From Flavobacteriales bacterium (GTDB taxonomy: Bacteria; Bacteroidota; Bacteroidia; Flavobacteriales; JANQLC01), in assembly GCA_028280815.1 (NCBI GenBank), contig JANQLC010000020.1, positions 1 through 43,243 of the forward strand: DNA of 43,243 bases, given 5' to 3'. The notes below the pieces were generated by a model that saw nothing but the letters and a program-made list of their open reading frames with translations, ran no database searches and was not told the DNA's origin. Below, one piece after another: positions 1 through 43,243 of the stretch; positions within the stretch are counted from its first letter, which is position 1; each line of letters opens with the position of its first letter. The position numbers and the translations under genes are program-made.

Positions 1-160
1 AATGATAAATATAGGGATTCAAAGCACAAATTGGGCAATACACAACTGGGTGACGGGCACAAGTATATCGGACGGGGGCTTTTTCAATTGACGGGAAGGA
101 CGAACTACACCGATTTCAATGCATTTTATCGGGCGCATTACGACAGCAAGGTCGATTTAT
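1..160 (+). pseudogene. GH19 chitinase/endolysin-like fragment, cut by the window start and broken at its 3' side
   Basis: The plus frame beginning at base 1 is open and contains YIGRGLFQLTGRTNY at about bases 64-108. This is the signature of glycoside hydrolase family 19 (chitinases and phage-type endolysins that cleave beta-1,4 GlcNAc or peptidoglycan chains). Family resemblance persists to roughly base 150 (FNAFYRAHYDSKVDL). After that the frame stays open but reads through the antisense of the neighbouring lipoprotein gene, with no GH19-like sequence. GH19 domains normally continue for several dozen residues past this motif, so the 3' part appears lost. The 5' part lies outside the window, so I cannot tell whether an intact catalytic Glu region exists. 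I infer a remnant joined to an unrelated gene by deletion or recombination. Confidence 0.6.
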
Positions 161-1106
161 TAGCAACTTCGGCGGCTATTCCTTCAAAATCGGTGTCTTC
201 CGCTTCACCATTGGCAGCTGTGGAGGCTTTTCGGGCCCGCTCTTCGAGTTGTTCGGCAGTTTTTTCCGCTTCTTTGAGACCCTCCAATTGCTGGGAATCG
301 GCATATTTGGATCCTTTTGCCTTTTCAGCAACGGCTTGATAGGCTTCCGCAATGGCTTGATAGGATTTTGTAACGGCTCGGTAAGCTTCCCCGCTCGCCT
401 CGCGTGATTTCCCATTAGGACTTGGAATTTCTTCAGTCGTCTTTTGGGGTTCTACAGGCTCTCCAGTGGATTTTTTAGCCTTTTTGGATTCGGTGATTTG
501 TTCGGCCAACTTTTGACACTCCGCAGCCCTTTCAGTGGCTTTTTGAGCACTCGTTTGGGATCCGGCGAGCGGTGTTTTGGGATTCTTAGATCGCTCAGCG
601 AAGGCTTTGACTCCTCCTTTGGCTTCTTCGACCTGTTTATACAAGTCTGCTGGGGATTTGGTGGTAAATTCAAAAGAAAAATCTTCATCTAGGACTTGGG
701 GTTGCGCGACTGTCCCTTCAAAGGTCACCCTATATACCCGACCGGGCTCCAAAGGTTCAGCCAACTCACTTGTGGCGAGCAGTGAGTCACCGTCGTTCGT
801 AGTTTGCTCTTCACCCAAAAAAGAGCGCATTTTACCGCTGATCTCATCTTCCAAAACTATCTCTTCAAAGTTTATATGCTCACCAACTGGTAGGCCACCT
901 CTGCAAAGCGCAATGAAGAGTACGGGTTGTAAACCAATGCTCGTATGCGCGGCAGCAGCATCGCCAGAATCAAACCGCTCATCGTCGATTCGTACCGCAA
1001 TTTCCTCCAGGGGAATTTCAGATCCGGTGGGGCCATCGTCATCTCTAACACAAGATGGCAAAAGGCAACTGAGCAAGGCAGTAACATAGAGAGCGTTTTC
1101 ATTCAT
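138..1106 (-). CDS. Predicted lipoprotein with Ala/Glu/Lys-rich coiled-coil C-terminus
   Basis: 322 residues, starting MNENALYVTALLSCLLPSC: a short hydrophobic signal with a lipobox Cys at residue 19, so probably membrane-anchored after processing by Lsp. Residues about 30-150 look like a compact beta-rich domain; a GRVYRVTFEGTV stretch and a following FSFEFTT recall Ig-like modules of cell-envelope lipoproteins. Residues about 155-310 are rich in A, E, K and Q with an imperfect internal repeat (SYQAIAEAYQAVAEKAKG), suggesting a helical stalk or coiled coil. A -7-like element lies 28 nt upstream of the start. The last five residues are encoded within sequence belonging to the opposing GH19 fragment, so the original C-terminus was probably lost. 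I do not recognise the family. Confidence 0.65.
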   Translation of the reverse strand: MNENALYVTALLSCLLPSCVRDDDGPTGSEIPLEEIAVRIDDERFDSGDAAAAHTSIGLQPVLFIALCRGGLPVGEHINFEEIVLEDEISGKMRSFLGEEQTTNDGDSLLATSELAEPLEPGRVYRVTFEGTVAQPQVLDEDFSFEFTTKSPADLYKQVEEAKGGVKAFAERSKNPKTPLAGSQTSAQKATERAAECQKLAEQITESKKAKKSTGEPVEPQKTTEEIPSPNGKSREASGEAYRAVTKSYQAIAEAYQAVAEKAKGSKYADSQQLEGLKEAEKTAEQLEERARKASTAANGEAEDTDFEGIAAEVANKSTLLS

Positions 1107-1133
1107 TAAAGTGATAATTAATTATTTTAAAGG

Positions 1134-1141
1134 CAAAATTA
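1134..1141 (-). promoter_or_regulatory. Bacteroidota-type -7 element (TAATTTTG)
   Basis: On the minus strand TAATTTTG matches the TAnnTTTG consensus of the major Bacteroidota sigma factor. It would start transcription about 20 nt upstream of the lipoprotein start codon. No TTTG was found at the usual -33 distance, so it is a partial match. Confidence 0.45.
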
Positions 1142-1479
1142 TCCACTATCGATTAAGGTAAGTTAACCTATAAGCTGATAAATAGTCAATAATGGCTACA
1201 GGAATATTAAGAAAACTTTACCGAATAAAGGGCTACTTATGAAAAGGAGTGAGAATCCAATGGAGGCTCTGGATAGCTCAAAGGCCGTTTGACAAAAACC
1301 CACCTGGGGTTGCTGCAACCGCCGGCTTTATCCGTCGACGTTTCAGATACCATCGATGCCGGAAGAACCAAAACGCGCAGCTGTAAATTCATCACATCAG
1401 TCCATTTCGAGCCAGATGAGTGCTTGGCTTGAAAGGGGGCTTGTCTTTGGCTTTTATCCTATGGTTAGTCAGGCTTATT
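1142..1479. other. Spacer without a recognisable gene
   Basis: AT-rich for the first 100 bases, then mixed composition. A 17-codon plus-strand ORF at about 1239 (starting MKRSENPMEALD) follows a purine-rich stretch but has no other support. I see no RNA gene, terminator or repeat here. Confidence 0.4.
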
Positions 1480-1765
1480 TTTATTTCTATGAGTGTGCCC
1501 TGCTGATTTTTAGTTACATATCTATCCCTGTGGTCAGTTGCGCTAACTTTTATCGCGTATTCGAACTGGGTCGGATTGAAGAGCTGAGGTTGGTTTTTTG
1601 CATTTGTCCGCACTGTGTCCCAGTTGTAGCAGTATCTGAAAAGCAAGCCTTATTTTTTTGGTGTGTTTGTCCTTTTTATGCCGGTTTCGATCGCATCCTT
1701 TCGTCTTTGTCTGTGGGTGGTGGTTTGAAAAAGTGGGCTTGCGCTTTTGTGACAGCCTGAAACAG
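1480..1765 (+). repeat. Degenerate intergenic repeat, family A, G/T-rich orientation
   Basis: Contains recurring pieces also seen at 5.4-6.5, 16.4-17.3 and 31.0-31.35 kb: TTTGAAAAAGTGGGCTT, a T-run such as TTATTTTTTTGG followed by GTTTGTCC, and the core CCCTGTGGTCAG followed by an imperfect inverted repeat GTCAGTTGCGCTAAC at 1533-1547. Open frames crossing it differ between loci and carry no family similarity, so it is treated as non-coding. It lies downstream of the second exbD gene. Confidence 0.6.
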
Positions 1766-1787
1766 GGAAGGCGATCTGAAATTCCGA

Positions 1788-2270
1788 TCACTTCAAGTTA
1801 TCCCCTATAGGCCCTTTTCTAGCCGAGTACATCACACGGTAAGCTTGGGCTTCTCGAAGCGCATCCTTAACATCGCTGATAACACCCATAGTGACATCCC
1901 TATCTGATTTGATAGAAAAAGTCAACAAAGCCGCATCGTCTTCATTTTTCTTGGATCGTTCACTGGCCACGAAGCTCGGAATATCGCTCGGCTTTGCAAT
2001 GACATCATTTAACTGTATAACCGCTTCCTTTCCGTATAGGTTTTTGTACCTCGGAAGTGGCTTTCCCACATAAATGTAAGACACCAGGCTCCTGTGCGTT
2101 ATTTTCCGAACGTCTGTAGCGCTCGGCACGACTATTTTTACCTTATACGTCACCTCTCGCATCACGGTGGCTACCATAAAGAAAAACAACAGCATAAATA
2201 CGATATCGGGCAAGGACGCTGTGGATATAACCGGCGTCCCGCCGCCTGTTTTCCTCTTAAACTTACTCAT
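1788..2270 (-). CDS. exbD: ExbD/TolR-family biopolymer transport protein (second copy)
   Basis: 160 residues. A basic N-terminus (MSKFKRKTGGG) precedes STASLPDIVFMLLFFFMVAT, with the conserved membrane Asp at residue 22 that carries protons in ExbD/TolR, followed by a single transmembrane helix to about residue 37. The remaining 120 residues form the periplasmic domain. With ExbB and the first ExbD it should energise TonB-dependent outer-membrane transporters. It is the last gene of a four-gene minus-strand operon and starts 2 bp after its upstream neighbour's stop codon. Having two adjacent, diverged ExbD genes is usual in Bacteroidota; the two may form a mixed dimer or serve different TonB proteins. 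Family assignment is firm; substrate specificity is unknown. Confidence 0.93.
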   Translation of the reverse strand: MSKFKRKTGGGTPVISTASLPDIVFMLLFFFMVATVMREVTYKVKIVVPSATDVRKITHRSLVSYIYVGKPLPRYKNLYGKEAVIQLNDVIAKPSDIPSFVASERSKKNEDDAALLTFSIKSDRDVTMGVISDVKDALREAQAYRVMYSARKGPIGDNLK

Positions 2271-2272
2271 GG

Positions 2273-2836
2273 CTACTGGTTTTCTATCGGTTTTGCTTCT
2301 GATATAATCATGGGATAGGCTTCCCGAACGCTTTTCTTTGCGCTGCGGCTCAAGTCGGCATATCCCTTCCCATAGACAGACTCAGCATAGGTGTCCCTCA
2401 ATTCCTTATAAGCGAGCCCCAATTCATTTTGAACGGACAAGTAGAATTTGTATGAAGTTTTCCTATTGGTTTTCAAGGCGATTACCGCCTTTTCAGGTTT
2501 GTCTGAAGAGGCCGGATCCCGGGCGCCGTGGCAATAGGAGCACTCGCCTGTTCTGTTGTTGTCTACAAAGGCTTTGGCCGCCTCTTTCAAATCCCCGATT
2601 TTCATCTCTTTACCCCGGACCAACATTTCGTCTTCGGCATTGATATCGATGATGAAGAGGTTTCGCTTTTGCATCTTCGGCGGCGGTGCTACGTTAGGGG
2701 GTAGCTTTTGTGGCAATCGCCGCTCTATACCCTTGTTGACATCCATGGTAGTGGTGACCAAGAAAAATATCAACAAGAGAAAGGCAATGTCTGCCATGGA
2801 ACCCGCGTTGATCTCCGGTGCTGATCGCCTTGCCAT
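2273..2836 (-). CDS. exbD: ExbD/TolR-family biopolymer transport protein with a CxxCH motif in the periplasmic domain
   Basis: 187 residues from the ATG at 2836 (MARRSAPEINAGSMADIAF); longer upstream readings overlap the preceding gene and lack support. Asp16 is the conserved proton-carrying residue, followed by a helix to about residue 30 (LLLIFFLVTTTMDV). The rest is periplasmic, about 50 residues longer than in a minimal ExbD. An insertion around residues 94-115 contains ECSYCHGARDP, giving Cys99, Cys102 and His103. CxxCH is formally a c-type heme attachment motif, but the pair could equally be a disulfide or a family trait. A conserved block (KTSYKFYLSVQNELGLAYKE) follows. It starts 2 bp after the upstream stop and 2 bp before the next gene, so translation is probably coupled. 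Confidence 0.93.
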   Translation of the reverse strand: MARRSAPEINAGSMADIAFLLLIFFLVTTTMDVNKGIERRLPQKLPPNVAPPPKMQKRNLFIIDINAEDEMLVRGKEMKIGDLKEAAKAFVDNNRTGECSYCHGARDPASSDKPEKAVIALKTNRKTSYKFYLSVQNELGLAYKELRDTYAESVYGKGYADLSRSAKKSVREAYPMIISEAKPIENQ

Positions 2837-2838
2837 GG

Positions 2839-3240
2839 TTAACGCAACAATTTTCCAACCTCCGTGTATAGGATTACACACAGGCTTGCGATAAACAATA
2901 GGTAAAGCGTCCACAAGCCCGTCCCCACCCATTTTGCAGTCTCCGCTGTGTACCGAGTGCCTACGACATTGGAATCGGAAATCAGGTAAGCGATAAAAAT
3001 GATCAGCGCCAGTCCCAAAATTCCGCCGATAGTCCCTCTAATCGCACGCGCTGAAAAGAGCTCCTTAGCCATGAAGATCAGCATCAACGCTGCAGCAGCG
3101 ATAAAGAGGACCCAAAACAACTCCATACTCCAATCGAAGAGCTGGTCTGCATTCACCATATCCACGAGGAAGAGCACATATAAGAACAACCCCAGCACAC
3201 CTGCTGTATAGGCCACATACTTAGCTATTTTGCCAATCAT
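2839..3240 (-). CDS. Four-helix membrane protein of the ExbB/ExbD operon
   Basis: 133 residues, almost entirely hydrophobic, with four likely transmembrane segments at about residues 8-28, 40-60, 70-90 and 107-128. Charged residues are confined to short loops (AKELFSARAIRGTIGG; SDSNVVGTRYTAETAKW). It lies between exbB (5 bp gap) and the first exbD (2 bp gap). That position and the tight spacing recall an uncharacterised membrane protein commonly found between exbB and exbD in Bacteroidota. I infer an accessory or assembly role for the ExbB-ExbD motor; no catalytic motif is visible. Confidence 0.8.
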   Translation of the reverse strand: MIGKIAKYVAYTAGVLGLFLYVLFLVDMVNADQLFDWSMELFWVLFIAAAALMLIFMAKELFSARAIRGTIGGILGLALIIFIAYLISDSNVVGTRYTAETAKWVGTGLWTLYLLFIASLCVILYTEVGKLLR

Positions 3241-3245
3241 CTCTC

Positions 3246-4043
3246 TCAGTTCTTGTATTTGTAAAGCATGTCTACCAATAATATAGAAGCGTCTTCCATC
3301 TTATTTACGACGCCATCCACCTTGGATATGATATAGTTGTAGAATACCTGAAGGATAATCGCCACAATCAAACCAAAAACGGTGGTCAAGAGCGCGACCT
3401 TGATACCGCCGGCGACCAGCGTAGGGCTGATATCACCGACAGCTTGAATGGCATCGAAAGCCTGAATCATACCGATTACCGTACCCATAAACCCGAGCAT
3501 GGGAGCCAATGCGATAAACAGGGAAACCCAGGAGATGTTCTTCTCCAATTGGCCCACCTGAACACTGCCATAAGAAACAATGGCTTTCTCCACCTCTTGT
3601 AGCGGCTGACCATCCGCTAGGCGTTCCAGTCCCTGATAGTAAATGGAAGCCACAGGACCGCTGGTGTTGTACGCTACTTCCTTGGCTTGCGCTACGCCGC
3701 CTGAGGATAGCGCATCTTCAACCTCAGCGGTCAGCCTATTGGTATTGGTGTCTGCTATATTTAAAAAAATGATGCGCTCAATTACGATGGCCAGGCCCAG
3801 GATCAAGCATACCAAAACGACACCCATAAAACCAGGGCCTCCATCCAAGAAATATCGCTTTACCACTTGCTGGAAAGGGCGATTATCTGCAGCGCCAACC
3901 GAAGATTCACCCGCTTGGGCAAAGGTAGAGACCGAGTTGGCATACGCCATGCGGGCTCGATCGGCCACACGCGCATTTTTAGCCCTCACAGCCGTTGTAC
4001 ACATAGCCAGCATGCAGGCTAAAACTAAAAGCATTCTTTTCAT
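3246..4043 (-). CDS. exbB: ExbB/TolQ/MotA-family proton channel protein with N-terminal signal extension
   Basis: 265 residues from the ATG at 4043. Longer readings run back into the tRNA-Ser gene and are rejected. The N-terminus (MKRMLLVLACMLAMCTTAVRA) looks like a cleavable signal, followed by a hydrophilic stretch to about residue 65, as in the extended ExbB proteins of Bacteroidota. Transmembrane helices lie at about 72-94, 172-194 and 214-234. The ALAPMLGFMGTVIGMI and GGIKVALLTTVFGLIVAI blocks are the MotA/TolQ/ExbB channel signature. It forms the pentameric channel around the ExbD dimer that couples ion flow to TonB. It begins the operon exbB, membrane protein, exbD, exbD. No perfect TAnnTTTG lies between it and tRNA-Ser, 55 bp upstream on the same strand, so co-transcription with the tRNA is possible. 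Confidence 0.93.
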   Translation of the reverse strand: MKRMLLVLACMLAMCTTAVRAKNARVADRARMAYANSVSTFAQAGESSVGAADNRPFQQVVKRYFLDGGPGFMGVVLVCLILGLAIVIERIIFLNIADTNTNRLTAEVEDALSSGGVAQAKEVAYNTSGPVASIYYQGLERLADGQPLQEVEKAIVSYGSVQVGQLEKNISWVSLFIALAPMLGFMGTVIGMIQAFDAIQAVGDISPTLVAGGIKVALLTTVFGLIVAIILQVFYNYIISKVDGVVNKMEDASILLVDMLYKYKN

Positions 4044-4098
4044 TGTTAAGCATTTAAAAATTAGCATTTGATACTTAAAAGTTACCGACCACACAACG

Positions 4099-4183
4099 CG
4101 GAGAAGACAGGATTCGAACCTGCGAGGGCGTGAACCCAACACGCTTTCCAGGCGTGCGCCTTAAACCGCTCGGCCACTTCTCC
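4099..4183 (-). tRNA. tRNA-Ser, anticodon GGA
   Basis: The minus strand folds as a class II tRNA. The acceptor stem is GGAGAAG paired with CTTCTCC; the D arm contains GGCCGAGCGGTTTAAGGC; the anticodon stem CACGC/GCGTG encloses loop CTGGAAA (anticodon GGA, reading UCC/UCU). A long variable arm follows, typical of serine tRNAs, and the T arm includes GGTTCGAATCC. The discriminator base is G at 4099. The 3' CCA is not encoded. Confidence 0.97.
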
Positions 4184-4248
4184 AACACCTAGAAAACTTT
4201 TGAACCGCCAAATAACAATTTTTTTTTCTCATACACAAATCTGCACTC

Positions 4249-5268
4249 CTAATTCGGTGATAATTCTCCCGCTATGGGTCGTTCAAATTTCTCTTTAAAC
4301 GCAGCGGCTGAACGGCATCTCGGCAGCAACAGCATCATCTTGGCCAAAGCGGACTCCGTCGTGATATCCCATCCGCTGACAACGCCTAAGTCCTTCATAT
4401 GTCGGCTGGTCTCATAACGACCGAGCGCTACACTACCCCCGACACATTGAGAGACATCTACCATTCTCAAACCCTTGTCTAAGCCTTTTTTCAGCCACTT
4501 CAAAAACCACTTTTCCGTTGTAGCATTGCCTGAGCCGTAGGTCTCCAACAACACCCCTCTCACAGCTGTGTTGACAAAAACCGCTTCGAGAAAGGCCGGA
4601 TTGATGCCCGGGAAAAACTTCACCAAAGCGATGCGCGTATCCAGTTCCTTGTGGACGACCAGCGCTTTTCGATTTCTCAATAGCGAGCGCTTATTTACCC
4701 TAAGGCCTATGCCCGCCTCGACCAAAGGGGAAAAATGGGGGGAATCAAAGGCCTCAAAGCACGTCGTATTGATCTTAGTGGAGCGGTTTGCCCGCAACAA
4801 TTTGTGCGCGAAGCACAAGCCGACTTCTTGGATCAAAGGGGCGTCCCCTTCTCGCATGGCTGCGATTTGTATGGCGGTGATCAGATTTTCCTTGGCATCG
4901 GTACGAATGGCGCCAATGGGTAGCTGAGAACCGGTAAAGACAACCGGCTTGGATAGGTTTTCAAGCATAAAGCTGAGCACAGAGGCCGAATAAGCCAGGG
5001 TATCCGAGCCGTGCAATACGACAAAGCCATCGTATTGGTGGTAGTTTTTTTCGATTATCTCGGCCAGCTGCACCCAGTGCTTCGGCTTGATGTCCGAAGA
5101 GTCTATCGGCTTGGCAAAACTTTGGAAATCGATACGGCAATTCAACTGTTGAATCTCTCCAACTCGGTCGAGCAGCCGATCAAAATTGAAAGGCCGTAGC
5201 CTTTGCATACAACCCTCACTTACCATGCCTATGGTTCCCCCTGTGTATATCAGCAGGATATTTGCCAT
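4249..5268 (-). CDS. ansA: Type I L-asparaginase (cytoplasmic)
   Basis: 339 residues from the ATG at 5268, chosen because MANILLIYTGGTIGM is the usual N-terminus and a G-rich Shine-Dalgarno-like stretch (AAAGGGGGGTG) precedes it; upstream codons have no homology. The enzyme hydrolyses L-asparagine to aspartate and ammonia. The first catalytic loop is TGGTIG (nucleophile Thr12) and the second is VVLHGSDTLAYSAS, both characteristic of asparaginase/glutaminase type I. FTGSQLPIGAIRTDAKENL is a further family block. There is no signal peptide, agreeing with a cytoplasmic role. Length fits the family (about 335-345). A -7 element lies 50 nt upstream. It is monocistronic, between the tRNA-Ser and a long repeat-filled spacer. 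Confidence 0.95.
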   Translation of the reverse strand: MANILLIYTGGTIGMVSEGCMQRLRPFNFDRLLDRVGEIQQLNCRIDFQSFAKPIDSSDIKPKHWVQLAEIIEKNYHQYDGFVVLHGSDTLAYSASVLSFMLENLSKPVVFTGSQLPIGAIRTDAKENLITAIQIAAMREGDAPLIQEVGLCFAHKLLRANRSTKINTTCFEAFDSPHFSPLVEAGIGLRVNKRSLLRNRKALVVHKELDTRIALVKFFPGINPAFLEAVFVNTAVRGVLLETYGSGNATTEKWFLKWLKKGLDKGLRMVDVSQCVGGSVALGRYETSRHMKDLGVVSGWDITTESALAKMMLLLPRCRSAAAFKEKFERPIAGELSPN

Positions 5269-5318
5269 CTTTTCACCCCCCTTTAAACGGAAGTCCAGGC
5301 TTGGCCCACACGAGGTTA

Positions 5319-5326
5319 CAAATATA
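5319..5326 (-). promoter_or_regulatory. -7 element TATATTTG for asparaginase
   Basis: Perfect TAnnTTTG match on the minus strand, predicting a start about 44 nt upstream of the ansA ATG. No TTTG was found at the -33 position. Confidence 0.55.
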
Positions 5327-5449
5327 GGTTTTTCTACCCTTTGGAATAGGGTTTTAAACTCGTTTTCAAGCCTATAGAGAAGCGACGCATACAGAAAGTC
5401 TGCGCGCCTCCATTCCAGCTCCAAAGCACAATTTGGCTAAGCGCTACAA

Positions 5450-6530
5450 AAAGCACTTGTACAGGGTAAAAGTCAGGGGGGCTGACCCGATCGGATTGAC
5501 CGTATGATTGGACTTTTGCAACCGTGAAGCAGCTTAGGGATAAAAGACAAGTCCGACCTTTTAAACTGCCTCGCACAGAGAATCCCAAAAAATAAGACCG
5601 TCAGGCGGATTTTCCACAGGGGCAAACACAAAAAACCACCCACGCCTTGTAAGCTGGCCATTGAAAATAGGAAAGCACGTCCTGTCGCATCTTCAAACCG
5701 ATTCAACGTCAGATATACAACAAAAGTCAGCTGCGCTGACCACAGGAAAAATAAGGGCCAATTCTCAGACGCCGTACAGGGGAAAAACCTTTTTAAACCC
5801 TTATAAAAGGTTAAAGGTGATAAATCTCCTGTTTTCAAATCGCTTTACCTAGGATGCGAACAAAAAACAAGTCCTGCTTTTCAAGCCCTCTCACAGCGAT
5901 AAAACCAAAAAATAACCCCGCCTTTTCAAGCCGTTCCCGCAAGTACAAATACCAAAAAACCGCTTTTCAGTCCAATGCAAAGGGGCAGCAACAAAAAATG
6001 AGCACCGCTTCTTAAAACAAGGCGAAAGGGCAAGAGCAAAAAAATAGGTCCCTCTTTCAAACAAGGGCCAATAGGGTCAACCACAGGGACAAAGACAGAA
6101 GACCAATCCTCTTTTTCAAACTGATCTACACAATGCAAAAAGACAAGACCCGCGTTCCAGGCAGCCCTCGCGACAAGAGACAAAGCCCATTTCCCAAGCC
6201 GTCAACCGGAAACAAAAAACAACAGTTCCCTTTCAGACTGGCTCACAGGGATAGATACAAGAGAAGAAACCGCATTTTCAATCCGCCGCACAGGTCAGAA
6301 AAAACAAAATCAGATTTACAAAACGCTGCGCACGGATAAATAGAGAGGAGCAAGACCCGATTTCAGGCCGTCAACCGAGGGCAAAAAACAAGTCCGGTTT
6401 TCAAACCAATCCCCTCAGAGGCAAACGCAAAAAACAAGACCTGCTCTCAGACTGCTAACCACACAGCTTCCAACCTCGTCACCGTTTTAAGGCGAAAGAA
6501 CGCCCCGCCTAAAGCACGTGTAAAGGACTG
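5450..6530 (-). repeat. Long tract of degenerate family A repeats
   Basis: About 1.1 kb between ansA and tatD. On the plus strand a loose unit recurs every 40-50 bases: CAAAAAACAAG or CCAAAAAATAA, then two to six bases rich in C and G, CTTTTCAA or TTTTCAAGCC, then CACAGGGACAAA-like sequence (landmarks near 5861, 5905, 5952, 5991, 6037, 6136 and 6211). At 5726-5740 lies the perfect inverted repeat GTCAGCTGCGCTGAC followed by CACAGG, the same core as at three other loci. Units are too diverged for an exact tandem array. No credible gene, tRNA or clear rho-independent terminator is seen within it. The tract reads in the opposite orientation to the copies at 1.5 and 31 kb. Confidence 0.65.
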
Positions 6531-6537
6531 GACAGGC

Positions 6538-7308
6538 TTAGCTTTCAAATACACCGAGGGCGTTTGCCGTGCTGCGCTTTGCGATTTCCGCTTGGGGCAA
6601 GGCGTACATCTCGCTGAGCCTTTTCGCCACATATTTTAAGTAGGCCGGTTCATTTCGCTTACCCCGATGAGGTGTCGGGGCCAAATAGGGCGCATCGGTC
6701 TCCAAGACTAAGTGTTCGATGTCAATCCCCGCTAAGGTTTTGTCCAAACCGCTGTTCTTAAATGTGAGCACGCCGCCGATTCCCAATTTCATGGCGTAGC
6801 CAATGGCGCGTTCAGCCTGGATTTTATCCCCCGTGAAACAGTGAAAAACCCCAGATAGATCGCCGTCTGCTTCCCGATCCAACACCGAGAAAACCTCGTC
6901 AAATGCACAGCGACAATGAATGACCACGGGCAAATCCAATCGCTTGGCCCATTTGAGTTGGGTGCGAAAAGCATCGACCTGAATGCCCAGGGCTGACCGA
7001 TCCCCATGCAAGTCGATCCCGATTTCACCCACGGCTTTAAAAGGCCGCCTATCCAACCAATCCCTTACGTGTTTTAACTCTTCGTCCACTGTATCCGCTT
7101 TAACCTGCGTTGGGTGCAGACCCATCATAGCAAAGCAGCGATCTGGAAATTCGGCTTCGAGACGGAGCATCGCCTCGGTATAATGGCTCCCTATAGCCGG
7201 GAGATAAAAGCGCTTTACCCCGACTGCTTCAGCCCGTTTGACCACAGCTGTGCGATCCGAATCAAAGTCCGTCAGGTAGAGGTGTACATGTGAATCGATC
7301 AGATACAT
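6538..7308 (-). CDS. tatD: TatD-family metal-dependent deoxyribonuclease
   Basis: 256 residues from the ATG at 7308 (MYLIDSHVHLY), the canonical start for this family; upstream in-frame codons run past the promoter. TatD proteins are amidohydrolase-fold 3'-5' exonucleases acting on DNA and possibly RNA. Visible metal ligands are His7/His9 in DSHVHL, Glu95 in GEIGID, His in PVVIHCR, His in VFHCFTG and Asp in LETDAPYLAP. MGLHPTQV is another signature. Length is typical. The -7 element TATATTTG sits 24-31 nt upstream of the start. The gene is followed by the 1.1 kb repeat tract with no obvious terminator. Whether it acts in DNA repair or general nucleic acid turnover cannot be told here. Confidence 0.94.
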   Translation of the reverse strand: MYLIDSHVHLYLTDFDSDRTAVVKRAEAVGVKRFYLPAIGSHYTEAMLRLEAEFPDRCFAMMGLHPTQVKADTVDEELKHVRDWLDRRPFKAVGEIGIDLHGDRSALGIQVDAFRTQLKWAKRLDLPVVIHCRCAFDEVFSVLDREADGDLSGVFHCFTGDKIQAERAIGYAMKLGIGGVLTFKNSGLDKTLAGIDIEHLVLETDAPYLAPTPHRGKRNEPAYLKYVAKRLSEMYALPQAEIAKRSTANALGVFES

Positions 7309-7331
7309 GGTAAATGGGCTTGCACCTGAGG

Positions 7332-7339
7332 CAAATATA
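7332..7339 (-). promoter_or_regulatory. -7 element TATATTTG for tatD
   Basis: Perfect TAnnTTTG match on the minus strand; predicted 5' leader about 16 nt. No -33 TTTG at the usual distance. Confidence 0.55.
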
Positions 7340-7597
7340 GCGCTAAAATACCCGATCCACGGCGGAGAAGGGGCATTTATACCCAATGGGGAGGCAGCCA
7401 TTTGGAAAAGCATACGAGCGGTCTTGGGCCTGTAATTTATCCGACTTTAAAAGCGAATGAAACAACTTGTAAATTCACTGAAGTGCCAAATTTCTGAACG
7501 CGCTGCTGGAATCACGCCTTCCTTTTAACAAAGAAGCCCAAAGCATCCGTTATATCAAGCTATTTGGAATGATTTTTGACATCGCAATAATGAAACC

Positions 7598-8541
7598 ATG
7601 ATAAAAACCATGAAACATCTTGTATTATACGCAGCTAGCATCCCTTTCTTGTTCTTGAAGAGCTGCAATAAAGACGACAATGTGAGAACGGCCCCCCATC
7701 ACAAACTCAAGGGGCTCAAAAAGTGCGACTTATAGCAAATCTATTCCAAATCCCACAATCACTAAATAACGGTGATCCAGCCAGTACAGATTTTTCCCCA
7801 CTGGACAATACATACGCGAATATTTTATATAAACCCATAACGAATGGGGGCGCAACTGCAGCGGAAAAGAAGAAGGAGTATATACCCATTCAGGCTAGGG
7901 TTTATGAAACACAAATAAAGTTAGGCCATTACCAATTGCTCGGATTTGAAGTATTCAACATAGGACAAGACAAAAAAGTGAATACCGAAGATGATTACAT
8001 GAGCTTCTTCGCACCTAAAAAAGAGGATTTTATAATGAATTTGCCTTCAGAAATCGCAGATCACTTACTGCCGGTTAATTTTGCCGTTTCCGCTAATACA
8101 GAAACAAATATTGTGGTTCCGATAACCCCTTATCACGACCCAGACCGTTCCTCGGAAATGGGTAATATAAGCGCTATAAACATTAGCATTTATGGAATCA
8201 ACCTGAAATGGTTGGATTTTCGCCTAGGCGTTAAAGTGGGCTATATAGGTCAATACATAGGTAACTACAAATTAATTATACAGAGAGGCAGCGATATAAT
8301 AGCAGATCATACATTCGGGGAACTTAAAGATGATCAGGCAACAAGGTGGATTAGCATTTTATACGACCCGGCTAAAACCGATGATATAGACTTGAGCGTG
8401 ACATATAAAGATGAAAATAATCAGACCTTCAAAGGGGTAAAAACCATTAGATATAAGGATTGGTTAGAGAAATTCGATCCACACGATAGGCCTTATTCCA
8501 TTATGCGTAGCCCCGTCTTCGTACATCTGTTAAAAACATAA
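7598..8541 (+). pseudogene. Lipoprotein gene with a frameshift near a C6 run
   Basis: The ATG at 7598 opens MIKTMKHLVLYAASIPFLFLKSCNKDD, a lipoprotein signal with lipobox Cys at residue 23, but this frame stops at about 7734. A second frame, open from 7672 to the stop at 8541, carries about 270 residues of protein-like sequence (YIPIQARVYETQIKLGHYQLLGFEVFNI; FRLGVKVGYIGQYIGNYKLII) without its own plausible signal; its only early start is a GTG at 7723. The frames overlap around CCCCCC at 7692-7697; adding one base there fuses them into about 314 residues. This may be a pseudogene, a phase-variable surface lipoprotein, or a sequencing error. The family is not recognised. A strong terminator follows the stop. 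Confidence 0.65.
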
Positions 8542-8560
8542 ACCCCAATGCAGAGCGACA

Positions 8561-8595
8561 AGGAGCTGACTTTTAAGCGGTCAGCGCTCCTTTTT
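8561..8595 (+). terminator. Rho-independent terminator after the frameshifted lipoprotein
   Basis: AGGAGCTGAC at 8561-8570 can pair with GTCAGCGCTCCT ending at 8591 (a two-base bulge), followed by TTTTT. It lies 20 nt after the stop codon. Confidence 0.8.
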
Positions 8596-8795
8596 GCGTT
8601 TCCCCTGGTTTTAGATCACGAGCAGCCTTTGTAAGGAAAGCCGATCTTGCAAAGACCCAGCTGCGTTTGACAGATCGAGGCAAAAAGGACTTGTCGCGCA
8701 CCATTGAATGCCTCAGAAAAACCTGACGACTGCTTGGGCTTGAATGGATTTAACCCGAGTTTTCTCCCTATCTTCGTAACGGATTTCCACCAGAG

Positions 8796-8966
8796 ATGAA
8801 GGCGGCTATCACCTTGTCATTCATCATTAGCATGCTGTTACCCGTCAGCAGCTTTTTATGTGGACACTTCATACCCGCACTAAGAGATACGCTGCTCGGG
8901 ATCGGGACTTTGGCACTGTTTTTTCTCAGCATGCCGCTCTTTTCAATCCAGCGCTATGGAGCCTGA
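8796..8966 (+). CDS. Possible 56-residue membrane peptide upstream of aspS
   Basis: ATG at 8796 to TGA at 8966. Two hydrophobic segments (about residues 4-21, LSFIISMLLPVSSFL, and 33-49, TLLGIGTLALFFLSMPLF) flank a short polar turn, consistent with a two-helix membrane protein. No strong ribosome-binding site precedes it and no paralog is seen in the window. The stretch from 8596 to 8795 holds nothing I recognise. Treat as a weak small-gene candidate. Confidence 0.3.
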   Translation: MKAAITLSFIISMLLPVSSFLCGHFIPALRDTLLGIGTLALFFLSMPLFSIQRYGA

Positions 8967-9031
8967 GCTAAAACGACTGGACGGCCGAAAAGATCCCGAG
9001 TAAAAACAGCCATTCAGCTGTTGATTATGCT

Positions 9032-9039
9032 TACCTTTG
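9032..9039 (+). promoter_or_regulatory. -7 element TACCTTTG for the aspS operon
   Basis: Perfect TAnnTTTG match, identical in sequence to the one before the P5C dehydrogenase gene. It predicts a very short leader (about 12 nt) before the aspS ATG. Confidence 0.6.
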
Positions 9040-9058
9040 CCGCACCAAAATCCTCGGC

Positions 9059-10807
9059 ATGTATCGGACGCATAACTGTGGGGCCCTGCGGCTGGACGAC
9101 GTCGGTGAATCCGTAATCTTAAGCGGTTGGGTACAGCGGATCAGGGACAAGGGATTTGTGCTTTGGATCGATTTGCGCGACCGATACGGCATCACGCAAT
9201 TGGTCGTGGACAAAGCGCGAACGGCTGATGGGCTCTTGAAGCAAGTGCGCGCATTGGGACGGGAATACGTAATCCAGGTACGCGGTGAGGTGGTTGAGCG
9301 AGTATCGAAAAACGAAAGGCTCCTCAGCGGCGAAATAGAGGTTTTGGTACGTGAGTTACACGTATTGAATCCCGCGCTTACACCCCCTTTTACCCTAGAA
9401 GATGAAACCGACGGCGGCGAAGAGCTGCGCATGAAACACCGCTATCTCGACATTCGCCGCAACTGCATCAAAAACAATTTGTTGCTCCGGGCCCAAGCGG
9501 CTCAGGCAGCCCGCTCTTACTTGACGAGCCGGGATTTCGTAGAAATCGAAACCCCTTATCTGATCCGATCCACCCCCGAAGGAGCGCGCGACTTCGTGGT
9601 GCCCTCCCGAGTGAGCAGCGGCGAATTTTACGCCTTGCCCCAATCCCCGCAAATGCACAAGCAATTGCTCATGGTGGCGGGAATGGACCGGTATTTTCAG
9701 TTCGTGCGCTGTTTCCGAGATGAGGACTTACGGGCTGACCGACAGCCCGAATTCACACAGATCGATTGTGAGATGTCCTTTGGGCATCGGGCCGACCTCT
9801 TGGCTGTCTTCGAAGGGTTAACACGCCACCTCTTGCGCGAAGTAGCCGGCGTCTCGGTAGGGGCTTTTCCCCGCATGACTTACGACGAAGCCATTGAAAA
9901 GTACGGCAGTGATAAGCCGGATATCCGCTTTGGAATGGCGTTTGGCGAATTAAATGACTTGGCACAAGGCAAGGGTTTTCAGGTTTTTGATTCACAGGAA
10001 TTGGTCGTGGGCATAGCCGTGCCCGGAGCGGCCGCGCATTCGCGAAAACAAATCGACGCACTCACCCGATGGGTGAGGCGGCCGCAGATCGGGGCTCAGG
10101 GTTTGGTCTGGGTAAAGTGCGATAAAGGGAGAGATTTTAAATCTTCGGTAACGCAATTTTTCAGCCCTGAGACGCTGCACAAATGGGCTGAGCGCTTACG
10201 GGCGAAGCCGGGTGATCTGCTGCTCGTGCTATCGGGTGAAGCGGCTGCCACGCGCAGGCAATTGGGTGCACTGCGCTTGGAACTGGGCAAGCGCTTGGAC
10301 TTGCGCAAGCCAGGTGTCTTCGCCCCCCTTTGGGTAACCGATTTTCCCCTTTTGGAATGGGATGCACAAGAAAAATGCTACCAAGCGGTGCACCATCCCT
10401 TTACCGCCCCTGTAGAGACAGACATGCCCCGATTGGATTCCGAGCCACAAAAAGTGCGCGCCAATGCCTACGACTTGGTCTTAAATGGGAATGAAATCGG
10501 CAGCGGTTCCATCCGGATTTCCGACCCGGCACTACAAGCCCGGATCTTCGAGCTGCTCGGTTTTTCGCAAGCAGCTGCCAAGGCGCAGTTTGGTTTCCTG
10601 TTGAACGCCTTTGCATACGGCGCACCGCCACACGGCGGAATCGCCTTTGGCTTCGACCGCTTAGTCGCATTGCTCGGCGGAGGGGAAAGCATACGCGACT
10701 TTATCGCCTTTCCCAAAAACAATGCGGGAAGGGACTTGGTGATCGATGCGCCCGCCGAAATCGATGCGGCACAACTCGACGAATTACACCTTAAAACGTC
10801 CGAATAA
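9059..10807 (+). CDS. aspS: Aspartate--tRNA ligase (bacterial type, class II)
   Basis: 582 residues, the usual length of bacterial AspRS (about 580-595). It charges tRNA-Asp with aspartate. An N-terminal OB-fold anticodon-binding domain ([28 protein letters not shown]) covers about residues 1-105. Class II motif 2 ([21 protein letters not shown]) is at about 216-236; the bacterial GAD insertion occupies about 280-420; motif 3 ([22 protein letters not shown]) is at about 525-546. Whether it is discriminating or also charges tRNA-Asn is not decided here. It begins a four-gene plus-strand operon: its TAA is followed immediately by the ATG of the ClC gene. Confidence 0.97.
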
Positions 10808-12586
10808 ATGAGGAAGTGGTCTGGTAAATCCGGCTATAAGAAATTCCACATTTGGCGCTACAAGCACATTACGCACCAGCAATTTTTATCCCTGCTCGCG
10901 GCTGTAATCGGTTTTGCATCCGGCATGGGGGTCGTGCTCTTAAAAAACCTCACGCACTACATCGCTGAAATTCTAAAAACCGGAAAGCTGCACCCGTATC
11001 ACTACTACTTTACACTACCCTTTATCGGTTTGCTATTGGTGGTCTTGGTAAAAAAATACCTGATAAAAACCGAAGTGTGGCACGGCATTCCGATGGCGCT
11101 ATACGCCTTGGCGCGCAAGAATGGGATCATGGACCGAAAAACGATGTTTTCATCCGTGTTAACCGCACCGCTCACAGTTGGGTTTGGCGGTTCCACCGGC
11201 CTGGAAGGCCCTGCGGTGGCTACGGGCGCCTCATTAGGCGCCAATATCTCACAGTTCTTCCACCTAGATGAAAAGAGCCGGAAGCTGCTCCTGACTTGTG
11301 CTGCCGGCGCTTCCCTATCGGCTATCTTCAAGGCGCCGATTGCCGCCATCGTATTCTGCATCGAGATCTTTAGTTTGGATTTAACCCTGGTGTCGCTGAT
11401 GCCTTTGCTAATCGCATCGGTGACAGCCGTGATTACGCGCCTCTTTTTCCTAGGGGGGGAATACCTGATGAAATTTTATGACATTCAAAATTTTAGCTTG
11501 GAAAACATTCCGTTTTACCTACTGCTCGGCGTGGTCACAGCTTTTTTCTCGGTTTATTTTTCCAAGGTGTACTTCGCCACGGAAAAATGGTTCGGTCGAT
11601 ACAAAAACCCCTTTGTTAGGATCGCGATAGCCGGGCTGCTGCTCGGCTTTTTGATCTACGCCATTCCCCCCTTATATGGAGAAGGGTTTCAGATGATGAA
11701 CAACTTGATCGGATTAAACTACCGCGCTTTCTTTGAACATTTCTTCTTTCCCGCTTATACGAGCAACCGATGGGTGGTCACAATCCTCATGCTGGGGTTG
11801 ATTTTGGCCAAGCCCTTTGCCACCTCTGCCACCTTGCACGGCGGTGGGGTTGGGGGCATCTTTGCACCGGTCTTGTTTACGGGCACCGTCACGGGTAACT
11901 TATTCGCCAAGTTCTTTGACAACCTCGGTGTGATGCTCCCCTCCAGCAATTTTACCCTGGTGGGCATGGCGGGATTGATGGCTGGTGTTTTGCACGCACC
12001 GCTTACGGCCATCTTCCTGATCGCAGAGGTGACCGGCGGATATGAATTGTTCGTCCCATTGATGATCACAGTTGCGATTTCTTTCACCCTAGCCCGGCTG
12101 TACTCCAAGCACTCGGTTTATACCAAAGAACTCGCCGAAAAAGACAGCTTGCTCACCCACGATAAGGATCAGACCATCCTGACCGCTATGGCGCTTAAAA
12201 ACTTAATCGAGCGGAATTTCGTGTCGGTACAGGTCGAGGAAAACTTAGGCGATTTGGTTTCGGCTGTCTCCCGTTCCAGCCGAAACCTGTTTCCGGTCTT
12301 GGATGACGACAAGCACTTGGTCGGAATCATCACATTGGACACCATACGCTCCATCATGTTTGACATCACAAAATACGAGGATGTAAAAGTATCAGACCTG
12401 ATGCAAAGGCCACCGGAACTCATCTTTTCCGACGACAGGATGAAGGTGACCATGGACAAATTTGAACGGAGCAGCGCCTGGAACCTGCCGGTGGTCAACC
12501 ACCAGGAGGAATACGTGGGTTTCATTTCCAAGTCCAAGCTACTGACGGCTTACCGCAGGAAACTCCTAGCGGTGTCAACGGCTTAA
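10808..12586 (+). CDS. ClC-family chloride channel/antiporter with C-terminal CBS pair
   Basis: 592 residues. About 10-12 hydrophobic segments span residues 25-440. The gating-glutamate motif is present as GSTGLEGPAVATGASLGAN with Glu133; the selectivity loop GSGIP of classical ClCs is replaced by WHGIPMA at about 91-97, while GGGVGGIFAPVLFTGTVTGN matches the second anion-binding loop (GxFxP). Residues about 460-590 form two CBS repeats (NFVSVQVEENLGDLV; LVGIITLDTIRSIM; WNLPVVNHQEEYVGFISKS), which often bind adenine nucleotides. The intact Glu suggests a Cl-/H+ exchanger rather than a passive channel, as inference. The ATG abuts the aspS TAA, so translation is likely coupled. Confidence 0.94.
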   Translation: MRKWSGKSGYKKFHIWRYKHITHQQFLSLLAAVIGFASGMGVVLLKNLTHYIAEILKTGKLHPYHYYFTLPFIGLLLVVLVKKYLIKTEVWHGIPMALYALARKNGIMDRKTMFSSVLTAPLTVGFGGSTGLEGPAVATGASLGANISQFFHLDEKSRKLLLTCAAGASLSAIFKAPIAAIVFCIEIFSLDLTLVSLMPLLIASVTAVITRLFFLGGEYLMKFYDIQNFSLENIPFYLLLGVVTAFFSVYFSKVYFATEKWFGRYKNPFVRIAIAGLLLGFLIYAIPPLYGEGFQMMNNLIGLNYRAFFEHFFFPAYTSNRWVVTILMLGLILAKPFATSATLHGGGVGGIFAPVLFTGTVTGNLFAKFFDNLGVMLPSSNFTLVGMAGLMAGVLHAPLTAIFLIAEVTGGYELFVPLMITVAISFTLARLYSKHSVYTKELAEKDSLLTHDKDQTILTAMALKNLIERNFVSVQVEENLGDLVSAVSRSSRNLFPVLDDDKHLVGIITLDTIRSIMFDITKYEDVKVSDLMQRPPELIFSDDRMKVTMDKFERSSAWNLPVVNHQEEYVGFISKSKLLTAYRRKLLAVSTA

Positions 12587-12614
12587 AATGAGCAGTTGCT
12601 AGCACAAATGAAAA

Positions 12615-13112
12615 ATGCCACAGAGGGAAAAATGCAAAAACCCCCAATTCACACGACCAGCCAAAACCCAAGGTGTGTTATTCGATGACGATTACTTTAT
12701 GCGGGCTGCACTTTTGGAGGCGAGACGCGCCTATGAAGCCAGTGAGCTGCCTATCGGTGCTGTGGTCGTTTCCCGAAATAAAACAATCGCGCGGGCCCAC
12801 AACCGCACCGAAGCGCTCACGGATGCCACGGCACATGCTGAGATGCAGGCGCTAACCGCTGCCTCGCATTATTTGGGCAGTAAATACCTGCTCGATTGCG
12901 CCCTCTACGTCACCTTAGAACCCTGTGTGATGTGTGCGGGGGGGCTGTATTGGACACAAATATCCAGGGTGATTTACGGTGCAGCGGATCCCAAACGAGG
13001 CTATACGGTCAGTCATTTGAGCTTGCATCCGAGAACCCGGGTCGACGCAGGTGTGTTGGCTGAGGAGAGCGCACAGCTGATTCAAGCCTTTTTAAAAAAC
13101 AAGAGAAACTGA
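12615..13112 (+). CDS. tadA: tRNA adenosine(34) deaminase TadA
   Basis: 165 residues from the ATG at 12615. It converts A34 to inosine in the anticodon of tRNA-Arg(ACG). Zinc and catalytic residues are visible: HAE at residues 74-76 (His74, Glu76) and PCVMC at 103-107 (Cys104, Cys107). ELPIGAVVV and YVTLEPCVMCAG are typical. About 20 residues precede the usual family start; a GTG at 12675 (opening VLFDDDYFMRAALLEA) would give a normal length and is an alternative start. CMP/dCMP or guanine deaminases share the fold, but the DATAHAEM block and overall length favour TadA. It follows the ClC gene by 28 bp and precedes the prenyltransferase by 3 bp. Confidence 0.92.
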   Translation: MPQREKCKNPQFTRPAKTQGVLFDDDYFMRAALLEARRAYEASELPIGAVVVSRNKTIARAHNRTEALTDATAHAEMQALTAASHYLGSKYLLDCALYVTLEPCVMCAGGLYWTQISRVIYGAADPKRGYTVSHLSLHPRTRVDAGVLAEESAQLIQAFLKNKRN

Positions 13113-13115
13113 TTT

Positions 13116-14090
13116 ATGGATTTCTTATCTCGGTATTTGAATATGCTGGAGCCCGAGCTCGCAGCGCGCAGCATATCAGGTTTTGAAAACCTCTACAAAC
13201 CCATCGATTACCTCTTGAAAACAGGTGGAAAGCGCATACGTCCGGCCTTGGTTTACATCGGTTATCACCTCTTTAAGGATGATTACGCACGCGCTACAGC
13301 CGCTGCAAAGTCCGTGGAATGGTTTCACAACTTTATGTTGATGCACGACGATATCATGGATAAAGCATCGCAGCGACGCGGGGCACAAACCGTCCACAAG
13401 CGCTGGAATACAACGCAGGCGATACTCTCCGGAGATGCCATGCTCATTCAAGCCTACTCTTTTTTGAGCGTTTATGAAAGAGACATTTACAACCAGCTCA
13501 TTCCCTTTTTCACACAGAATGCAATAGAGGTCTGCAAGGGTCAGCAATGGGATATCGATTTTGAAGCAGCGGCCACAGTCCCGTTGGAAAATTACTTGGA
13601 AATGATACGCTTGAAAACGGCCATCTCGATGGGTGCCTCAATAAAAATAGGAGCCATGGTCGCCGAAGCCTCTGCCGAAAACCAAGGCGTTTTATACGAC
13701 TTTGGCACGGCCTTGGGAATGGCTTTTCAACTGAGAGACGACTACTTAGATCTGTTTGGAGACGCCGATCAAGTGGGCAAAAAAACAGCTGGAGACGTGG
13801 TTGAAAATAAAAAGACAGCGCTCTACATCAGCGCTTTACAGCAGGCGGACGAAAGCCAACGAAAAATCTTAACCGGTTGGTATGCGAAGAGACTACCGGA
13901 AAATTCAGAGAAAATTACAGCGGTCAAAGCCCTTTTTGAGGCGCTGGGTGCGCCAGGCAGGGTCAAAGCCGAGATCAAGCGTTACACCGATCAGGCTTTG
14001 CGAAAACTCAAAGGGCTCAAGGCACCCGACAAGCGTGTGAAGGAAGGGCTCGATTCACTCGTATTGGAATTACTCAACCGAAAATATTAG
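13116..14090 (+). CDS. Polyprenyl (probably farnesyl/geranylgeranyl) diphosphate synthase
   Basis: 324 residues. Trans-prenyltransferase of the IspA/IspB superfamily that condenses isopentenyl diphosphate with an allylic diphosphate. GGKRIRPAL (about 37-45) binds IPP; the first Asp-rich motif is DDIMD at 78-82 followed by KASQRRG; the second is LRDDYLD with DDYLD at 208-212. Phe73 lies five residues before the first motif, a position where an aromatic side chain tends to limit chain length to C15-C20. This points to a short-chain enzyme, but product length cannot be settled by eye. Last gene of the aspS operon; it converges on the minus-strand gene ending at 14107 with a 16 bp gap. Confidence 0.92.
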   Translation: MDFLSRYLNMLEPELAARSISGFENLYKPIDYLLKTGGKRIRPALVYIGYHLFKDDYARATAAAKSVEWFHNFMLMHDDIMDKASQRRGAQTVHKRWNTTQAILSGDAMLIQAYSFLSVYERDIYNQLIPFFTQNAIEVCKGQQWDIDFEAAATVPLENYLEMIRLKTAISMGASIKIGAMVAEASAENQGVLYDFGTALGMAFQLRDDYLDLFGDADQVGKKTAGDVVENKKTALYISALQQADESQRKILTGWYAKRLPENSEKITAVKALFEALGAPGRVKAEIKRYTDQALRKLKGLKAPDKRVKEGLDSLVLELLNRKY

Positions 14091-14106
14091 TGAAAGCCAT
14101 CCGATT

Positions 14107-14319
14107 TCAATGAGCCGCACCTCGCTTTTTACCCGGTTTTTTTAGTTTCTCAACGCCATTTAACACCCCCATTAGCAGGATAACGCCAGCTGCACTCGTA
14201 GCACCCAAGTAGCCCGGATAGTTATTTGGATCGGAAAAATCTCGGTAGTTCAGATTGTATAGATTGTAAACCAATAAGAGTAAACAGCCTATGACAACCG
14301 CGGTTTTCCAAATTTTCAT
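14107..14319 (-). CDS. Small two-helix membrane protein downstream of marC
   Basis: 70 residues. Transmembrane segments at about 5-20 (TAVVIGCLLLLVYNLY) and 40-56 (GATSAAGVILLMGVL) are separated by a polar loop (NYRDFSDPNNYPG) and followed by a strongly basic tail (KLKKPGKKRGAAH). The start overlaps the marC stop by 4 bp (ATGA), a typical sign of translational coupling and the best reason to believe it is real. Function unknown. Confidence 0.65.
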   Translation of the reverse strand: MKIWKTAVVIGCLLLLVYNLYNLNYRDFSDPNNYPGYLGATSAAGVILLMGVLNGVEKLKKPGKKRGAAH

Positions 14320-14888
14320 CCTATCAATTTTATGCTGTTGATAAATATCTTTACCGCTATGGCGAGCAAAATTACGCCAAATATTTTTTGCAAATTATCG
14401 ATCACCACCCGGCCCAAAAACTTTCCGAGCCATTTCGACGACTCGAGGGTGACATACATGAGTAGCACGTTGAGCAAAATGGCTACGGCGATTTCCTCCA
14501 TTCTATATTGTGAGTGCAAAGATAAGATCAGCGTCAGCGAACCCGTTCCTGCAATCATGGGAAATGCAAGCGGTACCAAAGCAACCGACTTGTATTCCGC
14601 AAACTTGTAGATCTCAACGCCGAGAATCATCTCCAAGGCCAGAAAAAACAAAATCAGAGAACCAGCTACGGCAAAGGAGTATATATCGACACCGACCAGG
14701 CTCAGTATCTCTTCTCCTATGAAGAGGAAGAGAATCATGATCGCACCGGCGATCAAACTGGCCTTAAGGGCTTGAATATCGCCTACCTTATGCTGCAACT
14801 TGATCACCACGGGAATAATGCCCGGCGGATCAACGGCGACAAATAACACCAAGAAGCAAGTCAGTACATTGTGAAAATCTAAGGACAT
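14316..14888 (-). CDS. MarC family integral membrane protein
   Basis: 190 residues from the ATG at 14888 (MSLDFHNVLTCFLVLFVAVDPPG), supported by a GAGGG ribosome-binding site about 6 nt upstream; the longer reading adds 16 unrelated residues. Six hydrophobic segments and the N-terminal FVAVDPPGIIPVV block are characteristic of MarC/SNARE-associated NAAT proteins. The family was once linked to antibiotic resistance but its substrate is unknown. AFPMIAGTGSLTLILSL is the second-half equivalent of the first block, reflecting the internal repeat of the family. Forms a two-gene unit with the 70-residue protein. A perfect -7 element lies 36 nt upstream. Confidence 0.92.
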   Translation of the reverse strand: MSLDFHNVLTCFLVLFVAVDPPGIIPVVIKLQHKVGDIQALKASLIAGAIMILFLFIGEEILSLVGVDIYSFAVAGSLILFFLALEMILGVEIYKFAEYKSVALVPLAFPMIAGTGSLTLILSLHSQYRMEEIAVAILLNVLLMYVTLESSKWLGKFLGRVVIDNLQKIFGVILLAIAVKIFINSIKLIG

Positions 14889-14923
14889 AGAACCCTCACT
14901 TTTTAAACGCCCGAGCCGTAGCA

Positions 14924-14931
14924 CAAATATA
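14924..14931 (-). promoter_or_regulatory. -7 element TATATTTG for marC
   Basis: Perfect TAnnTTTG match on the minus strand, predicting a leader of about 30 nt. No TTTG at -33. Confidence 0.55.
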
Positions 14932-14987
14932 TCCAAATTAACATTCTAACACCCGCAGATAAATGCGCGCTCCGCTGGGGATCGGCC

Positions 14988-16044
14988 ATGGGATTATACC
15001 AAAGAACGCAAGCCAAGCGGCTTGAAAGAAACCCGTATACGAGGCAACTTTCTCAAACCAAAAAGAAGTTTCATCGCATTTGGGAGAATTGAAGAAAGAG
15101 ATAGGTAGCTCTCTATCGCATGTGCAAGATGAGATGGATTATGCAAACCAAGCCTTATCGGCATTGCAAAAGCGGTCAAAGAAACTGAAATGGGTGTCTG
15201 ATAAGGCCAGAGAAGCAGAAGAAGCTGGGAGAGAAGCCAGAAGTGAATTCAATTCCGCTCAAGCAGGAATCGAGAGAAATCGTCAAAGACGATGAAATAG
15301 GAAAAGCCAAAACAAGTCTGACTCATGCAGAAAGCGAGAGCACAAAAACCATAAAATCAGAGCCACAACCCAAGGCTAAATATGTAGAGATTCCAGATAA
15401 ATCGTTCGGGGATTACTTAAAAAGGAGATTTCCTTGTGCTTTTAACAAAGAAGGGAAAATGAACGCCAATAGTGTATCAATAAAAGAGGCTAGAGAGTTG
15501 CAATTAGGTGGAAAGGGTATAGGCTCTCTAAAAGGCATTCAATATTTTATAGGATTGAAAGTGTTACCTTGTCGCTTCAACCCCTTGACTAGTCTGGATG
15601 TAAGCAAAAATACAAAACTGGAAGTGTTATCTTGTGGCGAAAACCAATTGACTAGTCTAAATCTAAATAATAATAAAAAATTAGAGTCTTTAGAATGCAG
15701 TGGAAATAGAATACGTAGCTTGAATTTAGAAGGAAATAGACTAACTGAGCTTATTTGCTATAATAATCCGCTTACATATTTGAATATAAGAAGATTTAAA
15801 GCATATATGGAAAGTAAATTAAGATTATATATATCACGATATAAATAACAATAAGAAAAAAGCGAGGGATTTGGAAGAATTAATTATAGACACTAATTTA
15901 AAACAAAATGAGGAGATAAAATTCGTAAAGCGAGAATCTCCAAATGTTGTGATAAGCGTTTACGATGGTGAAGGTAACAAAACCTGCGAAAATTATGATC
16001 CCGTAAATGATTCACGCTTAAAAATGAGCAGAGAACAAAAATGA
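14988..16044 (+). pseudogene. Decayed coiled-coil/leucine-rich-repeat protein gene, at least three frameshifts
   Basis: Protein-like sequence passes through four overlapping open stretches. The first (ATG 14988) reads MGLYQRTQAKRLERNPYTRQ and stops at 15090; one extra base near 15088 would continue it as WENLKKEIGSSLSHVQDEM, a coiled coil running to 15295. A third stretch, open from about 15243 to 15848, has a Ser/Lys-rich linker and then LRRs of the type LTSLDVSKNTKLEVLSC and NQLTSLNLNNNKKLESLEC (about four repeats). A fourth, 15823-16044, continues with KKARDLEELIIDTN and PNVVISVYDGEGNKTC. Such LRRs are common in Bacteroidota surface or effector proteins. More A+T-rich than its neighbours, consistent with acquired or relaxed sequence. 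Sequencing indels are possible, but flanking core genes show none. Confidence 0.65.
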
Positions 16045-16122
16045 GAGGAAAATCCCAGGGCTCGGAAGGCGGGCATTTGCAGGGATGGTTTTTTGTGGAC
16101 ATGGACGACAGCCGTATTTTAG

Positions 16123-16275
16123 GGGTTGTCCAAAAACTTGTGCTCCCGTGCTTTTCAGGGTGATGAAAGGAATGGCGACGACGCAGGTCTAAAAGATACC
16201 GAGAACATGGAGGTGAGCGGAAAAAGTATCGGGTCTTTGAAGGACATCAAATGTTTTACCGCATTGCAAGTATAA
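16123..16275 (+). pseudogene. Fragment of a second, related LRR gene
   Basis: The plus frame 16123-16275 reads DTENMEVSGKSIGSLKDIKC and FTALQV before a stop. It matches the first LRR cap of the preceding pseudogene (EARELQLGGKGIGSLKGIQ, YFIGLKV) residue for residue at most positions. The match ends exactly where the LRR repeats should begin. Probably a truncated tandem copy. Confidence 0.55.
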
Positions 16276-16379
16276 GAGATAGCCTGTTTATGGTAATTAT
16301 TGCAGTTGTGGATAAAAATGGTCGCTCATGGCTGTATCACGTCACCGCGTTTCCACCTATTTTCACTCCTCTTTTAATT

Positions 16380-17290
16380 GGGACGATTCGTTTTGTCCCC
16401 CAGGCGTCCCAATGGCCGATAGAGGGAAGCAAAATAAGCCCTTTCAGATCGACCTACAGGAGCAAAAATAAGCCGGGATTTTCAACTGCTCCATGCGAGA
16501 AACACCAAAAAACAAACCCTTTTTTAAACCGCCTATCAAGAGCAAAACCCCCCTTTTAGCCCGTACAAAAGCGCAAACGCCAAAGCGTAAAGCTGAGGGT
16601 TAGACCGAGTCCTAGGACAAAAGCGGGAACCCTTTCCAAAGGGTCTCCTTCAAGACAAACACCAAAAAACAAGGCCGGTCCTATCAACCCATCGCACAGC
16701 AAAGGACGAGATCAAGTCCCTTTTTCAAGCCATCAACCCAGCCCAATCCATGCAGTCCAAACTAAGCCCCACCTAAGCTAACCCAACCACTCAACTCAAC
16801 CGCTCAAACCAGCCCATTCAATCCGTTTAAGCCATCCCCATACGATAGACAAGACCTGCTTTCAAAACGCCACGCAAGGACAAATACAAAAAAGACCCTC
16901 TTTTTAAATGCGCCATAGAGAGAAAATAAGATCAGCCTTTTCAAACTGATACCACAGGACAAAGACAAAGCCCGCCTTTCAGGGCCAACGCAAAGGACGA
17001 AAAACAAGGTTGGCTTTTCAGACGTGCTTCAGATTAGAATATGCGACAAAATTCACAGCCTCGACCTGACCAGGTGCCCGCCTCTTACCAAACCCGCGTG
17101 GCGGGTCAGCGCAGCTGACCACAGGGACAAAAGCAAAAAACACCGCCGCTTTCAAGTTGAACCCAGGGGACAAACACCAAAAAATAAGGCTGGTCTTTTA
17201 GGCCGATAAAAAGGATAAAAACAGAAGCGTAAACCACCCCAGGAGCCGTTCCAGGTCCTCAACTGTGGGAATCTGGGCAAAAACGCAAAA
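16380..17290 (-). repeat. Second long tract of family A repeats with a short family B-like patch
   Basis: About 0.9 kb between the LRR remnants and apbE. Units such as CACCAAAAAACAAACCC, CCAAAAAACAAGG and CACCAAAAAATAAGG recur with CTTTTCAA or TTTTTAAACC and CACAGGGACAAA between them. At 17105-17119 lies GTCAGCGCAGCTGAC, a perfect inverted repeat followed by CACAGGGACAAA, the same core as at 5726 on the same strand. Bases 16738-16830 are a C/A-rich patch (CCCAATCCATGCAGTCC; AACCCAACCACTCAACTC) resembling the G-depleted tracts at 25.7 and 41.9 kb, linking both families. No gene is recognised. Confidence 0.65.
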
Positions 17291-17330
17291 GACATAGCGC
17301 TTTGAGCTGGAGCCTCTGATCCGAGACCTC

Positions 17331-18341
17331 TTATTCTTTGCACAGCCGTTGGCGAAACCCTTGGGTGGCATACACCTTCATCGCAGCATCCGAATCGTAG
17401 ATCAGCAGCGCATCGAGCGCTTTGTGCCGGTTTAGAAATCGAACGGTGCGTTCAAAGCCCATCGCCATAAAAGCGGTGGCATAAGCATCTGCCACCATGC
17501 AATCCGCTGCCAAAACCGAAGCGCTCAAAATCTCGCCCTGTGCCGAATAGCCGGTATGGGGATCGATGATATGCGCGTATTTCCTGCCGGTGTGGGGGTC
17601 TATGCGAAACTTTCTGTAATTGCCCGAGGTGGCCAGGGATCTATTTTTTAAGCGGATCTCTCTCATTATACTCCGCTTGCCATCCGATCTGGGTTTTTCA
17701 ATGCCTACAGTCCAGCCTTGTCCGGCGCTCTTTTGGCCATGCGCGCGAATTTCACCCCCGATTTCGATCAAGTAATCCGCCACTTTTTGCCCGTCCAAGT
17801 AGCGTGCGATTAAATCCACCGTATAGCCTTTGGCTATGGCATTAAAATCCAAAAAGATATGCGGATCCTCCTTTTCCATCCGAAAATCGGGGCGCAAACG
17901 CAGTTTTTGCAAGCCGACAAATCGCGTTAGGGAATCGACTGTCGCACTATCGGGTACGGTGAGCGGTCGCTCAGGACCAACCCCCCAGGCATTGACCAAA
18001 ATCCCAACGGTGGGATCGAAATAACCATCCGTCTCCTTCCAAATCACCCGGGATTGGTGCAATACTTCGGCAAAGAGCGAATCGACTACCACCGTGGTAT
18101 CGCCCCGGTTGATCCGGGATATTTTAGAACTGGGCATATAGGTGGACATCGAAGCGTTTACAGCGTTGAAAATGCGATTGAAAGCCGCTGTGTAATCCCT
18201 GTGTGCAGCTGATTTATACTCAATGTGATAGGTCGTCCCCAGGGCCTCACCCGCCACGGCTTGAATGCTCGGGCACTTCTTTGAACAGGCGAGGAAAAAC
18301 GCTATGAGCAAGCTGAGTAATCCGATCCGTTTCACGAGCAT
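17331..18341 (-). CDS. apbE: FAD:protein FMN transferase (ApbE), lipoprotein
   Basis: 336 residues from the ATG at 18341; a TTG eight codons upstream is possible but less likely. The N-terminus MLVKRIGLLSLLIAFFLACS has a lipobox Cys at 19, so it acts on the outer face of the inner membrane. ApbE takes FMN from FAD and attaches it to Thr in (S/T)GAT-type motifs, as in NqrB and NqrC. Landmarks are ALGTTYHIEY, FDPTVGILVNAWG, FLDFNAIAKGYTVD, YLIEIGGEIRAHG, SGNYRKF and the Mg-binding IIDPHTGYSA. The nqr operon lies 1.2 kb away on the same strand, so NqrB/NqrC are its probable clients. A -7 element (TACTTTTG) with an upstream TTTG precedes it. Confidence 0.95.
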   Translation of the reverse strand: MLVKRIGLLSLLIAFFLACSKKCPSIQAVAGEALGTTYHIEYKSAAHRDYTAAFNRIFNAVNASMSTYMPSSKISRINRGDTTVVVDSLFAEVLHQSRVIWKETDGYFDPTVGILVNAWGVGPERPLTVPDSATVDSLTRFVGLQKLRLRPDFRMEKEDPHIFLDFNAIAKGYTVDLIARYLDGQKVADYLIEIGGEIRAHGQKSAGQGWTVGIEKPRSDGKRSIMREIRLKNRSLATSGNYRKFRIDPHTGRKYAHIIDPHTGYSAQGEILSASVLAADCMVADAYATAFMAMGFERTVRFLNRHKALDALLIYDSDAAMKVYATQGFRQRLCKE

Positions 18342-18396
18342 TTTTATCCTGACTTCTTTGCCCAACTGAGGCGATTTGCCACCGGGAATCGGCTGA

Positions 18397-18425
18397 CAAA
18401 AGTATGGCTTTTACCCCAATCCAAA
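18397..18425 (-). promoter_or_regulatory. Promoter for apbE (TTTG-N17-TACTTTTG)
   Basis: On the minus strand TTTG (18422-18425) and TACTTTTG (18397-18404) are 17 nt apart, slightly shorter than the usual 19. Predicted leader about 49 nt. The -33 box overlaps the edge of a strong hairpin at 18423-18443. Confidence 0.5.
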
Positions 18426-18443
18426 GGGACTTTGTCCCTTTTT
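18423..18443 (+). terminator. Terminator-like hairpin AAAGGGAC-TTT-GTCCCTTT
   Basis: Eight-base perfect stem with a TTT loop, followed by TT on the plus strand (five Ts in all from 18439). It could terminate transcripts on the plus strand, where no gene precedes it, or insulate apbE from transcription entering on the minus strand, where the T tail is shorter. Confidence 0.6.
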
Positions 18444-18751
18444 CGATATTTTCTACATGTGACTCCCTGCAAAAGCGAGGTGAATGAAGACAGGTTGCAG
18501 AATGTCATGGCGTTTCCAACGGTTTGATTCCAACCTTTTGATTCTGAAACACACACGGATTAAATATTTCAGCTTCGTTTTCCCAACCCTCGTTACAAAA
18601 TACCGTTTTTTACCCATTGATCCGATGCAAAGACCTGCTCTCAGCGGCTTAGTCCGCCTGCATGGGGTATAACACAGCTCCGCACCTGTGTTTTCACAAC
18701 CCGATCTTTCCACTGTTTCTAACTGATTTTATTAAAACGGGGCGTAGCGAC

Positions 18752-18782
18752 TTTGAAAATGCAATCGCTGTTGCTACATTTG
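18752..18782 (+). promoter_or_regulatory. Canonical promoter TTTG-N19-TACATTTG, duplicated copy
   Basis: TTTG at 18752-18755 and TACATTTG at 18775-18782 with exactly 19 nt between them. The intervening sequence (AAAATGCAATCGCTGTTGC) closely matches that of the minus-strand promoter at 32447-32477 (AAAATGCAGTCGTTATTAC), so this is a duplicated regulatory region and not a chance match. Confidence 0.75.
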
Positions 18783-18801
18783 TCAATTAAGACGCCGAGC
18801 T

Positions 18802-18849
18802 ATGAGAAGGCCTAACCCCATTTTAGGCTCACTAAGTTTATGTGAATAA
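18802..18849 (+). pseudogene. N-terminal stub of a deleted lipoprotein gene
   Basis: Fifteen codons MRRPNPILGSLSLCE then TAA, directly behind the duplicated promoter. The first codons align with the start of the intact lipoprotein at 31791-32417 (MRADQPILRFTLMGL). The rest of that gene, about 190 codons, is missing here, and the sequence resumes with material homologous to the region just upstream of the small membrane gene (ATGTGAATAAGT). A short inverted repeat, GCCTAA...TTAGGC, overlaps the stub. Confidence 0.55.
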
Positions 18850-18875
18850 GTTGAGCTATACACAAAAATAGGCTT

Positions 18876-19112
18876 GTGAATCGCTGGCTATACATCATCT
18901 CGATTTTCGTTCCCTTTGCGCTTTGGGGTTTGTTTTCCGCCTGGTTTCCCAAAGTGGAGCGGCCGCTGCTCTCCGTTCTGATCGTCTTTTGGATTCCCCT
19001 GATGCGCATTTTGCGGATGCCACATTTGAAATTTTCATGGAAAGAGATGTCGCTATCCCCCGCTCCTCTTTACCGCCTGAAAATTTGGATCAGGGTGTTT
19101 GCCGAGAAGTAA
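18876..19112 (+). CDS. Small two-helix membrane protein, copy 1 of a duplicated pair
   Basis: 78 residues from a GTG start. Hydrophobic segments at about 5-23 (LYIISIFVPFALWGLFSAW) and 30-45 (PLLSVLIVFWIPLMRI), then a basic/aromatic tail (HLKFSWKEM ... RVFAEK). It is 59/78 identical to the protein at 31478-31714, and many DNA differences fall at third codon positions (for example AAA/AAG, GAG/GAA, TTG/TTA), which argues that this frame is translated and selected. Both copies use GTG and share AAAATAGGCT just upstream. Homology also runs about 60 bp past the stop. It is now the first intact gene behind its promoter because the preceding lipoprotein gene has been deleted. Function unknown. Confidence 0.75.
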   Translation: MNRWLYIISIFVPFALWGLFSAWFPKVERPLLSVLIVFWIPLMRILRMPHLKFSWKEMSLSPAPLYRLKIWIRVFAEK

Positions 19113-19540
19113 CCCATGGTGTGATAGCGCACCCTATACGCGTGGTGATCGATTGTTTCTCGTCGGGATGAGCAAAAAACAAAAATGCCTTTTTTTAAAA
19201 CACCTAGGTGAATTTTTTTTAAAATAATATTTCATAAGGATGAATTTCAATTCGACAAGACTTTAAAAATACAGCGATTATTCATTGTGGAAACAGAGGA
19301 GATAAGTTACACCCTTTACAAAAATCAGAAAAACAGAAGGTACCAGCAAAAAGGATTACATATGATACAACCACGTTTCGATCAGACGAGGCGAAATCAC
19401 CCGAAATCAGCAACTCCGGATTGTAAAAAACACAAGAAATACATATCGCGCGTTGACATCTACGACACAAAGCCCGCGTTGATATAGATCGAGATGCTGG
19501 ACGAGACACGGTTTTATACCCTGCACATCGAGGCAGCTCA
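19113..19540. other. Spacer between the small membrane gene and nqrF
   Basis: The first ~60 bp continue the duplication seen at 31.4 kb. Bases 19175-19260 are A+T-rich and contain the perfect palindrome CACCTAGGTG at 19201-19210 between A and T runs, possibly an operator or a bidirectional transcript end. From 19261 to 19540 I see no gene, terminator or repeat that I can support. Confidence 0.4.
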
Positions 19541-20851
19541 TCAGCCACCAAAATCGTCAAAGCGCACGTTTTCAGGGGGTACACCAAAATCCTCGGCCAT
19601 CTTTTCCACGGCTTGGTTCATCAAGGGAGGACCGCAGAAGTACACCTCGATTTCCTCCGGTCGCTCGTGGTACTTTAAATAATTATCGATCACCGCCTGG
19701 TGTACAAAACCGACAAAGCCATCGCCTTCCCCATCCAATCCCTTTTTTACCCGCCAGTTGTCCGCCGGTAGGGGTTCGGAAAGGGCAATGTAAAATTTGA
19801 AATTGGGAAACGCCCGCTCCAATGCCCTGAAGTGATTGACGTAGAACAACTCTCTCTTCGATCGACCGCCATACCAATAGCTGACTTTTCTTCCGGTCTT
19901 TAAGGTTTTGAACAGCTCGTAGAGGTGGGAGCGCAGGGGTGCCATACCGGCACCACCCCCTACGTAAAGCATTTCGGCATCGCTGTTTTCATTGATGAAA
20001 AACTCGCCAAAGGGACCGGAGATCACCACCTTATCACCGGGCTTCCTCGAAAAAATATAGGAGGATGCCACGCCGGGATTCACATCCATCCAATCGCCCC
20101 TCTTGCTGTCAAAGGGAGGGGTAGCAACGCGCACATTCAACATGATATCGCGCCCCTCGGCTGGATAAGACGCCATGGAATAAGCGCGTTCCAAGGTTTC
20201 ATCATTGACCATTTTTAAAGACCACAACCCAAACTTATCCCACTCCAATTGAAACTTGTCCGGCTCGCCGGGATGCTCCTCGGGATGGGCGCCGATGTCG
20301 ATATCCCGATAGTCGACCACGCAGGGGGGTACCTCGACCTGTATGTAGCCCCCTGCTCGGTAATCCATGTCTTCGGGCAGCTCGACGACAAATTCTTTGA
20401 TAAATGAGGATACGTTGTAATTGCGAATGACGGTGGCTTCCCATTTCTTAATCCCAAATACCTCTTCCGGGATTTCGATCTGCATATCCTGTCTCACTTT
20501 TACCTGACAACCCAAGCGCCAGTGATCCTGGATTTCTCCACGCGTAAAGTTGGGCGATTCTGTCGGAAGTATGTCGCCACCGCCCTGCAAAACCTGGCAT
20601 TTGCACTGCAAACAGGTGCCCCCCCCGCCACAAGCCGAGGGCAGGAATATCTTTTTTTCGCTCAAGGTGCTCAAAAGCGTAGCCCCCGACTCCACCGACA
20701 GGGTTTCCCGACCGTTGATCTCAATCGAAACCGGGCCAGCGGGACTCAACCTGGCCTTGGCGGTCAGCAACAAGATAACGAGCAAAAGAACGACGAATAA
20801 GAAGGCTGCAATACCAGAGACCAGGGTCGTCCCCAATGCGGCTAAAACCAT
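19541..20851 (-). CDS. nqrF: Na+-translocating NADH:quinone reductase subunit F
   Basis: 436 residues (about 405-425 is usual). It is the NADH-oxidising entry point of Na+-NQR. One N-terminal transmembrane helix (about 10-30) is followed by a ferredoxin-like domain with 2Fe-2S ligands Cys74, Cys80, Cys83 and Cys115 (ACGGGGTCLQCKCQV and LGCQVKV), then a ferredoxin-reductase-like FAD domain (RAYSMASYP at about 235) and an NAD-binding domain (MLYVGGGAGMAPLRSHL; VYFCGPPLMNQAV). Last gene of the six-gene operon, 6 bp after nqrE. All expected cofactor-binding motifs are present, so it should be functional. Confidence 0.97.
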   Translation of the reverse strand: MVLAALGTTLVSGIAAFLFVVLLLVILLLTAKARLSPAGPVSIEINGRETLSVESGATLLSTLSEKKIFLPSACGGGGTCLQCKCQVLQGGGDILPTESPNFTRGEIQDHWRLGCQVKVRQDMQIEIPEEVFGIKKWEATVIRNYNVSSFIKEFVVELPEDMDYRAGGYIQVEVPPCVVDYRDIDIGAHPEEHPGEPDKFQLEWDKFGLWSLKMVNDETLERAYSMASYPAEGRDIMLNVRVATPPFDSKRGDWMDVNPGVASSYIFSRKPGDKVVISGPFGEFFINENSDAEMLYVGGGAGMAPLRSHLYELFKTLKTGRKVSYWYGGRSKRELFYVNHFRALERAFPNFKFYIALSEPLPADNWRVKKGLDGEGDGFVGFVHQAVIDNYLKYHERPEEIEVYFCGPPLMNQAVEKMAEDFGVPPENVRFDDFGG

Positions 20852-20857
20852 AGTGGA

Positions 20858-21586
20858 TCACTTATTTAATGGGGATTCGTAGGCGACTGTCCCTTTGCGC
20901 GCATCGCTCTTTTCGCCTTTCTTTGCGACTACCCCTTGCTGGTCTGGCTTCTCTTGGTGCGTATCGCCCCCTATTTCGATGCCGCCAAAGCTCATAAAAC
21001 CGATGGCCATCAAACCGGTTAAGATAAAGGTAATCCCCAAGCCGCGAAGGGGAGCCGGCACATTGGCGTAACGCATCTTTTCCCGAATGGCCGCCAAGGC
21101 CACGATCGCTAGAAACCAGCCAATCCCGGAACCCAGGCCGTAAACCACGGGTTTCAAGACGCTTGTAAAGTTCAGCTGTTGCATGAACAAACTGGCACCG
21201 AGTATGGCGCAGTTCACCGCGATCAGGGGCAAAAATATACCCAAGGAACCGTACAGTGCAGGTGAAAAGCGCTCTACCACCATCTCCACGAGCTGTACCA
21301 TGGAGGCGATGGTAGCGATAAACATGATAAAGGACAAAAAGCTCAAGTCCACATCGGCAAAACCATCGTCCAACCAAGCCAAGGCGCCGGGGCCCAACAC
21401 ATAGGTGTTCAACAAGTAGTTCAGGGGGACGGTGATGAGGAGCACAAAGATGACCGCCGCACCCAATCCAACTGCTGTGGAAACCTTTTTGGATACCGCC
21501 AAGTAGGAACACATGCCCAAAAAGTAGGCGAATATCATATTGTTGATAAAGATGGACTTTACGAATAAATCTGCCAGTTCTCGCAT
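20858..21586 (-). CDS. nqrE: Na+-NQR subunit E with an extended hydrophilic C-terminus
   Basis: 242 residues, about 40 longer than typical NqrE (near 200). Six membrane segments lie within residues 1-205; [23 protein letters not shown] and the later [19 protein letters not shown] are the two half-helix blocks that in the NqrD/NqrE pair place Cys residues near the iron centre (Cys26 and the Cys in AVNCAIL). After about residue 205 the protein ends with a polar tail ([19 protein letters not shown] and on to NK) with no membrane segment. The gene starts 1 bp beyond the nqrD stop. Confidence 0.96.
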
Positions 21587-21587
21587 C

Positions 21588-22277
21588 TCAGTTTTTTTCT
21601 ATCAGTTTCCCATTAAAGGAACGCTGTACCCAAATGATGACACCGACCACGATGAGCGCCATAGGGGCTAGAAGCATAAAGCCGTTGTTGTGGTACCCCA
21701 TGGCAAACAGGCCGGTTTCCTGTCCTGGGGTGGATTTTCCCAATACCGGAAAGCCGAACAAGGTACCGGAACCCAACAATTCCCTGAAAAATGCGACGAT
21801 GACCAAGATGAGGCCATAGCCCGCACCGTTACCCACCCCATCCAAGAACGAACGCCAGGGGGTATTGCCCAACGCAAAGGCCTCGAGGCGCCCCATGATG
21901 ATGCAGTTGGTGATGATCAAACCCACGAATACGGAGAGCTGCTTGCTAATGTCATACGCAAACGCGCGCAATACCTGGTCTACCAAAATCACCAGTGCAG
22001 CCACCACGACGAGCTGTACGATAATTCGAATCCGATTGGGAATCAGGTTCCGAATCGAAGCGATCACCACGTTGCCAAAGGCGATTACCACGGTGACCGA
22101 TAGGGCCATGACAATGGCCGGGACCAACTTGGCGGTTACCGCCAGGGCGGAACAGATACCCAATACCTGCACGGTAATCGGATTGTTGTCGTTAAAGGGA
22201 TCGGTGACGAGTCTCCGGTTTCGCCTGGAAAACAGCGGCTCTCTTTTTACCTCGGTTTTAACTGCCGCTTCAGCCAT
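21588..22277 (-). CDS. nqrD: Na+-NQR subunit D
   Basis: 229 residues. Six-helix membrane subunit, homologous to NqrE, that forms with it the Fe-binding, Na+-conducting core. The Cys motif blocks are [17 protein letters not shown] and [18 protein letters not shown] 30-residue hydrophilic N-terminus ([20 protein letters not shown]) precedes the first helix. It overlaps the end of nqrC by 8 bp and is followed closely by nqrE, so the order C-D-E is translationally coupled. Confidence 0.97.
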
Positions 22278-23007
22278 GATTGCGCATTTTTAATTCTTTG
22301 AGGTAAGGGATGTACAGCCGTAAGCGATCGCGTATCATCGCCGTCACGCCATTGCTGGTGATGGTAGCGCCCGAAATCGCATCGACTCGGCCATCGTCCT
22401 TCTTATCCCGATCCGGATCGCTATACCCCTTAACCGCAGCTATACCCCTGAAATGGCCCTGATCGTCAAAAATCTTTTCTGACTCGTACTGATCCTGAAA
22501 ATAGGGCTGCGTGATTTCAGCACCCAAACCGGGCGTTTCTGAAGCATGGTCAAAAGTGATGCCATACACCGTATTCAGGTCGCTTTCAAGTGAAATATAA
22601 CCCCAGATCGGACCCCACAACCCATGCCCGTAAAGGGGTATGATGTAATAGGGTTGTCCCTGTTTTTTCGCTTTAAAAATAGGTAAGCCCTGCTCAGCGA
22701 GGGGCTTTTTCGTCTCGGTAGCCAGGTCGATATGAAAAGCAGGCGTTTCCGGGTGTTCGATCGGCTTACCCTTGTCGTCGAGCACCTGAGCCGCCTCAAT
22801 GTATGCCCGGTAACCCGCCGCCACATCCCTTCGATCCACCGCTACGCGAATGGCGCGCAATATGTTCTGCATCTTTTCCAAATCCGCATTTTTTCGTTGG
22901 AAGGGTTTGAGCGAGACCGCTGCTACCGACAATAGGATACCGACTACGACTACCAAAACGGCTGCGAAGGTAAGGGTGTAAGCGTTTTTATTTGTATCCC
23001 ATCTCAT
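22270..23007 (-). CDS. nqrC: Na+-NQR subunit C (covalent FMN)
   Basis: 245 residues. One N-terminal transmembrane helix (about 11-32, [20 protein letters not shown]) and a periplasmic FMN-binding domain. FMN is attached to Thr215 in [14 protein letters not shown], the ApbE-recognised motif; the partner enzyme is encoded at 17331-18341. [12 protein letters not shown] and TPGLGAEI are further family blocks. Start [14 protein letters not shown] is conventional. 12 bp follow the nqrB stop. Confidence 0.97.
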
Positions 23008-23019
23008 ACGGCTACAAAG

Positions 23020-24171
23020 TTAAGAATTAGCCATCACCAATCGGTATCGCTTGCCCCTTTTTTTGATGTTTGATGCCACGACGATGTGGTCGATCAAAGG
23101 CGCCATCACATTCATGAATAAAATGGCTAGCATCACCCCTTCCGGATAGGCGGGGTTAAACACCCGAATCAGTATGCTCATCAAGCCCACCAAAAACCCG
23201 TATATCCACTTGCCCTTAGTCGTCTGCGCAGCCGAAACCGGATCGGTGGCCATGAATACAATACCGAACATGAAACCGCCGAGCAGCAAGTGTTTCCACC
23301 AGGGAAAGGACAACAAGGCATGGCTTCCGATCGCATTGCAGATCAAGCCCATCAGCGAAGCACCGATCAGGGCGGACAGCATGATGCGCCAGCTGCCGAC
23401 ACCGGTATAGATCAGGATGAAGGCTCCGATCAGTATGGCCACGACGGAAGTCTCACCGACCGAACCGGGAATCAAACCGACGAACATACGCATAGAACTG
23501 TCCGTCACCACATGGCCCAAGCCGAGTTTACCGAGCAGGGTCTCACCCGAAATCGCATCCGTCGCAGCGGAATCGGCTACCCATATATCGCCAGACATAA
23601 AAGTCGGATAAGCAAAGAAGAGAAAAGCCCGTGCGACCAAGGCTGGGTTTAACACATTCATACCTGTACCGCCAAAGACCTCTTTGCCGATTATCACCGC
23701 AAAAACCACGGCGACAGCCAGCATCCACAAGGGTAAATCCGCCGGAACGATCAGGGGTATCAGCATACCGGTTACGAGGTAGCCCTCATTCACCTCATGG
23801 CCGCGCAAAACGGCAAAGGTAAATTCCACGGTCAAGCCGACCGCATAGGATACGATGACTAAGGGCAAAACCCGGAAGGCGCCGAATCGAAACAGCTCCC
23901 AAGGGCTGTGTAGGCCGGGCAGTTGCGCAAAGTACTGGTAGCCCACATTGTACATACCGAATAGCAAAGGGGGTATCAGCGCGATGACAACCGCAATCAT
24001 CACCCGTTTCAAGTCTACGCCGTCTCGGATGTGCACGCCGTTCCTCGTGGTCTGGTTCGGGGTAAAGAAAATCGTATCAAAAGCATTGACCACCGGGCGG
24101 TATCTGCGCAATTTGGGATTTTCGCTCACCTTAGATTGGAGCACATCAAAAAAATCTCGCAGTGGTTTCAT
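23020..24171 (-). CDS. nqrB: Na+-NQR subunit B (covalent FMN, Na+ channel)
   Basis: 383 residues, with about ten membrane helices after a cytoplasmic N-terminal stretch of roughly 55 residues (MKPLRDFFDVLQSKVSENPK). It carries riboflavin and a covalent FMN; the attachment Thr is in PGSVGETSVVAI (about Thr241). VFGGTGMNVLNPALVARAFLFFAYP is a signature of the RnfD/NqrB family. 16 bp follow the nqrA stop. Confidence 0.97.
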   Translation of the reverse strand: MKPLRDFFDVLQSKVSENPKLRRYRPVVNAFDTIFFTPNQTTRNGVHIRDGVDLKRVMIAVVIALIPPLLFGMYNVGYQYFAQLPGLHSPWELFRFGAFRVLPLVIVSYAVGLTVEFTFAVLRGHEVNEGYLVTGMLIPLIVPADLPLWMLAVAVVFAVIIGKEVFGGTGMNVLNPALVARAFLFFAYPTFMSGDIWVADSAATDAISGETLLGKLGLGHVVTDSSMRMFVGLIPGSVGETSVVAILIGAFILIYTGVGSWRIMLSALIGASLMGLICNAIGSHALLSFPWWKHLLLGGFMFGIVFMATDPVSAAQTTKGKWIYGFLVGLMSILIRVFNPAYPEGVMLAILFMNVMAPLIDHIVVASNIKKRGKRYRLVMANS

Positions 24172-24187
24172 AATATGGGTATGAGGT

Positions 24188-25543
24188 TCAACCGATTTCT
24201 TTGATCATCAAATCCAAACCTTCTCGGATAATCGATTGGCACTCGGTTTTGGAAGGGCAAACGAATTCTGGCAAGGCGTAATCCTCGGGTGCTACCTCAT
24301 AGATCCCAAGCCTCTCCATCCTATCGATGTCCTTCGTCAGGGTTGCCTTGAGCAATTCCATGGGATATACATCGAAGGGAAAGACCTTTTCGTAGAGCCC
24401 CGTGATCACCAAGGCCCGGTGCTCTCCATTGGTATTGGTCGTGAGCGCATACTTTTTATTCGGTCTCAACCAGGAGAAAAAGCCCGCACGAGAAAGGCTA
24501 AACCGCTTTCCATCGGGCAGCAACCAGCCCATAAACCGATAGGCATTCCCTTCGGGAATAGCCGTGACTTGGTTGTGATACCAATGCAAAAAACCCTCTT
24601 CTCCCACCTTTATACCGGTCAACGGATTGCCAGAGATCAAGCGTTTGTCTCCCGGTTTCAAATTGCCCGCTGTGATCGAAGCGATTTGCGCACCCGCCAA
24701 AACCCGGTAGTACCTAGGATGCTTGACTTCAGAGCCTGCGAAAGCGACCACGCGCTCGGGCGAAAACACGCCCTTTAAAAACGCATGTCCGATCACAGCT
24801 AGGTCAGAGGCTTGCACCGTCCATATCTTTTCGCCAGGGCTGATCGGCCGGGTATGGTGAATTTGCACGCCGACATTGCCAGCGGGATGCGGACCCTGCA
24901 CCCTATGGTATGCGACCCCCGCCATGCCACACAGCGGCGAATCCACATCAGAAGGGCGAAGCGAAATGTGCACCTCGCCCTGGGTAAGCCGATTCAAAAC
25001 CGCAACCGCCGCGCGGATCTCTGCCCTCTTATCCCTCAGCGAGAAGGCATAATCGGGTGCCAAGGGGTGGCTGTCAAAGCCGGATATATAAATGTCTCGG
25101 GGTTCGTCATCGGGGTTGGCTACAATGGCATAGGGGCGTTGCTGTATATAAGGCCACAGTCCGCTGCGACACAGGAAAGCCTTGAGGGCTTCGGCCGAGG
25201 AACCCGAGACCGCTGGTGGACGCAGGGCCTCGTAGTCCATCCGGTTCCGGTCGGCCAAAATGCGAATCGCCAACACTTTGCGCCTGGCACCGCGCCGTAT
25301 TTCAACCACTTCTCCACTGACGGGAGAGACCACTTGAATGCGTTCATCGCGCTTGGCATAAAAGATGGGGGTTCCGGCCTTGACCTCTGCGCCCACCCCG
25401 AGCAGCAATTTCGGCGTTTCGCCGTGAAAATCGTCGGGTGTGACGGTATAAATACTCGACTTGGGGACAGCGGCAATCGAAGGCTCTGATTCTCCGGTCA
25501 ATCTAATGTCGAGCCCCCGTTTGAGTCGAATGTCGCCTGACAT
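24188..25543 (-). CDS. nqrA: Na+-NQR subunit A
   Basis: 451 residues (family about 445-450). Cytoplasmic peripheral subunit implicated in ubiquinone/menaquinone interaction and related to RnfC without its Fe-S motifs. Landmarks are IRLKRGLDIRLTGESE, PVSGEVVEIRRGARRKVLAI, GLWPYIQQRPYAIVANPDDEPRDIYISGF in shortened form, and the C-terminal LGIYEVAPEDYALPEFVCPS. It opens the operon nqrA-B-C-D-E-F. A -7 element (TAAATTTG) lies upstream and the 5' leader is predicted at about 32 nt. Confidence 0.97.
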   Translation of the reverse strand: MSGDIRLKRGLDIRLTGESEPSIAAVPKSSIYTVTPDDFHGETPKLLLGVGAEVKAGTPIFYAKRDERIQVVSPVSGEVVEIRRGARRKVLAIRILADRNRMDYEALRPPAVSGSSAEALKAFLCRSGLWPYIQQRPYAIVANPDDEPRDIYISGFDSHPLAPDYAFSLRDKRAEIRAAVAVLNRLTQGEVHISLRPSDVDSPLCGMAGVAYHRVQGPHPAGNVGVQIHHTRPISPGEKIWTVQASDLAVIGHAFLKGVFSPERVVAFAGSEVKHPRYYRVLAGAQIASITAGNLKPGDKRLISGNPLTGIKVGEEGFLHWYHNQVTAIPEGNAYRFMGWLLPDGKRFSLSRAGFFSWLRPNKKYALTTNTNGEHRALVITGLYEKVFPFDVYPMELLKATLTKDIDRMERLGIYEVAPEDYALPEFVCPSKTECQSIIREGLDLMIKEIG

Positions 25544-25581
25544 AAGGGAAAACAGACTTGGTTTACACTCAAAAATCCGTG

Positions 25582-25589
25582 CAAATTTA
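25582..25589 (-). promoter_or_regulatory. -7 element TAAATTTG for the nqr operon
   Basis: Perfect TAnnTTTG match on the minus strand, about 39 nt before the nqrA start codon. No TTTG at -33. Confidence 0.55.
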
Positions 25590-25689
25590 ATTAATTTGCC
25601 GAGATGCCCTGTGAATCGTGAACTCGAAAGAGTGAACGCATGCGTTTCTCCATTTTATCGCCCTTTGCTTTACTCGTGCACAAACGAGA

Positions 25690-26580
25690 GCGGAATGACA
25701 TACACCAACCGGCAAAACCGCATAAACCAGCCGCAGAAAAGACCCATGCAAAAAATCCGAACAGGGAAAAAGCGAGAAGTCCAAAACCCACCCACACCCA
25801 TCGCAGAAAAGACCCATGCAAAAGACCCGATCCCGTCCAGCCATTGCAAATACAACACAACTCAAAATCCCCCTACGCCAACCATGAAACCCAAGCGAGG
25901 AACTCGATGAAGAACAGACCCACCCAACCCACAGAATCCAAAACCCGCCCAAGAAAAACAAATGCAAAAAACCGACCTGTGCAAGAAGCAAAAAGATAAA
26001 AAGATGAGAAGTACAAAGTACGCCTATGCCAATTATAGAAGAGGCAAGTGCAAAACCCAACCGAGCCAGCACAACAATGCACCGACAATACAACCCATCC
26101 AACCAGCCCAATCAAAGCAAGCAACCCAACAATTCGCCAGCCTACAAACGCAATCAACCAACCCAATCCAAAATCCAACTACACCAATCGCAGGAAAGAC
26201 CCATGCAAAGGGCTCGACGAAGGACAAGGGAGAAAAACGAGAAGCCCAAACCCCGCCCAGGCCAATCGCATAAAATACCCATGCAAAAAAACCCGACAGA
26301 CGGCAATCCAATCAAACGATCCAACCCACCCAATCCAAAGTCCAACTACACCAATCGCAGAGAGGACAAAGGCGAAAAATCCGACAGACGGCAATCCGAT
26401 CAAACAACCCAATCCACTGAACCGATCAATCAGCCCAACCCACCAACGCAATCCAATCCAACCAAGCCATCCATGCAGGCCAGTCCAAACAACCCAATCC
26501 AAGCCAACGCAAAGCGACACAACCAACTCAGTCAAGCCAACCGATCAACCGCAACCCGCCAACCCAACCACACCCACATA
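25690..26580 (+). repeat. G-depleted degenerate repeat tract, family B
   Basis: About 0.9 kb between the divergent nqrA and P5C dehydrogenase genes. The plus strand is dominated by C and A; the 60-base line at 26401 has only four G. A unit containing GCAGAAAAGACCCATGC, AAAAGACCCGA, CCGTCCAGCCATTGC and AAATCC recurs (for example at about 25735, 25803, 26192), and from 26080 it grades into CCAATCCAA/CCAACCCAAC microsatellite-like sequence. The same units occur at 41.9-43.2 kb. Long open frames in several frames on both strands follow from the shortage of stop codons in such sequence; none has family similarity. Confidence 0.7.
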
Positions 26581-26619
26581 TCCCACCCCAAAGCGGATTA
26601 TCCATCGCTCGCTCACACA

Positions 26620-26709
26620 GCCAAATCTCCGGGCACGGGGTTTCAACCATCCTCATGCGCAAAATCCCGATGACAAGTGGGCCAAATCTCCGGGCACGGG
26701 GTTTCAACC
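26620..26709 (+). repeat. 29-bp perfect direct repeat with 32-bp spacer upstream of P5C dehydrogenase
   Basis: Copies at 26620-26648 and 26681-26709 are identical (each begins GCCAAATCTCCGGGC and ends GGGGTTTCAACC). The 61-bp spacing recalls a CRISPR unit, but there are only two copies, no leader and no cas gene. It lies 42 bp before the -7 element of the dehydrogenase and could be a regulatory duplication. Confidence 0.7.
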
Positions 26710-26750
26710 GGACAGCTGTGACACTTCAGCAAAGATTTTCATATTCTTTT

Positions 26751-26758
26751 TACCTTTG
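26751..26758 (+). promoter_or_regulatory. -7 element TACCTTTG for P5C dehydrogenase
   Basis: Perfect TAnnTTTG match, about 40 nt before the ATG, predicting a leader near 32 nt. Same octamer as before aspS. Confidence 0.6.
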
Positions 26759-26797
26759 TATCCATGGTGCTATAATCATTAAAATCCCGAGATAATT

Positions 26798-28522
26798 ATG
26801 TCCAACGGAGCTTTTAGCATACCCCGGCCGGTTAACGAACCCGTTTTGAGCTACGCACCGGGTACCCCGGCGCGCCGTGCGCTGCAATCTGCCTATGAAA
26901 CGCTCTATCAAGCGCACACAGCAATTCCCCAATTCATAAACGGGGTGGAAATTTTCAACGGCAAAAAGATTCCCATCAGGCCCCCACACGATCATCAGCA
27001 TACGGTAGGCTATTGGTGCGAAGGCGATCAGAGCGATGTGCGAGCAGCGATCGAAGGGGCACTCGAGGCGCGCAGCCGATGGGCTGCTGCGAGTTGGGAG
27101 CAGCGCGCAGCCATCTTTTTAAAGGCGGCCGACTTAATCGCAGGGCCCTATCGCGCCCAAATCAATGCCGCCACCATGATCGGGCAGTCCAAAAACGCGA
27201 TTCAAGCAGAGCTCGATGCAGCCTGCGAGTTGGTCGACTTTTTGCGCTTCAACGCCTACTATATGGAACAGATTTACAAGGAACAACCCGAATCGACAGC
27301 AAGCATCTGGAACCGCATGGAATACCGTCCGCTCGAAGGCTTTACCTTCGCGATAACCCCTTTTAACTTTACCGCAATTGCCGGCAATCTGCCGAGCTGC
27401 ATGGCGCTGATGGGCAATGTAGTGGTGTGGAAGCCCTCCGATAAGCAAGCCCTATCGGCCCACTACCTGATGAAGGTATTTCGAGAATCGGGGCTGCCCG
27501 CCGGCGTTATCAATATGGTGATGGGCGACCCGGCTGAAACGGCAAAAACGGTTTTTGGCCACCCGGACTTTGCCGGCGTCCATTTTACGGGCTCTACCCA
27601 GGTCTTTAAAGACATCTGGGAAGCGGTTGGAAAACATATTCACACGTATAAAACCTACCCGCGAATTGTAGGGGAAACCGGCGGTAAGGACTTCGTCATC
27701 GCCCACCCGACCGCACAGCTCAAACCGTTAGCCACCGCCCTGTCCCGAGGCGCTTTTGAATACCAAGGGCAAAAGTGCTCCGCCGCTTCCCGCGCTTATC
27801 TGCCCAAGAGCCTGTGGGAAGAGGTCAAAGAAACGCTCAACCGGCAGATCGAACGCATGAAGATGGGCAGCCCTGCGGATTTCGGGAATTTTATCAACGC
27901 GGTAATCGACCGAAAAGCCTATAACCGCATCACGGCTTACATCGAACGAGCCAAAGAGAGCACCGAAGCGGAAATCATCTCAGGGGGTGCGTTTGGTGAC
28001 GCAGAAGGGTATTTTATAAGTCCTACGGTCATCCAAACCACAAATCCAAAGTACGAGACCCTGGTGAAGGAGATCTTTGGGCCGGTGTTGACCGTATATG
28101 TGTACGAAGATGAAAAATGGGATGAAACCTTGGATTTGATCGATGAGACTTCCCCTTATGCCCTGACCGGTGCGGTGTTCAGCCAGGATCGCTACGCCAT
28201 TGAAGCGGCTACCGAAAGATTGGCCGATGCAGCCGGCAACCTGTACATCAATGACAAACCCAGCGGCGCTGTGGTGGGCCAACAACCCTTTGGCGGCGGA
28301 CGCGCCTCAGGCACCAACGATAAGGCGGGCTCCAAGCTAAACCTATTGCGCTGGACATCGCCCCGAACGATTAAGGAAAACTTCATCCCCCCCACCGATT
28401 TCCCTTACCCCTTTATGGAAAAGGGCGGTAGAGAACAGGTCGAAGAACAGGTCAGGGAAGCCGTGCACAAACTCAAGGACCTGGGGAGCGATATCGTGAG
28501 CCGCCTAAGCGAGAAAAAGTAA
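26798..28522 (+). CDS. 1-pyrroline-5-carboxylate (glutamate-semialdehyde) dehydrogenase
   Basis: 574 residues; stand-alone P5CDHs of the Bacteroidota/eukaryotic type are about 540-550. It oxidises glutamate semialdehyde to glutamate with NAD+, the second step of proline catabolism. Landmarks are AITPFNFTAIAGNLP, WKPSDKQALSAHYL, VHFTGSTQVFKDIW, ETGGKDFVIAHP, catalytic Cys327 in GQKCSAASRAY, EIFGPVLTVYVYED, and NLYINDKPSGAVVG with FGGGRASGTNDKAG near the C-terminus. About 25 charged residues follow the usual end (GREQVEEQVREAVHKLKDLG). Proline dehydrogenase is not in the window. Other aldehyde dehydrogenases share the fold, but the SGTNDKAG-type ending is specific to P5CDH. Confidence 0.95.
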   Translation: MSNGAFSIPRPVNEPVLSYAPGTPARRALQSAYETLYQAHTAIPQFINGVEIFNGKKIPIRPPHDHQHTVGYWCEGDQSDVRAAIEGALEARSRWAAASWEQRAAIFLKAADLIAGPYRAQINAATMIGQSKNAIQAELDAACELVDFLRFNAYYMEQIYKEQPESTASIWNRMEYRPLEGFTFAITPFNFTAIAGNLPSCMALMGNVVVWKPSDKQALSAHYLMKVFRESGLPAGVINMVMGDPAETAKTVFGHPDFAGVHFTGSTQVFKDIWEAVGKHIHTYKTYPRIVGETGGKDFVIAHPTAQLKPLATALSRGAFEYQGQKCSAASRAYLPKSLWEEVKETLNRQIERMKMGSPADFGNFINAVIDRKAYNRITAYIERAKESTEAEIISGGAFGDAEGYFISPTVIQTTNPKYETLVKEIFGPVLTVYVYEDEKWDETLDLIDETSPYALTGAVFSQDRYAIEAATERLADAAGNLYINDKPSGAVVGQQPFGGGRASGTNDKAGSKLNLLRWTSPRTIKENFIPPTDFPYPFMEKGGREQVEEQVREAVHKLKDLGSDIVSRLSEKK

Positions 28523-28911
28523 GGCTCATTTGCAGGAAGTCCAACCAAAACCCAAGGCGTGGGTTAATCTCTTTGCGCCGTTCGAGGACAGATCAAACCT
28601 TTCCTCAGAAAACCCATGCGGTCATGCATCGGCAAAGCGCCGATGGTAGAGATCAGTCGGTGGTTTAACCCTAGCACTTGCTCGCGCTTAGTTAAATAAT
28701 TCTCAGGCTTGCTGGATCTTTACACACAGCTGGTAGCTGTTTCTCTATTCTCTTAAATAGTACAGTGCAGGAATACAGACGATAATCCACTCAAATTGAT
28801 ATAGGGGTATAGCGTTTTAGTTTCACGGCTTACACGCTGCGTGTACAGTAGATACCGTAGGTAAAAACGACTTGATTACGACGCCGACCCACACCGTTAA
28901 AGGATGCTTGC
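28523..28911. other. Spacer with several hairpins, no recognised gene
   Basis: Contains AACCCA-AGGCG-TGGGTT at 28549-28565, a possible weak end for the dehydrogenase transcript but without a T-run; CATCGGC/GCCGATG at 28627-28645; and TACACG/CGTGTA at 28831-28845. A structured RNA is conceivable, but I recognise no known family and no -7 element points into it. Confidence 0.35.
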
Positions 28912-29130
28912 TCAAGTCTTTCGGGCTTTCCAGCAATTGCGAAAAAACTCTCTGATCGGGTTAAAAAAAGCAATCTCACGCCTTCTCAATTCCTCCATAT
29001 GTTTTGGAAATAAGATAATGGCTAAGTATTGCGTGCCGAGAACGAGTGGGACAGCAGCCCCAGCTGAAACACGAAAAAACCGTAAGCAAATATACCACAA
29101 GAGGGCGATTCCAATTGCGAATGCTGTCAA
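28912..29130 (-). CDS. Possible small membrane protein (start uncertain)
   Basis: 72 residues from a TTG; the frame is open for eight further codons upstream. Hydrophobic segments at about 2-17 (AFAIGIALLWYICLRF) and 23-42 (GAAVPLVLGTQYLAIILFPK), then a charged tail (HMEELRRREIAFFNPIREFF). Its FPKHMEEL resembles FPKFMGEY in the adjacent 29216-29446 protein, suggesting the two are distant paralogs. The lack of an ATG suggests either a rare start or 5' damage. Confidence 0.4.
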   Translation of the reverse strand: MTAFAIGIALLWYICLRFFRVSAGAAVPLVLGTQYLAIILFPKHMEELRRREIAFFNPIREFFRNCWKARKT

Positions 29131-29215
29131 CCCAGGCGAGCTAAAAATCGGTACCTACAATTATATATAAACGCCTCATTTTTATATTTTCCCGGTCTTC
29201 TCCTCTTCATGCGCA

Positions 29216-29446
29216 TCAGTTTTTTCTAAGGCTTTTTCTCATCCTTTTAATAAGGTTGACTTCAGAAAGGAAGTATTCCCCCATAAATTTTGGAAATAAA
29301 AAAATAATCACCCACCGTAAAAAAATTAATGCAACCACAGTGATCTCCACAACTTTTGTGCGAGGGTGATCAAAAAAGATCAAATCGATAAGCAGAAAAA
29401 CCACGAGCACAATCAGCACTGACATTCTTACAAGGGCTTTAAACAT
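29216..29446 (-). CDS. Small two-helix membrane protein
   Basis: 76 residues from an ATG. Segments at about 8-26 (MSVLIVLVVFLLIDLIFF) and 34-51 (EITVVALIFLRWVIIFLFP) are followed by a basic tail (NLIKRMRKSLRKN). Located 85 bp upstream of, and on the same strand as, the 28912-29130 gene, with which it shares an LFPK-centred block. No perfect -7 box is seen before it. Unknown function. Confidence 0.5.
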   Translation of the reverse strand: MFKALVRMSVLIVLVVFLLIDLIFFDHPRTKVVEITVVALIFLRWVIIFLFPKFMGEYFLSEVNLIKRMRKSLRKN

Positions 29447-29735
29447 ACATAAAATTTATATTAATTTTCTTCATTACGCTCAGGGCAAGAAAGACAATCC
29501 AGTGCAATAGCTGAGTATGCCGCTAAAACGACTTATAGGCATTCAACAGTACACATAACGGCCACACTTGGAATTTTCATCTCTACAGCCCATAAGGCTT
29601 TGTAGGCAGATCAGAACCCAAAACAGGATAACTCTTTTCAAAACGCCAATTTTCAGCTTCCTATTTTACACAAACCTAAGATATAATATTGACATATACA
29701 AAATATGAGGATTTTATGTGTGTGATGGTAAATGG
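29447..29735. other. Spacer, nothing recognised
   Basis: A+T-rich and without ORF, hairpin-plus-T-run or repeat that I can support. It separates the minus-strand small membrane genes from the plus-strand 88-residue gene. Confidence 0.35.
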
Positions 29736-29743
29736 TATCTTTG
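29736..29743 (+). promoter_or_regulatory. -7 element TATCTTTG
   Basis: Perfect TAnnTTTG match, with TTTT and not TTTG about 20 nt upstream. It would give the 88-residue gene a leader of about 120 nt, longer than others here. Confidence 0.45.
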
Positions 29744-29871
29744 TATGACAGGCATATGCCAAAAACCCTTTAATAAGCGGGACAAAGTATAGGTTTTTTA
29801 ACTTATGGGCAATAAAACACAGGATTGGGGAATTCTGAGACCGGTGGTCGCCCTATAAAAAAGCGTGTAAA

Positions 29872-30138
29872 ATGAAATTGGATCGCGTACATACGATTGC
29901 AGAGATAAAGCAATTTGCCGCCCAGCTGAAACACTTTAATGAAGCTGTGATAAAAGAACTGGAAGCCGCGTTTGCCAACGACCACAAAAGCGTTGATTTC
30001 TATGTGGGGATGCCGTCGGGATTGTCCTCATCATACGTGGTATTGAAAGGGGATCAGGCATTGGATAAAAGAGTCACAGCGGACAAACTGGAAGCTTTGA
30101 TCGCCTATACGGCAAAGAGCATCGAAGATCGGGTTTAA
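29872..30138 (+). CDS. Hypothetical 88-residue soluble protein
   Basis: ATG at 29872. Two amphipathic helices are likely (residues 8-36, IAEIKQFAAQLKHFNEAVIKE, and 68-88, VTADKLEALIAYTAKSIEDR) around a short hydrophobic/beta stretch (SVDFYVGMPSGLSSSYVVLKG). No signal or membrane segment. Amino-acid usage looks like a real protein and a -7 element lies upstream, but the family is not recognised. Confidence 0.5.
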   Translation: MKLDRVHTIAEIKQFAAQLKHFNEAVIKELEAAFANDHKSVDFYVGMPSGLSSSYVVLKGDQALDKRVTADKLEALIAYTAKSIEDRV

Positions 30139-30334
30139 AAATTTGATTCTTAGTCGGATAAATTTATAATGAGCCACCCATAGCAGTGTGTAAAACACTC
30201 ACTGAGGCAGCCGAAACCATCGGGCGGGTTTTCTGTACCAGTTGCCATAGACAAACCCAATCCTTCGCTGCGAGAAACAATATAGACACCGATGGATCAG
30301 CGGCACATAAGAAGGAAAAAAGTCTGGTCTTCGG

Positions 30335-30366
30335 TTTGGTGGTTTAAAATCTTTGTATTACATTTG
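30335..30366 (+). promoter_or_regulatory. Promoter TTTG-N20-TACATTTG
   Basis: TTTG at 30335-30338 and TACATTTG at 30359-30366, spaced 20 nt. Predicted leader about 59 nt to the ATG at 30432. Confidence 0.6.
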
Positions 30367-30431
30367 TAGTGGGTGGCCAAGAATCAACCGTCTTTGTAGC
30401 TTGTTTCATTGAGGGATGCTAATTCTTACTG

Positions 30432-30680
30432 ATGAAAAACTTACTGATTTACTACATCGCCATCTTACTCCCCATTCCGCTTATCGCCTGGAGTGCCTAT
30501 CACAACGGCATGGTTTTTCTTGTCCTGCTGCTCTCCTACGCGATGATATACAGAGGCTTTACGGATGGCAAGCGCTTACTGGAAAAAAGGCTGATCCGGA
30601 AATCTGATTTTTGGAAGGTTTTTGTCATCCCCTTTTGGGCCCGAGGGAGGTATTTTATAGAATTGTATTTTAAGAAATGA
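30432..30680 (+). CDS. Small membrane protein possibly related to the duplicated pair
   Basis: 82 residues. Helices at about 3-20 (NLLIYYIAILLPIPLIAW) and 27-42 (MVFLVLLLSYAMIYRG), then a basic loop and a tail SDFWKVFVIPFWARG ending YFKK. The overall plan (two N-terminal helices, then W-K, a hydrophobic P-F block and a Lys/Glu-rich end) matches the 78-residue proteins at 18876 and 31478, so they may form one divergent family. A good promoter precedes it. Confidence 0.6.
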   Translation: MKNLLIYYIAILLPIPLIAWSAYHNGMVFLVLLLSYAMIYRGFTDGKRLLEKRLIRKSDFWKVFVIPFWARGRYFIELYFKK

Positions 30681-30989
30681 ACGCCCCGGCACAACAGCCT
30701 GTCCACCCAAGCCCTATTTGATCCTGCCTATATGCAGGACGCCTTACGTCGCGCATCGCCTTTCTCCTTTCTCGGCTTGTCCGCTGGGGTGTAGCCGAAC
30801 CCTTAGTTTTTTGATTTTGTTCCTGTTGTAGTTATATCGGAACACGACATCAATCACAATGCGGATGATAGTTTAAACCACACATCTTACTTTTTGGTTT
30901 TGTCTGTGCTGCATTTCCGTTGCAAAATCCCAACCACGGCGTCAATCAATTGGAGCCGACCTGAAATTCCAACCTTTTTTTACCTTATT
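30681..30989. other. Spacer, nothing firm
   Basis: Holds TCCTGC-CTATAT-GCAGGA at 30722-30739, a six-base hairpin without a T-run, 41 nt after the preceding stop. Otherwise no gene or repeat is recognised. Confidence 0.35.
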
Positions 30990-31350
30990 TATGGGATTTA
31001 AAAAGCGGGCTTATTTTTTGTTCACCCCTGCGTAGGCGGCCTGAAAATGCAACCTTATTTCTGATTCTGCCCTTATGTGGTGGTTTAAAAAGTGGGACTT
31101 TTTTATACCTGTGTTCAGCTGCACTGACTTCTATACGTACCCCAACTCGTGGAAAGTCTGAAAAAGGGACTTTTTGGGTGTTTGTCCGTTGTGTGAGAGG
31201 GTCTAAAGTCCAATCTTTATTTTTTGTGCTTGCCCTGTATGTCGATTTGAAAAGGGGGATTATTTTTTTGCCCTTGACTTTTTGTGACGATCTGAAAGAC
31301 GGGTCTTATTTTTTGGGTGTTTTTCTCTGTGGGTCAGTTTGAAAAGACGG
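30990..31350 (+). repeat. Family A repeats, G/T-rich orientation
   Basis: Recurring GATTTAAAAAGCGGGCTTA, TTTGAAAAGGGGGATTA and TCTGAAAGACGGGTCTTA blocks, each followed by a T-run and often GTTTGTCC or CTCTGTGGG. Contains ACCTGTGTTCAGCTGCACTGA at its centre in slightly diverged form (inverted repeat 31114-31128, TCAG/CTGA). Same orientation as the tract at 1.5 kb and opposite to those at 5.5 and 16.4 kb. Confidence 0.65.
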
Positions 31351-31477
31351 TCTTTGCAAATTGGAGCCCGATCTGTGCGAAACACTTGAAGACGTACAGC
31401 ATAAAAGCCCTTCGCGAACTGGCTGAATCCGAACGAGAAATAACCCACCGCGTATATAGAGCCCCGCCGTCGTCTAT

Positions 31478-31714
31478 TTATTTCTCGGTAAACAGCCTGA
31501 TCCGAAGTTTCAAGCTGTAAAAAGGGACGACGGATAGCAACATTTCTTTCCATGAAAATTTCAAGTGCCGCATCCGTAAAATGCGTACCGAGGGAACCCA
31601 AAAGAGGATCAAAAAGGAGAGCAGCGGCCGCTCCACCTTGGGAAACCAGGCGGAAAACAAACCCCAAAGCGCAAAGGGAACAAAGGTCAAAAGGATATAT
31701 ACCCAGCGATTCAC
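31478..31714 (-). CDS. Small two-helix membrane protein, copy 2 of a duplicated pair
   Basis: 78 residues from a GTG start, MNRWVYILLTFVPFALWGLF onward, 59/78 identical to the protein at 18876-19112. Helices at about 5-23 and 31-44; conserved middle FPKVERPLL and tail HLKFSWKEM. It lies 76 bp downstream of, and on the same strand as, the lipoprotein gene 31791-32417, probably in one transcript from the promoter at 32447-32477. The complete lipoprotein + small membrane gene arrangement here is the likely ancestral one. A conserved, adjacent pair suggests the two products may work together. Function unknown. Confidence 0.75.
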   Translation of the reverse strand: MNRWVYILLTFVPFALWGLFSAWFPKVERPLLSFLILFWVPSVRILRMRHLKFSWKEMLLSVVPFYSLKLRIRLFTEK

Positions 31715-31790
31715 CAGCCTATTTTTACGTACACTGCGACTTATTCACATCCTTCACAAGGAATGAATTGAGATATGACACATCCAAGCG

Positions 31791-32417
31791 CTACACCAGC
31801 GGCACATTCAACTCCGAATGCCACACACAGCAAGCCCTCTGCAGCGCCCTTTGCACTGGCGTAATATTGGAACTGCCGTGAAACACAGTCTCCCCATCCG
31901 TTACGCCCAGGCTGAATGGGGTTCTAAAACTTTTTACCCCTGTAACCGTGCCGCTCTTTACTTGCATTTGAGCCAGACGCTGGAGACCGCTGTCAAAGTA
32001 AGATACCGTATAGGCGTGATTCCCCCTTTCTTCAATTTGAACGAAAAGTCCTTCGCGCCGCATCACCTTATCGCTCTTTGCATAGGTGAGATAATACAGA
32101 CCACCAGGTAGGGGTATGGCTATGCTCCGCACGGCTGTACCGCTATACTCCGCGACGCGGGTTTTGGATAAATTTTGGATTAACGCCGCTTTTCGGGCTA
32201 TTGACGAGGTCTTAATTATACTAGAAAGCGCTTGTATCAAACCCTCATCCGACAGCAAATAACTCCTCTTTACATTGTATTCCACTTTCGTAGCACGCGC
32301 ATTTTGATCCTGCATCAGCGGCTCGTCTTGGACATTGCGGCAGGAGAAAAACACAAAAGAGCTACCTGAGATCAGCCCCATCAAGGTAAATCTTAAAATG
32401 GGCTGATCCGCTCTCAT
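31791..32417 (-). CDS. Predicted lipoprotein of unknown function
   Basis: 208 residues. MRADQPILRFTLMGLISGSS leads to FVFFSC, a lipobox with Cys26. The mature part is mostly polar with several beta-strand-like stretches (RSIAIPLPGGLYYLTYAK; GLFVQIEERGNHAYTVSYFD) and a short helical stretch near residue 60 (EGLIQALSSIIKTSSIARKA). Two adjacent Cys (RACCVWHSEL) occur near the end. No family recognised. It has the best-matching promoter in the window, and an N-terminal stub of a paralog survives at 18802-18849. Confidence 0.75.
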   Translation of the reverse strand: MRADQPILRFTLMGLISGSSFVFFSCRNVQDEPLMQDQNARATKVEYNVKRSYLLSDEGLIQALSSIIKTSSIARKAALIQNLSKTRVAEYSGTAVRSIAIPLPGGLYYLTYAKSDKVMRREGLFVQIEERGNHAYTVSYFDSGLQRLAQMQVKSGTVTGVKSFRTPFSLGVTDGETVFHGSSNITPVQRALQRACCVWHSELNVPLV

Positions 32418-32446
32418 AATTTATCATCAGTTGGTTTACTAATCAG

Positions 32447-32477
32447 CAAATATAGTAATAACGACTGCATTTTCAAA
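32447..32477 (-). promoter_or_regulatory. Canonical promoter TTTG-N19-TATATTTG
   Basis: On the minus strand TTTG (32474-32477) and TATATTTG (32447-32454) are 19 nt apart, an exact Bacteroidota consensus. Predicted leader about 23 nt. Homologous to the promoter at 18752-18782. Confidence 0.75.
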
Positions 32478-32567
32478 ATTTCTATGCAGCGTCTCACTAA
32501 AATTTGTTCCATTGTTACAGCTCAGCAAAAATATTTATCCAGGCAGTGTCGAGCCAAAATAGAGACC

Positions 32568-34091
32568 TCAGTGCTTAAAGTGACGCATGCCGGTAAAGAT
32601 CATGGGGATGCCGTGTGCGTCAGCAGCGGCTATGCTCTCCGCATCGCGAATGGAGCCCCCGGGTTGCACGATGGCTGCAATGCCTGCGTCCGCAGCAAAA
32701 TCGACGACGTCTCGAAAGGGGAAAAAGCCATCGGAAGCCAATACCAAACCCTTGGTCTGCTTTTCTTTGGCGCGCGCCACGGCGAGCTGTGCCGCCGAGA
32801 TGCGGTTGGTCTCCCCCCCGCTTATGCCCAGGGCTCGGCCGCGATAAGCGACTGCTACGGCATTGCTCTTTACGTGCTTGACCACGCGTTGGGCGAAGTG
32901 CAGGTCTTTCAGCTGTGCCTCGGTGGGCTTTACTCGGGTGACCGGCTGCCAATCCGTCGAAAAACAGTTGTCGATCTGTTGTACCAACAACCCTCCATCC
33001 ACCTTTACGCATGCCAGTCGATCGCTCAGATCGGCCTCAATCCGGATGAGCCGCAGGTTTTTCTTTTTGGAAAAGACCGCCAGGGCTTCATCGGAAAAAG
33101 CAGGGGCTGCCACGAGCTCCAAAAAGAGCCGACACAGGGATTCAGCCGTTTGGGCGTCTAACCCTCGATTAAAGGCTACAATACCGCCAAATATGGAAAT
33201 CGGATCGCAGCGGTGGGCGCCTGACCAGGCCTCGAAAGCCGTTCTCCCTAGGGCTACCCCACAAGGGATGGTGTGTTTGACCCCACAACAAGCCGGTTCT
33301 GTAAAGTCCTGTAAGAGCCTCCAGGCCATATCCATGTCGCGTAGGTTGTTAAAGGATAGCGCTTTGCCCTGCAATTGCGCAAAGTCGCGCAGGGCGCCGG
33401 GCTGTGTGGTATCGGTGTAAAAAGCAGCCTTTTGGTGGGGATTTTCGCCATAGCGCAAATCCATGCGCTTTTGAAAGGAACCCTGGAAGTAGGCCGGCAT
33501 TTCCTCCCCCAGGAGCCGCTTGGAAATGGCCGCATCGTAGGCGGCTGTAAGATTGAATGCCTTACCCGCGAGATACTTGCGGGTTTCCAGCGCGGTGTCG
33601 CCTCGCATTTTGATCTCCTCCATCACCCAATCGTAATCGGATACATCGGAGATGACCGTCACATCGAAAAAGGATTTGGCCGCTGCGCGGAGCATCGCAG
33701 GTCCCCCGATGTCGATGAATTCGACCAGCTCCTCCAACACCATATCGCTGTTGGCATTTTCAAAAAACGGATATAGGTTGACCACCACCATACCGATGGG
33801 TTCGATGTGGAGATCCGAAAGGGTTTGCATGTGTTCGGCCCGCTTTCGCTTGGCCAGTATGCCCGCGTGCACATAGGGGCTCAAGGTTTTCACGCGCCCG
33901 TTTAGAATGGCTGGAAAATGGGTTAGCTCGGCCACATCGATGGCGTCGATCCCCTTGGCTTTGAGATGGGCCAAGGTGCCGCCGGTGGAGATGAGCTGGT
34001 AGCCTTGGGCGAATAAAAAGCCAGCCAATTCTGCGATGTGCGCCTTGTCTGAAACGCTCAGTAAAGCATTTTTTCTTATCCCTGCTCTCAT
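32568..34091 (-). CDS. purH: Bifunctional AICAR transformylase / IMP cyclohydrolase
   Basis: 507 residues from the ATG at 34091 (MRAGIRKNALLSVSDKA), with an AGAAGG ribosome-binding site upstream. It performs the last two steps of IMP synthesis. Residues 1-190 are the MGS-like cyclohydrolase (STGGTLAHLKAKGI; GRVKTLSPYVHAGIL); residues 190-507 are the formyltransferase (MDLRYGENPHQKAA; SFNNLRDMDMAWRLL; GETNRISAAQLAVARA; SDGFFPFRD). The catalytic Lys-His appears as VKHTIPCGVALG, with Ile where the family normally has Asn (KHxNPCG). Last gene of the purine operon, 70 bp after purN. Confidence 0.97.
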   Translation of the reverse strand: MRAGIRKNALLSVSDKAHIAELAGFLFAQGYQLISTGGTLAHLKAKGIDAIDVAELTHFPAILNGRVKTLSPYVHAGILAKRKRAEHMQTLSDLHIEPIGMVVVNLYPFFENANSDMVLEELVEFIDIGGPAMLRAAAKSFFDVTVISDVSDYDWVMEEIKMRGDTALETRKYLAGKAFNLTAAYDAAISKRLLGEEMPAYFQGSFQKRMDLRYGENPHQKAAFYTDTTQPGALRDFAQLQGKALSFNNLRDMDMAWRLLQDFTEPACCGVKHTIPCGVALGRTAFEAWSGAHRCDPISIFGGIVAFNRGLDAQTAESLCRLFLELVAAPAFSDEALAVFSKKKNLRLIRIEADLSDRLACVKVDGGLLVQQIDNCFSTDWQPVTRVKPTEAQLKDLHFAQRVVKHVKSNAVAVAYRGRALGISGGETNRISAAQLAVARAKEKQTKGLVLASDGFFPFRDVVDFAADAGIAAIVQPGGSIRDAESIAAADAHGIPMIFTGMRHFKH

Positions 34092-34161
34092 TGGATATAC
34101 CTTCTCATTAGAGCGCGCGGAAAGCACAGCTGACTACACACCTATTAATCCGATATTTCGA

Positions 34162-34758
34162 TCAACCGACGATACGAGCACCCCGCTCCGCCATCAGCTT
34201 TTGGATGGCACCTACCAAAAGGGGATGCTCTATCCGCTGTATCTTTTGTTGCAAGCTGTCCGGGCTTTCCCCAGGGGAAAGCCGCAACCTTTGCTGTGCG
34301 ATGATTTCGCCTTTGTCCACGCCGGCGGTCACATAGTGCACCGTGGCACCGCTCTCTTTTTCTCCGTTTTCTATAACCGCTCGGTGCACCCTTTTCCCAT
34401 AAAACCCCTTGCCCCCGTATTGGGGGAGCAAAGCCGGATGCAAGTTGATGACTTTGCCCACCCATTTTTTACAGAATTCAGCCGACAATATGGACAAAAA
34501 TCCCGCCAGGACGATTAAATCCACCCGACCGGCCAGCCAGCGGTGAATGTTTTCGGAAATCTGCTCATCACGCTTCAATTGAAAACTGGGAATGCCAGCC
34601 GCCGCCGCGCGCTGCAGCCCATAGGCCTTACGATCGGCGATCGCGCATTCGATACGGGCTCGCAATTGGCCCGAACGCACGGCGTCGATAAGGGCTTGCA
34701 GGTTGGAGCCCCGGCCAGAAATCAATACGGCCAATCGGAATGGCTGTTCATCGCGCAT
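34162..34758 (-). CDS. purN: Phosphoribosylglycinamide formyltransferase (folate-dependent)
   Basis: 198 residues. It transfers formyl from 10-formyl-THF to GAR. Motifs are SGRGSNLQALIDA (phosphate loop), VLAGFLSIL, INLHPALLPQYGGKGFYG and HYVTAGVDKGEI, containing the catalytic Asn/His/Asp set. The start overlaps the end of purM by 11 bp. Length is typical (190-215). Confidence 0.96.
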   Translation of the reverse strand: MRDEQPFRLAVLISGRGSNLQALIDAVRSGQLRARIECAIADRKAYGLQRAAAAGIPSFQLKRDEQISENIHRWLAGRVDLIVLAGFLSILSAEFCKKWVGKVINLHPALLPQYGGKGFYGKRVHRAVIENGEKESGATVHYVTAGVDKGEIIAQQRLRLSPGESPDSLQQKIQRIEHPLLVGAIQKLMAERGARIVG

Positions 34759-35755
34759 GTAAAATCAACTTTTGGTCACCCGTCTCGACCCGGCCGAGCA
34801 CAAAACAGGGTACTCCCTGTGCCTCGAGGATGTCCTTTGCCTTTTCCAGTTGTGCTGGCGCCACCACCACCACCATGCCCACCCCCATATTGAAGGTGGC
34901 GTACATCTCTGCATCGGCAACCGCTGCACGCGACTGGATATGTCTAAAAATTTCGGGGATGCGTATGGCTTTCAAATCCAGTACTGCCGTCAGTCCCTGG
35001 GGCATGATGCGCGGCAGGTTTTCGGGGATCCCCCCACCGGTGATGTGCGCCAGGCCGTGGACGGCTACACCGCAGTCGAGCAGGGCGTGGATGGCGTGGT
35101 GGTAGAGCCGAGTGGGGGTGAGCAGGGTTTTGTACAGGGGTTTGCCCGCAAACTGCGCCCAAAAGTCGGGCAAGGCTTTTCGGACCAAGGAAAAGCCATT
35201 GCTGTGGAGCCCCGAAGAAGACAAACCTAAAATCGCATCGCCTTCAGAAATTTTCATTCCCGTGATCATTTCATCTCTTTCGACCACGCCGACACAGAAG
35301 CCCGCTATATCGAAATCCCCTTCCCGATAGAGCCCCGGCATCTCGGCGGTTTCGCCGCCCACCAGTGCGGTACCGGTCTCCCGACAAGCCCTGGCCATAC
35401 CCTTGACGATTTCAGCTGCCACTTCGGGGTCCAACTGGCCACAAGCGAGATAATCGAGAAAGAAGAGGGGCTTGGCCCCGTGGCACAAAATGTCGTTCGC
35501 ACACATGGCAAAGCAATCGATGCCGATGGCATCGTATCGGCCCACGGCAGTGGCCACCTTCAGTTTGGTGCCTACCCCATCGGTGCCGGAAACCAAGACG
35601 GGTACCCGGTAGCCCGACAGCTCGTAGAGGGCGCCAAAGCTGCCCAGTTCGCTCAACACATGGGGGCTTGAGGTGGACTCGACCGCCTCGCGGATCGCCC
35701 TTAGGGTTCGGTAACCGGCGTCCTTGTCCACACCGGCGTCCTTATAGGTCAGCAT
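34748..35755 (-). CDS. purM: Phosphoribosylformylglycinamidine cyclo-ligase (AIR synthetase)
   Basis: 335 residues. It closes FGAM to AIR with ATP. Motifs are SGTDGVGTKLKVA, MCANDILCHGAKPLFFLDYLA, ALVGGETAEMPGLY and GLSSSGLHSNGFSLVRK, all of the PurM/SelD ATPase family. It overlaps purF by 14 bp and purN by 11 bp. Start MLTYKDAGVDKDAG is the family norm. Confidence 0.97.
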   Translation of the reverse strand: MLTYKDAGVDKDAGYRTLRAIREAVESTSSPHVLSELGSFGALYELSGYRVPVLVSGTDGVGTKLKVATAVGRYDAIGIDCFAMCANDILCHGAKPLFFLDYLACGQLDPEVAAEIVKGMARACRETGTALVGGETAEMPGLYREGDFDIAGFCVGVVERDEMITGMKISEGDAILGLSSSGLHSNGFSLVRKALPDFWAQFAGKPLYKTLLTPTRLYHHAIHALLDCGVAVHGLAHITGGGIPENLPRIMPQGLTAVLDLKAIRIPEIFRHIQSRAAVADAEMYATFNMGVGMVVVVAPAQLEKAKDILEAQGVPCFVLGRVETGDQKLILHAR

Positions 35756-37217
35756 GGGCTAATCGATTTTTTTTCTCATCGGGCGAGACGGGATAGCGCT
35801 CTGTAAAACAACCGAAGCAGTGGTTCGGGCTGCCCAGCATTTCTACGAGGCTTTCCATAGGCAAAAAGTCTAAGGAATCCACGCCCAGGTAAGTCGCCAA
35901 TTCCCCCTTGTCCATACGCGCCGAAATCAAGGCTTTTTTATCGGGGGTATCGATCCCCAAAAAGCAGGGTGCCACGATGGGGGGCGAGGCGCTGCGCAGG
36001 TGAATTTCTTCAGCGCCCGCTTCGCGCAGCATTTTGACCAATCGCTTGCTCGTAGTGCCGCGCACGATGGAATCATCTAAGACGACCATCCGCTTGCCGC
36101 TTACCTGGGAGGGGATCGGGTTGAGTTTCAGGTCGACCACCCGTTCGCGCATCTCCTGGGTGGGCACGATGAAAGAGCGACTCATATAGCGGTTCTTCAC
36201 GAGGATAGGGCGAAACGGAATACCAGAGGCTTTGGCGTAACCGATGGCTGAAGGCACGCCGGAATCGGGGACGCCGACCACCACGTCGGCCGCCACCGGA
36301 CTTTGTTCAAAGAGCTCTTCGCCAGCCCGAACGCGGAGCTCATAGACATCCCTGTTTTCAATTCTCGAATCCGGACGTGCGAAATAGATGTATTCAAACG
36401 AACAGATGCGGTGCCTCGGCCGGTCAGCATAACGGATGGATCGCAGGCCCTGCGCATCGACGATGACCAGTTCCCCGGGTTCCAAATCCCGGGTATAGGT
36501 AGCACCCACGGCATCTAAGCCACAGGTTTCCGAGCTGAATACGCGGGTATCGGCACCCAACTCACCCATGCAGAGCGGGCGAATGCCATTCGGATCCCGA
36601 AAGGCGAGCAGCGAATCGGGGGTTAGGGCCAAAACGGAATAGGCACCCCGAATCGCTTCAGTCGTCCGCCTAACCGCTTGCTCAATACCCTTTGAAAGCT
36701 GTTTTTGCATCAGGCGCAAGATGACCTCCGCGTCGGAAGTGGCCAGAAACCCGATCCCTTCTCGCTCCAATGCGGTACGCAGGGCTTGATCGTTCACCAG
36801 GTTTCCATTTTGCACGATGGAGAGCAGCGGCTCACCCCGGTCGTCCTGTGCATATAGGGGCTGGAAATTCACCGTCCGACTGTCTCCCGAAGTGGTGTAA
36901 CGGGTGTGTCCAATGGCAGCATTTCCCTGAAATTGGTCGATGTGGGTAATGGACTTAAAGGCGTCCAAAACCAACCCTTCGCGCTTAAAGGTATGGATTT
37001 TCCCATCGCGTGCTACGGAGAGGCCACAGGCTTCCTGTCCGCGATGCTGTAACGCAAACATACCGAATTGCGCCAGCGAAAAGGTATCGATACGACGGGG
37101 GGCATAGACCCCAAAAATGCCGCACGCCTCCTGTATGGCATCCCAGGGTTCCCCTTCCGAAAACCGCCGGTAGTAATCGGAGCGAAATAGCTGAGTCCAC
37201 TGTGCTTTTGTGTGCAT
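35742..37217 (-). CDS. purF: Amidophosphoribosyltransferase, Bacillus-type with Fe-S ligands
   Basis: 491 residues from the ATG at 37217; a TTG at 37238 would overlap purC by 4 bp and is an alternative. It catalyses the committed step, PRPP plus glutamine to phosphoribosylamine. The catalytic Cys32 (EACGIFGVYA) would be exposed by removal of a propeptide. The four Cys ligands of the 4Fe-4S cluster of the B. subtilis-type enzyme are recognisable: CSFEYIYFARPDS, APCFLGIDTP and the pair in HCFGCFTERYP. The PRPP loop is KRMVVLDDSIVRGTTSKR. Propeptide plus cluster suggests oxygen-sensitive control of stability, as known for B. subtilis PurF. Confidence 0.96.
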   Translation of the reverse strand: MHTKAQWTQLFRSDYYRRFSEGEPWDAIQEACGIFGVYAPRRIDTFSLAQFGMFALQHRGQEACGLSVARDGKIHTFKREGLVLDAFKSITHIDQFQGNAAIGHTRYTTSGDSRTVNFQPLYAQDDRGEPLLSIVQNGNLVNDQALRTALEREGIGFLATSDAEVILRLMQKQLSKGIEQAVRRTTEAIRGAYSVLALTPDSLLAFRDPNGIRPLCMGELGADTRVFSSETCGLDAVGATYTRDLEPGELVIVDAQGLRSIRYADRPRHRICSFEYIYFARPDSRIENRDVYELRVRAGEELFEQSPVAADVVVGVPDSGVPSAIGYAKASGIPFRPILVKNRYMSRSFIVPTQEMRERVVDLKLNPIPSQVSGKRMVVLDDSIVRGTTSKRLVKMLREAGAEEIHLRSASPPIVAPCFLGIDTPDKKALISARMDKGELATYLGVDSLDFLPMESLVEMLGSPNHCFGCFTERYPVSPDEKKNRLAHADL

Positions 37218-37234
37218 GATGAGGATTCGCGGTT

Positions 37235-37960
37235 TCAATCTGTTCGTTCCAATCGCTGCAGCACTTCGGCATAAGCCTCCCCCACGGCGCCCAAATCCCG
37301 GCGAAAGCGATCCTTATCGAGCTTCTTCAGCGTCAGCCTATCCCACAGGCGACAGGTATCCGGACTGATTTCGTCGGCGAGCAAGAGATCGCCCCTTGCG
37401 CCTTTGCCAAACTCGAGTTTGCAATCGACCAAGACGATGCCCACGCGATCGAATTCCGCTTGTAACAAAGCGTTGATCCGCCTTGCTCGGGCATAAATTT
37501 GCTTCAGTTCAGCATAAGTGGTCACCCCCAAAGCGACGGCGTGATCCTCGTTGATCAAGGGATCGCCCAAGGCATCGTCCTTGTAGCACAGGTCGCAAAT
37601 GCTGTTTGGCGGCCGGGTCCCCTCTTTGATGCCGAGTCGTCGGGCCATGCTGCCGGCTATCCAGTTGCGGGGGATCACCTCCAAGGGAATGATCGCTACG
37701 CGCTTGCAGCACTGTTCTCGATCGCTCAGCTTTTCGATGAAGTGGGTGGCGATTCCATTTCGCGCCAACAGCTGAAACAGGTAGGCGCTAATCGCATTGT
37801 TGAATACGCCTTTGTCCGCTATTGCACCCCGCTTTTGCGCATTGTAGGCTGTCGCATCATCGCTGTAGTGAATGATGACTTCATCCGGCCGCTCGGTGCT
37901 ATAAACCCGCTTGGCTTTGCCCGCATAGAGTAAATCTCGCTTTTCTGCTCGGTCGCTCAT
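37235..37960 (-). CDS. purC: Phosphoribosylaminoimidazole-succinocarboxamide synthase
   Basis: 241 residues from the ATG at 37960 (MSDRAEKRDLLYAGKAKRVY); 17 upstream residues in frame look unrelated. It ligates aspartate to CAIR. Motifs are YAGKAKRVYST, NAQKRGAIADKGVFNN, IPLEVIPRNWIAGS, LINEDHAVALGV, LVDCKLEFGK and ISPDTCRLWD. Its upstream gap to purL is 82 bp. Bacterial short-type length (235-245). Confidence 0.97.
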   Translation of the reverse strand: MSDRAEKRDLLYAGKAKRVYSTERPDEVIIHYSDDATAYNAQKRGAIADKGVFNNAISAYLFQLLARNGIATHFIEKLSDREQCCKRVAIIPLEVIPRNWIAGSMARRLGIKEGTRPPNSICDLCYKDDALGDPLINEDHAVALGVTTYAELKQIYARARRINALLQAEFDRVGIVLVDCKLEFGKGARGDLLLADEISPDTCRLWDRLTLKKLDKDRFRRDLGAVGEAYAEVLQRLERTD

Positions 37961-38042
37961 GTCATTTGCCGTTTGGGCGCTTCGCAACCCAGGGATACGT
38001 CCGCATGCCAAAAAAACTGTGATCCCACCATCGCTTCAACCG

Positions 38043-41000
38043 CTATGTAAAATGAGAGACGCCATTCTGAAAAATATCGTGATGCGAGGCGCCGGGAATG
38101 TTTTGCATAAGGCCTTCCTCGTAGCGCTCTGCATGTCCCATGCGGCCCAATATTTGCCCACATGGGCTGGTGATGCCCTCTATGCCCAATAGGGAACCAC
38201 TGGGATTCTGCGGTCGTGCAAAGGCTGGCGTGCCGATCTCGGCGGTGTATTGGGTAGCGATTTGACCCTTTTCAACCAGGGCTTTGATCACCTTCTCGCC
38301 CGCCACAAAGCGCCCTTCTCCATGGGATATGGGTATGATGAATTCGCGGTCTTTCATCCCCTGCAACCAGGGAGAAAACGCATTGACCACGCGCACTCGG
38401 ACCATCTGAGAGCGGTGCAAGCCGATACGGTTACAGGCTAAGGCAGGCGAATCGGCTTGCAGGCTGCGCACTTCACCATAAGGCAGCAAGCCGCTCCGAA
38501 CCAAGGCCTGAAAGCCATTGCATACCCCCAAAATCAAAGCGCCCCGCGTCAACGACTTCTGAACCTCTTCGCGAATATAGGGATTTCGCAGCACGGTTGC
38601 GATAAACTTACCCGATCCATCGGGTTCATCGGCTGCGCTAAAGCCACCGGGGATGCAGATGATCTGTGCCGCTCTGATGGCTCGTCCCATTCGTCTGATG
38701 GATTCGGCTGTGGATTGGGGGCTCAGATTTTGAAATACGAAATCCGCTGGGGTAGCCCCTGCAGCGCGAAAAGCCCTGGCGACATCACACTCGGAATTGG
38801 TGCCCGGAAATACGGTGATCAACACCCGAGGTCTCCCAAAATGCCGGCTGGTCACAGGCTGTTTTACCGCCGGGCTAAGCGGCACATCCCATTCGGGCGC
38901 CGGCGGCGCCTGCACGGGAAAAATCGATTCCAACGGTGCTTTCCAGGCTTGCTTCACCACGGATATGGGCATCTCAATACCGTTAAAGACAAAGGTTTTG
39001 GAATGGGGAACAGTCTCTCCCAATATGTGGAAGGCCTCGGCCGCTGCGGGTTTTTCGCGGGACTGAAAGACCAGGGCACCGGGCAGGTATTTCATCAGGG
39101 GCAAATCGGTGGAAATCCGAAGGCCTACTTCATTTCCAAAGGCCATCAGGCTGAGCGTCTCAGCCAATCCCCCCACCTTTACCGCCATGGCAGCCCCAAT
39201 CGTTCCGTCTTTCACCCGCTGGTAAAAACCTCGGTAAGCCTCGGTGAGTCGTCTGACATCGGGTAAAAAGTCGGCATCATATGTGGGGATGAAGGCGCAT
39301 AAGTAACCCGATTCGGCGGGCAGCGTAGCTGGGGTGGCGCATGAGACCCGGGCGGGGCAGACGGCAAACGAAATCAGGGTAGGTGGCACGTGCAGATCTC
39401 GGTAGCTGCCGCTCATGCTGTCTTTCCCACCGATGGCGGGAATTTGAAAATCCCGTTGCGCCTGGAGGGCTCCGAGCAGGGCAGCCAGCGGCTTACCCCA
39501 CTTTTGGGCGTCCGTGCCCAAACGCTCGTAATAGGACTGAAAAGACAGGCGAATGGCCGGGTAGTGTCCCCCGCCGGCGACGACCTTTGCGATGGAATCC
39601 AAGACGGCAAAGTAGCCGCCATGGTAGCAGCTCCAGCGACTCACCACCGGTGAAAAGCCCCAGGCAGCCATGCTGGTCGTATGAGTGACCCCCTGGGTGG
39701 GTACCTTTTGAATGCTGACATCTTCGGGGGTATCCCCCGTCTGGCCACCCAGGGGAAAGAGGACCGTACCCCGACCGATACTGGCATCGAATTGCTCCTT
39801 CAACCCCCTTTGCGAACCGTGGTTGAGCGCTTGGAACCGGTCGAGGTAAGCGGCTTTCGTAAATTGCGCCTCGGTGAAAGGCGTATTTCCTAGCCCATCG
39901 GTCACGCAGGCCTGCGCTCGTTTGCGCAGGCCGTTGGTATCTAAAAAACGCCGGTCTAAGGCTGCGATTTCACGTCCCTGCCAGTTCAGGGTCAGCTGCG
40001 CCTTTTCGGTTACCCTCGCTACGGCGGTGGCTTCGAGATTTTCTGCTACAGCGCATTCGATAAAGCGCCGTGCATCTTCGGGAGCTACGACGACTGCGAG
40101 CCGCTCCTGGGATTCGGAAAGGGCGCGTTCCGTACCGTTGAGCCCCTGGTATTTAACCGGAATCGCATCCAGGTCGATTTGAACCCCGCGTGCGAGCTCT
40201 CCGATGGCCACTGAAATGCCCCCAGCGCCCAAGTCGTTGCAGCGCTTAATCAGGCGGATTACCTCTTCTTTGCGGAAGAGTCGTTGCAACTTGCGCCCTA
40301 TGGGCGCGTTGCCCTTTTGCACTTCGGCGCGCAAGGCTTCTATCGCCTCGCCATCCTGCAATTTTGAGGAACCACTGGCGCCCCCGATGCCATCGCGACC
40401 CGTACGGCCGCCCAACAACAGGATTACATCGCCGGGACTGGGCGTCTCGCGCCGCACCCAATCCCGCTTTACCGCCCCGACCGCGAAACCCACTTCCATC
40501 CGCTTGGCGCGGTAGCCCGCATCGTAAATCTCGTGAACCTGGGTGGTGGGAACGCCGATCTGGTTGCCGTATGCGCTATACCCCTGTGCCGCCTCGGTCG
40601 TGATCTTTTTGGTGGGCAGTTTTCCAGCCGGCGTTCGATCGGGCACATTCATCAATGGACTGGCGCTGCCGCTGAGGCGCATCGCCTGAAAGACAAAAGC
40701 CCTGCCGCTGAGCGGATCGCGAATCGCACCCCCAATACAGCTGCTCGCACCCCCATAAGGATCCACCTCGGTGGGGTGATTGTGGGTTTCATTCTTAAAC
40801 TGCAGCAACCAGGGTTCGGTCTGGCCGTCTTCGTCCACATCGATCACGATGGAACAGGCATTGACCTCTGCTGAAATGTCCAAATTGTCAACCCGACCGC
40901 TGTGGGCGAGCTGCTTAGCCATAATCGTAGCCAAGTCCATCAGTCGAACGGGCTTCTGAATCCCCAAATCCTCGCGCAACGAGAGATAGTAATCCCAGGT

Positions 41001-41711
41001 TTGCCGGATGCGCCTCTCGAATTTCGAATCGATGGTTATCGCCGTGATCTCGGTCTCAAAGGTGCTGTGGCGGCAGTGGTCGCTCCAATAGTTGTCCAAA
41101 ACCCTGAGCTCGGTCTCCGTAGGGTCTCGACCGATGGATTGAAAGTGATTTTGAATATAGGCCAAGTCGGCCATGCCGATGGAAAGCCCATAGGCCCGAT
41201 GCAGATCTCGGCGTTGGGACTCGTCGAAATGGGTAAAACCGGTGACGGCAGATACGGGCTCTGATTCGGGTGGGACCACCAACGCCAATACATTTAAATC
41301 CTTTTCTCGGGATTCGATGGGATTGATCAGCTGGCCTCTTATCTTTTGAAAGCCTTTATCCGATATACCTGCAAAGGTGTAGAGCACAGCGGTTTTTACG
41401 CTGATGGTACGTAAGCCGAGGAGCTGAAAGCACTGAACTGCTGCATCCGCCCGCGGGTCGTATTGGCCGGGTAGGCATTCTACGGCGAGGTAGTGCGTGG
41501 GCAATGTCAACGTCCGGCGCAAAATATCCGTCACCGGATCGGCCAAAATTTCCAAGGCTTGGGTTGGAAAGGCGTCGGCAGAAAGCCCGAATATGTCGTA
41601 AACCCTATATCGGGTGAGGGATTCGACGGCTGTGTGCTGGCCTAAAACCTCGAGAAGCGGGTCAGTCGCTTCAAAAGCGGTTTTCTTTTCCACAAAAATC
41701 CGAAATCTCAT
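38043..41711 (-). CDS. purL: Phosphoribosylformylglycinamidine synthase, large single-chain type
   Basis: 1222 residues from the ATG at 41711 (MRFRIFVEKK). It converts FGAR to FGAM using glutamine and ATP. This is the proteobacterial/eukaryotic-type PurL with fused glutaminase rather than the PurS/PurL/PurQ set. An N-terminal PurS-like region (1-~150) is followed by two AIRS-type halves (FKNETHNHPTEVDPYGGASS at about 310; GGKDSMSGSYRD at about 760) and a C-terminal class I glutaminase (VLITVFPGTNSECDVARAF; GVCNGFQALVRSGLLP with Cys near 1060; FIIPISHGEGRF). First gene of the purine operon, with a -7 element about 77 nt upstream. Confidence 0.97.
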   Translation of the reverse strand: MRFRIFVEKKTAFEATDPLLEVLGQHTAVESLTRYRVYDIFGLSADAFPTQALEILADPVTDILRRTLTLPTHYLAVECLPGQYDPRADAAVQCFQLLGLRTISVKTAVLYTFAGISDKGFQKIRGQLINPIESREKDLNVLALVVPPESEPVSAVTGFTHFDESQRRDLHRAYGLSIGMADLAYIQNHFQSIGRDPTETELRVLDNYWSDHCRHSTFETEITAITIDSKFERRIRQTWDYYLSLREDLGIQKPVRLMDLATIMAKQLAHSGRVDNLDISAEVNACSIVIDVDEDGQTEPWLLQFKNETHNHPTEVDPYGGASSCIGGAIRDPLSGRAFVFQAMRLSGSASPLMNVPDRTPAGKLPTKKITTEAAQGYSAYGNQIGVPTTQVHEIYDAGYRAKRMEVGFAVGAVKRDWVRRETPSPGDVILLLGGRTGRDGIGGASGSSKLQDGEAIEALRAEVQKGNAPIGRKLQRLFRKEEVIRLIKRCNDLGAGGISVAIGELARGVQIDLDAIPVKYQGLNGTERALSESQERLAVVVAPEDARRFIECAVAENLEATAVARVTEKAQLTLNWQGREIAALDRRFLDTNGLRKRAQACVTDGLGNTPFTEAQFTKAAYLDRFQALNHGSQRGLKEQFDASIGRGTVLFPLGGQTGDTPEDVSIQKVPTQGVTHTTSMAAWGFSPVVSRWSCYHGGYFAVLDSIAKVVAGGGHYPAIRLSFQSYYERLGTDAQKWGKPLAALLGALQAQRDFQIPAIGGKDSMSGSYRDLHVPPTLISFAVCPARVSCATPATLPAESGYLCAFIPTYDADFLPDVRRLTEAYRGFYQRVKDGTIGAAMAVKVGGLAETLSLMAFGNEVGLRISTDLPLMKYLPGALVFQSREKPAAAEAFHILGETVPHSKTFVFNGIEMPISVVKQAWKAPLESIFPVQAPPAPEWDVPLSPAVKQPVTSRHFGRPRVLITVFPGTNSECDVARAFRAAGATPADFVFQNLSPQSTAESIRRMGRAIRAAQIICIPGGFSAADEPDGSGKFIATVLRNPYIREEVQKSLTRGALILGVCNGFQALVRSGLLPYGEVRSLQADSPALACNRIGLHRSQMVRVRVVNAFSPWLQGMKDREFIIPISHGEGRFVAGEKVIKALVEKGQIATQYTAEIGTPAFARPQNPSGSLLGIEGITSPCGQILGRMGHAERYEEGLMQNIPGASHHDIFQNGVSHFT

Positions 41712-41787
41712 GGCTGGCGTACTGCCTTTGCTCGAAAGCGGCTCACCCATTCGGGGTCTTGCGACACGGCGCGATGCGCTTAGCGTA

Positions 41788-41816
41788 CAAAATTAAGAAT
41801 TCAGCTGCAATTCAAA
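41788..41816 (-). promoter_or_regulatory. Promoter for the purine operon (TTTG-N17-TAATTTTG)
   Basis: On the minus strand TTTG (41813-41816) and TAATTTTG (41788-41795), 17 nt apart. Predicted leader about 70 nt. No purine riboswitch fold or PurR-like operator is recognised in the leader. Confidence 0.5.
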
Positions 41817-41859
41817 TAAGCAAAACGGACTTTTTAAGCCCTCAAAGACGCCAAGGCGT

Positions 41860-43243
41860 AAAACCAACCCAATCCAAGCAACCCAACCAACAGCACAAAG
41901 CAATCCACGAGCCAATCCAGGCCGCCAATGCAACAACCCAGCCATCCGACCCACCACAACAAGGCAAAACGAGCAAGCGCAGCCAACCCAACCACCGACA
42001 ACCCAACCAGCCCACTCAATCCAGAGAAATGCAAGCCCTTATCCATACAAAAACGCATGCCGAATCAGAACGGCTCAGATAAAAGTCGCCAACCTGAAGC
42101 CCTCATCAAGCCTCGCACTCCCAATGACAAAAACGCCTTTCAACACCCGCAAAAGGACAAGACCAAAGCGCAATACCCCTTTTCAAGCCCATGCACCCAC
42201 CCAGCCGATCCAAACCACCCGCACAAAGCAAGCCCAGCCAACTGGGCTAACCCACTCAGCCCAAATGCAATGCAACCCCTCACCACCATGCAACTGCACA
42301 GCGACGAACAACCCAGTAGCAATCACACCCACGCAACCCAGTCGAAGCGCAACAATGCAAAGCAACCCATCCGTTAAAACGAGCCAGCCAAGCCATGCAT
42401 TCGTGCAAATAAAACCACCCAAATGACAACAAACAACGCAAACCAACTAACCAAACCAGCGCAAAGGGACAAAACCAACCCAACCAAGCCACACGACCCA
42501 AAATCCAGTCAAACCATATCGTAGAAAAACCCATGCAAAAGACCCGACCCCGCCCAGCCATTACAAATGTGATACGACCCGAAATCCACCCATGCCAACC
42601 GCAGAAAGGACAAATACAAAAAACCTGACAAAGGACAAAAACAAAGCAGCCCAAAAGCCACCCTACCCACCGTAGAAAAACCCATGCAAAAGACCCAACC
42701 CCGTCCAGCCATTGCAAATGCGATACGACCCGAAATCCACCCATGCCAACCGCAGAAAAGACAAATACAAAAAACCGACAGCCGGCAACCCGATCAAACG
42801 ACCCGACCGACATACTCAAACACCAGCCCACTGAACCAATCGCCCCGATCAACCCAATCCAACCAGCCCATGCAAGAATAAAACACCAACTCAAAGCCCA
42901 CGCACGCCAACCGCAGAAAAGACAAATGCAAAATCCACACACATAGGGACAAAACGGCTCAAAAACCCAATGAAGGACGAGGAAGAGAAACGAGAAGTCC
43001 AAAACCAGCCAACTCAATCAGCTCAAAGAATAAGTGGCGCCAGCCCACTGAAGAACGCAGCTCAAGCCAATCCAAGTCAACCCAATGCAAAACCCACTCA
43101 ATCCAGCCCATGCAACAAACAACTCAGTCGAAGCGCACCAACCGCACCCAACGCACCAACCCACTGAACAAATCGAGCAGTCCAACCCACGCAACCCAAA
43201 ACCCGCCTATGCCAACCGTAGAAAAACCCAGGCAAAAGACTCG
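41860..43243 (+). repeat. Second G-depleted repeat tract, family B, runs off the window end
   Basis: 1.4 kb upstream of the purine operon. Starts with CCAACCCAATCC/CCAACCAAC microsatellite-like DNA and contains near-identical longer units: one from 42521 (GTAGAAAAACCCATGC, then AAAGACCCGACCCCGCCC, CAGCCATTACAAATG, CGACCCGAAATCCACCC) and another 151 bp later at 42672, with a further partial unit at 43218. The same unit, somewhat diverged, occurs at about 25803. Open frames of up to about 245 codons on the minus strand reflect the base skew. No gene, tRNA or terminator is recognised. Confidence 0.7.

Follow-up and report, generated by a model that had tools for sequence, protein, structure and literature searches.

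Proteins of the NqrM family (DUF539, PF04400) have conserved cysteines. In V. cholerae, NqrM is a small membrane maturation protein that is encoded after nqrF and co-transcribed with nqrABCDEF (PMC12174285). Two broader classes are also close to the locus described here, i.e., small inner-membrane proteins with two hydrophobic helices and a basic end, and orphan (ORFan) bacterial small membrane proteins (fewer than 80 residues, two predicted helices, a basic tail, and occurrence in one lineage). The published consensus of promoters read by the primary sigma factor of Bacteroidota comprises the elements TTTG and TAnnTTTG (PMC6847099).

The window analyzed here (43,243 nt) is a complete contig from the genome of a Flavobacteriales bacterium (1.59 Mb, 92% complete). 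It contains two loci, copy A and copy B, that encode a small protein with the properties of both broader classes, although its helix model is of low confidence. In contrast to the ORFan class, the small gene exists as a diverged paralogue pair, one member of which lacks the upstream lipoprotein gene. Its likeness to NqrM is that of a small membrane protein encoded next to nqrF and apbE. We consider it probable that an orphan two-gene unit was duplicated and then internally deleted in one copy, where the two-helix inner-membrane protein survives. The features of the two loci are as follows.

18721 to 18782, plus strand: upstream block of copy A, matching copy B at 46 of 62 bases, with an exact consensus promoter (TTTG-N19-TACATTTG) at 18752 to 18782.
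18802 to 18849, plus strand: 15-codon leader open reading frame (MRRPNPILGSLSLCE, then stop), a likely remnant of the lipoprotein gene start that weakly matches the first codons in copy B.
18840 to 18875, plus strand: short leader directly before the small gene of copy A, homologous in both copies (28 of 36 bases identical).
18876 to 19112, plus strand: small membrane protein gene of copy A, 78 codons, GTG start.
19113 to 19172, plus strand: 3' tail of copy A; homology with copy B continues here, interrupted by several indels.
31425 to 31477, minus strand: 3' tail of copy B, homologous to the tail of copy A.
31478 to 31714, minus strand: small membrane protein gene of copy B, 78 codons, GTG start.
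31715 to 31750, minus strand: leader directly before the small gene of copy B, matching copy A at 28 of 36 bases.
31791 to 32417, minus strand: putative lipoprotein gene, copy B only, 208 codons, with a signal-peptide-like start and Cys26.
32447 to 32508, minus strand: upstream block of copy B, with the promoter (TTTG-N19-TATATTTG) at 32447 to 32477.

Copy A (18721 to 19172, plus strand) is homologous to copy B (31425 to 32508, minus strand) over a 331-nt alignment (80% identity, E = 1e-77), and the two have in common an ungapped 273-nt block (84% identical) that includes the intact small gene. The promoter blocks formed a separate alignment (E = 3e-9; 1.1e-4 when the block was searched against the whole genome). 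The homologous parts thus flank an internal gap, where copy A is without approximately 600 nt of copy B that make up nearly the entire lipoprotein gene. The duplication proposed in the initial annotation was borne out by this pairwise alignment of promoters, flanks, and small gene, as was the intactness of the latter: the two 78-codon genes encode proteins that are 76% identical without gaps. The search of the genome for more copies that it had recommended returned none beyond A and B at E <= 10.

Both copies carry the motif TTTG-N19-TAnnTTTG exactly (18752 to 18782, plus strand; 32447 to 32477, minus strand), with no notable difference from the Bacteroidota primary-sigma promoter, whose elements are approximately 19 to 20 nt apart. 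With spacers of 18 to 20 nt, the motif occurs 59 times in the genome, versus 24 times for a reversed control, and it lies 25 to 46 nt ahead of rpsL, rplM, and rplS (genes named by eye) and before other housekeeping genes. In copy B, the motif is followed after 29 nt by the ATG of the lipoprotein gene. Copy A has the ATG of the 15-codon frame 19 nt past the motif and the GTG of the small gene 93 nt past it; the leftover frame therefore sits where a first gene would normally be. The promoter and its spacer had been said to match between the copies, which holds for the motif but not for the stretch from promoter to ATG (19 versus 29 nt).

Where the lipoprotein gene begins, 19 of 25 bases are the same in the two copies (ATGAGA...CCCATTTTA), and the homologous codons of copy A keep the reading frame of the lipoprotein signal peptide encoded by copy B. 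The earlier proposal that the first codons of the lipoprotein survive in copy A is consistent with this match, which is positive but weak (P = 0.0145 if collinear, 0.04 over the whole stretch). The signal region of the lipoprotein (MRADQPILRFTLMGLISGSSFVFFSC) was read by eye, with FFSC as a loose lipobox. Synonymous codon use favors a real gene for the putative lipoprotein (P = 0.0013), less strongly than it does the small gene. Pfam and NCBIfam contained no matching family for the putative lipoprotein, our searches found no relatives of it, and no convincing displaced remnants of it were detected elsewhere within the window.

The two small genes differ at 35 of 237 nt (202 identical, no gap), by 21 replacement and 14 silent changes. 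The initial annotation had reported many differences at third codon positions; this impression was not upheld by the counts at positions 1, 2, and 3 (16, 7, and 12), for which a random-placement null gave P = 0.60 at the third position. Its claim that a working small gene was retained gained from codon usage, with synonymous choices like those of housekeeping genes in copy A (P = 0.001) and copy B (P = 0.0003) relative to 17 long genes of the window, but not from the dN/dS test that it had proposed. A simple count gave a ratio of 0.41, and a maximum-likelihood codon model, fitted with a strong transition bias under three frequency models, gave 0.65 to 0.66, indistinguishable from 1 (p = 0.27 to 0.31). 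The coding part is less diverged than the matched flanks (35/237 versus 24/98 differences, p = 0.04), and a 69-nt core tract has only two differences, both synonymous (P = 0.008), so that 23 consecutive residues (11 to 33) are invariant; the flank and tract tests were picked after the alignment had been seen, and their P values are optimistic.

These data bear on two other readings of copy A. A decaying pseudogene, whose frame stays open through modest divergence and because stops are rare on a strand poor in A, would agree with the dN/dS result, with the probability of 0.24 that the same substitutions placed at random create no new stop, with the +2 frame being fully open in both copies as well, and with the GTG start. 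That this start has no A at position -3 counts against the main reading. It is nevertheless unlikely, as copy A has kept its housekeeping-like codon use, has no indels in the small gene, and retains both the invariant 23-residue core and an intact consensus promoter. The conserved core, inside which lies a 44-nt identical run (P = 0.016), could also stem from a recent conversion event between the two inverted genes instead of from selection for the protein. The tract is short, however, and constraint on a membrane hairpin and loop would explain the missing replacements equally well, which leaves conversion very doubtful. The small gene appears to be real in both copies, and both are probably still translated; the case for its being under natural selection is weak. 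A function independent of the lipoprotein is plausible; it can only be inferred, because copy B could still provide the lipoprotein in trans. The +2 frame itself was rejected as a true gene (codon usage P = 0.23 and 0.69; raw dN/dS of 1.36).

The direction of change can be approached from the genomic surroundings. Copy B adjoins purH. Copy A lies inside a gap of 1,175 nt between nqrF and apbE, on the opposite strand. In 14 of the 29 relatives' loci examined, apbE is the codirectional neighbor of nqrF, the spacing being -53 to 417 nt; most of the remaining loci had no apbE inside the fetched flank (approximately 1.5 kb). Copy A is therefore a probable newcomer, i.e., the inserted daughter. The initial annotation had proposed that the locus was duplicated and that copy A has lost the lipoprotein gene; this synteny lends further support to that direction. 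The reverse course would begin with an ancestral unit of promoter, leader frame, and small gene, the arrangement of copy A, with the lipoprotein gene arriving in copy B by insertion. It gains from the weakness of the leader match (P = 0.01 to 0.04) and from the lack of a relative that polarizes the change; no outgroup sequence that fixes the ancestral state was found. Yet what the copies share at that point is the in-frame beginning of a lipoprotein signal peptide, and the site of copy A is closed in relatives, so that A is probably the younger locus. Insertion in copy B is thus quite improbable, and the synteny and the weak leader match make deletion in copy A the better reading.

The position of copy A between nqrF and apbE, together with the absence of any PF04400 match in the genome, could also suggest an assembly or maturation helper of Na+-NQR that stands in functionally for NqrM. 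This is scarcely credible. Copy A is encoded on the strand opposite that of the nqr operon, nqrF, and apbE, and unlike V. cholerae NqrM it is not co-transcribed with them; the second copy sits beside purH; and relatives that carry nqrF lack the small protein, which would make it dispensable for Na+-NQR in general. As an NqrM protein proper, it was ruled out by this orientation, by the lack of cysteine in either copy, and by the lack of an NqrM profile match to either (E <= 1).

Under deletion in copy A, a two-gene unit restricted to the source lineage, consisting of a Bacteroidota-type promoter, a putative lipoprotein, and a small two-helix protein, would have been duplicated in inverted orientation approximately 12 kb away, the daughter landing in the nqrF-apbE junction. 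The daughter would then have lost approximately 600 nt, from about codon 9 to 13 of the lipoprotein to 36 nt before the small gene, and its promoter may now drive the small gene almost directly, behind the 15-codon leftover frame.

The small protein has a net charge of +8/+9 and hydropathy peaks above 1.6 at residues 4 to 25 and 30 to 49 in copy A, the second helix being just under the cutoff in copy B. A structure model of low confidence (mean pLDDT 66) predicts helices at residues 2 to 23, 28 to 47, 50 to 60, and 63 to 77. Sequence and model are consistent with a hairpin in the inner membrane. By the positive-inside rule, both of its ends would be cytoplasmic; the short loop (FPKVERP), which is conserved, would face the periplasm, and the strongly basic tail would form amphipathic helices that lie on the membrane. 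An accessory membrane peptide working via protein-protein contact in the membrane is the most likely role, a guess from size and topology, and its function may be described no further than as a small accessory inner-membrane protein. Between the paralogues, 15 of 19 replacements fall after residue 33. It is rather doubtful that the protein represents a new family of functional, free-standing membrane peptides, in which the first helix and loop were kept while the second helix and basic tail diverged, each copy serving a different partner, one lipoprotein-coupled and the other not.

The small gene is known so far only from the source genome. No credible match was found in sets of 60 and 396 genomes of the order, the weak ones having internal stops or being at chance level; these relatives were order-level, with none from the family of the source genome among them. 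Species genomes yielded none in a search that needs exact short peptide seeds and that distant relatives can escape. No match was found among viral contigs, plasmids, and phages or among PDB sequences, a Pfam scan of both small proteins gave no family at E <= 1, and a fold search gave nothing at E <= 0.001. The only structured RNA within the window was a tRNA. For an orphan gene family to be duplicated and then to lose part of one copy is ordinary and opens no new mechanistic question. As an example of partial loss after duplication, the locus is clean: the tiny orphan membrane gene, which annotation can easily overlook, outlasts its larger partner. It also illustrates that a within-genome paralogue and codon usage can back a small gene that has no relatives elsewhere.

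Three more orphan open reading frames (72 to 82 codons, hydrophobic helices, net charge +7 to +9) are located at 28912 to 29446 and 30432 to 30680. Two of them (28912 to 29130 and 29216 to 29446, both minus strand) have a common LFPKxM stretch (E = 0.003) and may be diverged paralogues; the third (30432) comes with a promoter motif and shows good codon usage. None of these frames, at 28.9 to 30.7 kb, is significantly similar to the duplicated small protein. A 574-aa open reading frame at 26798 to 28522 resembles 1-pyrroline-5-carboxylate dehydrogenase (read by eye). Only in three families of the order (f4, f6, and the tiny-genome f16) is PurH 52 to 61% identical to the PurH encoded here (32568 to 34127); for the rest, identity is approximately 36 to 44%, which suggests two PurH lineages or transfer. 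Intergenic blocks at 25600 to 26700 and 41800 to 43243 are very A/C-rich on one strand (GC skew to -0.42, AT skew to +0.63) and consist of degenerate repeats of approximately 50 to 100 nt, e.g., AACCGCAGAAAAGACCCATGCAAAA; similar sequence seems to be present on other contigs. A second type of degenerate intergenic repeat, roughly CACAGGGACAAACACAAAAAATAACCCCGCTTTTCAAGCCG, forms irregular arrays at 5600 to 6300, 17100 to 17210, and 31000 to 31340.
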